Source of the DNA: a bacterium
GTDB taxonomy: Bacteria > Oederibacteriota > CAKKQC01
Length of the DNA: 43,029 bases
Reading direction: 5' to 3'
Assembly (NCBI GenBank): GCA_919901855.1
Contig: CAKKQC010000014.1
Coordinates: 1-43,029 of the forward strand
The position numbers were made by a program, and so were the translations under genes. The notes beneath the pieces are model-generated. The model did not search any database and was not told the origin of the DNA. It saw only the letters and a list, made by a program, of their open reading frames with translations. Every line of letters starts with the position of its first letter. The first letter of the stretch is position 1. Of the stretch, positions 1 to 43,029 are shown in pieces.

Positions 1-48
1 ACTGTTCACGTCCATCGCAATGACTTCCGTCAGTTTTTCAGCATCCTG
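1..48. mobile_element. Terminal end of an IS5-type insertion sequence (rest lies outside the window)
   Basis: Positions 34-48 read TTTTTCAGCATCCTG, which differs by one base from the inner-to-outer terminal repeat of the complete IS at 3799-5157 (TTTTTCAGCAACCTG on its left end, reversed). It is followed at 49-52 by CTAG, the same target tetranucleotide used by that IS. The element interrupts the restriction gene that starts at 1018. The preceding bases do not match the inner ends of the complete IS, so this is a related but different element. Only its end can be seen; its transposase is not in the window. Confidence 0.7.
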
Positions 49-1018
49 CTAGCGCTTTCGGGTCCTCGGATGCGAGCTGGGCGACATCGACGTTCTTCAG
101 GTAAGCCTTGGGCGTCGCCGTGAGCCCGACCCGCGTGCCCTGGAAGTACTGGACGACCTCGCGGGCGTCCCCGTAGATCGAGCGGTGCGCCTCATCGTTC
201 ACGATGAGGTCGAAGTAGAACGGCGTAAACTCCTCCCGGTAGCGCCGGCCCATCATCAGGGACTGGATAGTCGCCACGACGACCGAGGAGCCCAGGAGCT
301 CCCCCGTCCGCCGCGCCGTCCTGTAGATGACGGGCATGTACTCGCCGAGGACCACGTTGAAGTCCTCCATCGTCTGCTTGGCCAGCTCGATGCGATCCAC
401 GATGAAGAGCACGCGCTCCGCGTTCTTCGTGCGCAGGAACCTGCGGATCAGGGCGGCGCAGAGCAGGGTCTTCCCCGTCCCGGTCGCCATCTCAAGCAGG
501 AACTTGCGGCGTCCCTTCCCGTCGAATCCCTTCGCGATCTCGTCCATCGCGCGGATCTGGTATCCGCGCATCGTGAGGTCGCCCCGAAGGGCCCGGAGGT
601 ACTCAGGTCCGACGGCTTCAGTCAGGAGCGGCTTGGGCGGCTGGAGGTTCTTGAGCCGAACGCGGTCGAGGTCTGACCGGGAAGGAAGTCCCTCGATGCG
701 GTACGCATCCCGCTGATCGGCTCGCTGATAGTTCCAGAACCAGTGCTCGCGGCCGTTCGAGAGGATCACGAACGGGGCGTTCAGGTTCTCGGCATAGCCC
801 CTCGCCTGCTCCTTGGCGTCGTAGGGGTCCAGATCCTCCTTCTTCGCCTCCAGGACGCAGAGCACCTGCCCGGTCTTCCCCTTGAGAATGTAGTCCGCCC
901 TGCCGGATGGTCCGTGGAACTCGAACTGGATCTGCTTGGGGTCCAGAAGGTTCCATCCGCTGGCCTCCAGCGCCCGGTCGATCAGAACCCGCGAGAAGGC
1001 CTCAGATTGTCCTGGCAT
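38..1018 (-). pseudogene. hsdR: Type I restriction enzyme R subunit, N-terminal part, cut by an IS
   Basis: The 326 residues carry the N-terminal nuclease domain of HsdR (D42 and the E57-x-K59 pair of a PD-(D/E)XK site) followed by the first half of the SF2 motor: Walker A ATGTGKT near 178-184, DEAH near 275 and GLTATP near 298. HsdR is the ATP-driven DNA-translocating and cleaving subunit of type I restriction complexes and is usually 800-1,100 residues long. Here the reading frame runs into an IS end and stops inside its terminal repeat; the second RecA domain and the HsdM-contacting C terminus are missing. No hsdM or hsdS is in the window. The start at 1018 is favoured because a TAGGAT box lies 7 bp before the ATG and no stronger start follows. 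The fragment is very likely non-functional in restriction. Confidence 0.9.
49..52. repeat. CTAG target site next to the first IS end
   Basis: The tetranucleotide CTAG separates the IS end from the hsdR sequence. The partner copy would lie on the other side of the element, outside the window. The same tetranucleotide flanks the complete IS at 3795-3798 and 5158-5161. Confidence 0.6.
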
Positions 1019-1025
1019 CCGCTCT

Positions 1026-1031
1026 ATCCTA
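1026..1031 (-). promoter_or_regulatory. -10 box of hsdR, leaderless layout
   Basis: On the minus strand TAGGAT is followed by 7 bp and then the hsdR ATG (1016-1018), so the transcript would begin at or within a base or two of the start codon. No Shine-Dalgarno sequence fits this start. Inferred from sequence only. Confidence 0.45.
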
Positions 1032-1171
1032 CCCCCTGTTGCCGCAGGGCTCCCCCGCCTACCGCCGAAATGTGGGGAGGATACCGAATTGCTGGACCTG
1101 ACTGGTTATGCCTCGGGAAGAACCTCTCATGGCGAGCCGGGGCGTGATGAGTCCATGCTCGACGAGCCTCG

Positions 1172-1459
1172 TTACCGCCGTCCTCCGGCCCGAGCAGCCC
1201 TGAACACCCACCTCTCCTCGACCTGGATCATCTGACAGGCATGGCACAGCCGGGGCCGGATAGCGTCGAGCATCAAGGCTGCCCGCTCCAGGCCTATGGC
1301 CAGCTCCGCCAGCGTACGCGTTTCGTCGTCCTCGACGCGGCCCTGCTCGTGCGCCAGCCCAGTCACGGCCAACGCATCGCGGCGAAGCTGACCGGCCAGG
1401 CTGAGGAGCAGCGCGGAGAGATCCTGGTTCCTCACGTCGACTGCGTGATCTTCGTTCAT
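1172..1459 (-). CDS. Small hypothetical protein (95 aa)
   Basis: I do not recognise this family. The start at 1459 (MNEDHAVDV) is chosen because a strong GGGAGGTGAGG Shine-Dalgarno lies just upstream on the minus strand; an in-frame GTG at 1468 lies inside that site and is unlikely. The protein is mostly helical in character (LSALLLSLAGQLRRDALAVTG, then two further amphipathic stretches), with a CHAC pair near residue 75 and a basic C terminus. It stands alone, about 150 bp from hsdR and pointing the same way. The good ribosome site supports expression; function is unknown. Confidence 0.5.
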   Translation of the reverse strand: MNEDHAVDVRNQDLSALLLSLAGQLRRDALAVTGLAHEQGRVEDDETRTLAELAIGLERAALMLDAIRPRLCHACQMIQVEERWVFRAARAGGRR

Positions 1460-1969
1460 CCACCTCACCTCCCGTCAGGCAAGGATCAGGGCATGGAAAG
1501 ACGCGGAATGCAAGGCGTGGACGTGAACTCATCTGGTCGCTGGCCAGGGACCCAACTGGTAATGACGATGCTACGAAAGAGGCCGGCGGGTTCTCAAGGA
1601 CATCGCCGTCAGGTCATGCGGGGCAGGCCGACGACTCAAGCAATGCGGTGCCGCCGGGGACATGGACGAAGGAAGTCGACTTCCGGTGGGATTTGCAGGA
1701 CCGCCGGCGGTGACGAGGTCCATTCCTTCGCTCGAACAGCGCGCAACACAGCTCTGTCGACGCACCCGGCTCGTTCTCCCACACGGGCTCGCTCAACCGC
1801 ACACCGGGATTGAGCCGGTAGACCTCCATCATCGTGAGCTGGCAGGCAGCCCTGACGTTCATGCACTCCCTCGGATCGGGGTACTGGATAGCCAACTGGC
1901 AGAAGCCGAGGAGCTTCCTGGTTCGGCTGGTTGAGTGTCAAGTCACCGCACTGGTAGCATTGAGGAGTC
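1460..1969. other. Intergenic stretch with a possible decayed reading frame on the minus strand
   Basis: No convincing intact gene is visible. On the minus strand two overlapping frames could be pieces of one small protein: one opens with an ATG at 1971 (MTPQCYQCGDLTLNQ, zinc-ribbon-like) and a second frame continues from about 1915 to 1614 (KLLGFCQLAIQYPDPRECM and onward). A frameshift would be needed to join them. The minus-strand ATG and the kinase ATG at 1970 overlap within the same CATG, which is either a divergent start pair or chance. I leave it unassigned. Confidence 0.25.
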
Positions 1970-3794
1970 ATGGCGAGAAGAGCCCGAACACGCGCTCGAG
2001 ATTCGGCTCGCAGGAAAGCAGCCAAACTTAATGATGGTCGCGGTCCAGGCGAATTGGGGGCGCCGAGAACTGCCGCAGCAGCTCGCTTCGCTCCGATCTT
2101 TGACGACCTCCATACACCCTTCTTCGTCGCGGACTCCTCCGGCAAGGTCGTCTACTGCAACGCCTGCCTGCGGACCCTCCTCGACCTGCCCGCCTCGCGA
2201 ATCGTGGGGAGGAAATGCCTGCGGCTCTTCTTCGGCGATCAGCCTCCTCCCATCCCTGGCCCGCCGTCTGCCTCCGGACAAGGCGCCACCGCGTCCGTCG
2301 TGGTTCGTTCAGTCGAGAACATGACCTGCCTCATCGCCACCTACCCGATGAGCCAGCCGGACGGAACGCCTGCTGGAGCGCTGTTCTTTCTGCATCGCCT
2401 GACCGACACGGCCAGATCCAGCCTGGGAGGCGATGACTCCCCGTCGAGTCTCCGAGGACTCATCCAGAATCCCCCCGTCGTCGTCGTCAACCTGGATCAC
2501 GCAGGCCGCGTGGCAACTTGGAACTGGAGCGCTGAGCGGATGTTCGAGATGAACACCACGGAGGCCTTGGGCACGTTCTGCCCCGTTCTGGCAGACGACA
2601 ACCTTGAGTTGAACTACCTGCACAGGCAGCGGTTCCTCAACGGCGAGGATCTCACAGGAGTCGAAGTCCGGAGGGCCCGCCGGAACGGCAGCGTGATGGA
2701 GATCAACTACTCCATCTCCCCAACGACCGATGCCGAGGCAAAGATTCTCGGGTTCACGCTGATCGCCGTGGATGTCACCGAACTGAAGCGGGTAGAGGAG
2801 ATCGGACAGCGCCGACAGGAGGAAATTCGTGAACTGCAGAAGGTCGAGGCGATCGGGCGGCTCGCGGGAGGCATCGCCCATGACTTCAACAACATCATGA
2901 CTGCCGTGGTCGGGTACAGCGAGCTTCTGTTGAATGACCTTCCTCAGGAGGGCCGTGTGCGGAGGATCGTCGGTGAGATCCACAAGGCTGGCCAGCGGGC
3001 AACCGAGCTCACTCAGCAGCTCCTCGCCTTCAGCCGACGCCAAATGCTCCAGCCGAAGGTGCTCGACATCAATCAGGTCTTCCAAGAAGTGGAGAAGCTC
3101 CTACAACGTCTTCTCGGGGAGGACATCGAAATTGTCACGAAGTTGGACAAGCGACTCTGGTCGGCGTACGCGGATCGTGACAGGATCATGCAGGTTATCC
3201 TCAACCTCGCCGTGAACGCGCGGGATGCCATGCCGAATGGAGGGAAACTGATCATCGAGTCCAGAAACTCCGTCTTGGATACAGCGTACGCTCAACTCCA
3301 CCCCGGGATCTCGGCCGGAGAGTACGTCGCGCTCGTGATCAGTGATACGGGACACGGCATGGATGATCAGGTGAAGGCCCATCTCTTCGAGCCTTTCTTC
3401 ACCACCAAGGAAGTCGGCAAGGGAACGGGGCTGGGCTTGGCGACTGTATACGGCATTATCCGGCAGGCTGGCGGCCACATCAGTGTCTATAGCGAGGTGT
3501 CTCATGGGACCACTTTTCGAATCTACCTCCCACGCTCAACCGAGCAGCAGGAACCGCAGCCTACTCCACCGAAGATTCCCGAAGTCGCACGGGGCGGCAA
3601 CGAGACAGTCCTCCTAGCCGAAGATGAGGCAAGCGTCCGCGAGCTCGCTACCGAGGTTCTCAAGAACCTGGGATACACGGTTCTGCCCGCCCGCAACGGC
3701 CTAGAAGCACTAAGCATAGCCAGGAAGTGGCAGGGCCCAATTCACCTGCTCCTCACCGATATCGTGATGCCTAGGATGGGTGGCATCGAACTGG

Positions 3795-3798
3795 CTAG
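3795..3798. repeat. Left target-site duplication, CTAG
   Basis: CTAG immediately left of the IS. Keeping exactly one CTAG on removal of the IS restores the kinase reading frame; keeping none does not. Confidence 0.9.
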
Positions 3799-3812
3799 CA
3801 GGTTGCTGAAAA
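3799..3812 (+). repeat. Left terminal inverted repeat of the IS
   Basis: CAGGTTGCTGAAAA, perfectly matched by the reverse complement at 5144-5157. The repeat is where the transposase would bind and cut. Confidence 0.9.
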
Positions 3813-3879
3813 AGGGGAACTTCTCCGTCCGCTCGTCAATTGTGATGAACAGCAGAACGCTGATGGCGGGAGGCTGAGA

Positions 3880-4989
3880 ATGCGCGGACGGGAAGAACGG
3901 CAGAGCAGCATGCTGGTGGTCTACAACATCGAGGAGCGGATTCCGGCGGACCATCCGCTCCGGCGGATCCGGGCGCTGGTGGATGAGCGGTTGCTGGCGC
4001 TGTCGGCGCGGTTTTCAGCCGCGTATCCTGAGCTCGGACGCCCCTCCATTCCCCCCGAAGCGTTGCTGAAAGCCCTCCTGCTGCGGGCGTTGTATTCGAT
4101 CCGCAGCGAGCGGCAGCTGGTGGACCAGCTGAACTGGAATCTCTTGTACCGGTGGTTCGTGGGTTTGGCCCCGGACGCCGACGTGTGGGACGCCACCACG
4201 TTTACGAAGAACCGGGAGCGGTTCGAAGCGCACGGGCTGGTGCAGGCGTTCTTCGACGGGGTGGTGAAGGAGGCGGTGGCGCGGGGCCTGGCGTCGACGG
4301 ACCATTTCAGCGTGGACGGGACGTTGATCCAGGCGTATGCGTCGCTCAAGAGCTTCAAGCCGAAGGACGGGACGGGGCGACCGCCGACGGATGACGATCC
4401 GAAGAACCCGACGGTGAACTTCCGGGGCGAGCGGCGGAGCAACGCGACGCATGCGTCGACGACGGATCCGGAGGCGCGACTGGCGCGGAAAGGGGACGGG
4501 AAGGAAGCGAAGCTGTACCACGGGGCGTCGATCCTGATGGAGAACCGGACGGGGTTGTGCGTGGCGGTGGCGGTGCATGAGCCGGCGGGCGAGGCGCGGG
4601 CGGCAGGGCCGCTGGTGAGCCAGGCGCGGCGGCGGATGGGGTTTACGGGGACGGTGACGGTGGGAGCAGACAAGGGGTACATCGGCGGTCCGGCGTTGCA
4701 GGCAATGGAGCGGGCGAAGGTGGTGCCGCACGTACCGATGGACGATCCCCCGATGGATCTGTCGCGGCCCGGCGCGCGGGCGAGACAGCGGGCGTACCGC
4801 CGGCAGGGCACGAAGGGGCATGCGATCAGCCAGTGGATACGGAAGCAAGTGGAGGAAGCGTTCGGGTGGGGCAAGACGATCGGGGGCATGGAGCGAACAC
4901 GATTCCGAGGGCGGTGGCGTGTGGGGCTGCAGGTACTTCTGACGATGGCCGCCTACGACTTGGTGCGGATGGCGAAATGCACGGCGTGA
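3880..4989 (+). CDS. IS5-family DDE transposase
   Basis: A 369-residue transposase with an N-terminal DUF772-type helical DNA-binding region (about 10-110) and a DDE catalytic domain. The acidic triad is visible as D in HFSVDGTLIQAY (about 146), D in TVGADKGY (about 265) and E in KQVEEAFGWGKT (about 326). A GGAGG site a few bases before the ATG supports the start at 3880. The length is normal for the family and the frame is intact, so the element may still be active. Its codon use is heavily GC-rich, unlike the surrounding kinase gene, as expected for a recently arrived element. Confidence 0.95.
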   Translation: MRGREERQSSMLVVYNIEERIPADHPLRRIRALVDERLLALSARFSAAYPELGRPSIPPEALLKALLLRALYSIRSERQLVDQLNWNLLYRWFVGLAPDADVWDATTFTKNRERFEAHGLVQAFFDGVVKEAVARGLASTDHFSVDGTLIQAYASLKSFKPKDGTGRPPTDDDPKNPTVNFRGERRSNATHASTTDPEARLARKGDGKEAKLYHGASILMENRTGLCVAVAVHEPAGEARAAGPLVSQARRRMGFTGTVTVGADKGYIGGPALQAMERAKVVPHVPMDDPPMDLSRPGARARQRAYRRQGTKGHAISQWIRKQVEEAFGWGKTIGGMERTRFRGRWRVGLQVLLTMAAYDLVRMAKCTA

Positions 4990-5143
4990 GGTCGCGACGA
5001 GGACGAAGACCGGGACGAGACGAGGCTCACGGAGGCGAACGGAGGGCGGGAACGGCGAGCGGGACGGTCGCAAAGCCGACCGGCTCGCCCCTTCAGCCGC
5101 TCAGAACCGGGTCACGATCAGTTCTCTCGTCCTCATGACCGTA

Positions 5144-5157
5144 TTTTCAGCAACCTG
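5144..5157 (-). repeat. Right terminal inverted repeat of the IS
   Basis: TTTTCAGCAACCTG, the reverse complement of the left end. Confidence 0.9.
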
Positions 5158-5161
5158 CTAG
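5158..5161. repeat. Right target-site duplication, CTAG
   Basis: Second copy of CTAG, immediately right of the IS; see the left copy at 3795-3798. Confidence 0.9.
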
Positions 5162-5336
5162 GCAGTTCACCACCATGCGCCCCATGAGCAGAGTGCTTCT
5201 GATGTCCGGATACACGGGCGAAGTCCTTACTCGCAGGGGGCTTCTGGGGTCAGAAGTGCCGTTCCTTGAGAAGCCGTTCTCGACGGCGCGGCTTTCGGGC
5301 AAGATCAGGGAGATCCTAGACTCCTCCCGCAGATAG
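5162..5336 (+). pseudogene. 3' part of the interrupted histidine kinase (rest of the receiver domain)
   Basis: When 3799-5157 and one CTAG are removed, the frame runs on from IELA into RQFTTMRPMSRVLLMSGYTG and ends at the TAG at 5334-5336. This supplies the missing receiver features: the LLMSGYTG strand with its conserved serine and the EKPF motif with the conserved lysine, followed by the last helix. The rebuilt protein has 667 residues (2,004 bases including stop, divisible by three). By itself this segment has no start codon that would make a useful product. Confidence 0.92.
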
Positions 5337-5676
5337 CTCCTGCGCTGCCCACACGAGGAGCTCGCCGGGAATCCACTCTTGCCCTCGAATTCCCTCCGAA
5401 ATGCTGGTCGTGGTCTACAGACTGCATTGGAGTTGACCAGGAATTGCCGATCATTGGCGACTCGAGATTCCACGAACACCGACACGGCAGAATGCCCCCC
5501 CCTTTCGGGAGGCCAGAAAGGCTGGATCATTGCCTGCTTCTTACCTTTCGACCCCCAACGGGCGCCCAACAGCGCCGGTATCGTCGACCGACTGTCAGCC
5601 ACTCGGATGGTATTAACGCCTGTGGGTGGCCCTCCTTGCTCAATTGAGTTGTCAGTCGGCTCCCATGATGAGTGTT

Positions 5677-5724
5677 ATGCTCTCCAGGCCATGTGACATC
5701 AGGGTCATGTGTCACCGCTTGTGA
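5677..5724 (+). other. 15-codon open frame inside repeat copy 1
   Basis: Reads MLSRPCDIRVMCHRL and stops just before the first GTCAG box. Copy 2 has a frame of the same length at 9994-10041. In copy 1 the equivalent of the -10 box is CATGAT rather than TATAAT. Length and position are shared, but the changes between the copies include many that alter residues, so coding is doubtful. Confidence 0.15.
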
Positions 5725-5725
5725 G

Positions 5726-5750
5726 CTGACGATTACTGACGGATGCTGAC
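5726..5750 (-). promoter_or_regulatory. Array 1 of three GTCAG boxes, 10-bp phase
   Basis: On the plus strand CTGAC occurs at 5726-5730, 5736-5740 and 5746-5750, i.e. GTCAG three times at exact 10-bp steps on the minus strand, one helical turn apart. The middle spacer TAATC/CTGACGATTA is also kept. This matches arrays at 7618-7642 and 10043-10067. It looks like an operator for a protein binding one face of the DNA; the binder is unknown. Confidence 0.65.
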
Positions 5751-5832
5751 ATCCCTTCACGCGCAGGCGGAATATCCTCCTCGCCAGGAACCGCACACAG
5801 GACGCGCTCTTCGAAGCAGCGCTCTTGTTGGC

Positions 5833-7473
5833 CTACTGAGCCTTCACGGACGATGCACAGCGGAACCCGATACTGACGCCCCTGGCTGACGGATCGTGGT
5901 AGCCTCGGCTCGCGGACCGGCACATCACACCTGCATCGACCCATGATCCACCACGAAGCACGCGGTATCTACTGAAATCTTGACCAGGAGGGTCCTGAAC
6001 AGGGCTCGAGGAATAGTAGGCCGCGTCATACCAATCCGCGCACCATTCCCACACGTTCCCGTACATGTCATATAGACCAAATGCGTTCGCCACCTTCTGA
6101 CCCACTGCGTGTGTTTGCCCCTCTGCGTTGCCGATATGCCATGCGTAGTCGCCAAGCCGCTCCACATCATCACCGAAGCACCACTTCCCCATGCTTTCTG
6201 CCCGGCACGCGTACTCCCACTCCGCCTCGGTCGGCAACCGCTTCCCGTAGTACGTTGCATACGCCATCGCGTTGTCCCAGCTCACTCCGATGACGGGCCT
6301 ACTCCCTCGACCCCAGTGTCCGTCCCCGGGTACACCCCTCCTTGTCGCCTTGCAGAAGCGGTCGTATAGGTCAAACGTCACCTCGTACTTATCGAGATAG
6401 AACGAGCTGACCCTTACCGCGTGCGGAGGCTTCTCGTCCGGGCCTCCGTCGTTACTTCCCATCGTGAACTCCCCTGCGGGTATCAGGATCATCTCCGCGC
6501 CATCTTGGCCCGCGGTCTCCTTCGCCAGTGACGATGCCGCGGAGATGGGTCCGGGAAGTGCCGGAGCCGGCACTTCCGGTACGACCCATAGATCCTTCCA
6601 GGGCGCTACTGGTTCCGTGGACACCGTCGCAGGCACAGAGGACACGAATGGAGCATGGGGCGGTGCCGCCTCTGTCGCTTCCGTCACGAACACGAACTCT
6701 CCCTCTCCGCTACGGCCCACTTGCGGATTCTGCTCGCGCCGGAACCGCGTCATTGCTGTCTGCGCCACCTTCGGCTTGACGTAAGCGGCGATATCGTCGC
6801 TCGTCACGATTCCGTCGTGATCCGCGTCTGCAGCGCCGGATATGGCCTCAAGGAAGTACCTCGTGAACAGGCCCTGCCCCTGCCACTCGTGGGCCTCCTG
6901 TCCCGCCCTCCCCGCAGTCATCACCATCCGCACCCGCTTGCTCGTTACCTGCATGAGGTAGTCGCGGAGATTCGGCGACAGACCAAGGCCGCGAGTCCAG
7001 AGCGCGAGCCCCGAGTAGCAGGAGTCTGCCACGAACATGACATGCTTACAGGGGTACTCCTCGAACCACTCCGTCAGCTCTCCCATAGAAATCCCCGTGG
7101 CCCGGAGCAGGTCCCGATCCCCGTCGACAGGCATCAGGTAGCCCATCGCCCTCTTTCCCGCCCCTGTCGATACGCCGTGGCCAGCGAAGTAGACGAGCAC
7201 ACGGTCCTCGCGGCCGACGTTGTTCCGAAGTTCATCGCCGAGTCGCGTCCGGATACTCCGCAGGCTGGCTTCCTCGTTGCACAGGAGGCTCACCGTGAAC
7301 CCATGCTGCTTGAGCGCCTCGGATACCGCAACGGCATCCCGCACCGCGCCCGTAAGCGGGGACATATTCCAATTCTGGTAGGCGTCGATCCCGATTGCGA
7401 TGGCGATTGAGTTGTCGTAGATCTTGACGGTACCCGTAAGCCCGCCCCGGCCGCCCGGAGGGGGTGTATACAT
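5833..7473 (-). CDS. Caspase-like peptidase fused to an FGE-sulfatase-fold domain
   Basis: A 546-residue protein. Residues 18-250 form a peptidase C14 (caspase/metacaspase) domain with the catalytic pair H99 in YFAGHG and C152 in ADSCYSG; an EF-hand-like loop DADHDGIVTSDD lies near 215. After a proline-rich linker (about 265-320), residues 325-546 form an FGE-sulfatase/C-type-lectin-like domain (IPAGEFTMGS, LPTEAEWEYA, GNVWEWCADWYD, RVLRGGSW, GFRCA). Catalytic FGEs have two cysteines after GGS; here the first is replaced by aspartate (VDAGVMC), so this domain is more likely a sensor or binding module. Caspases with sensor domains act in bacterial abortive defence (established). The start at 7473 is chosen over 7509 because AGGCAGGGG precedes it and because an 18-codon leader ends just upstream. 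Confidence 0.88.
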   Translation of the reverse strand: MYTPPPGGRGGLTGTVKIYDNSIAIAIGIDAYQNWNMSPLTGAVRDAVAVSEALKQHGFTVSLLCNEEASLRSIRTRLGDELRNNVGREDRVLVYFAGHGVSTGAGKRAMGYLMPVDGDRDLLRATGISMGELTEWFEEYPCKHVMFVADSCYSGLALWTRGLGLSPNLRDYLMQVTSKRVRMVMTAGRAGQEAHEWQGQGLFTRYFLEAISGAADADHDGIVTSDDIAAYVKPKVAQTAMTRFRREQNPQVGRSGEGEFVFVTEATEAAPPHAPFVSSVPATVSTEPVAPWKDLWVVPEVPAPALPGPISAASSLAKETAGQDGAEMILIPAGEFTMGSNDGGPDEKPPHAVRVSSFYLDKYEVTFDLYDRFCKATRRGVPGDGHWGRGSRPVIGVSWDNAMAYATYYGKRLPTEAEWEYACRAESMGKWCFGDDVERLGDYAWHIGNAEGQTHAVGQKVANAFGLYDMYGNVWEWCADWYDAAYYSSSPVQDPPGQDFSRYRVLRGGSWVDAGVMCRSASRGYHDPSARGVSIGFRCASSVKAQ

Positions 7474-7489
7474 TACACCCCTGCCTCGC

Positions 7490-7546
7490 CTAGAAGTCAC
7501 GGGACCCATTCAGCGCGACTGCCACAACGGGGCTTGCGATCGCCAT
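7490..7546 (-). CDS. Possible 18-residue leader peptide of the caspase gene
   Basis: An ATG at 7546 lies 6 bp after a TACAAT box and opens a frame reading MAIASPVVAVALNGSRDF, which stops 16 bp before the caspase start. The same promoter and ATG, inside a 23-bp identical stretch, open a full-length protein at 16269. This suggests that translation does begin here, with the caspase then started by re-initiation. Coding is inferred from position only. Confidence 0.35.
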   Translation of the reverse strand: MAIASPVVAVALNGSRDF

Positions 7547-7565
7547 GCCGCCATTGTAGTACGGC
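7543..7565 (-). repeat. 23-bp promoter/start repeat, copy 1
   Basis: Identical over 23 bp to 16266-16288. On the minus strand the core is TACAATGGCGGCATGG, i.e. a -10 box, six bases and an ATG. The flanks differ. It may mark shared control or a recombination joint. Confidence 0.8.
7553..7558 (-). promoter_or_regulatory. -10 box of the caspase transcription unit
   Basis: TACAAT on the minus strand, 6 bp before the leader ATG at 7546 and about 60 bp downstream of the GTCAG array at 7618-7642. No good -35 box is seen, as would be expected of a promoter that needs an activator; that is inference. Confidence 0.5.
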
Positions 7566-7617
7566 ACCATTCCGACGAGGCCTATTTGAATGAGGGCCAC
7601 GGGTCGCGCGTTGTTAG

Positions 7618-7642
7618 CTGACGATTTCTGACGGCTACTGAC
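7618..7642 (-). promoter_or_regulatory. Array 2 of three GTCAG boxes, 10-bp phase
   Basis: CTGAC occurs at 7618-7622, 7628-7632 and 7638-7642. It lies between the 3' end of the PIN-like gene and the caspase promoter. Only the array and about 15 bp beside it resemble the repeat unit; the rest of the unit is absent here. That the array is kept while its surroundings are not argues that it is the functional part. Confidence 0.65.
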
Positions 7643-7698
7643 ACGCTAAATGCCGCCTGACCGCAATCCTCCGCGCAAGTCCGGTACGCGCTCTCGTG

Positions 7699-9669
7699 TC
7701 ACGAGAGGCTCTCAATCTCGTCCTCCTCCATCAACCACTTTCTCAGCCGTGCGAAGATGGCCTTTCTCAACCCCAAACGGACCTTGCCCCTGATATCCGC
7801 CAGGGAGATGCCGAACACTAGGTGCACAGAAGACATGATGACAACGACGGTCAGGACCAGACTCATGAACGAGGACATGACGCGAAAGAGGGGGGAGCTG
7901 GACGCACCTAATAGCAGATGCTCCAAGAGCCTACCACTGGGCACGCTGGACGAAAGGACGAGAAGCACTCCTCCCCAGAACACAACGGCGCCCGTTGCAG
8001 TCGAGATCCTCTCCGCGAGGAAGTAGACCTTTCCCATTTGCCGCCTCGCTCTATCGCGGGCTGAACTCTCTCGTCCTTCGGCCTCAACACGCTTGGTCCG
8101 CTCATCCGCGACCAGTTTGTCACTCCGCTCCTCAATCTCTCGTGTAATATCGCGTTTGGCGCTCTCAAGAACTTGTTCAATCGTCTTCTGGCTGAAAGCC
8201 TCCTCAGAGCCTAACGTCAGGTTCATAAGCTCTTCGCGCGCCTTCAGTGAGAACCGAAGTATTTCATGATCGCGAGCCGAAATGCTCTTCAACGTCTGGA
8301 GTTTGTCAATCTCCTCGATGTATCTCTTCCAGAGATCCTCCCTTGGCTCCATTGCCGCCTGGCACAAGGCCATGAGCTCCAGCCGCGGCAGGTCAGGTGC
8401 GGCCATAGGTGCTTTGAGCCACGCAATATTGGCCAGGCTGAAATCCGTGATTACGCTGCACACTTCCTGTGTGGATTCGTGACGCCGACCAAACTCAAAG
8501 GCCACCCTCGCCAGGGCCGAATTCGATGTAACCAGTACCGCATTGCAGTGTTCAATCGTTCTCGGATTCGATCCGCGTCGCAGAGCATAGACGCTACGGA
8601 TGGAGTTGACGTCGAACTCGACCGCTCGTGGATTCCCGTAGGAAACCTCCTCGGACAGAGCTTCATGCAATAGCCGTTCATCAATCTCGAAAGCCTCCTC
8701 GTAGCGAGGGGTCGGCCTTGTCCGAAGACCCATCTCCTCGAGTTCATCGTCGAGCTTGCCGAGGAGCAACGCAAGATCGGACCTTGTCCTGCCCGCTCGC
8801 CTCATCTCAAGAATGATCCGGGACCGTGCCAGCGGACTATCGAAATGCGCCTCATGCCACCCCAAGACATTCCGTACTTCCTCTAACGTATGCTGGAAGA
8901 GCTCTACAGCCCCTTTCAGGTTCCTGACAAGGCTGACCATTTCACCGACTGACGCGCGCCTTATCTCTCCTTCTAATCCCAACAGGCGAATTACAAGTGG
9001 CGTGTCGAGCAGAAAGTGCGCTGACGAGAATTTCGCCGGCAAGGATCCGAGATCAGAGCAGGTCAAAGCATTAGACAGCATGTGGCCTTTCACAAGAGAC
9101 GTGAGGGCATCAAAGGTCCGCTTGGAGTGTTCTGCAACGTGTGCGACAAAGGAACTGAGGAGATAGAGATCTCTTGCGCCCTGCTTCCGTGAACATGGAA
9201 TGACACTTCCGGTTGAATACGCCCGCAGGCACTCAATCGAGAAACGCCCCATATACTCGAGCATCGCGTTAGTAGCCTCGATTTCCGTCCAATCTATCCC
9301 ATGCTTGGTCCGAACAAAGGCTATCAGCTCCGCGACAATGGAGAGGTATGAGGTCTTAAGCTCCTCCCTCCTCTCGTGGATCGCAGGAGTGGGAATCTGT
9401 GAGACCCTGACGTAGGTGTTGAACTCACGCCGAAGATAGCGCCCTCTCGCCAGCCTCCGCAGGACCATCTCGGTACCACTTAGGGGAATGAGCAAACCAA
9501 ACTCATCTCTCAGTTGGTCTCGGATCGAATCACAGGAAACGAGCATTCCTTTCTGATCGTTCAAGATATGGCCGACAAACGGAACCAGGTAGTCGATGTA
9601 GTCTCGATTCTCGACATCCAAGTTCACCTTGAGCATCGCGAGACTGGCCAGCGTATCGATACTGCTCAT
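7699..9669 (-). CDS. Large PIN-like protein with coiled coil and two C-terminal membrane helices
   Basis: About 656 residues. I do not recognise the N-terminal 220 residues. A PIN-like nuclease core is suggested in the middle: FLLDTPLVIRLLG (D about 222), EEV (about 265), EFDVNSI (D about 353) and VLVTSNSALAR (about 379-389), the usual order of acidic residues in that fold, though the last acidic position is an asparagine. A long charged coiled coil follows (about 495-550), then two hydrophobic helices (about 555-580 and 590-620) and a basic tail. This suggests a membrane-anchored RNase-type effector. The start is either ATG 9669 or TTG 9696, the latter behind GAGGCAA. Its base composition is visibly lower in GC than the right half of the window. 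The repeat unit copy 2 lies directly upstream. Confidence 0.6.
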   Translation of the reverse strand: MSSIDTLASLAMLKVNLDVENRDYIDYLVPFVGHILNDQKGMLVSCDSIRDQLRDEFGLLIPLSGTEMVLRRLARGRYLRREFNTYVRVSQIPTPAIHERREELKTSYLSIVAELIAFVRTKHGIDWTEIEATNAMLEYMGRFSIECLRAYSTGSVIPCSRKQGARDLYLLSSFVAHVAEHSKRTFDALTSLVKGHMLSNALTCSDLGSLPAKFSSAHFLLDTPLVIRLLGLEGEIRRASVGEMVSLVRNLKGAVELFQHTLEEVRNVLGWHEAHFDSPLARSRIILEMRRAGRTRSDLALLLGKLDDELEEMGLRTRPTPRYEEAFEIDERLLHEALSEEVSYGNPRAVEFDVNSIRSVYALRRGSNPRTIEHCNAVLVTSNSALARVAFEFGRRHESTQEVCSVITDFSLANIAWLKAPMAAPDLPRLELMALCQAAMEPREDLWKRYIEEIDKLQTLKSISARDHEILRFSLKAREELMNLTLGSEEAFSQKTIEQVLESAKRDITREIEERSDKLVADERTKRVEAEGRESSARDRARRQMGKVYFLAERISTATGAVVFWGGVLLVLSSSVPSGRLLEHLLLGASSSPLFRVMSSFMSLVLTVVVIMSSVHLVFGISLADIRGKVRLGLRKAIFARLRKWLMEEDEIESLS

Positions 9670-9980
9670 GTCGTCAGGATACACCGTTGCCTTCAAATTG
9701 CCTCGTTCTTGCCGATCGTTGTCTTGAAATGGGCTTGGAATTGACCATAGGTTGCCGATCGTTGACTATTCGAAATTCCAGGAACGTTGACTGGGTCGAA
9801 TTCCAACCCTTTCGGCAGGCCAGAAAGCCCGTATCATCAACCACTAATTGCCTACTTCTTGCCTTCCGGGCCCCTGAAGGGGTCGCACCTGCCCGTTCCG
9901 TCGGTCAGGTGTCAGCCATTCGGCGGGTCTTGACGCCTGTGCGTTGCCCTCCGTGCTCTATGGAGGTGTCAGTCGGCTCC

Positions 9981-9986
9981 TATAAT
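9981..9986 (+). promoter_or_regulatory. -10 box within repeat copy 2
   Basis: TATAAT, 7 bp before an ATG at 9994. It could drive a short RNA through the GTCAG array or the TIR-methyltransferase gene. No clear -35 box. Confidence 0.35.
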
Positions 9987-9993
9987 GAGTGTT

Positions 9994-10041
9994 ATGCTCT
10001 GTAGGCCATGTGACATAAGGGCCATTTGTCGCGCTTTGTGA
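9994..10041 (+). other. 15-codon open frame inside repeat copy 2
   Basis: Reads MLCRPCDIRAICRAL and stops at the first GTCAG box. It has a perfect TATAAT 7 bp upstream and a counterpart in copy 1. It may be a leader peptide or chance. Confidence 0.2.
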
Positions 10042-10042
10042 G

Positions 10043-10067
10043 CTGACGATTACTGACGCTTGCTGAC
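10043..10067 (-). promoter_or_regulatory. Array 3 of three GTCAG boxes, 10-bp phase
   Basis: CTGAC occurs at 10043-10047, 10053-10057 and 10063-10067. It lies about 90 bp before the TAGGAT box of the TIR-methyltransferase gene and about 375 bp upstream of the PIN-like gene, so it could serve either. Confidence 0.65.
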
Positions 10068-10171
10068 GCGCCGAGGGACGGTTCATCGGGCTTGAGTTTC
10101 GATTGGAGTACCCGCCACCCGTTGTACGTCGAACTGCCGGACATGCACCGTGTGGTAGGATGAGGTCAATC

Positions 10172-11386
10172 ATGAATGCTGTTAAGTATGATGTGTTCCT
10201 TTCGTACAACTCCAAGAATCTCGCGGAAGCCCGCGCGTTGCGAGACACGTTGAAGAACTCTGGCTTTCGTGTGTTCTTTGATGAGGATTCGCAGCGTTCG
10301 GGCATCGTGAGGAAGTTGATCGAGGACGCGATTCGCAACAGCCTGAGCTTCGTCTTCCTAGTGGGGCAGAGCGGCGTTGGCAAGTGGCAGCATTTCGAGT
10401 TGAACCTCTTCACTTCGTTTCACGTGCGTCATCGAGAGAAGAGGCCCATAATCCCCGTTCTCATAGAGGGACTCGATGTGCATTCGCGAAGGCTTCCAGA
10501 CAGCCTTCGAATCCACAGAGCAGTAATGCTACCGAGCATCTCAAAAGCCTCTGCGCCTCAGCTCGTGAGGCTCTGCGAGCTCATACCCTATGAACAGGCA
10601 GGCGGACTGGCCACTCAAGATTCCGTTGAGCTTGAGCGGCCGTTCCTGACGAAAGCGCAGAAGTTGCTTCTCAATTCCACGGTCGCTTTCTATGATGAGA
10701 ACGCTGACAGGTACTACTCCGAATGGAGAGATCATGTTCCGGAAGGTCCTATGAACACTTTCATGGAAAACGTGCGGACCTACAACAGAAAAGTGTTGAA
10801 CCCGAGGATTATGGATGCTGGCTGTGGCCCAGGCCATCACTCTCTATTTTTCGCTAAGAAGGGCTTCCTAGTCGAGGGTATCGACCTCTCAACGGGATTC
10901 CTTAAGATCGCAAATGGACATAACCACCCGAGGTGCAGGTTCGCGCAGCAGGATATGCGTTTTCTTGATAACAAGTCCGAGAAGCGCGGCCAGTTCGATG
11001 GCGTATGGGCATGCGCTTCAGTGCTTCACCTTCCACGCGAGGCTCTCCAGCCTCAGCTATACCAGTTCCTGGCTGCATTGAAGCCTGAAGGTGTTCTTCA
11101 TCTCGCTCTTCAAGTCAACTTTCCCTCTGCACTCCAGATCGAGGGCCGTTTCTTCGAGAGATACGCGCAACGTGATGTTCCGAATGAGCTCCAGCGGCTG
11201 GGTTTCGAAATCGTTTCAGAGACAACGAATATCACTGAGCGTAGTACGACCCAAGAGAGGAAGGTGAAGAAGTGGCTTCATGTCACCGCGATCGCACCCC
11301 GAATTCGCGATAGGCTAAGGTTGGTCAACAGGAAAGTGCGAGGGCGGGAACAAGATCACGCCAAACCCATTCGCCCTCGTAACTGA
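10172..11386 (+). CDS. TIR domain fused to a SAM-dependent methyltransferase
   Basis: A 404-residue protein. Residues 4-130 are a TIR domain: YDVFLSYNSKN at 6-16, FRVFFDED, FVFLVGQSG and the candidate catalytic glutamate E76 in KWQHFELNLF. Residues 170-370 are a class I methyltransferase with motif I MDAGCGPGH (214-222), an acidic residue ending the second strand (GIDLS), RFAQQDMR and an FDGVWACASVLHL motif IV. TIR domains of this kind often hydrolyse or cyclise NAD+ in antiphage systems (established); the methyltransferase might act as sensor or modify the product or a small molecule (inference). The start at 10172 has TGAGG 6 bp upstream. Its 3' end overlaps the converging TIR-TPR gene by 31 bp. 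GC content is visibly low. Confidence 0.85.
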   Translation: MNAVKYDVFLSYNSKNLAEARALRDTLKNSGFRVFFDEDSQRSGIVRKLIEDAIRNSLSFVFLVGQSGVGKWQHFELNLFTSFHVRHREKRPIIPVLIEGLDVHSRRLPDSLRIHRAVMLPSISKASAPQLVRLCELIPYEQAGGLATQDSVELERPFLTKAQKLLLNSTVAFYDENADRYYSEWRDHVPEGPMNTFMENVRTYNRKVLNPRIMDAGCGPGHHSLFFAKKGFLVEGIDLSTGFLKIANGHNHPRCRFAQQDMRFLDNKSEKRGQFDGVWACASVLHLPREALQPQLYQFLAALKPEGVLHLALQVNFPSALQIEGRFFERYAQRDVPNELQRLGFEIVSETTNITERSTTQERKVKKWLHVTAIAPRIRDRLRLVNRKVRGREQDHAKPIRPRN

Positions 11387-14073
11387 GCGAGAAGGATCTG
11401 GGCCGACTCATTCTCCGGCTCGTCACGAAGCAATCGGTTGAGGAGTTCCAAAGCTTCCGCGAATCTACCTGATCGCGCAACCGCAACACAGAGATTCGCG
11501 CGCATCGCCGAGTGATTCGGCTCCAAGGTCAATCCACGGCGGAATGCGGCTTCCGCTTCTGGCCACCGCCCAAGAGCGGCAAGTGATGCACCCCAAAGCT
11601 CGAAGCGATCTGAGGTATCTCCGAGTTCAGTGGCCCTCTGAAGGTTCGTGATTGCCTTCTCGTGCTGACCCATCCTTGCCAATTGCGTCCCGAGATGTTC
11701 ATGGGCTTCGCCAGACTCTGGGGCTATCTGGACGGCCTTCTCCAAGTAGTGCACGGCTCTTTCATGCAGACCTTCTTGGTCGAGCAAGATGCCGAGCAGT
11801 ATCGCGCTTGGCGCATGATCTGGAGCCAAGTCGACGGCAAGCTGCGCAGGAACAAGTGCTTCAGAATACCGTTTCAGACTTACGAGCGCCAAGCTGAGAT
11901 TGGATTGATATCCGGGCTTTGACGGTTCCCTGCGCGCGGCGGCCTCGAAGTGAACCAGCGCAGCTTCGTGGTTGCCCAATTCACCCAGGCAGATGCCGAG
12001 TTCAGATTGGATGCGAGCATCATCAGGCGCTAATATCGCTGCTTTCTGACAGTGAGGGAGCGCTTCGGAGTATCGGCCCAGTTTGCGCAGAGTCTGTCCC
12101 ATCAATCCGCAGACGTTGGCATGCGGCGGGGCTTCTTTGATGGCGGTTCCCAGGCATTTGATGACGTCCTGTAAGCGCCCCTCATACAAATAGCCCGTGG
12201 CCAGTTCAAAATACACATCGGCGTCAGCGGGGGTCGCAATAATCTTCTCCTCCAACTCTCTGATCCGCGATGCGGAATCGAACTTGGCTGGCATCGTAAT
12301 CGTAAAGCCGTATTCATGTGACTCCGGCGTCTTCGAGAATCCAATCGGCATCGTCGGATAGAACCAGATGGCCTTGCCAGCGGGTCCGGTGAGACCTATC
12401 CTCCCGACGCCGGATGTGGATCGCTCGGTCTTGGAGCGCGGCAGTGACTGGAGGAAGAATGTTTCGAGGAGCTCTGCTCCGCTGGAGCTGGTCCCCACAG
12501 GCATCGGCTCGTCGTTGTTAGCGATCGGGTGTTGCATGCGTGCGAATTCGTGGAGCGCCTCCGAAACCTGTTCGATCAAATGTACGGAATAGGAATATGT
12601 GTCTCCTATGAACCTCAGGGTAAAGTCCTCGACACCGACCTGATATGCGCGAGCTGGGATGGAAACTCCGATTGCCGTCAGCAGAGCGAGGTCCTCCAGC
12701 TTCTCCACGCGCTTAACGCCTAGCATCGACCACGGAACAAACGCCTCGAAGCCCGCGACCACGGACCAGTGTCGTTTGCCTGGCGCGATTCTCTTGAACC
12801 AGAATCCGGGCTCGCGGTCGTAGGTTTCCCAATACGAACACACCGGGCCGTTAGAAGACTCTGAATGCTCCTGGGTGTTGGGCGTGGGAGCGTCGGCGAG
12901 GACTTGGCTCAGTTTGAGGGACTTCTCGTCCCGCGACAGAGTAATGCGAGTGTCGTCCAGAAGAGCGCGAAACCAATCGAAGCCAACATTCCCCTTGAGT
13001 ATGAAGAGAACTTCGATACCGCGAATCGGATGACTCTGAATGTAATGCCATCGCCGTTCAGCGGCATGCCTCTTGTCATCATCAGCATCTGCTTTTCGTG
13101 CGCCTTCCGTCACCTTACTGAGGCTATGGGCTGGTCCCTGCAGTACATCTAATCCAGCAGGCCCCTTCGAACTCAAGACGCAGGCTTGGAAATGCCCGGC
13201 TCTCTCCCAAGCCCCCCCAGCCTCATCCGCCACGGCACAGCCAGATGTTCGGAGGCGGCTCAGCAATGCTTTCCGCTTGTCCACCGAGTCATCGAGGGGG
13301 ACGAAATGCCGGCCGACTATGTCGCTGAATGGTCGGACATCGCCCAACTGGACGAGGATCGTCCTTTCCTCGCTACGGCCGAGGGCCATGCCAGCTTCAA
13401 ACAGCACGTTCGGCCTCGGCTGGAGCTTGAAATCGGCTTCACCCTTCCCCTCCTCTTGCAACGCTTCATCCAGCATGACCCACTCATCACCAGTGAAGAG
13501 GACGATGACTGCCTGAGCCACGCTGAAGGCAGCGGTCAGGATTTCCCACACATGAGGTGAGCCCTTCTTGGTGAGGGCTACTGCATCCTCCCATTCGAGA
13601 GGTTCCAAGCCTGCCGTCCGCAGGAATGCAAACAGCTCATCTCGTGCCTTCAGGTTGCGGCCATGTACAACGAATACCTTCTTGGGATCACCTATCTCCT
13701 GATGAATCGTGACCTCGAAGTTCTCCATCATGATCACGAGGTACGGATCTGCATGAACGCGCTTCTGCGGATCATCCATGCTCAAGATCACCTCTCCTTC
13801 CGCTTCGAGGTGTCCTGCCTCGAGATCCCTGCGCGCCTCCCAGTACATTGCTCGCTCCATTTCATCAGGCTTGAGCGGCTCCCAGTAGGTGTGCGGAACC
13901 TGCACGAAACGCACGATGCGCTCGAGAAATGCCCTCTCATCAGGCCGCCCACACTTGGCCTTCGGAATCCTGTCAAATATAAAACACCACCGAGTCCATA
14001 ACCCGTCAGGAGGGACCTCGTAGAACTTGTTCGGCCAAGGGACTAGGACAAAGACCTCTCCCGTCTCCGCCAT
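11356..14073 (-). CDS. TIR-like (PF10137-type) protein with a C-terminal TPR array
   Basis: A 905-residue protein. After about 128 unknown residues comes a TIR-like nucleotide-binding domain of the kind seen in CBASS and Pycsar effectors: KKVFVVHGRN (131-140), ELFAFLRTAGLEPLEW, AVIVLFTGDEW and NVLFEAGMALG with the conserved glutamate E226. Residues about 320-580 form a second unrecognised domain. From about 590 to the end there are eight or so tetratricopeptide repeats (YFELATGYLYEGRLQDVIKC and similar), suited to protein-protein sensing. It lies 10 bp behind an XRE regulator in the same direction and is probably co-transcribed. Likely an NAD+-degrading effector whose TPRs sense a trigger; no cyclase gene accompanies it, so cyclic nucleotide control is not supported. 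Confidence 0.82.
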   Translation of the reverse strand: MAETGEVFVLVPWPNKFYEVPPDGLWTRWCFIFDRIPKAKCGRPDERAFLERIVRFVQVPHTYWEPLKPDEMERAMYWEARRDLEAGHLEAEGEVILSMDDPQKRVHADPYLVIMMENFEVTIHQEIGDPKKVFVVHGRNLKARDELFAFLRTAGLEPLEWEDAVALTKKGSPHVWEILTAAFSVAQAVIVLFTGDEWVMLDEALQEEGKGEADFKLQPRPNVLFEAGMALGRSEERTILVQLGDVRPFSDIVGRHFVPLDDSVDKRKALLSRLRTSGCAVADEAGGAWERAGHFQACVLSSKGPAGLDVLQGPAHSLSKVTEGARKADADDDKRHAAERRWHYIQSHPIRGIEVLFILKGNVGFDWFRALLDDTRITLSRDEKSLKLSQVLADAPTPNTQEHSESSNGPVCSYWETYDREPGFWFKRIAPGKRHWSVVAGFEAFVPWSMLGVKRVEKLEDLALLTAIGVSIPARAYQVGVEDFTLRFIGDTYSYSVHLIEQVSEALHEFARMQHPIANNDEPMPVGTSSSGAELLETFFLQSLPRSKTERSTSGVGRIGLTGPAGKAIWFYPTMPIGFSKTPESHEYGFTITMPAKFDSASRIRELEEKIIATPADADVYFELATGYLYEGRLQDVIKCLGTAIKEAPPHANVCGLMGQTLRKLGRYSEALPHCQKAAILAPDDARIQSELGICLGELGNHEAALVHFEAAARREPSKPGYQSNLSLALVSLKRYSEALVPAQLAVDLAPDHAPSAILLGILLDQEGLHERAVHYLEKAVQIAPESGEAHEHLGTQLARMGQHEKAITNLQRATELGDTSDRFELWGASLAALGRWPEAEAAFRRGLTLEPNHSAMRANLCVAVARSGRFAEALELLNRLLRDEPENESAQILLAQLRGRMGLA

Positions 14074-14083
14074 TTCGACCGCC

Positions 14084-14329
14084 CTATGACCTGAACAGCT
14101 CGCGGACCGGAACCCGGAGCCCCGAGGCCATCATGACGATGGTCTCCAGCGACGGCCTTCGCGACCCCCGATCCAGATGCGCGATGAAGTTCGCGCTCAG
14201 CCCAAGCCGCTCGGCGAGCTCCGCCTGCATGAACCCGTGGCGGTGTCGTTCAGCGCGCACACGCTCACCCAGCAGGCGCGTAACCTGCTCGACCGTCAAG
14301 ACCCTCGAGGATTTGACCCGTCGTGCCAT
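14084..14329 (-). CDS. XRE-family (Cro/CI-like) transcriptional regulator
   Basis: An 81-residue single-domain helix-turn-helix protein. LLGERVRAERHRHGFMQAEL is followed by AERLGLSANFIAHLDRG and PSLETIVMMASGLRVPVREL, the standard five-helix XRE pattern. It precedes the TIR-TPR gene by 10 bp and probably controls that unit, as such regulators often do for defence genes. The start ATG 14329 is chosen over GTG 14332; a TAGCAT box sits 7 bp upstream, so it is probably translated from a leaderless message. Confidence 0.9.
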   Translation of the reverse strand: MARRVKSSRVLTVEQVTRLLGERVRAERHRHGFMQAELAERLGLSANFIAHLDRGSRRPSLETIVMMASGLRVPVRELFRS

Positions 14330-14336
14330 CACCGAG

Positions 14337-14342
14337 ATGCTA
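14337..14342 (-). promoter_or_regulatory. -10 box of the XRE/TIR-TPR unit
   Basis: TAGCAT on the minus strand, 7 bp before the ATG at 14329; leaderless layout. Confidence 0.4.
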
Positions 14343-14458
14343 GCACAGCGCCAGACATGGACGATGCTCGACTCCGACCCGCATTCCCCCCCTCAAGCTC
14401 CCGAGGGCGCGTCCTGGAGCGCGACGACGAAGATCGACGGGGCGTCCCGAGCGATCAG

Positions 14459-15379
14459 CTAACGACCCCCGGATCGCTTCCTTGAACTCGATGCATGCCC
14501 CGCCAGACCATCGAGAATCGTGACTCCGCCAACAACGGCCGTGATCCCGAGCGCCAAGTTCTTGAGGTCCTTCCAGGCTTGGTCTGTGCGTCTCTTCCCG
14601 AGGCAATCCCGAAAGGCAGGGAGGATTCCCGCTATGGGTCGCCTCACGGTCTTAATGTCACGCCTGTCGAACGTGATGGCTGGGAACTCGCCATGATCCG
14701 CAAGCGCTCCCGGCAATGCACCCACATCCACTCCCTCTTCCCTGGCTATCAGTATCGGCTTCCCTTTGCCGAACGCGATTCCGACTTCTCCGTGCAGCCA
14801 CTCAAGGGTCTTCCATAGGCCCGACACGGAGTCCCGATGACGAGGCGTGGCGATGACGAACACCCCATCCGCCTTCCGAATCTCGTCTTCGACAGCATGG
14901 TGCACCATGTGGGAGGGGACAACAACTTCAATCCCTACGGTACGGGTCTGCAAGCCCCACAAGTGGAGGAGATCAACAATGGGATCGCCGACGATGCGAT
15001 CTTCAGGGTGAAGGCCACGGGAGACGAAGATCCGGTAGACCGTACGCGGAGGCACTGAGAGGGTATGGCCGGATTCGCGGTGCGCGGGCAGCGGAAGCCA
15101 TTCAAAGCCAGTCCATTGCTTGACATGGGTCGTCACCGAGAAGGGTACGGTTCCACTCACTCCCGCAGGAAGCCTGATCGCTTGTAGAGGAAGGGAGTCT
15201 GAAGTACCAGGCGGAAAGACACGCCTCACCGCGAACTCTCGAGCCCCGAATGAGAAGGCGAAGTTGATGGACTCGAGTGCCAGTTGGAGTCGACTCGGGT
15301 TCGTGAACTTGAATTGCACCTGAATCGGCCTCTCCCCTGGCGGGAACGGGAAAAGGAACGACCACTGCACGTTCCACAT
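14459..15379 (-). CDS. TIR-like domain protein with N-terminal beta-rich domain and C-terminal membrane helix
   Basis: A 306-residue protein. Residues 1-110 look beta-rich (VQFKFTNPSRLQLALESINFAF and similar) and are not recognised. Residues 115-250 resemble a TIR/SLOG-type fold: YRIFVSRG, then ADGVFVIATPRHRDS and WLHGEVGIAFGKGKPILIA, with E198 where TIR domains carry their catalytic glutamate. Residues 274-294 are hydrophobic and may anchor it. A strong AGGAGGTGA site fixes the start. It follows the gene ending at 15418 by 38 bp in the same direction and is likely co-transcribed. This is the third TIR-like protein within 5 kb. The fold call rests on a few motifs and is less sure than for the other two. 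Confidence 0.6.
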   Translation of the reverse strand: MWNVQWSFLFPFPPGERPIQVQFKFTNPSRLQLALESINFAFSFGAREFAVRRVFPPGTSDSLPLQAIRLPAGVSGTVPFSVTTHVKQWTGFEWLPLPAHRESGHTLSVPPRTVYRIFVSRGLHPEDRIVGDPIVDLLHLWGLQTRTVGIEVVVPSHMVHHAVEDEIRKADGVFVIATPRHRDSVSGLWKTLEWLHGEVGIAFGKGKPILIAREEGVDVGALPGALADHGEFPAITFDRRDIKTVRRPIAGILPAFRDCLGKRRTDQAWKDLKNLALGITAVVGGVTILDGLAGHASSSRKRSGGR

Positions 15380-15417
15380 GCTTTCACCTCCTGACTTGTT
15401 TGGTCAGCTCCTTCACC

Positions 15418-16269
15418 TCAGCATCCCCCCGCCAGCACGACCTGCATTCGCTCGAGTAGCTTGTGGCGTGGATCGGATGGACCCACGATCGAGACGATGA
15501 TCATCTCGTGGGCGGTCGTGACAACCAAATCAACGATCACCGGCCTGATGAGTGTGAGGATGACGCCGAGCACTTTCGGGGAGGACACCTGCCTGTTGAT
15601 TCTCGCAGCATTCCTCTCCCAGAACGCATGGATCGCGGCCCGAAGAGTCGCCCGCACCTGCGTCTCGCTGCCGCCAACCGTCTGCCCCGTTGGCCAGACC
15701 TCGTTCAACTCGTCAAGCGCCAATGCCACAAGGCCTCCTTGAGTCCACTTCGCTATCTGCTTCCTCCCCTTCCCTAGCCTCTTCCCAAGAGCGCCGAGCC
15801 CGTAGACGTGCTTGCATGCCAGACCGAGTTTGGTCGAGCCGACCCTAAACGATAGGTCCGGCTCCTCAAGAGCAGGGCACAGGCCGCCGCGCTCAAGCCA
15901 GAACGCCATGAGGAGCTCGTACTCGAAGTCCTTGGCATGGCTCTCGTCAGGGACGAAAGTCTCAAGCGGACCTTGTTGAAGCTTGGCCAAGTACTCCTGA
16001 TCCCGTGGCTTGCCGTCTAGCCATTCCACCGCGTCCAGGATGCGATTGCAGTCAGCCGCACGCCAAACCAGCGCGCTGTGTTCTGGCTTCAACTGCCCCG
16101 TCCGCGTCAGGAGTTCATTGCGCAGGCGATCCAACTCACTTGGAGCCGCCAAGATCGTGTCCAAGCTTGACCCCGCAGCGACGGGTATGCCGTATCGCGC
16201 GAATCTCGCCCGTGCATCCGTAGCACGGCGTGCAACATCTGCGTAGGTGCTTCTCACGAAGCTATCCAT
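15418..16269 (-). CDS. Unknown protein, possibly PD-(D/E)XK-nuclease-like
   Basis: A 283-residue protein. A helical N-terminal half is followed by FEYELLMAFWLERGG, EEPDLSFRVGSTKLGLACKHV and KQIAKWTQGG, the order expected for a PD-(D/E)XK core (helix with E, strand with D, strand with xxK, helix with Q). The second acidic residue is alanine (ACK), so catalysis would need a migrated residue or may be lost. The C-terminal part (SSPKVLGVILTLIRPVIVDL) is a beta-strand-rich segment. The start at 16269 is supported by a TACAAT box 6 bp upstream; an ATG at 16296 lies before that box. It heads a two-gene unit with the TIR-like gene at 14459-15379. Confidence 0.5.
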   Translation of the reverse strand: MDSFVRSTYADVARRATDARARFARYGIPVAAGSSLDTILAAPSELDRLRNELLTRTGQLKPEHSALVWRAADCNRILDAVEWLDGKPRDQEYLAKLQQGPLETFVPDESHAKDFEYELLMAFWLERGGLCPALEEPDLSFRVGSTKLGLACKHVYGLGALGKRLGKGRKQIAKWTQGGLVALALDELNEVWPTGQTVGGSETQVRATLRAAIHAFWERNAARINRQVSSPKVLGVILTLIRPVIVDLVVTTAHEMIIVSIVGPSDPRHKLLERMQVVLAGGC

Positions 16270-16288
16270 GCCGCCATTGTAGTACGGC
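16266..16288 (-). repeat. 23-bp promoter/start repeat, copy 2
   Basis: Perfect copy of 7543-7565 with the core TACAATGGCGGCATGG on the minus strand. A weak relative of the GTCAG array (GTCGG-AAATC-GACGG) follows at about 16311-16330. Confidence 0.8.
16276..16281 (-). promoter_or_regulatory. -10 box of the 16269-14459 unit
   Basis: TACAAT on the minus strand, 6 bp before the ATG at 16269; leaderless layout. Confidence 0.5.
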
Positions 16289-16499
16289 GTGAGCACCCGA
16301 GACGCTCATCTCCGTCGATTTCCGACGCCAGCCCGCGCCCAACCCCGTCCGCGCTCGGCCGGGTTACCGCCCTAGAGTCCGAAGCGACGAAGCCACGGCG
16401 GGAGGGACGGTGTCACTGGTAGACGAGAGGTGGAGGAGAGTACGGTCGAGCGGGACGAGTTCGTCCTTACCGATCTTCTACACCCGTAGTTGACTCGCC

Positions 16500-16973
16500 C
16501 TATGAAGTGCGATCGGTGAGCATCGCGATCCCAAGGATGCGATGCGCGCGCTCATAACGGTCGTGAATGCATTGGTAGTCCTTCGTGCTCTGGCGCATCG
16601 CGGCTGACAAGTAGTTCAAGCAACGATAGGCCTCGAGTGCGTTCATTCTGGAGGGAACGCGTCGAAACATCCTGAATATCCAGTAACACGGAAGCTGGAC
16701 AGTCTTTGAGTAATACGCTGCCGCAACATTGCGCAACCTGGCAACCGCTTCCTTCTCGTCAGCGTCTGTTCCGGCCGACTGCGGGTTGCAGATCTCCGGA
16801 GCCCAATAGTGAAGCACGTAACAGATATCGGCGACGGCTTTCCGGACCTCCAGGTATGGCTTGATCAAGAACTCCACGACGACCTGGCCCATGATGAAGA
16901 CGATTGTTCCCGAGAGGACGGTCAATAACGCGGTCAGCATGGGAGGAGAGGTTAGGACTGTTGGCCCGTTCAT
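16500..16973 (-). CDS. Small membrane protein of unknown function
   Basis: A 157-residue protein with one clear N-terminal membrane helix (about 12-34, LTALLTVLSGTIVFIMGQVVVEF) and a helical cytoplasmic part containing several aromatic and cysteine residues (ADICYVLHYWAPEICNPQ, YYSKTVQLPCYWIFRMFRR). Similar short single-helix proteins occur widely as hypotheticals; no function is assigned. The start at 16973 is supported by a TAGAAT box 8 bp upstream on the minus strand. It stands alone at the edge of the defence-like cluster. Confidence 0.6.
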   Translation of the reverse strand: MNGPTVLTSPPMLTALLTVLSGTIVFIMGQVVVEFLIKPYLEVRKAVADICYVLHYWAPEICNPQSAGTDADEKEAVARLRNVAAAYYSKTVQLPCYWIFRMFRRVPSRMNALEAYRCLNYLSAAMRQSTKDYQCIHDRYERAHRILGIAMLTDRTS

Positions 16974-16981
16974 ATGCCTCT

Positions 16982-16987
16982 ATTCTA
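16982..16987 (-). promoter_or_regulatory. -10 box of the small membrane protein gene
   Basis: TAGAAT on the minus strand, 8 bp before the ATG at 16973. Confidence 0.4.
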
Positions 16988-17167
16988 CCGAGCTGTGGTT
17001 CCCAAGTTCGCGTTGGCGCAATCATCGTCCGCAGGTCACCACCGTCCACCCGGGGCCTTGCTCTCCCCGCTCAGATTCTCACGCCCGCCTCGAACACCGG
17101 CAGGCCCTCCTCGTTCTCGAGCGTCACCGCCAGATGCTAGGTCTGTCACGCAGGTTGACCCTTTCGG

Positions 17168-17893
17168 TCAACGCTCCGGCTCGATCAGATCGGCGCCGTC
17201 ATTCCGGGGATTGTTCACCTTCGTGGATACGGGATGGAGCGTCAACCACTCCGCGGGGCATGGCTTCACGAACGCCAAGAGCTCGGTGGGGTCATGCCGT
17301 GCGGGATCGAGCCAGGCTTCGTAGTCGTCGGGTGAGAGGATGACCGGCATACGGTGATGGACTTGCTGCATCGTCTCGTTGGCCTCAATCGTGATGATCG
17401 CGCACGTCTCGATGACGTCCAGTTCCGGACGAGCCTTGTTCTCCCACGACTCCCAGATCCCGGCGAACGCGAAAACCTCTTGGTCCTTGACCCGGATGAA
17501 CCAGGGGCGGGACGCCTTCGTCCCCGCGTTCTGCCACTCGTAGAAGCCTGTGGTGAGCATGAGGCATCGGCGCTTCCGGAATGCGGCCCGGAACGCCGGC
17601 TTCTCCGCGACGGTCTCCCCGCGGGCGTTGATGAGCTTGGACCCGATGGTCAGATCCTTCGCCCACGATGGCACGAGTCCCCAGAGCATCGGCACGAGCT
17701 CGCGGGTTCCGGTTGTTGGGTGGACTCGGACCACCGGGACCTTGCGGGTGGGGGCCACGTTCCACGTCCGCTCGAGCCCGGCGAAGAGCTTCATCCCGTC
17801 ACCACCCACAGACTTGGACTCATGCCCCCCAAAGAGCCGGAGCTGGTCTGGGGTCATCCCTTGCAACGGGTTGAACGTGTACCGGCCGCACAT
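17168..17893 (-). CDS. SRAP-domain protein (YedK/HMCES family)
   Basis: A 241-residue SRAP protein, close to the family's usual length. The obligatory MCGRY start gives the catalytic Cys2, which forms a covalent thiazolidine link with abasic sites in single-stranded DNA (established for YedK/HMCES). Also seen are NVAPT near 45, the substrate-contacting MLWGLVPSWAKD, INARGETV, GFYEWQ with the conserved glutamate, and HHRMPVIL with the conserved histidine. The start is fixed because the cysteine must be residue 2. It lies 21 bp behind the gene ending at 17915 and closes the leftward phage-type block; SRAP genes are common on phages and mobile elements. Confidence 0.95.
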   Translation of the reverse strand: MCGRYTFNPLQGMTPDQLRLFGGHESKSVGGDGMKLFAGLERTWNVAPTRKVPVVRVHPTTGTRELVPMLWGLVPSWAKDLTIGSKLINARGETVAEKPAFRAAFRKRRCLMLTTGFYEWQNAGTKASRPWFIRVKDQEVFAFAGIWESWENKARPELDVIETCAIITIEANETMQQVHHRMPVILSPDDYEAWLDPARHDPTELLAFVKPCPAEWLTLHPVSTKVNNPRNDGADLIEPER

Positions 17894-17914
17894 GACGTCC
17901 TTCCCAGTATCCCC

Positions 17915-18451
17915 TCAAACATCAAGGGTTTCACCTCCATCGTGTTTGCTCATCTCGGCCAGCCTCTGCAACCGGTACTGGGCCCCGTTGACCGGCACCG
18001 ACCACGCCTGCTGGGAGAGCGACATCACCTCGAGCTTGCGGGAGAGGACCCAACACTTCCCCCGCGACCCTTCGCAGACCACTTCCTCGCGCCCGTCGCG
18101 CTGACGCATGAGCTGCCACGTCTCACCCGACGCGCGGGAACGTGGCGTCACGTTCCTCGCCAGACCCGGCTCCTGCTCGGCGTTCGGCGGGATCACAAGC
18201 CGGCCAAAGAGACGGTGGAGGCTCAGCACCAGCCGGGGGAGGCGGGCGTGACCGCGCCCGTGGCAGCGAGCCTCGCCGTGGTCGAGGGTCCAGAACCAGC
18301 GCTCGTCCTCGTGAACGCACTCGCCTTTGCCGGGGCAGGCCTTGATCCACGCGCTCTCGGTCTGCATCGTGGCCCGCAAGACGGCCTGCACCCAGCCCGG
18401 CGTCACGGTCGGGGCGTCGACCTCTTCCTTCGCAACCGCCGTGCCATTCAC
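17915..18451 (-). CDS. Hypothetical protein of the phage-type block (178 aa)
   Basis: I do not recognise it. The chosen GTG start at 18451 overlaps the TGA of the gene before it (GTGA) with a GAGGCGG site upstream, a typical coupled start; a longer frame to 18601 runs inside that other gene and is rejected. The protein carries GWVQAVLRATMQTESAW, a CPGKGEC segment, a conserved-looking ERWFWTLDHGEARCHGRGH stretch, and SGETWQLMRQRDGREEVVCEG. The cysteine and histidine spacing might bind zinc, but this is only a guess. It sits between the small gene at 18448-18684 and SRAP in one operon. Confidence 0.5.
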   Translation of the reverse strand: MNGTAVAKEEVDAPTVTPGWVQAVLRATMQTESAWIKACPGKGECVHEDERWFWTLDHGEARCHGRGHARLPRLVLSLHRLFGRLVIPPNAEQEPGLARNVTPRSRASGETWQLMRQRDGREEVVCEGSRGKCWVLSRKLEVMSLSQQAWSVPVNGAQYRLQRLAEMSKHDGGETLDV

Positions 18452-18684
18452 GGCCGCCTCATCGGATGCCAGGAGAGCAGCACCGTGCGGTCGGCCTCCT
18501 CCACCATCAGTGCGCCTACGTCGTTCCCTTCCTCGTCCCGCACGGGGAGCAGCTTCGTCCCGTCGTCGAGGACGATGACCACTCCCGGGGAGCCGTACCA
18601 CGCATGCGCGGCGAGCTCCTCCTTGGTCAGCGGCCTGATGGCCTTGATCGTGCGGCCTATGAGCCGGTCTTCGAAGTTAGGCAT
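18448..18684 (-). CDS. Small phage/plasmid-type hypothetical protein (78 aa)
   Basis: MPNFEDRLIGRTIKAIRPLT followed by KEELAAHAW and VVIVLDDGTKLLPVRDEEGN resembles small proteins common on phages and plasmids, where an LDDGT-LYPSRDEEGN motif recurs. A GGGAGGT site upstream supports the start at 18684. Its stop overlaps the start of the next gene by one base. Function unknown. Confidence 0.65.
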   Translation of the reverse strand: MPNFEDRLIGRTIKAIRPLTKEELAAHAWYGSPGVVIVLDDGTKLLPVRDEEGNDVGALMVEEADRTVLLSWHPMRRP

Positions 18685-18906
18685 CGCGAACCTCCCGGCC
18701 AGCCTGGCTGGCGTGCTTTTCGGTCACCCCATGAGGGCGTGGCGGGTACCGGAAAGCAAGGCACCCTAGCGTTGTGGTGGGCCCTGTGGCCCCTCCCGCT
18801 TGTCCCGGGCGCGTTGCTCGCGGTGGTCGGGCGGACATGCGTGCGGTCGGCGACCAGCCCCCCCCCGGTTCCCGACGCGCCACCTTACGCCGCCCTCTCG
18901 TCTTCC

Positions 18907-20313
18907 CTACTCCTCGTTCTTTTCCGCCAGGGACGCCGCCTCGTCCGCCAGCGCCTCCCGTTCATTCTTCGCCTGCTCCTCTTTCTCCTTCTCCGCCTCC
19001 TCCTCGAGCCACTGCCGGTACTCGGCTTCCCGATGGGGCTTCTCCCGGAATTCCTGCATTCGGTACGCGGGGTCGTCTCGCAGAATCCGCATGGCTTCGT
19101 CGTGGTAATAGGCGAGGATGCCGGGCATCGTATCCTCGCGGCAGAAGGCGAGGAGGAGCGCCGAGACGCAGTCGTCGTGCTCGCCGTCCGGAGCGCTGTA
19201 CGCATAGTGGAGGCCGGCATCCGTGCGCCGCCGCTCGAAGGCCGTGAGTTCGTCCACGAGCGCGGCATACGCGGGGCCGAGGGTGGGGGTGGGCAGGATG
19301 ATCTTCCCCTGCTCGAACCGGAGGATGTTGGCGTTGACCAGCCGCTCCTTGAGCTCGTTCGTGAAGGTGATGCGCTCAACATTGATCCCGCGTTCCCGGC
19401 TGAGGAGCTCCGCTGCGGCTTCCCCCGGGCCCCCCGCGTCGATGATGATGCTGGCGTTCCCGAACTTCCTGGACATCGCGGCCACGCGCGCGGCCTGCTC
19501 CACGTACGGGATCTTCGCCCACCGCTCCACCCAGATGACCCGCCGGCCGCGGCGAACGAGGACCACGGCGAAGTCCCGGAGCTTGGCGGGATCGTACCCG
19601 ATCAGGCACCCGCCCGTGGCAGAGACTTCGATGTTCCCCGTGGCCGCCTCCCGCACTCTGGGGAAGACGTTCCCGCCGCCCTCCAGGAGCTCGGCCAGGA
19701 TCTCCTGCCGGAAGAGCTCGTCGGGCAGGTCTTCGCGGATGGCTTCGATCGTCTGCGCGGTCACGAGGCCGGCTTCCGGGGTGGGCACGTGGATCAGCCC
19801 CCACCGGCCGCTCTTCTCCTCGCGGCCCCAGCGGACCATCTCGCGCCAGAAGTTGGGCCGGGGGGTGGAGAGGAAGAGCCCGCGCGTGGGCTGGGCGGAC
19901 ACCAGCCGGAGCCGCACGAGGTCGTACGCCGTGCGGCGCCACTTGGCGACCTCGTCACCGTAGATGGCGAGGGGGTGGTGGGAAGCGATGGCGTCCAGAT
20001 TCTCGGCGGAGACGCCGTACACGACGGCGCCGTTGGGCAGGGTGGCGGAGAGGAGCGGCGCCTGCCGGATCCGGGCCTGGAGGTGGACGAAGTACGGCCG
20101 CAGGAACGTCCACATGGCCTCGAGCTGGAACCGCTGGCCCGCCACCCACCAGAAGACTGCGCCGGGGTGCGAGGTCATGTCCGCCAGCAGTTCGACGGCC
20201 CCCCACACGGTCTTGCCGGTGTGGACGCCGCCGTTCACGACCACGAGGTCGCGGGTGGCGCGCAACGCCCGGGCCTGGACCTGCCAGGGCAGGAGCGGGA
20301 ACCGGAACTTCAT
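18907..20313 (-). CDS. Phage terminase large subunit
   Basis: A 468-residue packaging motor. The ATPase half shows a Walker A variant GGVHTGKT (about 28-35) and Walker B LAIYGDEV (about 115-122). The C-terminal nuclease half has CLIGYDPAKLRDF, ASIIIDAGGPGE and HDDCVSALLLA, matching the three acidic clusters of the RNase H-like terminase nuclease. A charged glutamate-rich tail follows. It would cut concatemeric DNA and pump it into a procapsid. The start ATG overlaps the stop of the small-subunit gene by four bases (ATGA). No portal, protease or capsid gene follows; instead there is a 220-bp gap and small genes. Confidence 0.9.
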   Translation of the reverse strand: MKFRFPLLPWQVQARALRATRDLVVVNGGVHTGKTVWGAVELLADMTSHPGAVFWWVAGQRFQLEAMWTFLRPYFVHLQARIRQAPLLSATLPNGAVVYGVSAENLDAIASHHPLAIYGDEVAKWRRTAYDLVRLRLVSAQPTRGLFLSTPRPNFWREMVRWGREEKSGRWGLIHVPTPEAGLVTAQTIEAIREDLPDELFRQEILAELLEGGGNVFPRVREAATGNIEVSATGGCLIGYDPAKLRDFAVVLVRRGRRVIWVERWAKIPYVEQAARVAAMSRKFGNASIIIDAGGPGEAAAELLSRERGINVERITFTNELKERLVNANILRFEQGKIILPTPTLGPAYAALVDELTAFERRRTDAGLHYAYSAPDGEHDDCVSALLLAFCREDTMPGILAYYHDEAMRILRDDPAYRMQEFREKPHREAEYRQWLEEEAEKEKEEQAKNEREALADEAASLAEKNEE

Positions 20314-20873
20314 GACCCATTCCCCTTATCGCCACCACCCCCTTTCGGGTCGGCCACTGGCTTGGGCGGGGGAAGGGCCACCGACGGGGCGGGGGTCGGC
20401 AGCACGGGGGGCATGAAGTCGATGACCACCTCTTCCGCTTTCGTCGCCTTGAGCGGCTCGCCCCCGGACAGGATCTCGACCGCGGTCTGGATGGTTCGGT
20501 TGCCTTCCCGCATGAGGGCCAACGACTCGATGAAGGACGTCGGTTGCAGGGGCGGCGGCAGCTCGCTGCCGTCGTCGGCCACCTTCGGTAGAATGTTCCG
20601 CGCCCCGACCGCGAGCGCGCTCTTGCCCACCCGCAGAATCCGCTCGACCTCTTCCGCCAGGTCAGTGCCAGTCTTTGCGATGATCTCCTGCGTGGCCTTG
20701 TCCCGGACCTGCTGCCACACGGCCACCAACCGCGCCCCGATCCTCCGGTTCCCGAGCGATGGTGAGATGCCCTTCTGCCGGAAGAACTCGGCCTGCGTGA
20801 GGGCCGGGGTCTTGCGCTTCATGACCACCCACTCCGCGACGAGGCCTTCCCAGTCGTGCGCCGCTCGCGGCAT
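20310..20873 (-). CDS. Probable terminase small subunit
   Basis: A 187-residue protein. The first 60 residues look like a helix-turn-helix (LTQAEFFRQKGISPSLGNRRIG), followed by a helical oligomerisation segment (QEIIAKTGTDLAEEVERILR) and a proline/glycine-rich tail. That layout and its position directly before the large subunit, with a 4-bp overlap, suggest the DNA-recognition subunit that starts packaging. Sequence similarity alone does not prove it. It begins right at the stop codon of the methyltransferase gene (TGA followed by ATG). Confidence 0.7.
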   Translation of the reverse strand: MPRAAHDWEGLVAEWVVMKRKTPALTQAEFFRQKGISPSLGNRRIGARLVAVWQQVRDKATQEIIAKTGTDLAEEVERILRVGKSALAVGARNILPKVADDGSELPPPLQPTSFIESLALMREGNRTIQTAVEILSGGEPLKATKAEEVVIDFMPPVLPTPAPSVALPPPKPVADPKGGGGDKGNGS

Positions 20874-22208
20874 TCAGCCCCGTTCCCGCTTTGCCCGAAG
20901 ATGCGTGAGGTTGGTGAACCGCTCCACGATGCAGTCGCAGTACGCGGGGTCGATCTCCATCAGGAACGCCTTCCGCTGCATCTGCTGGGCCGCCATGAGC
21001 GTGGACCCGGAACCCCCGAAGAGGTCGAGCACGTGCTCGCCGGGCCGGGAGGAGTAGGTCATCGCCCTCGCCGCGAGTTCCACGGGCTTCTCGGTGAGGT
21101 GGATCATCTTGTTCGGGTTGACCTTCTTGACGGACCAGACGTCGGTGGCGTTGTGGATGTCTGGCGCGAACCAATGGGCGTGGCCCTCGCGCCAGCCGTA
21201 GAAGCACCACTCGTGATTGCCCATGAAGTCCTTGCGGGTCATGACCGGGTGCTCTTTCACCCAGATCACGGCCTGGCTGAAGTACAGGCCCGATTCCACG
21301 AGCGCGGAGGGGTAGTTGGCGCAGTTCGCGTACCCGCCCCAGAGGTAGAAGGCACGGCCGGGGAGGAGCGCGTGGGCCAGGTTGCCGAACCACTGGCGTA
21401 GGAGTCGGTCGTACTCCTCGGGCGGCAGGAAGTCGTTCACCAAGGCCCGGTCGCGTGCGCGCATGGTGCCCGTGGCGGCCACCGTCCGCCCCTGCTTGGC
21501 CATCCGCGCCATGTCGAACTTCTGATGGTGGCTGCGGGCCTTGCCGGAAGCCACGAGCGCGTTCATGGTGCGGGCTTCGACCTTGACGTTGTACGGCGGG
21601 TCGGTGTGGACGAGGTGGATGGGCTCCCCCGCCAGCAGGCGGTCGACGTCGGCCCGGCTGGCGGAGTCCGCACACAAGAGCCTGTGATCGCCCAGCACCC
21701 AGAGGTCGCCCTTCTTGGTCACCGGGTTGGCCGGAGGCGCGGGAAGCTCAACCTCACCCTCCGGCAGGGGCTGGCCGTGTTCAAACGACGAGAGGAGATC
21801 TTTCAGGTCGTCCTCGCTGAACGCGAGCGTCCGGTCGAGGTCCACGCCCGCCCCCTTGAGGTCGTCGAGGATGTCTTTGAGGACCGGAACGTCCCATTCC
21901 GCAAGCTCCGCCGTACGGTTATCGGCCAGCGCGTAGGCCTTGGCACGGGCCTCCTCCCGGGAGTCGAACCGGACGACCGCCAGGGCGTCCCACCCGAGGT
22001 GCTGAGCGGCCCGGAGGGTGCCGTTGCCGGCGATGACGGTGCCGTCCTTGAGGGCCACGATCGGCTTCTGCTGGCCGAACTCCTGGAGGGACGCAACGAT
22101 GGCTGAGAGGTTCCTCTCGGAGTGCTTCCGGGCGTTCTTGGGATCCTCGTGGAGCTTGGCCAGCGGGACACCGAGCTTCGCCAGCGCGGGGTTGATTTTG
22201 GCCGTCAT
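20874..22208 (-). CDS. ParB-domain N6-adenine/N4-cytosine DNA methyltransferase
   Basis: A 444-residue protein. Residues 15-110 are a ParB/sulfiredoxin-like domain (LHEDPKNARKHSERNL, VIAGNGTLRAAQHLG, ALADNRTAELAEWD). Residues 160-440 are a beta-class amino methyltransferase with the catalytic DPPY at 203-206 and the SAM-binding DLFGGSGST near 400. Proteins of this build are frequent on phages, where they protect phage DNA or mark packaging or replication sites. No cognate restriction enzyme lies next to it. It overlaps the HTH gene before it (ATGA) and abuts the terminase small subunit. Confidence 0.93.
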   Translation of the reverse strand: MTAKINPALAKLGVPLAKLHEDPKNARKHSERNLSAIVASLQEFGQQKPIVALKDGTVIAGNGTLRAAQHLGWDALAVVRFDSREEARAKAYALADNRTAELAEWDVPVLKDILDDLKGAGVDLDRTLAFSEDDLKDLLSSFEHGQPLPEGEVELPAPPANPVTKKGDLWVLGDHRLLCADSASRADVDRLLAGEPIHLVHTDPPYNVKVEARTMNALVASGKARSHHQKFDMARMAKQGRTVAATGTMRARDRALVNDFLPPEEYDRLLRQWFGNLAHALLPGRAFYLWGGYANCANYPSALVESGLYFSQAVIWVKEHPVMTRKDFMGNHEWCFYGWREGHAHWFAPDIHNATDVWSVKKVNPNKMIHLTEKPVELAARAMTYSSRPGEHVLDLFGGSGSTLMAAQQMQRKAFLMEIDPAYCDCIVERFTNLTHLRAKRERG

Positions 22209-22519
22209 GCCACCACCTCAGGCCCGGAGGGTTCCCCAGAGGCCGAATCCGGCTCCAGGAGGCCCGCAGGCGGTGTCGACACTGGTCCGCTGGACGACTG
22301 GCGGCCGACTTTCGCCTTGAGATGCCCGAAGACCTCGAGCTGGAGCTTGGGGTTGGGCATCCGGCACAGGGTGCGCACGTGCTTCTCCAAGAGCCCCACC
22401 CGGTTCCGCACGGGCGGCAACCCGAGGATGTGCGCCTGGATGGGCGGCGCGAGCTTGAGCAGGTTCAGGATCTGGGTCACCCGCGAGGGCGAGATGCCAA
22501 CCTCGCGCGCGATGGCCAT
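22205..22519 (-). CDS. HTH protein of the phage-type block, true start unclear
   Basis: The 104 residues from the only usual start (ATG 22519) begin inside a helix-turn-helix: MAIAREVGISPSRVTQILNL followed by LKLAPPIQAHILGLP. Proteins of this type usually have an extra helix before it, and that helix is present upstream in the same frame (PPRLQVLLRLALAWQARLRQ). The frame is open back to about 22813 with no ATG, GTG or TTG before 22519. So either the start is unusual, the gene lost its 5' end, or only the shorter form is made. Its stop overlaps the methyltransferase start. Probable DNA-binding regulator or partner. Confidence 0.6.
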   Translation of the reverse strand: MAIAREVGISPSRVTQILNLLKLAPPIQAHILGLPPVRNRVGLLEKHVRTLCRMPNPKLQLEVFGHLKAKVGRQSSSGPVSTPPAGLLEPDSASGEPSGPEVVA

Positions 22520-22794
22520 CTGGGTCAGCTCCGGCTCCTGCCGCAGGCGGGCTTGCCACGCGAGAGCGAGGCGGAGCAGAACTTGGAGGCGCGGCGGCCG
22601 GGCCGGTGGCTCGGCTTGGGCTACCTTCCCGCGGCCATTGCCGCCAACCGCTCCAATCTGGAACGCGTCGTGCAGGAGAACGCTGTCATCGGAGTGCAGG
22701 TGCCACAGACGCCGCCGGGTGGTTTGACCAGTGTCTGAATCGCCCAGACCTCTTGGACGCTGGTAGGACTTGTCGGGTTTCCCTTCTCGACAGA

Positions 22795-22800
22795 TACAAT
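22795..22800 (+). promoter_or_regulatory. -10 box of the truncated YhcG-like gene
   Basis: TACAAT, 6 bp before the ATG at 22807; leaderless layout. TTGTCG upstream at 22770 could be a weak -35. Confidence 0.5.
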
Positions 22801-22806
22801 GGAACC

Positions 22807-23307
22807 ATGGCTAGACTTCCAAGACCGCTGGTCTCCCGTCCATCGCTCATTCGCACAGCCGAGCCACTATACCGGGAGATTCGGAAAGTGCTCGAATCCG
22901 CGCGTGCTGCCGCCTACCGCGCCGTCAACACGGCGATGGTGCAGGCGTACTGGCAGGTCGGGCGCCTCATCGTGGAGCACGAACAAGGCGGACGGAAGCG
23001 GGCCGCATACGGGGAAGTGGTACTCGAAGAGCTTTCCCGCCGGCTCACCGCCGATTTCGGCCGAGGCTTCACCGCAACGAATCTGCGGTACATGCGTGCG
23101 TTCTACGTGGCATTCCCGATTCAGCACGCAGTGCGTGCTGAATCGGGCCACGGCAGGAAGCAGGACGCGACGCGTCTCGCATCCGCCGTAGGCGATTCGG
23201 TCAGGGAGCTCAAGGCCGCGTGGCGCGGCAAGAGCGCCCGCCATATCTACGACGCGCTCCGCCGTGCTCGAAACGGGTCCCGCCACTCGGTTCATTCGGC
23301 GGCCTGA
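22807..23307 (+). pseudogene. YhcG/DUF1016-type protein, N-terminal domain only
   Basis: Residues 15-105 match the DUF1016 N-terminal domain: VLESARAAAYRAVNTAMVQA, WQVGRLIVEHEQ, LSRRLTADFGRGFTATNLRY and MRAFYVAFP. Full proteins run to about 330-380 residues with a C-terminal PD-(D/E)XK nuclease domain. Here the similarity stops at FPIQHAVRAESG, exactly where a perfect 15-bp inverted repeat lies (23115-23147), and 50 unrelated residues follow. The nuclease domain is not found in any frame downstream. The gene is therefore a truncated remnant, though its promoter and start look intact and a short product could still be made. Confidence 0.75.
23115..23147. repeat. Perfect inverted repeat, 15-bp arms with 3-base loop
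   Basis: CCCGATTCAGCACGC and its exact reverse complement are separated by AGT. It lies inside the YhcG-like frame at the point where similarity to the family ends. It would form a strong hairpin in RNA or a cruciform in DNA. Confidence 0.9.
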
Positions 23308-23322
23308 TCCGCCAACTACGAC

Positions 23323-23694
23323 ATGCGTGAAGAGTCGCCGGTACTGATTCGCGTCAAGATCACGCTTGAAGGCAGGCGGAAGAGCATGAAGGTGATGGCC
23401 CTCGTGGATACGGGGGCGAGCTTCTCCGTGATTCCGCAGGAAGCGGCGCGCCGGCTCGAGCTCAGCCCCATGAAGTCGTACACCGTCGAACTGGCTAACG
23501 GACGGGTTGAGCGGCTGCCTGCGACCACCGTCGGCGTCCGCTTGGACGGGCGGTCCGCGCCGGTCACCGCCCTCATCTCCCCGCGCGGCGAGATGCTGCT
23601 GGGCGCCGAGACGCTCGAGGTGCTGGATATCACTGTCGATCCCAAACGGCGCAGGCTGAGGATGGGAAGACACTTCGCACTCAAGGCGGCCTGA
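23323..23694 (+). CDS. Retropepsin-like aspartyl protease domain protein
   Basis: A 123-residue single-domain protein. The catalytic motif ALVDTGASFSVIP lies at about 26-38 and the second conserved element LLGAETLEVLDITVDP near 91-106, as in the retropepsin-like (gag-asp) family that works as a homodimer. The length is right for one domain. No membrane or targeting segment is seen. It lies 15 bp behind the YhcG-like remnant and just before the leaderless LarA-like gene. Its substrate is unknown; many such small proteins occur next to toxin-antitoxin or mobile genes. Confidence 0.85.
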   Translation: MREESPVLIRVKITLEGRRKSMKVMALVDTGASFSVIPQEAARRLELSPMKSYTVELANGRVERLPATTVGVRLDGRSAPVTALISPRGEMLLGAETLEVLDITVDPKRRRLRMGRHFALKAA

Positions 23695-23700
23695 CCGGCC

Positions 23701-23706
23701 TACAAT
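23701..23706 (+). promoter_or_regulatory. -10 box of the LarA-like gene
   Basis: TACAAT, 7 bp before the ATG at 23714; leaderless layout. Confidence 0.5.
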
Positions 23707-23713
23707 AGTCCCA

Positions 23714-25012
23714 ATGCCCGAACTGGCGTTCCGCCACGGCCGGGGGACCGTTCGCCTGCGGGTCCCCGACGGAGCCGCCATCTTCTCCTCCAGGTATCCG
23801 GAACCGGACGCGCGGGACGCCGAAGCGGTCCTGCGCGCGGTCGACAATCCGCTGGGCGCCCCCGCCCTGCGCGACGCCCTTTCCCGGCGGCGGACCGGCG
23901 ACGTGGTCGTTGTGGTCTCCGACATCACCCGGCCGATCCCGTATGCGACCTTCCTCCCCGGACTCCTTGAACGCATCGAGCGGAGCGGCGTCCCCCGGAC
24001 GGATATCCTGATCCTGATCGCGGCCGGAATGCACCGCCCCAGCACTCCCGCGGAGCGCGCCGAGATGTTCGGCCCCGCCGTGGCCGAATCCTACCGGGTG
24101 GAGGACCACCGGGCCGACGACGAGACCGGGCTGGAGACACTGCCGGAACCCGGATTCTCGGGCGCCCGGATCAGGCTGAACCGGAAATACCTGCGGGCCG
24201 GATTCCGGCTCGTGACCGGGCTCGTCGAGCCGCACTTCATGGCCGGATTCTCGGGAGGACGCAAGGCCATCTGCCCCGGGCTGGCCTCGCTCGACACGGT
24301 GCGCAACTTCCACGGCGCCGCCTTCCTCGCCGATCCGCGGGCGCGGAACGGCAACCTGGAGGCGAATCCCCTGCACCTCGAGGCGTTGTCGGTGGCCCGG
24401 CTTGCCCCTCCGGATTTCACGCTCAACGTGGTCCTGGACTCGGCGAGAAGGATTTCCCGCGCCTTCGCCGGGGCGCTCGAGCCGGCCCACGAGGCGGCCT
24501 GCGCGTTCGTCCGGGAATGCGCCTGCCGGCCGGTTCGGAGCCCGGCGGACGTGGTCCTGACCTCGAGCGGCGGCCATCCCCTCGACGCCACCTTCTACCA
24601 GTGCGTCAAGGGTTTCGTCTCGTGCCTTCCGGCCGTGAAGCCGGGAGGGGTCGTGATCGCGTTCGGCGCCTGTTCCGAGGGAATCGGGGGGGCGGAATAC
24701 GCCGCGCTGTTGGAGGCATTCTCCGGAAGGTGGCGGGACTTCGCCCCGCACATCATGGCGCCCGGAGTCTTCATCCGCGACCAGTGGGAGTTCCAGATGC
24801 ACACCCGGGCCCTGGAGAAGGTCGGGGTACCCGGGCTTCGCTTCATCACGGACGGGCTGACCGGCGAAGTGATGAGTAAGCTGTCGGTCACCGGTCACGC
24901 CGCCGGATCGGACGGCATCGGAGCCGCGGTCCAGGACGTCCTGGACGGGCTGCTGTCGAAGGGCTCGACCCTGGCCGTCTTTCCCGAAGGGCCGTACTGC
25001 GTTCCGGTCTGA
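23714..25012 (+). CDS. LarA-family (DUF2088) nickel-pincer racemase-like protein
   Basis: A 432-residue protein of the usual LarA length. Seen motifs: VVSDITRPIP (about 75-84), AAGMHRPST with a conserved histidine, EPHFMAGFSGGRKAICPGL with the lysine that binds the nickel-pincer cofactor in LarA (about 183), and a C-terminal SSGGHPLDATFYQCVKG. The family racemises or epimerises 2-hydroxy acids with a cofactor made by LarB, LarC and LarE (established). None of these three is in the window, so the cofactor would come from elsewhere; the substrate cannot be told. It converges on the membrane protein gene after it. Confidence 0.88.
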   Translation: MPELAFRHGRGTVRLRVPDGAAIFSSRYPEPDARDAEAVLRAVDNPLGAPALRDALSRRRTGDVVVVVSDITRPIPYATFLPGLLERIERSGVPRTDILILIAAGMHRPSTPAERAEMFGPAVAESYRVEDHRADDETGLETLPEPGFSGARIRLNRKYLRAGFRLVTGLVEPHFMAGFSGGRKAICPGLASLDTVRNFHGAAFLADPRARNGNLEANPLHLEALSVARLAPPDFTLNVVLDSARRISRAFAGALEPAHEAACAFVRECACRPVRSPADVVLTSSGGHPLDATFYQCVKGFVSCLPAVKPGGVVIAFGACSEGIGGAEYAALLEAFSGRWRDFAPHIMAPGVFIRDQWEFQMHTRALEKVGVPGLRFITDGLTGEVMSKLSVTGHAAGSDGIGAAVQDVLDGLLSKGSTLAVFPEGPYCVPV

Positions 25013-25048
25013 AGGGAATCCGGTAAGCCGGCCGGTTAGCGGCCCCCG

Positions 25049-27511
25049 CTACGGCAGACGGCGGAAATGCTCCGGCGGGACCACCGCCGGACGGTATCCG
25101 GCGACCCCCGCCGCTTCCAGCGCCCGCCAAGCGCCCCTCGGGTCGAGTTCACGCGCCTTCCCCGCGTACGCCCGCCGCCGCGCCGAGCCGGCGGGAGCGA
25201 GGGCCGCGAGCCGCGCGTACATGGCGACCGACTTGAGGCCCGCCCGTTCCGCCCGCTCCAGCAGGACCCGCGCCTCCGCGAACGTCCGGCCGGGCATCGC
25301 CGCCTGCGCCACGTCCACGATGGCGTAGTCGCCGGCCAGCAACCGCAGGCGGGCGAAGGCCTGCTCCGCGTCGGCGGGCCTTCCCTCACCGGCCAGCGCC
25401 TCCGGGACGAAGAGGAACCCCTCGATGCCGGGCAGGATGACCTGAGCTTCCCGCGGAGGGGTCCGGCCCGACACGTCGTATGCAGCGTACGAGCCCTCGA
25501 CGACATCCGTCCGCGGTGATTCGAAGACCAGGGAGGCGCGCGAGCGCCAGAACTCGGACCAGGTCCGGAGCGCGTGGTCGGGCGGAAGGATGCGGGCCAG
25601 GTTCTCCCGCCACATCACCGCGTGGGATCTGTTCGCGACCACGTGCGTGATCCCGGCCTGCCGGAACTTGACGGACAGCCTCCCCGGGCCGGGCGATTCC
25701 GCGGCCATGAGGAGAAACGGAACCGGCTCGGCCCACGAGGCGAGATCGAAGGCACACGTCAGCGGTGCGCAACGCAGTGTTCCGTAGAAGAGGACCCGGG
25801 ATCCGGGGCCAAGGGAGGCGTTGGCCCAGCGGGTGAATCCCGCCCAGGAAGACAGCCGGGACTCCCGGTAGACCTCGCGGTCGACGGCGCCCGCCGCCGC
25901 CAGGGCGCGCGCCGGGAGATCGGCCGACCAGTCGGACCACAGCAGGCCCGCCTCGATGACGATGATGGCGCCTAGTCCCGCGGCCGCCGCCCGCGCGGGA
26001 CGTCCCCTGAGGAGCGAACCCACCCCCAGTTCAATCGTCCCGGCCATGACGGGGAGAATCTGGATGATGAACCGGTTGACCAGCGGTCCCGCGGTCCACA
26101 GGGCGAGGAACGCCAGCGAGGCCAGCGCCCACGGGAGGGCCGGTGCCCCGGCGCCGAGCAGCAGGGCGGCGGCCGGAAGCGCGAGGGCGGGAAGCGGCGA
26201 GCCGGCGTCGCGGGCCGCCAGCCCCCACGCCGCGGCGAGCCGGCCGGACAGCGAATGATAGTCGCCGCGCAGGTAACCGTATCCTTCGTGGTCCAGCATC
26301 TCCCGGCCGAAATCATCCAGCCCGCCGAACCACCGCGTGGCCAGCGGGTAGAACGGGTTCCCCGTGTCGTGCAGGTTCCAGACCAGCCACGGGAGGACGA
26401 CGAAGAGCGCGGCCCCCCCATACAGCAGGGCCGGCGTAACCGGGAGGCGACTGACGAGATGCTTCGCGCGCGGTCGCGGGCGCGCGAGGGGCCGGGGCCA
26501 GGCGACCATACCTAGGGAGACGGCGCAGGAGAGGAGCGCCGTGGACTTGGTGGCGAGGCCGAAGCCCGCGAACAGCCCGGCCAGCAGGACCCAGCGCCGG
26601 CCACCGGAGCGGCGGAACTCGACTGCGGCGAGGAACGAGGCGAGAGCGAAGAGGGAGACCAGGAGGTCGTTCTTGAGCGTCCCCGCGTAGAGGCTGACGG
26701 GGAACGCGGACAGGTAGAGCGCTCCCGCGAGAACGCCGCCGAAGGCCCCGGTCTTCCTGAGCGAGCTCGCGAGCAGCAACGCCGTAAGGAGGGCCACGGC
26801 CGGGTTCAAGAGTTTCGCCGCCGCCTCGCCTCCGATTGCATACGGAGCAACGAGGAGCAGTTCCCAGTGGGAGGCGAACCGGAACGAGAGGTTCCACGCC
26901 TGTCCCGCGATGTGTCCGGTCCGCAGGAACATGGACACCTTGCCGAGGTGGTACCCGAGCGAGTCGATCTCGATCTCCGGGGACAGGGCCCCCGCCAACT
27001 GGCCGGCGAAGGAGACGAGGGCGAACAGGGCGAAGACCGCGCCTCCGGCTGGAAGACTCCATTCCTTCGGACGCTTCTTCCCGCGCGGGAGGGCAAGTGC
27101 CGGAATCGCCCCCGCCGCGAGGATGACGATCAGGAGGGGCGGGCGGAGGAGTCCGTCGAACCCGATCCCGGTGAGGAGAGTGCCCAGGACGCCCAGTCCG
27201 AGCGTCATCTCCCAGAGCAGCCGTCCGCGAAGCCTTGCCACGGCGCGACCCAGGATGAGAGAAAGCGTCCACCGGCCGAAGGAGCGGACCGCGGCGAGGA
27301 CGAGGAGCACGGCGAGCAGCGGGCGGACCCAGCCGAGGGTGGTAGCCGCGAGCCGGACCGGCGCCCAACCCGGCAGGTTCTGAAGGGACGAAAACCGGTC
27401 CAGCGAGCCGAGGAATGGCAGGGAGGCCGCGAGGTAATCCCCCGTCACGAGGAAGAACCACGCGATCAGGGCCACCCCCGCGACGAAAGCCGCCCTCCCC
27501 TTCGTCTTCAT
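25049..27511 (-). CDS. Polytopic GT-C type membrane protein (glycosyltransferase-like)
   Basis: An 820-residue protein with roughly twelve hydrophobic helices between about 5 and 550, then a soluble C-terminal part of 270 residues. The acidic loop ALSPEIEIDSLGYHLGKVSM resembles the loop of GT-C transferases that use polyprenyl-linked sugars. Other features are TLKNDLLVSLFALASFLAAV and GFGLATKSTALL. The C-terminal part (GPGSRVLFYGTLRCAPLTCA, then helical repeats rich in alanine) is likely periplasmic. The donor and acceptor are unknown. A TAGAAT box 9 bp before the start supports 27511. Confidence 0.7.
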   Translation of the reverse strand: MKTKGRAAFVAGVALIAWFFLVTGDYLAASLPFLGSLDRFSSLQNLPGWAPVRLAATTLGWVRPLLAVLLVLAAVRSFGRWTLSLILGRAVARLRGRLLWEMTLGLGVLGTLLTGIGFDGLLRPPLLIVILAAGAIPALALPRGKKRPKEWSLPAGGAVFALFALVSFAGQLAGALSPEIEIDSLGYHLGKVSMFLRTGHIAGQAWNLSFRFASHWELLLVAPYAIGGEAAAKLLNPAVALLTALLLASSLRKTGAFGGVLAGALYLSAFPVSLYAGTLKNDLLVSLFALASFLAAVEFRRSGGRRWVLLAGLFAGFGLATKSTALLSCAVSLGMVAWPRPLARPRPRAKHLVSRLPVTPALLYGGAALFVVLPWLVWNLHDTGNPFYPLATRWFGGLDDFGREMLDHEGYGYLRGDYHSLSGRLAAAWGLAARDAGSPLPALALPAAALLLGAGAPALPWALASLAFLALWTAGPLVNRFIIQILPVMAGTIELGVGSLLRGRPARAAAAGLGAIIVIEAGLLWSDWSADLPARALAAAGAVDREVYRESRLSSWAGFTRWANASLGPGSRVLFYGTLRCAPLTCAFDLASWAEPVPFLLMAAESPGPGRLSVKFRQAGITHVVANRSHAVMWRENLARILPPDHALRTWSEFWRSRASLVFESPRTDVVEGSYAAYDVSGRTPPREAQVILPGIEGFLFVPEALAGEGRPADAEQAFARLRLLAGDYAIVDVAQAAMPGRTFAEARVLLERAERAGLKSVAMYARLAALAPAGSARRRAYAGKARELDPRGAWRALEAAGVAGYRPAVVPPEHFRRLP

Positions 27512-27520
27512 GGTCCCCGT

Positions 27521-27526
27521 ATTCTA
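27521..27526 (-). promoter_or_regulatory. -10 box of the GT-C type gene
   Basis: TAGAAT on the minus strand, 9 bp before the ATG at 27511. Confidence 0.4.
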
Positions 27527-27570
27527 TTCCGAATTGCGCGCGGGGCGGGATTCGTGGGAGAACGGGACCC

Positions 27571-28629
27571 ATGGACGGCTCGCTGAACCGGGTCAGGACG
27601 CTCCTCGCGGGCGGAAAGCCCGACCGGATGCCGCACTTCGACCTCCTGCCCAACGACGCCGTCCTCCGGCACTTCCGCGGCGGGACCGAGGTCGGCATCG
27701 GGGACGACCGGGCCGGCATCGAGGCGATCGCGAAGGCCACGGACGCCTCGCGCTGGTCCTACTGGTCGCCGACCGAGCCGTACACGGAGATCCTGCCGGA
27801 CGGCCGGAGGAAGCTCTGGGAACGCTGGACGGTCTGGGACGATCCCCGCCCTCCGCTGACGCCGGAGGCGTATGCGGCGGAAGCGCGACGCAGCCTGGAA
27901 GACATCCGCAAGCGGCTCCGACGGCCGTTCGTCACGGCGGACGAGGAGCGCTACCGGGACGAACTGGAGAAACGCGGCTGGTTCGGCCCCGACTATTACT
28001 ATGTCGGGCTCGGCGACTGCCCCCAGCTCATGGATTCCTGGGTCTCGTTCGGACTCGAGACCTTCTGCGGCTACCTCGCCGACTGCGAGGAGGCCGTCGA
28101 CGAGGTCCTGGAGGCGAACACGCTCCGGGCCTGCGCGTGGGCCGACGGGCTGCCGGCCAACGATCCCTACGACATGCTCTTCATCGGCGAGGACATTGCC
28201 TTCAACAACGCCCCCATGTTCTCCCCCAAGTGGCTGGAGCGGCACTACTTCCCCCGGCTGAAGCGGGTCATCGACCGGTTCCACGCCCGGGGCAAGAAGA
28301 TCCTCTTCCACTCCGACGGCGACCTGAATCTCATCATGGACGGGCTCGTGGGCGCCGGAATCGACGCGCTGAACCCGATCGACGTCAACGCCGGGATGGT
28401 GCTCCGGGATCTGCACCGGCGGTACCCGCGGCTCGTGTTCTTCGGCGGCATCGACGTGGCCCGGCTGCTCCCGTTCGGCACCCCGCAGGAGATCCGGGAC
28501 ACGGTCGTGCGCGCGATCGAGGACACGGAAGGCCGGATCCTGGTGGGGTCGAGCACGGAGGTGGGCAACAGCGTGCCCCTCGCGAACTACCTCGCCATGC
28601 GCGAGGCGGTCATCTCGTACCGGCCCTAA
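27571..28629 (+). CDS. Uroporphyrinogen decarboxylase-family protein
   Basis: A 352-residue TIM-barrel protein of the UroD/MtaA/CmuA superfamily. Seen elements: RVRTLLAGGKPDRMPHFDLL at the N terminus, FCGYLADCEEAVDEVLEA, DMLFIGEDIAFNNAPMFSP, ILFHSDGDLNLIMDGLVGAG and RILVGSSTEVGNSVPLANYL. True HemE has an N-terminal RxPVW motif that is absent here, so this is more likely one of the paralogues that act on methyl-cobamide or other compounds. DUF1638, a family often found near corrinoid methyl-transfer genes, lies 2.6 kb away. The start at 27571 has GGGAG upstream; a longer frame to 27415 would run into the divergent gene. Confidence 0.85.
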   Translation: MDGSLNRVRTLLAGGKPDRMPHFDLLPNDAVLRHFRGGTEVGIGDDRAGIEAIAKATDASRWSYWSPTEPYTEILPDGRRKLWERWTVWDDPRPPLTPEAYAAEARRSLEDIRKRLRRPFVTADEERYRDELEKRGWFGPDYYYVGLGDCPQLMDSWVSFGLETFCGYLADCEEAVDEVLEANTLRACAWADGLPANDPYDMLFIGEDIAFNNAPMFSPKWLERHYFPRLKRVIDRFHARGKKILFHSDGDLNLIMDGLVGAGIDALNPIDVNAGMVLRDLHRRYPRLVFFGGIDVARLLPFGTPQEIRDTVVRAIEDTEGRILVGSSTEVGNSVPLANYLAMREAVISYRP

Positions 28630-28653
28630 GCGTGCCGCCGCTGGTGTTCCGGC

Positions 28654-29595
28654 TCACCAGAACCTCCCGCCGCCGCTCCTGACGAACAGCGGATTCGACC
28701 ACGCCTTCCGGCCCCGTCCGTCCACGACCTCGAACCGGGCGTACCCGGTCACGTTCCATTGGGCCTTCATGAACTCGAACGTCCACCGGGTCCGGTTCCC
28801 GTTCTCCCTCGCGAACCTGGTGCCGCCGGACCCGCAGCCGGCCGCGATGAGGTGAACCCGATCGGCGGGAGAAGTTTCCACGGTGAGCCGCCCGGGCGCC
28901 GATGCGACCGAGAGGATGCGCGGCCCCCGGGTGGCGTAAAACGACCCGAGCTCCAGCGCGTGAAGGATGGCCCGAACGTTCAGCCGGGGTGCCTTCACCA
29001 TGACCCAGCCGTGTCCCGGCCCGCCCCGCAGCCCGTCGCGGTCGAAATGCGCGTCGTCCACCGCCAGCCCCCAGACCCGGCGGCCGCGCTCGAGCAGATG
29101 GTCCCACAGCTCCACGCTCGCGCCCCGGCCGTTCAGGTCGTCGCAGACGTGGTTGTAGATCTCGATGCCGAGGTGGCCGCGAAGCGGCAGGAGATCCGCG
29201 TCCGCCAGCCCCGACCAGGACGGGTGCGCGACGACCGCGAGCCCGCCCAGCCGCCGGATCGCGCGGACGGCATCCTGGAGCTTCCCCGCGCCCAGCCGGA
29301 CGCCCGGAGCGGGCTCCCGCGACCCGAGCGACACGATGTGGGGCGCCACCGGGCCGGTGGCTTCCAGCGCCGGGATCAGGAGCGGCCGGCCGCGATGATC
29401 CGGAAGGCGGGTCAGGACATCGTGGTCCGTGATCGCCATCGCGTCGTACCCGAGCCGGCGGTAGGTCTCCACCGCGGCCCGCGGCGAGCGGTGGCCGTCG
29501 GAGTTCGTCGTGTGCAGATGGAGCGCCACCTTCCACCAGCACCCCGGCACCCGGTACGGGTTGTCGAAGACCGGAGGGGCGAACCGGCGGCGCAT
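28654..29595 (-). CDS. PHP-domain phosphoesterase-like protein
   Basis: A 313-residue protein with a PHP domain: the first metal motif HLHTTNSDGH (about 26-35), AITDHD (about 54-59), a conserved glutamate in PALEATG, VAHPSW (about 115-120) and a late DDAH near 180. These ligate two or three metal ions in hydrolases acting on phosphoesters. The C-terminal 90 residues are beta-rich (a likely accessory domain). The start is ATG 29595, or GTG 29604, which overlaps the preceding stop as GTGA. It is probably co-transcribed and functionally linked with the deacetylase-like gene before it. Confidence 0.85.
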   Translation of the reverse strand: MRRRFAPPVFDNPYRVPGCWWKVALHLHTTNSDGHRSPRAAVETYRRLGYDAMAITDHDVLTRLPDHRGRPLLIPALEATGPVAPHIVSLGSREPAPGVRLGAGKLQDAVRAIRRLGGLAVVAHPSWSGLADADLLPLRGHLGIEIYNHVCDDLNGRGASVELWDHLLERGRRVWGLAVDDAHFDRDGLRGGPGHGWVMVKAPRLNVRAILHALELGSFYATRGPRILSVASAPGRLTVETSPADRVHLIAAGCGSGGTRFARENGNRTRWTFEFMKAQWNVTGYARFEVVDGRGRKAWSNPLFVRSGGGRFW

Positions 29596-29600
29596 GGCGG

Positions 29601-30566
29601 TCACCGGCCGCCAACCACTGGTTCGCGGAAATCCCAACCCCCGGCCGCGAGGTGCCGCTCCGCGATCTCGCTCGGACGCATCCAGGTCACTTGGGGTCCG
29701 AGGTGCGTGCGGACCCGGTCGACGACGGTCGTGAAGGCCTTCCAGCCCACGCCGTTGCCGGGGTTGAACCCCTGCCAGTGGGCATAGAAGAGGCAATACG
29801 GGTCGCCGGCGTTCACGTGCCGGGGGATGATCCCGGATGATCCATCCGCGGTGATGTAGTAGTCCGGGTTCACATAATCGGCGCCGTTCCCCCAACTGCC
29901 GAACCAGTCGCCGGCGTTGGGGCTAAGGTCGCAGACGGCATGGGCGCCGTCGGTCTCCTTGAGGTGGAGCCCGAAGTCCGTCTCGCTCGACTCGAAGAAG
30001 CACGGGATCGCGGAGCCCCGGAACCGCCCGGCCTTCGCCAGGTTCAGGAGCGCCTTCCAGAGGTTGGGGTTGGGCCGGTACGCGTCGGCCGCCTGGAGTT
30101 CCGCGTACCGGCGGCTGCACACGTCGCAACTGCACCCGGGCCAGGTCAGTCCCGTGAACTTCACCCCCGCGCGGTCGCCCTCGGCGAGGATGCTCGAGAG
30201 ATACCCCTCGTATTCCTCCGCGGTAACCGCCGGCTCGTATAGCCAGAGACCCTCGTGGCCGGCGCCCGTGCGGGGGCGGTTGGCGGCGAAGTCGAACCGG
30301 TCGCCGTGGGTCATGATCTCCATGTGCGAGTCGATGCCGCAGTCCCAGGCGCGCCGGACCTCCGCCAGATATTCGCGCTCGTCCGCGGACGGGGCCCGGG
30401 TCATGGACGCGCCGCTCATGCCGAGGATGACGCTGGATTCCCCCGCGATCCCGTTGGCGGCGCAGAAGTCGAGGAAGGTCCGGAACGCTCGCGGCCCCGC
30501 CGCCGCGGGATTCGTGTCGTCGCAGTAGAAGGAGAGGAGGGTCTTGCGGGAAACCGGCGCCTTCAT
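29601..30566 (-). CDS. Polysaccharide-deacetylase-like TIM-barrel protein
   Basis: A 321-residue protein. LLSFYCDDTNPAAAG near the N terminus resembles the NodB-type strand with paired aspartates, and SHMEIMTHG, SSETDFGLHLKET and DYYITADGSSG suggest further active-site loops. A CSCDVCSRR segment near 145 holds three cysteines and may bind a metal. No signal peptide is seen. I place it near the polysaccharide deacetylase-like superfamily, not in a defined family. The start at 30566 has a TTTAAT box 6 bp upstream. Its stop overlaps the PHP gene's possible GTG start, so the two likely form an operon. Confidence 0.6.
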   Translation of the reverse strand: MKAPVSRKTLLSFYCDDTNPAAAGPRAFRTFLDFCAANGIAGESSVILGMSGASMTRAPSADEREYLAEVRRAWDCGIDSHMEIMTHGDRFDFAANRPRTGAGHEGLWLYEPAVTAEEYEGYLSSILAEGDRAGVKFTGLTWPGCSCDVCSRRYAELQAADAYRPNPNLWKALLNLAKAGRFRGSAIPCFFESSETDFGLHLKETDGAHAVCDLSPNAGDWFGSWGNGADYVNPDYYITADGSSGIIPRHVNAGDPYCLFYAHWQGFNPGNGVGWKAFTTVVDRVRTHLGPQVTWMRPSEIAERHLAAGGWDFREPVVGGR

Positions 30567-30572
30567 GGCGCC

Positions 30573-30578
30573 ATTAAA
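30573..30578 (-). promoter_or_regulatory. -10 box of the deacetylase-like/PHP unit
   Basis: TTTAAT on the minus strand, 6 bp before the ATG at 30566; leaderless layout. Confidence 0.4.
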
Positions 30579-30584
30579 ACACAA

Positions 30585-30612
30585 CCGGGGCTCCCGACAT
30601 GCGGAGCCCCGG
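30585..30612. terminator. Hairpin 1 behind the RRM gene
   Basis: CCGGGGCTCC and GGAGCCCCGG form a perfect 10-bp stem with an 8-base loop. No clear T run follows on either strand (TGTT on the plus strand). It lies just upstream of the promoter of the next minus-strand gene and would isolate it from read-through. Confidence 0.55.
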
Positions 30613-30629
30613 CTGTTGACCGCACGCGC

Positions 30630-30655
30630 CGCGTTTCGGTCTCTACCGAAACGCG
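30630..30655. terminator. Hairpin 2 behind the RRM gene
   Basis: CGCGTTTCGGT and ACCGAAACGCG form a perfect 11-bp stem around CTCT. Second of three hairpins in tandem. Confidence 0.55.
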
Positions 30656-30657
30656 GA

Positions 30658-30676
30658 CGCGTCGCCTGGCGACGCG
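30658..30676. terminator. Hairpin 3 touching the RRM stop codon
   Basis: CGCGTCGCC and GGCGACGCG form a 9-bp palindrome around one T, ending one base before the RRM stop codon at 30677-30679. It could stall ribosomes, protect the 3' end or help termination. Confidence 0.45.
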
Positions 30677-30973
30677 CTAGAAGCGCCGACCGCCGCCGCC
30701 GCCGCCACCACCACCGCCCATGCGGGGCTCCTGCGGCTTGGCTTCGTTGACCTTGAGCGCACGGCCACCGAGCGTCTTGCCATTGAGCGCGGCGATCGCC
30801 TTCGAGGCGAGCGCAGCGTCATCGATCTCGACGAAACCGAAACCACGGGACTGATTCGTGAACTTGTCGCGAATCACGGTCACCCGGCTCGGCTCCGCAA
30901 CTTCGGCGAAGAACGCCTTCAGCTCATCTTCGCCCGTCTGGAAACTCAGATTACCGACATACAACTTGGCCAT
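30677..30973 (-). CDS. RRM RNA-binding protein with glycine-rich tail
   Basis: A 98-residue protein with one RNA recognition motif: RNP2 KLYVGNL at 3-9 and RNP1 RGFGFVEI at 44-51, with the aromatic residues that stack on RNA. The C terminus is a run of ten glycines and RRF. Such bacterial RRM proteins bind single-stranded RNA and are often cold-induced (established for cyanobacterial relatives). A GAGGAGG site 5 bp upstream fixes the start. A long untranslated leader of about 150 bases is possible if the TATGAT at 31138-31143 is its promoter. Three hairpins follow the stop codon. Confidence 0.95.
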   Translation of the reverse strand: MAKLYVGNLSFQTGEDELKAFFAEVAEPSRVTVIRDKFTNQSRGFGFVEIDDAALASKAIAALNGKTLGGRALKVNEAKPQEPRMGGGGGGGGGGRRF

Positions 30974-31137
30974 ATGGCCTCCTCAACAGAGATTGGACTC
31001 AGTTAGCGCTCGGCAGGAAGGGGGCCACGAGACCTTAGAGGTCGGCACAGGGGACCACTGAACCTTGGAGCAACAACCTGTTGTCCGTCTACGGGTCCGG
31101 CGACCGTTCGGAACGACCGCCCTCCCCTGACTTGTTG

Positions 31138-31143
31138 ATCATA
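31138..31143 (-). promoter_or_regulatory. Possible -10 box of the RRM gene
   Basis: TATGAT on the minus strand, about 165 bp before the RRM start. It would give a long 5' leader, as is usual for cold-responsive genes. No convincing -35 box. Weak. Confidence 0.25.
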
Positions 31144-31232
31144 GCACGGTCAGGCGGCCCCCGGCGGCCGGGTTCCGCACCGGCGCAAAGGGCTGTCGCA
31201 CGCGCGTTTCACGGCCCCGTGCACCGGCCCGC

Positions 31233-31238
31233 TAAGAT
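31233..31238 (+). promoter_or_regulatory. -10 box of the DUF1638 gene
   Basis: TAAGAT, 6 bp before the ATG at 31245; leaderless layout. Confidence 0.4.
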
Positions 31239-31244
31239 GAAGTC

Positions 31245-31985
31245 ATGCGCCTCAAGCTGATCGCCTGCGAGGTCTTCTACCGGGAGGCCTGCGCCGTCGC
31301 CGCCAGGTCCCCGAACCAGGTGGACCTCGTATTCGTGGCCCAGGGCCTCCACAATCTCGGCGCGCCCAAGATGCTGGGACACCTGCAGGACTTCGTGGAC
31401 GCGACCGATCCCGCCGTCCACGAGGCCGTCTGCCTCGGGTACGGCCTCTGCGGGAACGGCATCCTGGGGCTCGCCGCGCGAACGGTGCCCGTCGTCGTCC
31501 CCCGCGCCCACGACTGCCTCGCCTGCTTCTTCGGCAGCCGCGAGCGATACATGAAGTACTTCGAGGCCAATCCGCGCGTCTACTACAAGACCTCGGGCTG
31601 GCTGGAACGGGCCGGGCAGATGGGCACCGACCAGCTCTCGTTCGGCGCCCCCGAGAAGCCCGCCCCGACGTGGGAGGAGCTCGTCGCCAAGTTCGGCGAG
31701 GAGGACGCGGCCTACATTCGCGACACGCTCTCGACCCACCTCAAGCACTACGACCAGATCACGTACATCGACATGGGGGTCGAGCCCTCGGAGCAGTTCG
31801 AGGCACGGGCCCGGGCCGAGGCCGCCAAGTTCGGGTGGAAGTACGAGAAGGTCCCGGGCGATCTCGGCCTCCTCCAGCGGCTCGTGGACGGGCCGTGGGA
31901 CGACAAGGATTTCCTGACCGTGCCGCCCGGGCGCAAGATCATCCCGAAGTACGACGGCACGATCATCGGGCTTTCGACGGACTGA
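31245..31985 (+). CDS. DUF1638 protein
   Basis: A 246-residue protein matching DUF1638 throughout: RLKLIACEVFYREACAVAAR at the start, VFVAQGLHNLG, CLGYGLCGNGILGL, VVVPRAHDCLACFFGSRERY and the later KYDGTIIGLSTD. Several cysteines and histidines (C8, C15, the GLCGNG cysteine, HDCLAC) could bind metal. In other organisms the family is often found with corrinoid-dependent methyltransferase genes, and a UroD-family gene lies nearby here; the biochemical role is not known to me. Its end overlaps the converging GT-C gene by 23 bp. Confidence 0.9.
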   Translation: MRLKLIACEVFYREACAVAARSPNQVDLVFVAQGLHNLGAPKMLGHLQDFVDATDPAVHEAVCLGYGLCGNGILGLAARTVPVVVPRAHDCLACFFGSRERYMKYFEANPRVYYKTSGWLERAGQMGTDQLSFGAPEKPAPTWEELVAKFGEEDAAYIRDTLSTHLKHYDQITYIDMGVEPSEQFEARARAEAAKFGWKYEKVPGDLGLLQRLVDGPWDDKDFLTVPPGRKIIPKYDGTIIGLSTD

Positions 31986-33519
31986 CTCCTCCCGGAGCCG
32001 GCCGGCGCAGGTCCAGGATGTACGAAAAGGGCACGCCGAACCGGTCGACGACCACGAGCGCCGGTCCCTCCGGCCGGGCGCCCCGGCAGGACAACCCCAT
32101 GAGCATGGCGACGAAGTCCGCCCGCGCGAGATCGTCGACCGCCTCGAACGCGCCGGGCAGGTCCGCCCGGAACGCGCGGTCGGCGCCGCAGGACGCGATC
32201 CGCCAGCGGCGCCCCGGGGGCGCTTCCGCCGCCAGCCGGGCCTCGAGGCGCGAAAGAGCCTCGGGGTACGAGTTCCCCCAGTAGTCGAGCTCGTAGTTGT
32301 ACAGCGCGCCCTTCAGGCCGCCCGCGAACGCGTTGTATTGCATGTACTGGTACGGGTGGATCCGGACCGCCACGACGAGATGCCAGCCGAGCCACGCCGC
32401 GAGCGCGCCCCATGCCGCGACCCGCACGGCGGCTGGTCGCAACGCGAGCCGGCCCGCGAACGCGGCCATCGCGGCCCCTCCGAGCACGGCGAGCGGGGGA
32501 AGGACGAAGAGCATGTGCCGCAGCCCGTTGTAGACGACCGACCGGCCCGCGATCACGAGGCCGACGGGCAGGAGGGCGGAGAGGATCACGAGGCCCCACC
32601 GGGTGGCGACCGCGCGGGACGGACGAGTCCCGCGCAGGAACGCGATGAGACATGCCACTAGCCCGCCGGCGAGCAGGAGCAGAAGCGGCTCGGGCAGCAT
32701 GACGAGGAGGTAACGCGGGAGGTAGCTCCAGGGCAGATCGGTGGCGGGGTACGACTCGCCGCGGAAGATGACCGCGAACTTGAGCGGCGCGTAGTGCATG
32801 AACTTCGTGAGCGCCTCGACGGGCCAGCTCAACGGCCGGAGCAGGGCATAGGGCCAGCAGAGGAGCATGACCATCCACGAAAGGGCGGCGGCGCCCGCGG
32901 CGGGCCCGGCCGCCCGCCGGATCCGGGGGTCGTCGGGACCGGCCGCGGGGCCGATTGTCGCGAGGGCGAGGTAGCCGAGCAGGAGGACGCCGCCGACCCT
33001 GACGCCCATCGTGAGGCCCATGACCACGCCCAGCATCGTGGCAAAACGAACGGACACGGCGGGCCACGCCGCCAGGAACCGGAGCAGGAGGGCGAGGCTC
33101 CAGACGTAGCCGGCGGCGAACGGGATATCCTTGGGGTTGTTGAACATGTGCCCCCACCAGACCGGCGTGAGGCTGAGCAGGGCCGCAGCCCAGAAGGCGG
33201 CCCCTTCCCCGGCCAGCGCCCTCGCGCAAGCCCACGCGCCCAAGATCCCGAGCCAGCCGACCACGGCGTTGAGCAGGTGGCGCGTGCGCCAGAGGCCGAG
33301 CGGGGAGGCGCTTCCGAGCACGGACGCGGGGGCGTCGAACGCAGCCCCATAGAGGTGCAGGTAGGGGTCGTCCGGCAGCTCGCGCCCCCCGGAGGCGTAG
33401 AACCGGGCCACCAGCTGGCCGTAATCGTTGTGATCGGGCTCGTCCCACGACACGCCGTAGTCGCGGACGACCAGCAGCTGTCCCAAGGCCAGCAGGGCGA
33501 AGAGGACGCGGGCGGACAT
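31963..33519 (-). CDS. GT-C type (family 39-like) membrane glycosyltransferase
   Basis: About 518 residues with ten to twelve hydrophobic helices and a C-terminal soluble part. The first loop VRDYGVSWDEPDHNDYGQLV carries the acidic pair expected in the catalytic loop of GT39/ArnT-like enzymes, which move a sugar from a lipid carrier to a target outside the inner membrane. MFNNPKDIPFAAGYVWSL and RSVVYNGLRHMLFVLPPL are further loops. The start is ATG 33519 or GTG 33543; the latter lies within the divergent promoter of the next gene. The target is unknown. Confidence 0.75.
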   Translation of the reverse strand: MSARVLFALLALGQLLVVRDYGVSWDEPDHNDYGQLVARFYASGGRELPDDPYLHLYGAAFDAPASVLGSASPLGLWRTRHLLNAVVGWLGILGAWACARALAGEGAAFWAAALLSLTPVWWGHMFNNPKDIPFAAGYVWSLALLLRFLAAWPAVSVRFATMLGVVMGLTMGVRVGGVLLLGYLALATIGPAAGPDDPRIRRAAGPAAGAAALSWMVMLLCWPYALLRPLSWPVEALTKFMHYAPLKFAVIFRGESYPATDLPWSYLPRYLLVMLPEPLLLLLAGGLVACLIAFLRGTRPSRAVATRWGLVILSALLPVGLVIAGRSVVYNGLRHMLFVLPPLAVLGGAAMAAFAGRLALRPAAVRVAAWGALAAWLGWHLVVAVRIHPYQYMQYNAFAGGLKGALYNYELDYWGNSYPEALSRLEARLAAEAPPGRRWRIASCGADRAFRADLPGAFEAVDDLARADFVAMLMGLSCRGARPEGPALVVVDRFGVPFSYILDLRRPAPGGVSPSKAR

Positions 33520-33543
33520 CCGGTAGGACACGGGTTCTTCCAC

Positions 33544-33549
33544 TATAAT
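33544..33549 (+). promoter_or_regulatory. -10 box of the ABC transporter operon
   Basis: A perfect TATAAT 6 bp before the ATG at 33556. It would start the message of the whole operon at its first codon. No TTGACA-like -35. Confidence 0.55.
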
Positions 33550-33555
33550 GGCCGC

Positions 33556-34509
33556 ATGTCGGGGGCCGCAGAGAGGCGCAGAACCGTGATGCCCGTCCGG
33601 GTTTCGTTGGCGATCCTGATGGCCGGCGGTCTCGCCGCCGGGGCAGTCGCCGACGCGCCCTCCGCCACCACCGCGTCCCAGCCCGCCGCAGCCCCGAACG
33701 CCCCGGGCGGGCAGATGACCCCCTCGTTTCTCAACGGGCGGGCGTGGGAGGACTTCCGCGCCGGCGAGTTCGGGGCGGCCACGCGGGGCTTCACCGAGGC
33801 CGTCGCCGCGGCTCCCCCGGGGACCTCAGACCACCTCCAGGCGCTCTACGGCCTCGGGATGACCTGGAATCTGCGGGGCCTCGGCCCCGACCCCGTGCTC
33901 GCGGCCAAGTGCTTCACGGAAGTCGTGACGCGCTCGCCCACGGGCGACGTCGCGGCCTGGTCCCAGCTCGCGCTCGCACGGATCAGGCATGCGGTCCCCG
34001 TCGGCACCGAGCCGGACTACGCCGCGGTCCGCAAGGCGTACCAGGAGGTCGTCACCAAGTTCCCGTTCCACCCCGCCGGCGAGGAGGCCTTCGTCTACCT
34101 CCAGTCGACGTGGGTGGCCACGCTCGACCCCAAGGACGCCGGGCAGGCGCTCGGGGCGCTGGAAGGCTTCATCAAGGACCACCCGGGCTCGAAGTTCCTG
34201 AGCGCCGCGTGGGCGCTCGTCGCCGAGTGCGCCGCCACCCTCGGGCGCCCGGACGATCGCCTCAAGGCCAAGATCGCGTCCCTCGAGGGCAAGGAGCTCG
34301 ATCCGACGAACCCGTATTCGGACAACGCCGCCCTCTACTGGGAAATCGCCACGATCGCGGAGTTCGAGGCCGGCGACTTCGCGGTGGCGCGCAAGTACTA
34401 CAAGGGCCTCGTGGACGACTATCCGCAGGACCAGCGCCGCTGGGGCGCGCGTCTCGCGCTCGAGCGCCTCGACTCGGTCGAGGCCAGGCTCCGGAAGGGC
34501 GGCAAGTGA
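33556..34509 (+). CDS. Secreted TPR-like protein heading the ABC operon
   Basis: A 317-residue protein with an N-terminal signal sequence (basic MPVRVSLAILMAGG, cleavage likely after VADA near 33). The mature part has helical repeats of TPR type (AWEDFRAGEFGAATRGFTEA, ALYGLGMTWNLRG, AYQEVVTKFPFHPAGEEAFV, YYKGLVDDYP) as found in outer-membrane or periplasmic scaffold proteins. Its stop overlaps the next start as TGATG. It may help bring substrate to the transporter or serve another envelope role. Longer frames upstream of 33556 lie in the divergent gene and are rejected. Confidence 0.8.
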   Translation: MSGAAERRRTVMPVRVSLAILMAGGLAAGAVADAPSATTASQPAAAPNAPGGQMTPSFLNGRAWEDFRAGEFGAATRGFTEAVAAAPPGTSDHLQALYGLGMTWNLRGLGPDPVLAAKCFTEVVTRSPTGDVAAWSQLALARIRHAVPVGTEPDYAAVRKAYQEVVTKFPFHPAGEEAFVYLQSTWVATLDPKDAGQALGALEGFIKDHPGSKFLSAAWALVAECAATLGRPDDRLKAKIASLEGKELDPTNPYSDNAALYWEIATIAEFEAGDFAVARKYYKGLVDDYPQDQRRWGARLALERLDSVEARLRKGGK

Positions 34510-36212
34510 TGGGCGACACGACGGCCCGGCTCAAGCGCTGGTTCCCGGTGTTCGTCATCGCGGCCGCGTTCGTCTGGGCCTGCGCGGTCATCGTCCTCCA
34601 CCGCACCGCGGAGGCGCCCGAGGGAACGATCGTGATCCGGGTCGGGCACTGGCAGTTGGAGACGAGCGTGCGGGAGGCCTTCGACACGCTGGCCAGGGAC
34701 TACCAGAAACTGCACCCGAACGTCCGGATCGTCCAGGACGCGATTCCCGAGACCACGTACGGCCAGTGGGTCACGACGAACCTCATGGGCGGCACGGCGC
34801 CGGACCTCATGGAGATCGGCATCGGCGTCACCGAGCCCCTGTGGATTTCGTACCAGCGCCGGTACTTCCACCCCCTGACCCAGTACACGGCGCGGCCCAA
34901 CCCCTACAACCGCGGCACCCCGCTCGAGAATACCCCGCTCCGGCAGACGTTCGCGGACGGGATGCGGTCGGCCTACATCGAGGCGCTGCAGGAGTACATG
35001 AAGATCAACCTCTCCCAGTTCGGGGTCCGGATCTTCTACAACAAGGGCCTGCTCAAGAAGCTGACCGGGCTGGACGAGGCGCCCCGCGACTACCACGGTT
35101 TCCTGGCGGCGTGCGAGGAGATCAAGAAGCACACGAACGCGGAGGGCAAGCATTTCGTCCCGATCGCGTGCTCGGGGTACCACTTCTGGATGTGGGAGAT
35201 GATGATGGCGGATCAGGTCACGTACCCGGCGCTCGCGCGCGCGGACTTCAACCGGGACGGGTACGTGGGCAACGACGAGAACTGGGTCGCGTTCAAGTCC
35301 GGCCGGCTCTCGTTCGACTTCCCCGCCTACCGGGCCCGGTTCAGGATGATCCGCCAGATTTCGGACGAGTTCCAGGTCGGATACACGGGGCTGACCCGGG
35401 ACGATGCGGTCCTCCTGTTCGCCCAGCAGAAGGCCGTGTTCATGCCCACGGGCACCTGGGACTCCCGGAGCCTCCAGGAGCAGGCCAAGGGGTCCTTCGA
35501 GGTCGGGCTCATGGAGTTCCCGCGGCCCACGGACCAGGACCCGGAGTACGGCGAGTTCATCAAGGGGCCCCTCTACGAGGTACCGTGGGTCGGCTTCCCG
35601 TTCGGGATCGTACGGACGAGCAAGCATCCGGACGTCGCCCTGGACTTCCTCCTCTTCCTCGCGAGCCAGCCGAACAACGAGAAGTTCAACCGGATCATCG
35701 GCTGGATCCCGAGCGTGGTCGGATGCACCATGGACCCGCTGCTCGAGGCGTTCAAACCCAAGCTCGAAGGCGTATACGGGGCCATGAACTTCGGGCTCGG
35801 CGGGGAAACCTGGGTCCGCTGGAGCCAGGACTACTCCCTCTTCCAGGTGAACCAGATCGACTACGACGAACTCGCCAAGCGCTTCGGCCCCTTCTATATC
35901 GAGAAGGGCCTCAAGGACTTCATGGAAGTGAACCGGGACTGGCGTCGCACGATCCGGACCGACGAGGAGTTCCTAGCCGGGATCCGGGCCAAAGCGCTCC
36001 TCGCCACGGGCGACGAAGCCGCCTCGCTCTGGATCAAGTACCGGTCGCTGACGGCCATGCGCCAGGTCCTGCCCGAGGTGACGCACGCCCGGCTCATGGC
36101 GCTCGTCACGAAGGGGCCGGATCCGAAGGCCGTGGGGCCGTACGAGCATTCCCCCGAGGTTCTGGACCGCGTCCGGGCCCGGCTCAAGGGCGGAAGGGTG
36201 CCAAAACGATGA
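34509..36212 (+). CDS. ABC transporter substrate-binding protein (sugar type, membrane-anchored)
   Basis: A 567-residue solute-binding protein of the MalE/UgpB class. Residues 11-33 are a hydrophobic helix (FPVFVIAAAFVWACAVIVLH) that could be a signal anchor; a C at 25 is not in a good lipobox. The mature part shows FDTLARDYQKLHPNVRIVQD, GGTAPDLMEIG, FYNKGLLKKLTG, ALLFAQQ-like LLFAQQKAVFMPTGTWDS and VPWVGFPFGIVRTSKHPD, typical of the fold. It is longer than usual (about 430) through insertions and a C-terminal extension. Start and stop overlap with both neighbours (TGATG, ATGA), placing it firmly in the operon with the fused permease. Confidence 0.9.
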   Translation: MGDTTARLKRWFPVFVIAAAFVWACAVIVLHRTAEAPEGTIVIRVGHWQLETSVREAFDTLARDYQKLHPNVRIVQDAIPETTYGQWVTTNLMGGTAPDLMEIGIGVTEPLWISYQRRYFHPLTQYTARPNPYNRGTPLENTPLRQTFADGMRSAYIEALQEYMKINLSQFGVRIFYNKGLLKKLTGLDEAPRDYHGFLAACEEIKKHTNAEGKHFVPIACSGYHFWMWEMMMADQVTYPALARADFNRDGYVGNDENWVAFKSGRLSFDFPAYRARFRMIRQISDEFQVGYTGLTRDDAVLLFAQQKAVFMPTGTWDSRSLQEQAKGSFEVGLMEFPRPTDQDPEYGEFIKGPLYEVPWVGFPFGIVRTSKHPDVALDFLLFLASQPNNEKFNRIIGWIPSVVGCTMDPLLEAFKPKLEGVYGAMNFGLGGETWVRWSQDYSLFQVNQIDYDELAKRFGPFYIEKGLKDFMEVNRDWRRTIRTDEEFLAGIRAKALLATGDEAASLWIKYRSLTAMRQVLPEVTHARLMALVTKGPDPKAVGPYEHSPEVLDRVRARLKGGRVPKR

Positions 36213-38344
36213 CCCCCAAGATCGTCACGTGGAAACAGGTCCGGCATCACTGGGAGATCTACCTGCTCGTGGTCCCGACCATGTTCCTGATCGGGCTCTT
36301 CCAGTACTACCCCGCCGCGAGTGGGGTCTACCACAGCCTGTTCCGTTGGAACGGCGCCGACATCTCCGAGTACGTGGGATGGCGGAACTTCGGGGACCTG
36401 CTGGGCTCGACCGAGTTCTGGGACTCCTTCCGGCTCGCGTTCATCATGGGCGCCTGGGCCATTCTCAAGCTGATCCCGCCGATCATCGTCGCGGTCTGCA
36501 TTCACCGGGTCGCGAGCGACCGGCTCCAGTTCCTGTACCGGGCCCTGTTCGTGATCCCCATGGTCATCCCCCCTCTCATCATCGCCCTGATCTGGAGGTC
36601 GTTCTTCTTCGAGGCCACCTCCGGTTACCTCAACCGGTTCCTCGAGGCCACCGGGCTCTTCGGCCTGCTCTGCCGGGCCGACCAGTGGTTCCACTGGGGC
36701 GGCATCTTCGTCGCGGGCGTCAAGCCCGCGTGGCTGGGAGACCCGCGGCTGATCATCACCTCGGTGGTCATATGGGGCTTTCCCTGGGTGGGCACGTTCG
36801 CCGTGCTCATGCACCTCGCCAAGCTCGGGGGCATCCCCAAGTCCTTCTACGAGGCCGGCGAGATCGAGGGAGCGAACTGGTGGACGAAGTTCACGAAGAT
36901 CGAGCTGCCCGCGATGGTGGGCTCGATCTACGTCGTCCTCGTCATCGAAATCATCAACACGATCCGGGATGCCGGCTCGATCCTGGCGCTCGTGGGCATC
37001 CAGGGCGGTCCCGGCGGCCGGGGCACGGTGCCTGCCCTGTTCATGCTCCGCAAGGCCTTCTTCGAGCAGGACATGGGCTACGCATGCGCGGTGGGGCTGG
37101 TCCTGACCGTCGTGGTCCTGAGCCTCCAGAAGTCGTTCACCGTGGCCATGGAGTGGGAGACGCAGCCGAAGACCAGCCGGATCGCGGTCCGCGTGTTCGG
37201 ACTCGCGGTGGGTGCCGTCATGCTGGCGTTCGGCCGGCTCGTCCCTCTCGGCTGGATCCTGCTCCTGGCCTCCTTCCCCTACCCCTTCGCCTACCGGCTC
37301 CTGCCCGGGGCCGTGCGCCGGCCGGCCGATCGTCTCCTGATCCGGCTGGGAATCATCCGGCTGCCGCCCTCCGTCATCGTCCAGCGCCGGGACCCCGGCG
37401 TGTACATCCCGCAGAAGACCGTCCGGCAGGCGGCCGCGGCCGCGGCGGCGGCCGCCCCGGGGGGAAGCGTCCCCGTGGCGGCGCCTTCGACCCTGACCGT
37501 CCCGGCGGCACCCCAGCCGCCCCCCGGCCGGATGGCGCGGCACCTGCTCGAGGGCGGCAAGCACGGATTCATCTGGTTCGTGCTCGCGTTCGCGTTCCTC
37601 CCCCTGTATCTGATGGCCATCGTCTCGCTGAAGACCAACCAGCAGTTCTACGAGGCCCCGGCCCGGCTCTCGCCGCCCCTGCACTGGGAGAACTTCACCG
37701 CCGCGTGGCGCATGATCGCCCCGACGGTCGCGAACTCCGTGTTCATCACGATCTCGGCGACCCTCATTACTATCTGGTTCTCGCTCTGGGCCTCGTATTT
37801 CTTCGCGCGGGTGAAGGCCCCGCTCACGAACTTCCTCTGGAACGCCATCCTGATCCTCATGATGCTCCCGACGATCGCGAACCTCGTCCCCCTGTTCCGG
37901 CTCCTCGGGGACCTCCAGCTTCTGAACACGCTTACCGCCCTCGTGGTCGTTTCGGCCAGCGGCGGCCAGGTCTACGCGATCTTCACGCTGAAGAACTTCA
38001 TCGCCGACATCCCCCAGGAGCTCTTCGACTCGGCCGAGGTGGATGGGGCAAACCACTTCGACCAGGTGCGCGTGATCGTGATCCCGCAGGCCGGCGCGAT
38101 CCTGGGCACCGTCGGCGTCATGCACTTCATCACCGAGTGGAACAACTTCCTCCTGCCCCTGATAGTCATGCGGGACCACGACCGGCTACCCGTGATGGTC
38201 CAGTTGCTCCGGATGTCGGGCGAATACCTCAAGTTCTGGGGGCCGCTGATGGCCGGCTACGCGCTCGCGAGCATCCCGATCATCATCCTGTTCCTGTTCA
38301 CCATGCGGCTATTCATGCGGGGCCTGACCGAGGGGATGCACTGA
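36209..38344 (+). CDS. Two ABC sugar permease domains (MalF- and MalG-like) in one polypeptide
   Basis: A 711-residue membrane protein. The first half (about 15-310) is MalF/UgpA-like, with the EAA loop EAGEIEGANWWTKFTKIELP near 215. A further pair of hydrophobic helices (about 325-365) and a soluble linker with a ten-alanine run and proline-rich end (about 400-445) follow. The second half (about 450-711) is MalG/UgpE-like, with the EAA loop DSAEVDGANHFDQVRVIVIP near 607. These two subunits are normally separate genes. The frame is continuous with no stop or shift between them. No ATPase gene is in the window, so a shared MsmX/MsmK-type ATPase elsewhere would be needed. The start ATG overlaps the previous stop (ATGA). 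Confidence 0.9.
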   Translation: MTPKIVTWKQVRHHWEIYLLVVPTMFLIGLFQYYPAASGVYHSLFRWNGADISEYVGWRNFGDLLGSTEFWDSFRLAFIMGAWAILKLIPPIIVAVCIHRVASDRLQFLYRALFVIPMVIPPLIIALIWRSFFFEATSGYLNRFLEATGLFGLLCRADQWFHWGGIFVAGVKPAWLGDPRLIITSVVIWGFPWVGTFAVLMHLAKLGGIPKSFYEAGEIEGANWWTKFTKIELPAMVGSIYVVLVIEIINTIRDAGSILALVGIQGGPGGRGTVPALFMLRKAFFEQDMGYACAVGLVLTVVVLSLQKSFTVAMEWETQPKTSRIAVRVFGLAVGAVMLAFGRLVPLGWILLLASFPYPFAYRLLPGAVRRPADRLLIRLGIIRLPPSVIVQRRDPGVYIPQKTVRQAAAAAAAAAPGGSVPVAAPSTLTVPAAPQPPPGRMARHLLEGGKHGFIWFVLAFAFLPLYLMAIVSLKTNQQFYEAPARLSPPLHWENFTAAWRMIAPTVANSVFITISATLITIWFSLWASYFFARVKAPLTNFLWNAILILMMLPTIANLVPLFRLLGDLQLLNTLTALVVVSASGGQVYAIFTLKNFIADIPQELFDSAEVDGANHFDQVRVIVIPQAGAILGTVGVMHFITEWNNFLLPLIVMRDHDRLPVMVQLLRMSGEYLKFWGPLMAGYALASIPIIILFLFTMRLFMRGLTEGMH

Positions 38345-40644
38345 CGCCAGGCCTGCCGGGCCTCGTCTTCGCCGGAACCCTCTTTTTCCTCTCCGGGTGT
38401 TCGGCGCTCGTCTACGAGATCCTGTGGATCCGCGAGTTCGGATTCCTGCTGGGGAACGCGACGGCGACGCTGTCCGCGGTGCTGGCGGCGTACATGGCCG
38501 GGCTGGCAGCCGGGAGTTGGACCGCGGCTCGGTGGTCCCGCCGGATCAAGCGGCCCCTCGCCGCCTACGGGGCGGCGGAACTCCTGATCGGCTTGGGCGG
38601 ACTCGCGGTCTACGCCATCCTCCGCGGCGCCGCCAACCACCTCGGACCCATCGGGCTCGACGAGGAGGGCGGCATCCTCCCCGCGCTCCAGCGGTTCGGC
38701 GTCGCCGGCGCGATCCTGCTGGTACCCACCGCGCTCATGGGCGCCACGCTCCCGCTTCTGGTCCGTCACCTCGCGACCGGTCCGGGGGGGACGACGGCGG
38801 CACCGGGCGTCACCGTGGGAGCGCTGTATGGGCTGAACACGTTCGGCGCCGCCGTGGGATGTTTCGGCGCCGGGTTCTTCCTGATCCGGCTCCTCGGCAC
38901 GGCGGCCACCAATCGGGTGGCGGTCTGCATGAACATCGCGATCGGGCTCGCCGCCTTGGTCGTTGGGTTACGACCCTCCGCCATCAGGCCCGTGCCGCCT
39001 CCCCCGGGTGCAGGCACGGCCTCTCCGCGAAGCCTCCCCTTCTTCCTCGGATTCTCCTGCTTCGCCTGCGGGGCCCTGAGCCTGTCGAACGAGGTCGTGT
39101 TCGGCCGATTGCTCGCCTGGCTCCTCGGCAACCGCGTCTACGCCTCCGCCATGATGCTCACGGCGTTCCTCCTCGGGATCGCGCTCGGCAGCCTCGCTGT
39201 CGGACGGCTCGCGGACCGGTGGCTGCGCCCCGACGGCGGCGGCCGCGAAATCGAACTGTTCTCCTGGTTCCAGGTCGTAGCCGGGCTCTCCGTGCTCGCG
39301 GCGCTTTGGTGGTTTCCCGACGTCCTCGCGTCCGCCCGGCGCGCCGAGGCCGCGGTCGGGTACGACCGCACGTGGACGATCGTGCGCATCCGCCTCGTCG
39401 AGGCCCTGGCCGTGGTGGCGGTGCCCGCGCTCATGTCCGGCGCGTGCTTCCCCCTCCTGGTCCGGGCGATCCACCGGGCGGGCGGCGAACTCGGGGCCTC
39501 GGCGGGCGCCGGCTACGCGCTGAACACCTTCGGGTGCATTCTCGGCTCGCTGGTCACGGGATTCTGGCTGATCCCCGTGCTGGGCACCTACGCGACCGCG
39601 GTCCTGATCGCGGTGGGCTCCATCCTCCTGGGCCACCGGGCATTGGCCGGCCCCTGGGAGGGACGCTCTCGAGGTCGCCGAATCGTCTCCGTCGCGGCCG
39701 TCGCCTCGCTAGCCGCGCTATCGGGAATCACGGCCCTCCGCCATCCCCGGTTCCCTTTCCCCCGCGAGCGGCTAACCCTGGTCTGGAGCCGCGAGGAGCC
39801 GGCGGCCCTGATCACGGTCTGGAAGGGCGGCCTGGGTTGGAACCTCTATGGCGACGACACTCCGCTCTCGTTCCCGATCGGCGAGCACTCGGCCGCGGTC
39901 CGCGTCCAACGCCTGCAGGCTTGGCTCCCCCTCCTCCTGCACCCGGACCCCCACCGGGTCCTCGTGGTCGGGCTCGGATTCGGCGTCACGACCGGGGCCT
40001 TCGCGGCCTCCGGCGTCCCCGGCTCCGTCGAGACCGTCGAGCTCTTCCGCGGCGTCGTCGAGTGCGCCTCGCTCTTCCGGGACAGCAACGGGGACCCGGC
40101 CCGGCTCCCGCGCTCGACCATGATCGTCGGCGACGGCCGCTACTACCTCCGGCACGGCGGCACGGGCTGGGACGTCATCACGTCGAACCTGACCGGCCCG
40201 GACCTCCCGGGCTCCGCGGCCCTGTACACGCGCGAGTACTTCGAGCTCGCACGATCGAAGCTCAACCCCGGCGGGATCTTCGTCGTGCATGCCTACGGCC
40301 CCGGGGAAGACGTGATCCTCCGGACGGTGGGGGCCGTCTTCCCGCACGTCACCGGGTGGCGCGGCTACCGCACCTCGCTCTACCTCATCGCGAGCATGGA
40401 ACCGGTGGCGCTCGACCGCGCCGCGTTCGACCGGAAGCTTGCGGCCTACCCGGCCCTCCGGGAGGCCCTGGCGGCCGGAGGCCTGCGGCGGTTCCGCGAC
40501 GTCGCCGCCCTCCGCGTCCTCGACGAGGCCGCGTTCCGCCGCGTCGCGGACCGCCCGGACCTGCCCGTCAACTCCGACGAGTTCCCCGTCCTCGAATACC
40601 GGATGACCGCGAACGCCCGCGACCTCTTCCATGCCCACTTTTAG
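38341..40644 (+). CDS. Multi-helix membrane protein fused to a spermidine-synthase-like domain, probable CTG start
   Basis: About 767 residues. The first 480 contain a dozen or more helices opening with LFFLSGCSALVYEILWIREF, the hallmark of fused transporter/spermidine synthase proteins; a second similar block begins at ACGALSLSNEVVFGRLLAWL. Residues 530-700 are a Rossmann methyl/aminopropyl-transferase-like domain (VLVVGLGFGVTTGAFA, TVELFRGVVEC, GDGRYYLRHG, DVITSNLTGPDLPGSAALYT). The frame has no ATG, GTG or TTG before the conserved first helix. A CTG at 38341 has GAGGGG at a 5-6 bp distance and overlaps the permease stop (CTGA), which makes it the best start. Substrate unknown. Confidence 0.85.
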   Translation: MTPGLPGLVFAGTLFFLSGCSALVYEILWIREFGFLLGNATATLSAVLAAYMAGLAAGSWTAARWSRRIKRPLAAYGAAELLIGLGGLAVYAILRGAANHLGPIGLDEEGGILPALQRFGVAGAILLVPTALMGATLPLLVRHLATGPGGTTAAPGVTVGALYGLNTFGAAVGCFGAGFFLIRLLGTAATNRVAVCMNIAIGLAALVVGLRPSAIRPVPPPPGAGTASPRSLPFFLGFSCFACGALSLSNEVVFGRLLAWLLGNRVYASAMMLTAFLLGIALGSLAVGRLADRWLRPDGGGREIELFSWFQVVAGLSVLAALWWFPDVLASARRAEAAVGYDRTWTIVRIRLVEALAVVAVPALMSGACFPLLVRAIHRAGGELGASAGAGYALNTFGCILGSLVTGFWLIPVLGTYATAVLIAVGSILLGHRALAGPWEGRSRGRRIVSVAAVASLAALSGITALRHPRFPFPRERLTLVWSREEPAALITVWKGGLGWNLYGDDTPLSFPIGEHSAAVRVQRLQAWLPLLLHPDPHRVLVVGLGFGVTTGAFAASGVPGSVETVELFRGVVECASLFRDSNGDPARLPRSTMIVGDGRYYLRHGGTGWDVITSNLTGPDLPGSAALYTREYFELARSKLNPGGIFVVHAYGPGEDVILRTVGAVFPHVTGWRGYRTSLYLIASMEPVALDRAAFDRKLAAYPALREALAAGGLRRFRDVAALRVLDEAAFRRVADRPDLPVNSDEFPVLEYRMTANARDLFHAHF

Positions 40645-40646
40645 AT

Positions 40647-40668
40647 GTCGTTGCGAAACCGCAACGAC
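40647..40668. terminator. Hairpin between the spermidine-synthase-like gene and capA
   Basis: GTCGTTGCG and CGCAACGAC form a 9-bp stem around AAAC, three bases after the stop codon. No T run follows, so termination may be partial. Confidence 0.5.
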
Positions 40669-40702
40669 CTCTGCAGGCAGTGGATGGATTCTTGGTTCTG
40701 CA

Positions 40703-41758
40703 ATGGCCTGTAGACTGCTCGCGCTCGCCGGACTGCTCGCGGCCGGCGGGGTCGCCCGCGCGAGCGCCCCCGCGCTGCCACCCGAACCCCGTGCCATCGT
40801 CACCGCCGTCGGGGACATCCTCCTCACCAACTGGCAGACCGAGACGCTCTACCGCTCGCTCTCGCGCTGGCTGTCGTTCAACCCCGACGCCGAGTACGTC
40901 TACCCGTTCAAGCGCATCCGGACCGAGCTGCGCGGCATCGTCTTCGGCAACCTCGAAGGCCCGCTGACGAACCTACCCATCCGCGAGTTCGACGACAAGG
41001 ACGAGCCGTATTATTTCGGAGTTCCTTCCCGGTTCGTCCGGACTCTCCAGCTCGCGGGCTTCCGCGTTCTCTCGCTCGCCAACAACCACGTCCGCGACTG
41101 CGGCCCGGCGGGGCTCCTCGACACGATGCGGGTCCTCCGGGCCGCCGGGATCCGGCCCGTCGGCGCCGGACTGGACGACCGCGCCGCCCGCGCGCCCGTC
41201 CTCGCCGAGGATAACGGCATCCGGGTCGCGTTCCTCGCCTACAACCTCGTGCCCCCGGCAAGCGTCTGGGCGGGACCCCGGCACCCGGGCACGGCCCACC
41301 CGACGGAGTCGGCCATGGTATACGACGTCCGGACGGCCGCCCGGCGCGCGGACGCGGTCGTCGTCTCCCTGCACTGGGGCCGCGAGATCGCGGACGAGTC
41401 GCAGATGCCCCTCCCCTCGGAGTCCCGCGTCGCGCTCGCCCGCCGCCTCCTCGAGGCCGGCGCCGCCGTCATCCTCGGCCACCACTCCCACGCGGTGGAG
41501 CGGATCGAGCGCTACCGGCGCGGGATCATCTGCTACGGGCTGGGCAACTTCGTCTTCGCGGGCACGCAGCAATCCGGCCACCCGCACAGCGTCATCGTGC
41601 GGTTCACGCTGGGCCGCACCGCGCTCCCGGAGGTTCAGGTCATTCCCGTCCTCATCGAGCCCGAACGGGCGAAGTGGAGCCCCCGGCCGATGTCGGGCGC
41701 GGCGCGCGCCGGCTTCCTCGCGCGGATCGGCGTGGACGCCTCTGGACATTTGCCGTGA
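40703..41758 (+). CDS. CapA-family metallophosphatase-like protein
   Basis: A 351-residue protein with a signal peptide (MACRLLALAGLLAAGGVARA). The mature part follows the CapA/PgsA pattern: AVGDILLT, IVFGNLEGPLTN, VLSLANNHVRDCGPAGLLDT, VVSLHWGREI, ILGHHSHAVERIERYRRGII and CYGLGNFVF. The metal-binding D, N and H residues of this calcineurin-like fold are all present. In Bacillus the family is needed for poly-gamma-glutamate capsule; no other capsule synthesis gene is next to it here. The start is at 40703 because the signal peptide begins there; an ATG at 40631 lies within the gene before. Its stop overlaps the next start (GTGA). Confidence 0.9.
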   Translation: MACRLLALAGLLAAGGVARASAPALPPEPRAIVTAVGDILLTNWQTETLYRSLSRWLSFNPDAEYVYPFKRIRTELRGIVFGNLEGPLTNLPIREFDDKDEPYYFGVPSRFVRTLQLAGFRVLSLANNHVRDCGPAGLLDTMRVLRAAGIRPVGAGLDDRAARAPVLAEDNGIRVAFLAYNLVPPASVWAGPRHPGTAHPTESAMVYDVRTAARRADAVVVSLHWGREIADESQMPLPSESRVALARRLLEAGAAVILGHHSHAVERIERYRRGIICYGLGNFVFAGTQQSGHPHSVIVRFTLGRTALPEVQVIPVLIEPERAKWSPRPMSGAARAGFLARIGVDASGHLP

Positions 41759-42978
41759 GACGCGGCCGCCCGTCCGGAAAGCCCCGCCGGGTCAACCGGG
41801 TCCGGTGGGCCGCCACCCAGATCCTTCTCGTCGCCGTCCTCGGGGAACTCGCGGTCCGGGCGGTCCATCTCGCCGGCGGCGGCGGCGTCCTGCTTTACAT
41901 CCAGGAGGGGGACCTCTGGAAGGCCTACGACTACGTGGGAGACGTCCGGGCGCTGATCGCCACGAACCCGTTCCAGACCAGGCCGCTCGGCGTGATCCAC
42001 GGGTACGTGACGAACTCCAACGGCCTCAGGTCCCCCGAGTACCGGATCGCGAAGGCGCCGGGCACCCGGCGCCTGGTCCTGCTCGGCGATTCCTTCCTCG
42101 TCATGACCGGCGGCCCCGACGACCGGGACCACGTGTCGCACGTGCTGGAACGGAGCCTGGGCGGAGCTAGCCGGCTCGAGGTCGTCAACCTCGGCGTGCC
42201 GGGCACCGGGCCCCGGTTCTACCGCCGCATGCTGGAGGTGGAGGGCCGCCGGCTGCATCCCGACGCGGTGATCGTCTGGTTCTTCGCCGGCAACGACTTC
42301 ATCGAGGAGGGCTACGGGGTGCCGCCGGACCTCACCACGGAGCTCGCGATCCACTCCTACCTGTTCCGCGTGGTGCGGAACGCCACCCGGCTCGCCCTCA
42401 GCAAGCCGTGGCGGATGCTGGTCGCCGGGGCGCCGCCGGCCCCGGGGCCGGACGGCCGCCCGCCGCACGGGGGATATTTCCGGGGATGCCCGGAATGCTG
42501 GCCGTGGCCGAAGTGGCCGTCGCGGTCCGAATTCGAGCGCGTGCAGACCACGAGATCGGTCATCTACCGCTCGCCCTGGCCGCCGGCGCTGGACCGCCAA
42601 CTGGCCGGGATCCGGCGGGAGCTGGACCGGATGCGCGACCTGGCGCGCCAGGACGGCTTCGGCCTCGTGGTCGCGATCATCCCCGACGAGACCCAGGTCG
42701 ACCCGGACCTCCAGCGGCTGGTCCGGGGCGCGACCCCCGGGCGCGTCCTCGACTTCGACCTGCCGCAGGCGACGCTGACCCGGCTATGCCGGGAGGACGG
42801 CATCCCCGTCGTGGACCTCCTGCCGGTGTTCCGGTCCGCCGTTCTCCGGGGGACGCCCGTCTACTTGGAGCAGACCACGCACTGGAATCCGGCCGGACAG
42901 CGGCTGGCCGCCGAGACCGTCGCCCGGTTCCTCCTCGACGCCAAGCTCCTGCCCCCGCCCAGCGTCCGCGACCGCTAG
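41755..42978 (+). CDS. SGNH/GDSL-type hydrolase-like, membrane-anchored protein
   Basis: A 407-residue protein with a GTG start coupled to the capA stop. One N-terminal membrane helix (about 17-38) is followed by an SGNH-like domain: LVLLGDSFLVMTG (block I with the nucleophile serine near 118), VVNLGVPGTGPRFYRRML (block II glycine), VIVWFFAGNDFIEEG (block III asparagine) and a late TTHWNPAGQRLAAE with the catalytic D/H region (H near 379). The layout recalls AlgJ/AlgX-type acetylation proteins acting on polysaccharides outside the inner membrane. With CapA and the GT-C proteins it hints at envelope polysaccharide work. Confidence 0.82.
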   Translation: MRRGRPSGKPRRVNRVRWAATQILLVAVLGELAVRAVHLAGGGGVLLYIQEGDLWKAYDYVGDVRALIATNPFQTRPLGVIHGYVTNSNGLRSPEYRIAKAPGTRRLVLLGDSFLVMTGGPDDRDHVSHVLERSLGGASRLEVVNLGVPGTGPRFYRRMLEVEGRRLHPDAVIVWFFAGNDFIEEGYGVPPDLTTELAIHSYLFRVVRNATRLALSKPWRMLVAGAPPAPGPDGRPPHGGYFRGCPECWPWPKWPSRSEFERVQTTRSVIYRSPWPPALDRQLAGIRRELDRMRDLARQDGFGLVVAIIPDETQVDPDLQRLVRGATPGRVLDFDLPQATLTRLCREDGIPVVDLLPVFRSAVLRGTPVYLEQTTHWNPAGQRLAAETVARFLLDAKLLPPPSVRDR

Positions 42979-43029
42979 CCTGAGTTCCGCAGTTGCGGGA
43001 GGGGCGTGGTGGTTTTGCAGGGCTTTTGA
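42979..43029. other. Window end, no gene seen
   Basis: About 50 bp after the last stop codon. A short CCGCAGTTGCGG inverted repeat is present. Nothing else is supported. Confidence 0.5.

Follow-up and report, generated by a model that had tools for sequence, protein, structure and literature searches.

TIR domains of the kind described here destroy or remodel NAD+ in phage defence, and the sensor or receptor attached to a TIR is what its classification goes by, with TIR-STING, TIR-SAVED and TIR-TPR as examples of sensor-partnered forms. A gene at positions 10172 to 11386 (plus strand) of the window, by which we mean the whole 43,029-nucleotide stretch of bacterial DNA analyzed here, raises the question of what a TIR domain does when it shares its chain with a methyltransferase. 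The first-pass annotation had described the product as a TIR domain with a glutamate at residue 76, joined to a class I methyltransferase with a full motif I, and had known of no antiphage system with this pair; it had suggested that the methyltransferase could detect a phage SAM hydrolase or a shortage of SAM, or could alter what the TIR produces.

The gene encodes 404 amino acids plus a stop codon in one continuous frame, and its product, P0001, gave two Pfam matches above the curated cutoffs, TIR_2 (PF13676) at residues 8-102 (E 2.8e-15; score 57.3 bits, cutoff 28) and Methyltransf_25 (PF13649) at residues 213-307 (E 4.6e-14; score 53.3 bits, cutoff 27). Thus, the joining of the two domains in a single open reading frame was borne out. 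The start was read from the sequence as the ATG at 10172, with a GAGG upstream and a likely ribosome-binding region at 10156 to 10165 (plus strand); a TTG at 10103 would lengthen the frame to 427 amino acids, and the ATG was preferred because it agrees better with where the TIR begins and with the ribosome-binding site. A promoter search for this gene gave nothing above chance. Three stretches of the plus strand could be delimited: the TIR domain at 10193 to 10477 (residues 8-102; from Pfam, the AbTIR alignment, and an AlphaFold model with Foldseek); the remaining TIR fold to about residue 141 together with a linker of about residues 142-167 at 10478 to 10672 (from Pfam and the models, with low model confidence at residues 137-155); and the class I SAM-dependent methyltransferase domain at 10673 to 11290 (residues 168-373; from Pfam PF13649, a family profile, and a structure match). 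No solved structure covering the whole fusion was found.

The TIR half carries most of the residues expected of an NAD+-consuming enzyme. The predicted glutamate is present in a WxxxE motif, WQHFE at residues 72-76, whose W72 and E76 align with W204 and E208 of AbTIR, while S11, R21, and D37 align with AbTIR S140, R151, and D167. The positions of AbTIR V193 and R215 are occupied by F62 and F83. Mutation at these seven AbTir positions inhibits the NADase (PMC11374754), and five of the seven residues are kept in P0001 in the AbTIR alignment. An AlphaFold model of the TIR half alone had a mean pLDDT of 75, and its best Foldseek matches were the TIR domains of SARM1, SPARTA, AbTir, and TIR-STING (E 2.8e-06; TMq 0.73). 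These sequence and model data indicated that the P0001 TIR is likely an NADase. The fold, the WxxxE tryptophan and glutamate, and the S140/R151/D167 equivalents are common to P0001 and the bacterial TIR NADases AbTir and BtTir (8g83/7uwg and 7uxr), from which P0001 differs in its C-terminal methyltransferase and in the two phenylalanines, F62 and F83.

In the C-terminal half, motif I was intact as anticipated (DAGCGPG, residues 215-221) and was followed by the acidic residue D238; further motifs were QFDGVWACASVLH at residues 274-286, GRFF at 325-328, and W369. A profile built from nine relatives with P0001 left out scored P0001 at E 1.5e-35 in a single-sequence search. The full-length model, for which the alignment consisted of methyltransferases only, reached a pLDDT mostly above 85 in this half and modelled the TIR half poorly, giving no basis for the packing of one half on the other. 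The best structural match of the methyltransferase was RPA2492 (3e23; Z 25.8, 1.8 Å over 192 residues), which also matches the family profile (E 1.8e-39), and further matches included TehB, METTL6, and phosphoethanolamine, toxoflavin/heterocyclic-toxin, and other small-molecule methyltransferases. RPA2492, TehB, and METTL6 share with P0001 the methyltransferase fold and the SAM motif, but they are standalone enzymes, RPA2492 a functionally unassigned one, and P0001 is without the family GRD and SFK residues: GCGSGRD and SFKYG of the closest collected relatives read GCGPGHH and ALQVN. Since RPA2492 itself also lacks RD (GCGAGYQ), GRD marks a subgroup and not the fold; given the altered GRD and SFK residues, the P0001 methyltransferase may have changed its substrate or weakened. 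Outside the SAM loop, the motifs QFDGVWACAS, GRFF, and KWL persist, though QFDGVWAC is invariant across the first relative set partly by construction, as this peptide was one of the patterns searched with. A role in DNA restriction-modification was rejected for this half: Pfam listed no DNA-methyltransferase family in P0001, and the position of an [NDS]PP[YF] motif reads ACAS. Sequence and model together make an RPA2492/TehB-like, small-molecule-type class I methyltransferase the most likely assignment.

A chance reading frame or a frameshift chimera was also considered and rejected. The two halves are alike in composition (GC 0.53 versus 0.52; GC3 0.66 versus 0.59), the frame is unbroken, and a second protein has the same domain order, all of which make such an origin unlikely. 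That protein was reached through L075_1, a methyltransferase relative that led to a contig (L081) of another phylum. The contig carries a tight five-gene operon on one strand (3309-10129) encoding, in order, an SspA/DndA-like protein, which is a cysteine-desulfurase-like enzyme, a HIT-like-methyltransferase, the second TIR-methyltransferase (P0002), a PfkB kinase, and a standalone methyltransferase. P0002 is 888 amino acids long, with TIR_2 at residues 36-159 (E 1.3e-22) and Methyltransf_25 at 709-815 in Pfam, and with about 500 residues of helix-rich-looking sequence between them; in BLASTP it matched P0001 at 1e-15 over the methyltransferase and at 3e-7 over the TIR. Both proteins thus have an N-terminal TIR and a C-terminal methyltransferase of the same family, and they differ in that P0002 has a long inter-domain region and a five-gene operon, whereas the P0001 gene is alone on its strand. 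The HIT-like N-terminal region in the operon was read from the sequence, Pfam having listed no HIT family there. The standalone methyltransferase is closest to that of P0001 in the tree, with weak support. PADLOC did not match the five genes as a system.

The architecture is therefore not unique to this genome, being present in two distant ones, and from the sequences the pairing of TIR and methyltransferase looks real. No further frame with both domains was found among the collected loci, and when genomes were searched with P0001 at E cutoffs of 1e-12 to 1e-13, the window gene was the sole TIR-methyltransferase recovered; two is a minimum, since a protein that has diverged as far as P0002 would probably escape these cutoffs. 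Scans of viral contigs with P0001 and P0002 revealed no relative, and tblastn against plasmids and phages gave methyltransferase-only or TIR-only matches and no fusion. In its own genome (93% complete) the P0001 gene is single-copy, and the remaining matches are unrelated methyltransferases.

Within the libraries consulted, the pair also corresponds to no described antiphage system, in agreement with the first-pass annotation: PADLOC gave no full-length match to P0001, and the open literature searched describes no TIR-methyltransferase fusion. Thoeris, CBASS TIR effectors, SPARTA, and retron-TIR systems each use a TIR NADase in an antiphage context, as proposed for P0001, and the partners that define them were sought. 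The eight proteins scanned (5833-16973) contained no SIR2-SLOG or macro ThsA, which places the gene outside Thoeris, and ThsB profiles matched the P0001 TIR weakly (E 0.0015). SAVED, STING, and CD-NTase were absent from P0001 and the neighbours scanned, so that it does not qualify as a CBASS TIR effector; a SAVED_TIR profile matched over the TIR part only (8.4e-05; profile positions 15-72). APAZ and short Argonaute were likewise absent from these proteins, placing P0001 outside SPARTA, as was a reverse transcriptase partner of the retron-TIR type. A mad2 match to P0001 covered only positions 293-401 of the 492 in that profile, and among the other proteins scanned a mad1 match fell weakly on an HTH gene (E 0.029), with no other MADS gene; thus, membership in MADS was not supported.

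The surroundings of the gene support a defence setting. An HsdR-like fragment lies at the window start, followed by a transposase (3880-4989) and, on the minus strand, by a protein in which Pfam shows a caspase-like peptidase together with an FGE-sulfatase/FGS domain (5833-7509) and which gave a sub-cutoff match to an EACC1-associated caspase model. A 665-aa protein encoded divergently from the fusion gene (7699-9696, minus strand) had no match in Pfam, PADLOC, or NCBIfam; its plasmid-borne relatives in Enterococcus, Arthrobacter, and Sporosarcina, at 24-29% identity over about 80%, are annotated as hypothetical. Downstream, a 905-aa protein (11356-14073, minus strand) combines a CAP12/Pycsar-type TIR (residues 132-261) with a C-terminal TPR array matching TPR-S, and its gene is convergent with the fusion gene, overlapping the 3′ end of the latter by 31 bp. 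An Xre-type HTH (14084-14332) and two minus-strand genes (14459-16296), for a 306-aa protein with a weak FMN_red/deoxyribosyltransferase-like match and a 292-aa protein with a weak DrmC match, follow. GC content is 0.54-0.64 over the first 18 kb of the window, 0.53 in the fusion gene, and about 0.69 in the remainder. The TIR-TPR and caspase-FGS proteins, the HsdR-like fragment, and the lower GC are what support the defence setting. No operon partner was seen on the strand of the fusion gene, which therefore appears to be a one-gene unit.

Three copies of a repeat lie in this region on the same strand (5480-5750, 7578-7643, and 9807-10067). The repeat ends with AGCTGACGATTnCTGACGnnTnCTGAC (CTGAC at ten-base spacing) and is absent from the genome outside these copies, which part the caspase-FGS, 665-aa, and fusion genes as if modules had been inserted separately. 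The copy at 9807 to 10067 (plus strand), ending with AGCTGACGATTACTGACGCTTGCTGAC, stands 5′ of the fusion gene, between it and the divergent 665-aa gene; it is a possible module boundary, with a putative link to the fusion gene. An integron attC identity for the repeats, judged by eye, was unsupported and was dropped. The repeat-bounded modules and the lower GC suggest that the region was assembled from acquired pieces.

Relatives of the methyltransferase are themselves frequently partnered with other enzymes. A NUDIX domain precedes it in two loci (L003, from a domain search, and L006, from the sequence), where the fusion adjoins a DUF3427 restriction helicase called mREase_IV by PADLOC; NUDIX follows it in five others (L063, L066, L067, L070, and L071), as read from the sequence, and in a haloarchaeon a NUDIX gene overlaps the methyltransferase gene. 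GNAT fusions were read from the sequence of L057 and others. An HNH endonuclease is fused to the methyltransferase in L076, and an HNH gene adjoins the methyltransferase gene in L007 and on seven plasmids (L042, L043, L045, L050-L052, and L054), beside BREX-type genes on two of the seven. In this recurrent pair, the HNH endonuclease is about 340-380 aa long; together with its RPA2492-like methyltransferase, it may constitute an unnamed defence pair. Near Dnd/Dpt-type genes, partly read from the sequence, family members occur in four loci (L002, L009, L047, and L055), in all of which the methyltransferase gene also adjoins one for a protein starting like a secreted or membrane protein. The NUDIX-MTase, MTase-NUDIX, and HNH-MTase proteins thus draw on the same methyltransferase family as P0001 and, like it, join or adjoin another enzyme; their partner is a hydrolase or nuclease, as opposed to the TIR of P0001, and several have mREase_IV, BREX, or Dnd genes as neighbours.

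A tree of 64 methyltransferases placed the HNH, Dnd, and NUDIX-mREase_IV members in one group and the P0001 methyltransferase outside it, where it has a long branch and joins L075_1 with weak support (85/75); its membership in the HNH-/Dnd-linked group was accordingly dropped. The family is therefore defence-associated in part, with the P0001 branch outside that part. Since P0001 lies outside the defence-neighboured group, its own link to defence rests on the island and on the L081 contig.

Our leading proposal, which we hold tentatively and at somewhat less than even confidence, is that P0001 acts in immunity as a one-gene system, with a TIR NADase and an active small-molecule methyltransferase working in a coupled way. 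The N-terminal TIR would be an AbTir/BtTir-type WxxxE NAD+ consumer, held quiet until infection. The methyltransferase would have as its substrate a small molecule connected with the TIR reaction or with what triggers it, the candidates being a nucleotide-like product and a metabolite that infection alters. The substrate or SAM state of the methyltransferase would gate the TIR, whose release would lead to NAD+ loss or to a modified ADP-ribose signal and hence to abortive infection.

A first alternative, unlikely in our estimate, makes the methyltransferase a receptor: its SAM-bound form would hold the TIR off until phage SAM degradation or a competing ligand frees it to consume NAD+. This would suit a fused TIR, which normally has a sensor partner, and a gene that stands alone, its strand carrying no sensor gene besides; it also agrees with motif I and D238 being kept while the family GRD and SFK motifs are altered. 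However, the persistence of QFDGVWACAS, GRFF, and KWL outside the SAM loop is expected of a substrate site, and the L081 fusion sits among three methyltransferases with HIT-like and PfkB proteins in a pathway-like setting. With NUDIX, HIT-like, and PfkB proteins as fusion partners or neighbours of the methyltransferase relatives, a small-molecule enzyme fits the genomic context better than a pure SAM sensor, without deciding between them.

Rather unlikely as well is a division of labour in which the TIR produces a nucleotide of the ADP-ribose or cyclic ADP-ribose type, which the methyltransferase then methylates into a distinct signal that another island protein, such as the TIR-TPR or the caspase, would receive. 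Two enzymes on one chain would suit channelling, fusion to or overlap with NUDIX recurs among the methyltransferase relatives, which also occur with HIT-like and PfkB proteins, and effectors with other readouts lie next door; yet these neighbours are encoded on the other strand and, with repeats between them, may have been inserted separately, and the neighbours scanned gave no recognisable SLOG, macro, or SAVED receptor. To our knowledge, there is also no precedent for a methylated ADP-ribose signal.

Guarding or toxin neutralisation is improbable. Here the methyltransferase would detoxify a compound or mark a host component, as may hold in the HNH-methyltransferase pairs, and the TIR would kill on its failure. 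TehB and heterocyclic-toxin methyltransferases among the structural neighbours agree with this, as do the HNH genes that directly adjoin family members in L007 and on seven plasmids and the HNH fusion in L076, but the P0001 methyltransferase falls outside the HNH-linked tree group, and a toxin and antidote on one chain would require proteolysis or a conformational switch, neither of which is indicated. Equally improbable is that two independent mobile modules were joined by chance in a gene-shuffling defence island with no special combined function, as the repeat-bounded, lower-GC pieces, the promiscuous fusions of the methyltransferase family, and the count of two TIR-methyltransferases known here could suggest, for the second protein has the same order in a distant genome and the catalytic motifs are intact in both halves.

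A methyltransferase partner for TIR in two distant genomes would add a SAM or methylated-small-molecule input or output to NAD+-based immunity, and the L081 operon may carry out similar chemistry with several genes. More speculatively, and unlikely on present evidence, the TIR-methyltransferases would form a new class of NAD+-linked immune enzyme that couples methylation to TIR catalysis on a single chain, for example through a methylated ADP-ribose-type signal or a SAM readout, with multi-gene versions adding HIT-like, PfkB, and cysteine-desulfurase-like enzymes.

Follow-up and report, generated by a model that had tools for sequence, protein, structure and literature searches.

The window, i.e. 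the whole analysed stretch of 43,029 nucleotides, encodes a MalF-type and a MalG-type permease subunit in one polypeptide. This chain is very probably the heterodimeric permease of a type I ABC importer of the CUT1 kind, resembling MalFGK2, with MalK encoded elsewhere and a single origin of the fusion. It represents a conserved variation on the CUT1 importer architecture and no new mechanism. Coordinates are compiled in Table 1.

The permease gene runs in a single frame from ATG to TGA, its start codon overlapping the stop of the binding-protein gene on its 5' side (ATGA, 36209-36212). Two BPD_transp_1 domains are found by Pfam. Among NCBIfam models, parts of the N half match MalF/UgpA-type models and residues 454-709 match MalG/UgpE/GlcU-type models, while PDB sequence matches comprise AlgM1/MalF/SugA for the N half and SugB/MalG for the C half. 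Both EAA loops are present, and in that of the MalF half the core residues are invariant among orthologs. Frame, domain matches and loops agree with an earlier note on this DNA, which had described a one-chain MalF-MalG permease in an uninterrupted frame with an EAA loop per half. Its statement that two proteins are normal in this family is borne out for close relatives by the 34 split malF/malG pairs that were read, and the fixed 1:1 ratio of the halves follows directly from their location in one chain; the linker would fix this ratio and keep the two halves of a chain paired with each other.

Table 1. Location of the fused permease gene, its parts, the other genes of the trio and related proteins in other contigs or genomes. 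Positions without a prefix refer to the window.
Feature	Position	Strand	Basis
Fused MalF-MalG permease, 711 aa	36209..38344	+	translation, two BPD_transp_1 domains, orthologs
MalF-type half, residues about 1-315	36209..37153	+	NCBIfam, PDB sequence matches; structural match MalF/SugA
EAA loop of MalF half, residues 215-234, EAGEIEGANWWTKFTKIELP	36851..36910	+	sequence
Extra hydrophobic hairpin, residues 321-364	37169..37300	+	AlphaFold helices; absent in four orthologs
Variable linker, poly-Ala and Ala/Pro stretch (low-complexity), residues 365-440	37301..37528	+	low pLDDT, low identity
MalG-type half, residues 441-711	37529..38341	+	PDB matches SugB/MalG
EAA loop of MalG half, residues 607-626, DSAEVDGANHFDQVRVIVIP	38027..38086	+	sequence
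Substrate-binding protein, 567 aa, N-terminal membrane anchor	34509..36212	+	SBP_bac_1; hydrophobic N-terminal segment
TPR-repeat secreted protein, about 306 aa, first gene of trio, inferred start codon	33589..34509	+	weak TPR_6 match
Binding protein-MalF fusion, 807 aa	L020:3315-5738 (contig C6)	+	
Binding protein-MalF fusion, 804 aa	L016:7820-10234 (contig C28)	-	
Long MalG-type proteins	L074:633-2582, L075:2411-4360, L077:1339-3228, L080:944-2893		

The fusion is real and a sequencing error is excluded. At this GC long open frames come easily, so that an uninterrupted frame is little proof by itself and the argument has to be made from conservation; an antisense ORF of 761 aa (35894-38179) likewise spans the permease stretch. 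Besides the window, 31 orthologous fused loci with 56-64% identity occur in other assemblies from several phyla, every counted fusion having been checked as a single ORF, and conservation of the whole architecture in these loci rules out chance or error. The possibility that the genes are truly split, a stop or frameshift between the halves having been missed in sequencing or assembly, was raised in the earlier note and carries a negligible probability. The window comes from a draft assembly, in which it makes up a whole contig, and in some close relatives just one in-frame stop separates the genes, but the independent orthologs, with linkers of 51-361 aa, refute such an error, and high GC at third positions is kept in the linker of the window (0.93 vs 0.94-0.95 in the halves).

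Eight fused orthologs were found in a genome scan, in assemblies named Kiritimatiellae, Candidatus Hydrogenedentota, Verrucomicrobia, Chthoniobacterales, Spartobacteria and Phycisphaera. In a genome of the same family as the window (G001) the fusion is present and interrupted solely by the contig end; its two halves matched those of the window at 62% and 71% identity, and its linker region is 20% identical. As to frequency and phyla, the survey proposed earlier places the fusion in the family of the window, in 21 of 387 genomes of Verrucomicrobiota (phylum of L059), in 2 of 68 of Hydrogenedentota (phylum of L053) and in 2 of 392 of Planctomycetota (phylum of L057), each phylum count including its centre genome, which was picked because the fusion gene is present. 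No orthologous fusion was detected among another 43 genomes from the phylum of the window, nor among 84 genomes of another phylum searched at E 1e-60. Further candidates with large open-frame values in the genome search, e.g. in G463 and G130, have stops between the genes and are split.

The fused permease is the last gene of a conserved trio, preceded by a TPR protein and a membrane-anchored binding protein. The binding protein lies directly 5' of the permease in 29 of the 31 ortholog loci, and the TPR protein 5' of the binding protein in 25 (most of the others end before that point); at L147 the sequence reaches that far, yet neither gene was found. The N-terminal hydrophobic anchor of the binding protein is kept in the orthologs read. 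Resemblance of this protein to characterised sugar-binding proteins is weak (best E about 7e-4), and the flanking genes form no consistent catabolic pathway and indicate no substrate, so the sugar assignment rests on the families of the permease and the binding protein. The substrate is probably an oligosaccharide. Directly 3' of the permease (38341-40644) the window encodes a long protein whose hydrophobic N-terminal part is followed by a spermidine-synthase-like domain; the start codon is uncertain.

The features of CUT1 importers are found together, i.e. MalF- and MalG-type BPD_transp_1 domains, an EAA loop per half, an SBP_bac_1 partner and a MalK-type ATPase in the genome. The fused permease most likely works as an ordinary sugar pump driven by an ATPase encoded elsewhere. 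The binding protein, anchored in the inner membrane, would capture its sugar or oligosaccharide on the periplasmic side and dock on the permease, and two MalK copies would bind both EAA loops and drive alternating access. MalFGK2, SugABC and AlgM1M2SS share the MalF- and MalG-type domains, EAA loops, SBP_bac_1 protein and MalK-type ATPase; the window differs in having both permease halves on one chain with a hairpin and linker placed between them, in the membrane anchor of its binding protein and in an ATPase that is unlinked in its genome.

Fused permeases also serve other solutes, FbpB transporting iron and ThiP thiamine. That the chain of the window, too, moves something other than sugar is quite improbable. 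Fused FbpB of the ferric importer FbpBC, which likewise has two type I permease domains per chain, is the best structural match to the whole model (9j4r_A, 475 residues, model 29-708, Z 24.1, rmsd 3.8), and the flanking genes are not consistently carbohydrate genes. This match, however, mirrors chain architecture at about 15% identity with a member of another family, without the extra hairpin of the sugar-type chain. Both halves group by sequence with MalF/MalG, SugA/SugB and AlgM1/AlgM2; GlcU/MalG/UgpE and SugB rank first in the NCBIfam and PDB searches, where no FbpB or ThiP model is listed. The binding protein is of the SBP_bac_1 family, and the likely partner ATPase is of MalK type with an OB domain.

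The genome of the window possesses one MalK-type ATPase (C15:904-2022) with an OB/TOBE domain, an orphan with no adjoining permease gene, and its remaining ABC ATPases are at most 36% identical to MalK. The label "without ATPase" in the earlier note is thus correct locally but not beyond, since this orphan exists and two orthologous loci (L135 and L137, in genomes G273 and G244) carry malK immediately 3' of the permease, 58.8% identical to the MalK of the window's genome; the shared ATPase elsewhere that the note had implied gains support. As the sole ATPase of its type found in a genome 93% complete, the orphan MalK is best inferred to be the partner of the fused permease, shared with other sugar transporters. 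In Bacillus, sharing by several sugar importers has been shown for the multitask MalK-type ATPase MsmX (PMC7658222). One MalK beside several sugar-type permease pairs (contigs C34, C6 and C28) would fit such sharing in the present genome. Two other sugar-type transporters of this genome have a binding protein fused to a MalF-type permease (SBP_bac_1 + BPD_transp_1, one ORF each; Table 1).

The AlphaFold model of the fused chain (mean pLDDT 88.2, pTM 0.84) contains both permease cores as a complete pseudo-dimer. Its alignment was built from fused and MalG rows plus eight split pairs translated across the one stop that separates their genes; MalF-only rows aligned in the wrong place and were left out. 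With 10 orthologs as input the pLDDT was 40. Structural matches of the separate halves are MalF/SugA on residues 6-318 (Z 16-18) and MalG/SugB on 436-711 (Z 16-20). Three helices (321-341, 345-355 and 358-364) form the hairpin with pLDDT of about 85-95, and much of the linker has pLDDT <=60, residues ~380-440 being poorly predicted.

Cleavage of the single chain in the Ala/Pro linker, which would yield an ordinary two-protein MalF-MalG complex, would be in line with this poor prediction and with the free evolution of the linker (20% identity vs 66-71% in the halves). We consider it very improbable, because the linkers differ completely between orthologs, so that no cleavage motif is apparent, and because FbpB and FhuB are uncut fused permeases that work (PMC8660799 for FhuB). 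FhuB, the ferrichrome permease of E. coli, is a single membrane subunit of two homologous halves combined with two ATPase subunits, a plan shared with the uncut chain favoured here, but it is a type II importer with 10+10 helices (PMC8660799).

Linkers of most orthologs contain about two hydrophobic segments. In L145 and L147-L152 except L148 there are about four to twelve, the number moving with the threshold, as greedy hydrophobicity counts of linker helices do. The linker of L152 (8553-11432, minus strand) is 361 aa long with about 8-12 such segments and holds one module twice, in diverged copies (25% identity over 135 aa, E 6e-11). Conversely, the linkers of L057, L135, L137 and L142 have no hydrophobic segment at any threshold tried. 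Since these four manage without one, the hairpin is not needed for orientation, and the earlier proposal that extra helices keep the second half the right way round is not borne out. In the established topology of the family, the six-helix core of MalF already finishes at the cytoplasmic face, from which MalG starts. Dynamic-programming topology prefers an even helix number in 32 of 32 linkers, a count made without a shuffled control and with a positive-inside term that favours cytoplasmic ends, which is suggestive of a helix number that is always even.

Linker and hairpin would together represent a tolerant joining region with no helices or several. A function of the hairpin itself, e.g. in regulation or as the place where the TPR protein or the anchored binding protein docks, is unlikely. 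Its presence in most orthologs, the several additional hydrophobic segments of some and the duplicated module in L152 speak for such a role; however, both the binding-protein gene and the TPR gene are retained in the four orthologs without a hairpin, and the hairpin shows hardly any sequence conservation.

In FastTree phylogenies of either half and of the two together, a single branch (SH-like support 1.0) parts fused from split sequences, and adjacent split genes form the sister clade of the fused clade. Split relatives have malF and malG spaced mostly by -4 to +24 nt (34 pairs). In 8 of the 34 pairs the two genes share a frame and are separated by one stop codon, whose loss would produce a first fusion. 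Because the fused proteins are one clade with a split-adjacent sister, the simplest account is one fusion event with later spread. Neighbouring malF-malG genes with coupled translation probably gave rise to the fusion once, and it then spread with the TPR/binding-protein trio. Patchy occurrence across phyla, together with the conserved trio, suggests horizontal transfer of the fused permease between phyla. The fused clade illustrates the passage from coupled adjacent genes to one gene, and the tolerance of a linker to gain and loss of helices.

Among importers of iron and siderophores, fused permeases are already known (FbpB, FhuB), and no natural one-chain MalF-MalG permease was found in open-licence papers, whose silence is weak evidence. 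The conserved one-chain form is a ready covalent heterodimer, useful for structural and single-chain mutagenesis work on an ABC importer family that is among the best studied. Tentatively, importers built from the trio of TPR protein, membrane-tethered binding protein and one-chain permease may form a subfamily of their own among sugar ABC importers, spread over Verrucomicrobiota, Planctomycetota, Hydrogenedentota and the phylum of the window, with a linker that gains and loses paired helices and might have a function of its own.

Two further elongated permease types were observed. In the split sister group, MalF of ~480 aa (L155:5347-6786, L153:6847-8322, L158:6774-8213) has an insert of ~170 aa with several hydrophobic stretches between core helices 1 and 2. 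Several genomes of the window's phylum encode MalG-type proteins of ~630-650 aa (Table 1) with ~400 extra residues ahead of the core.
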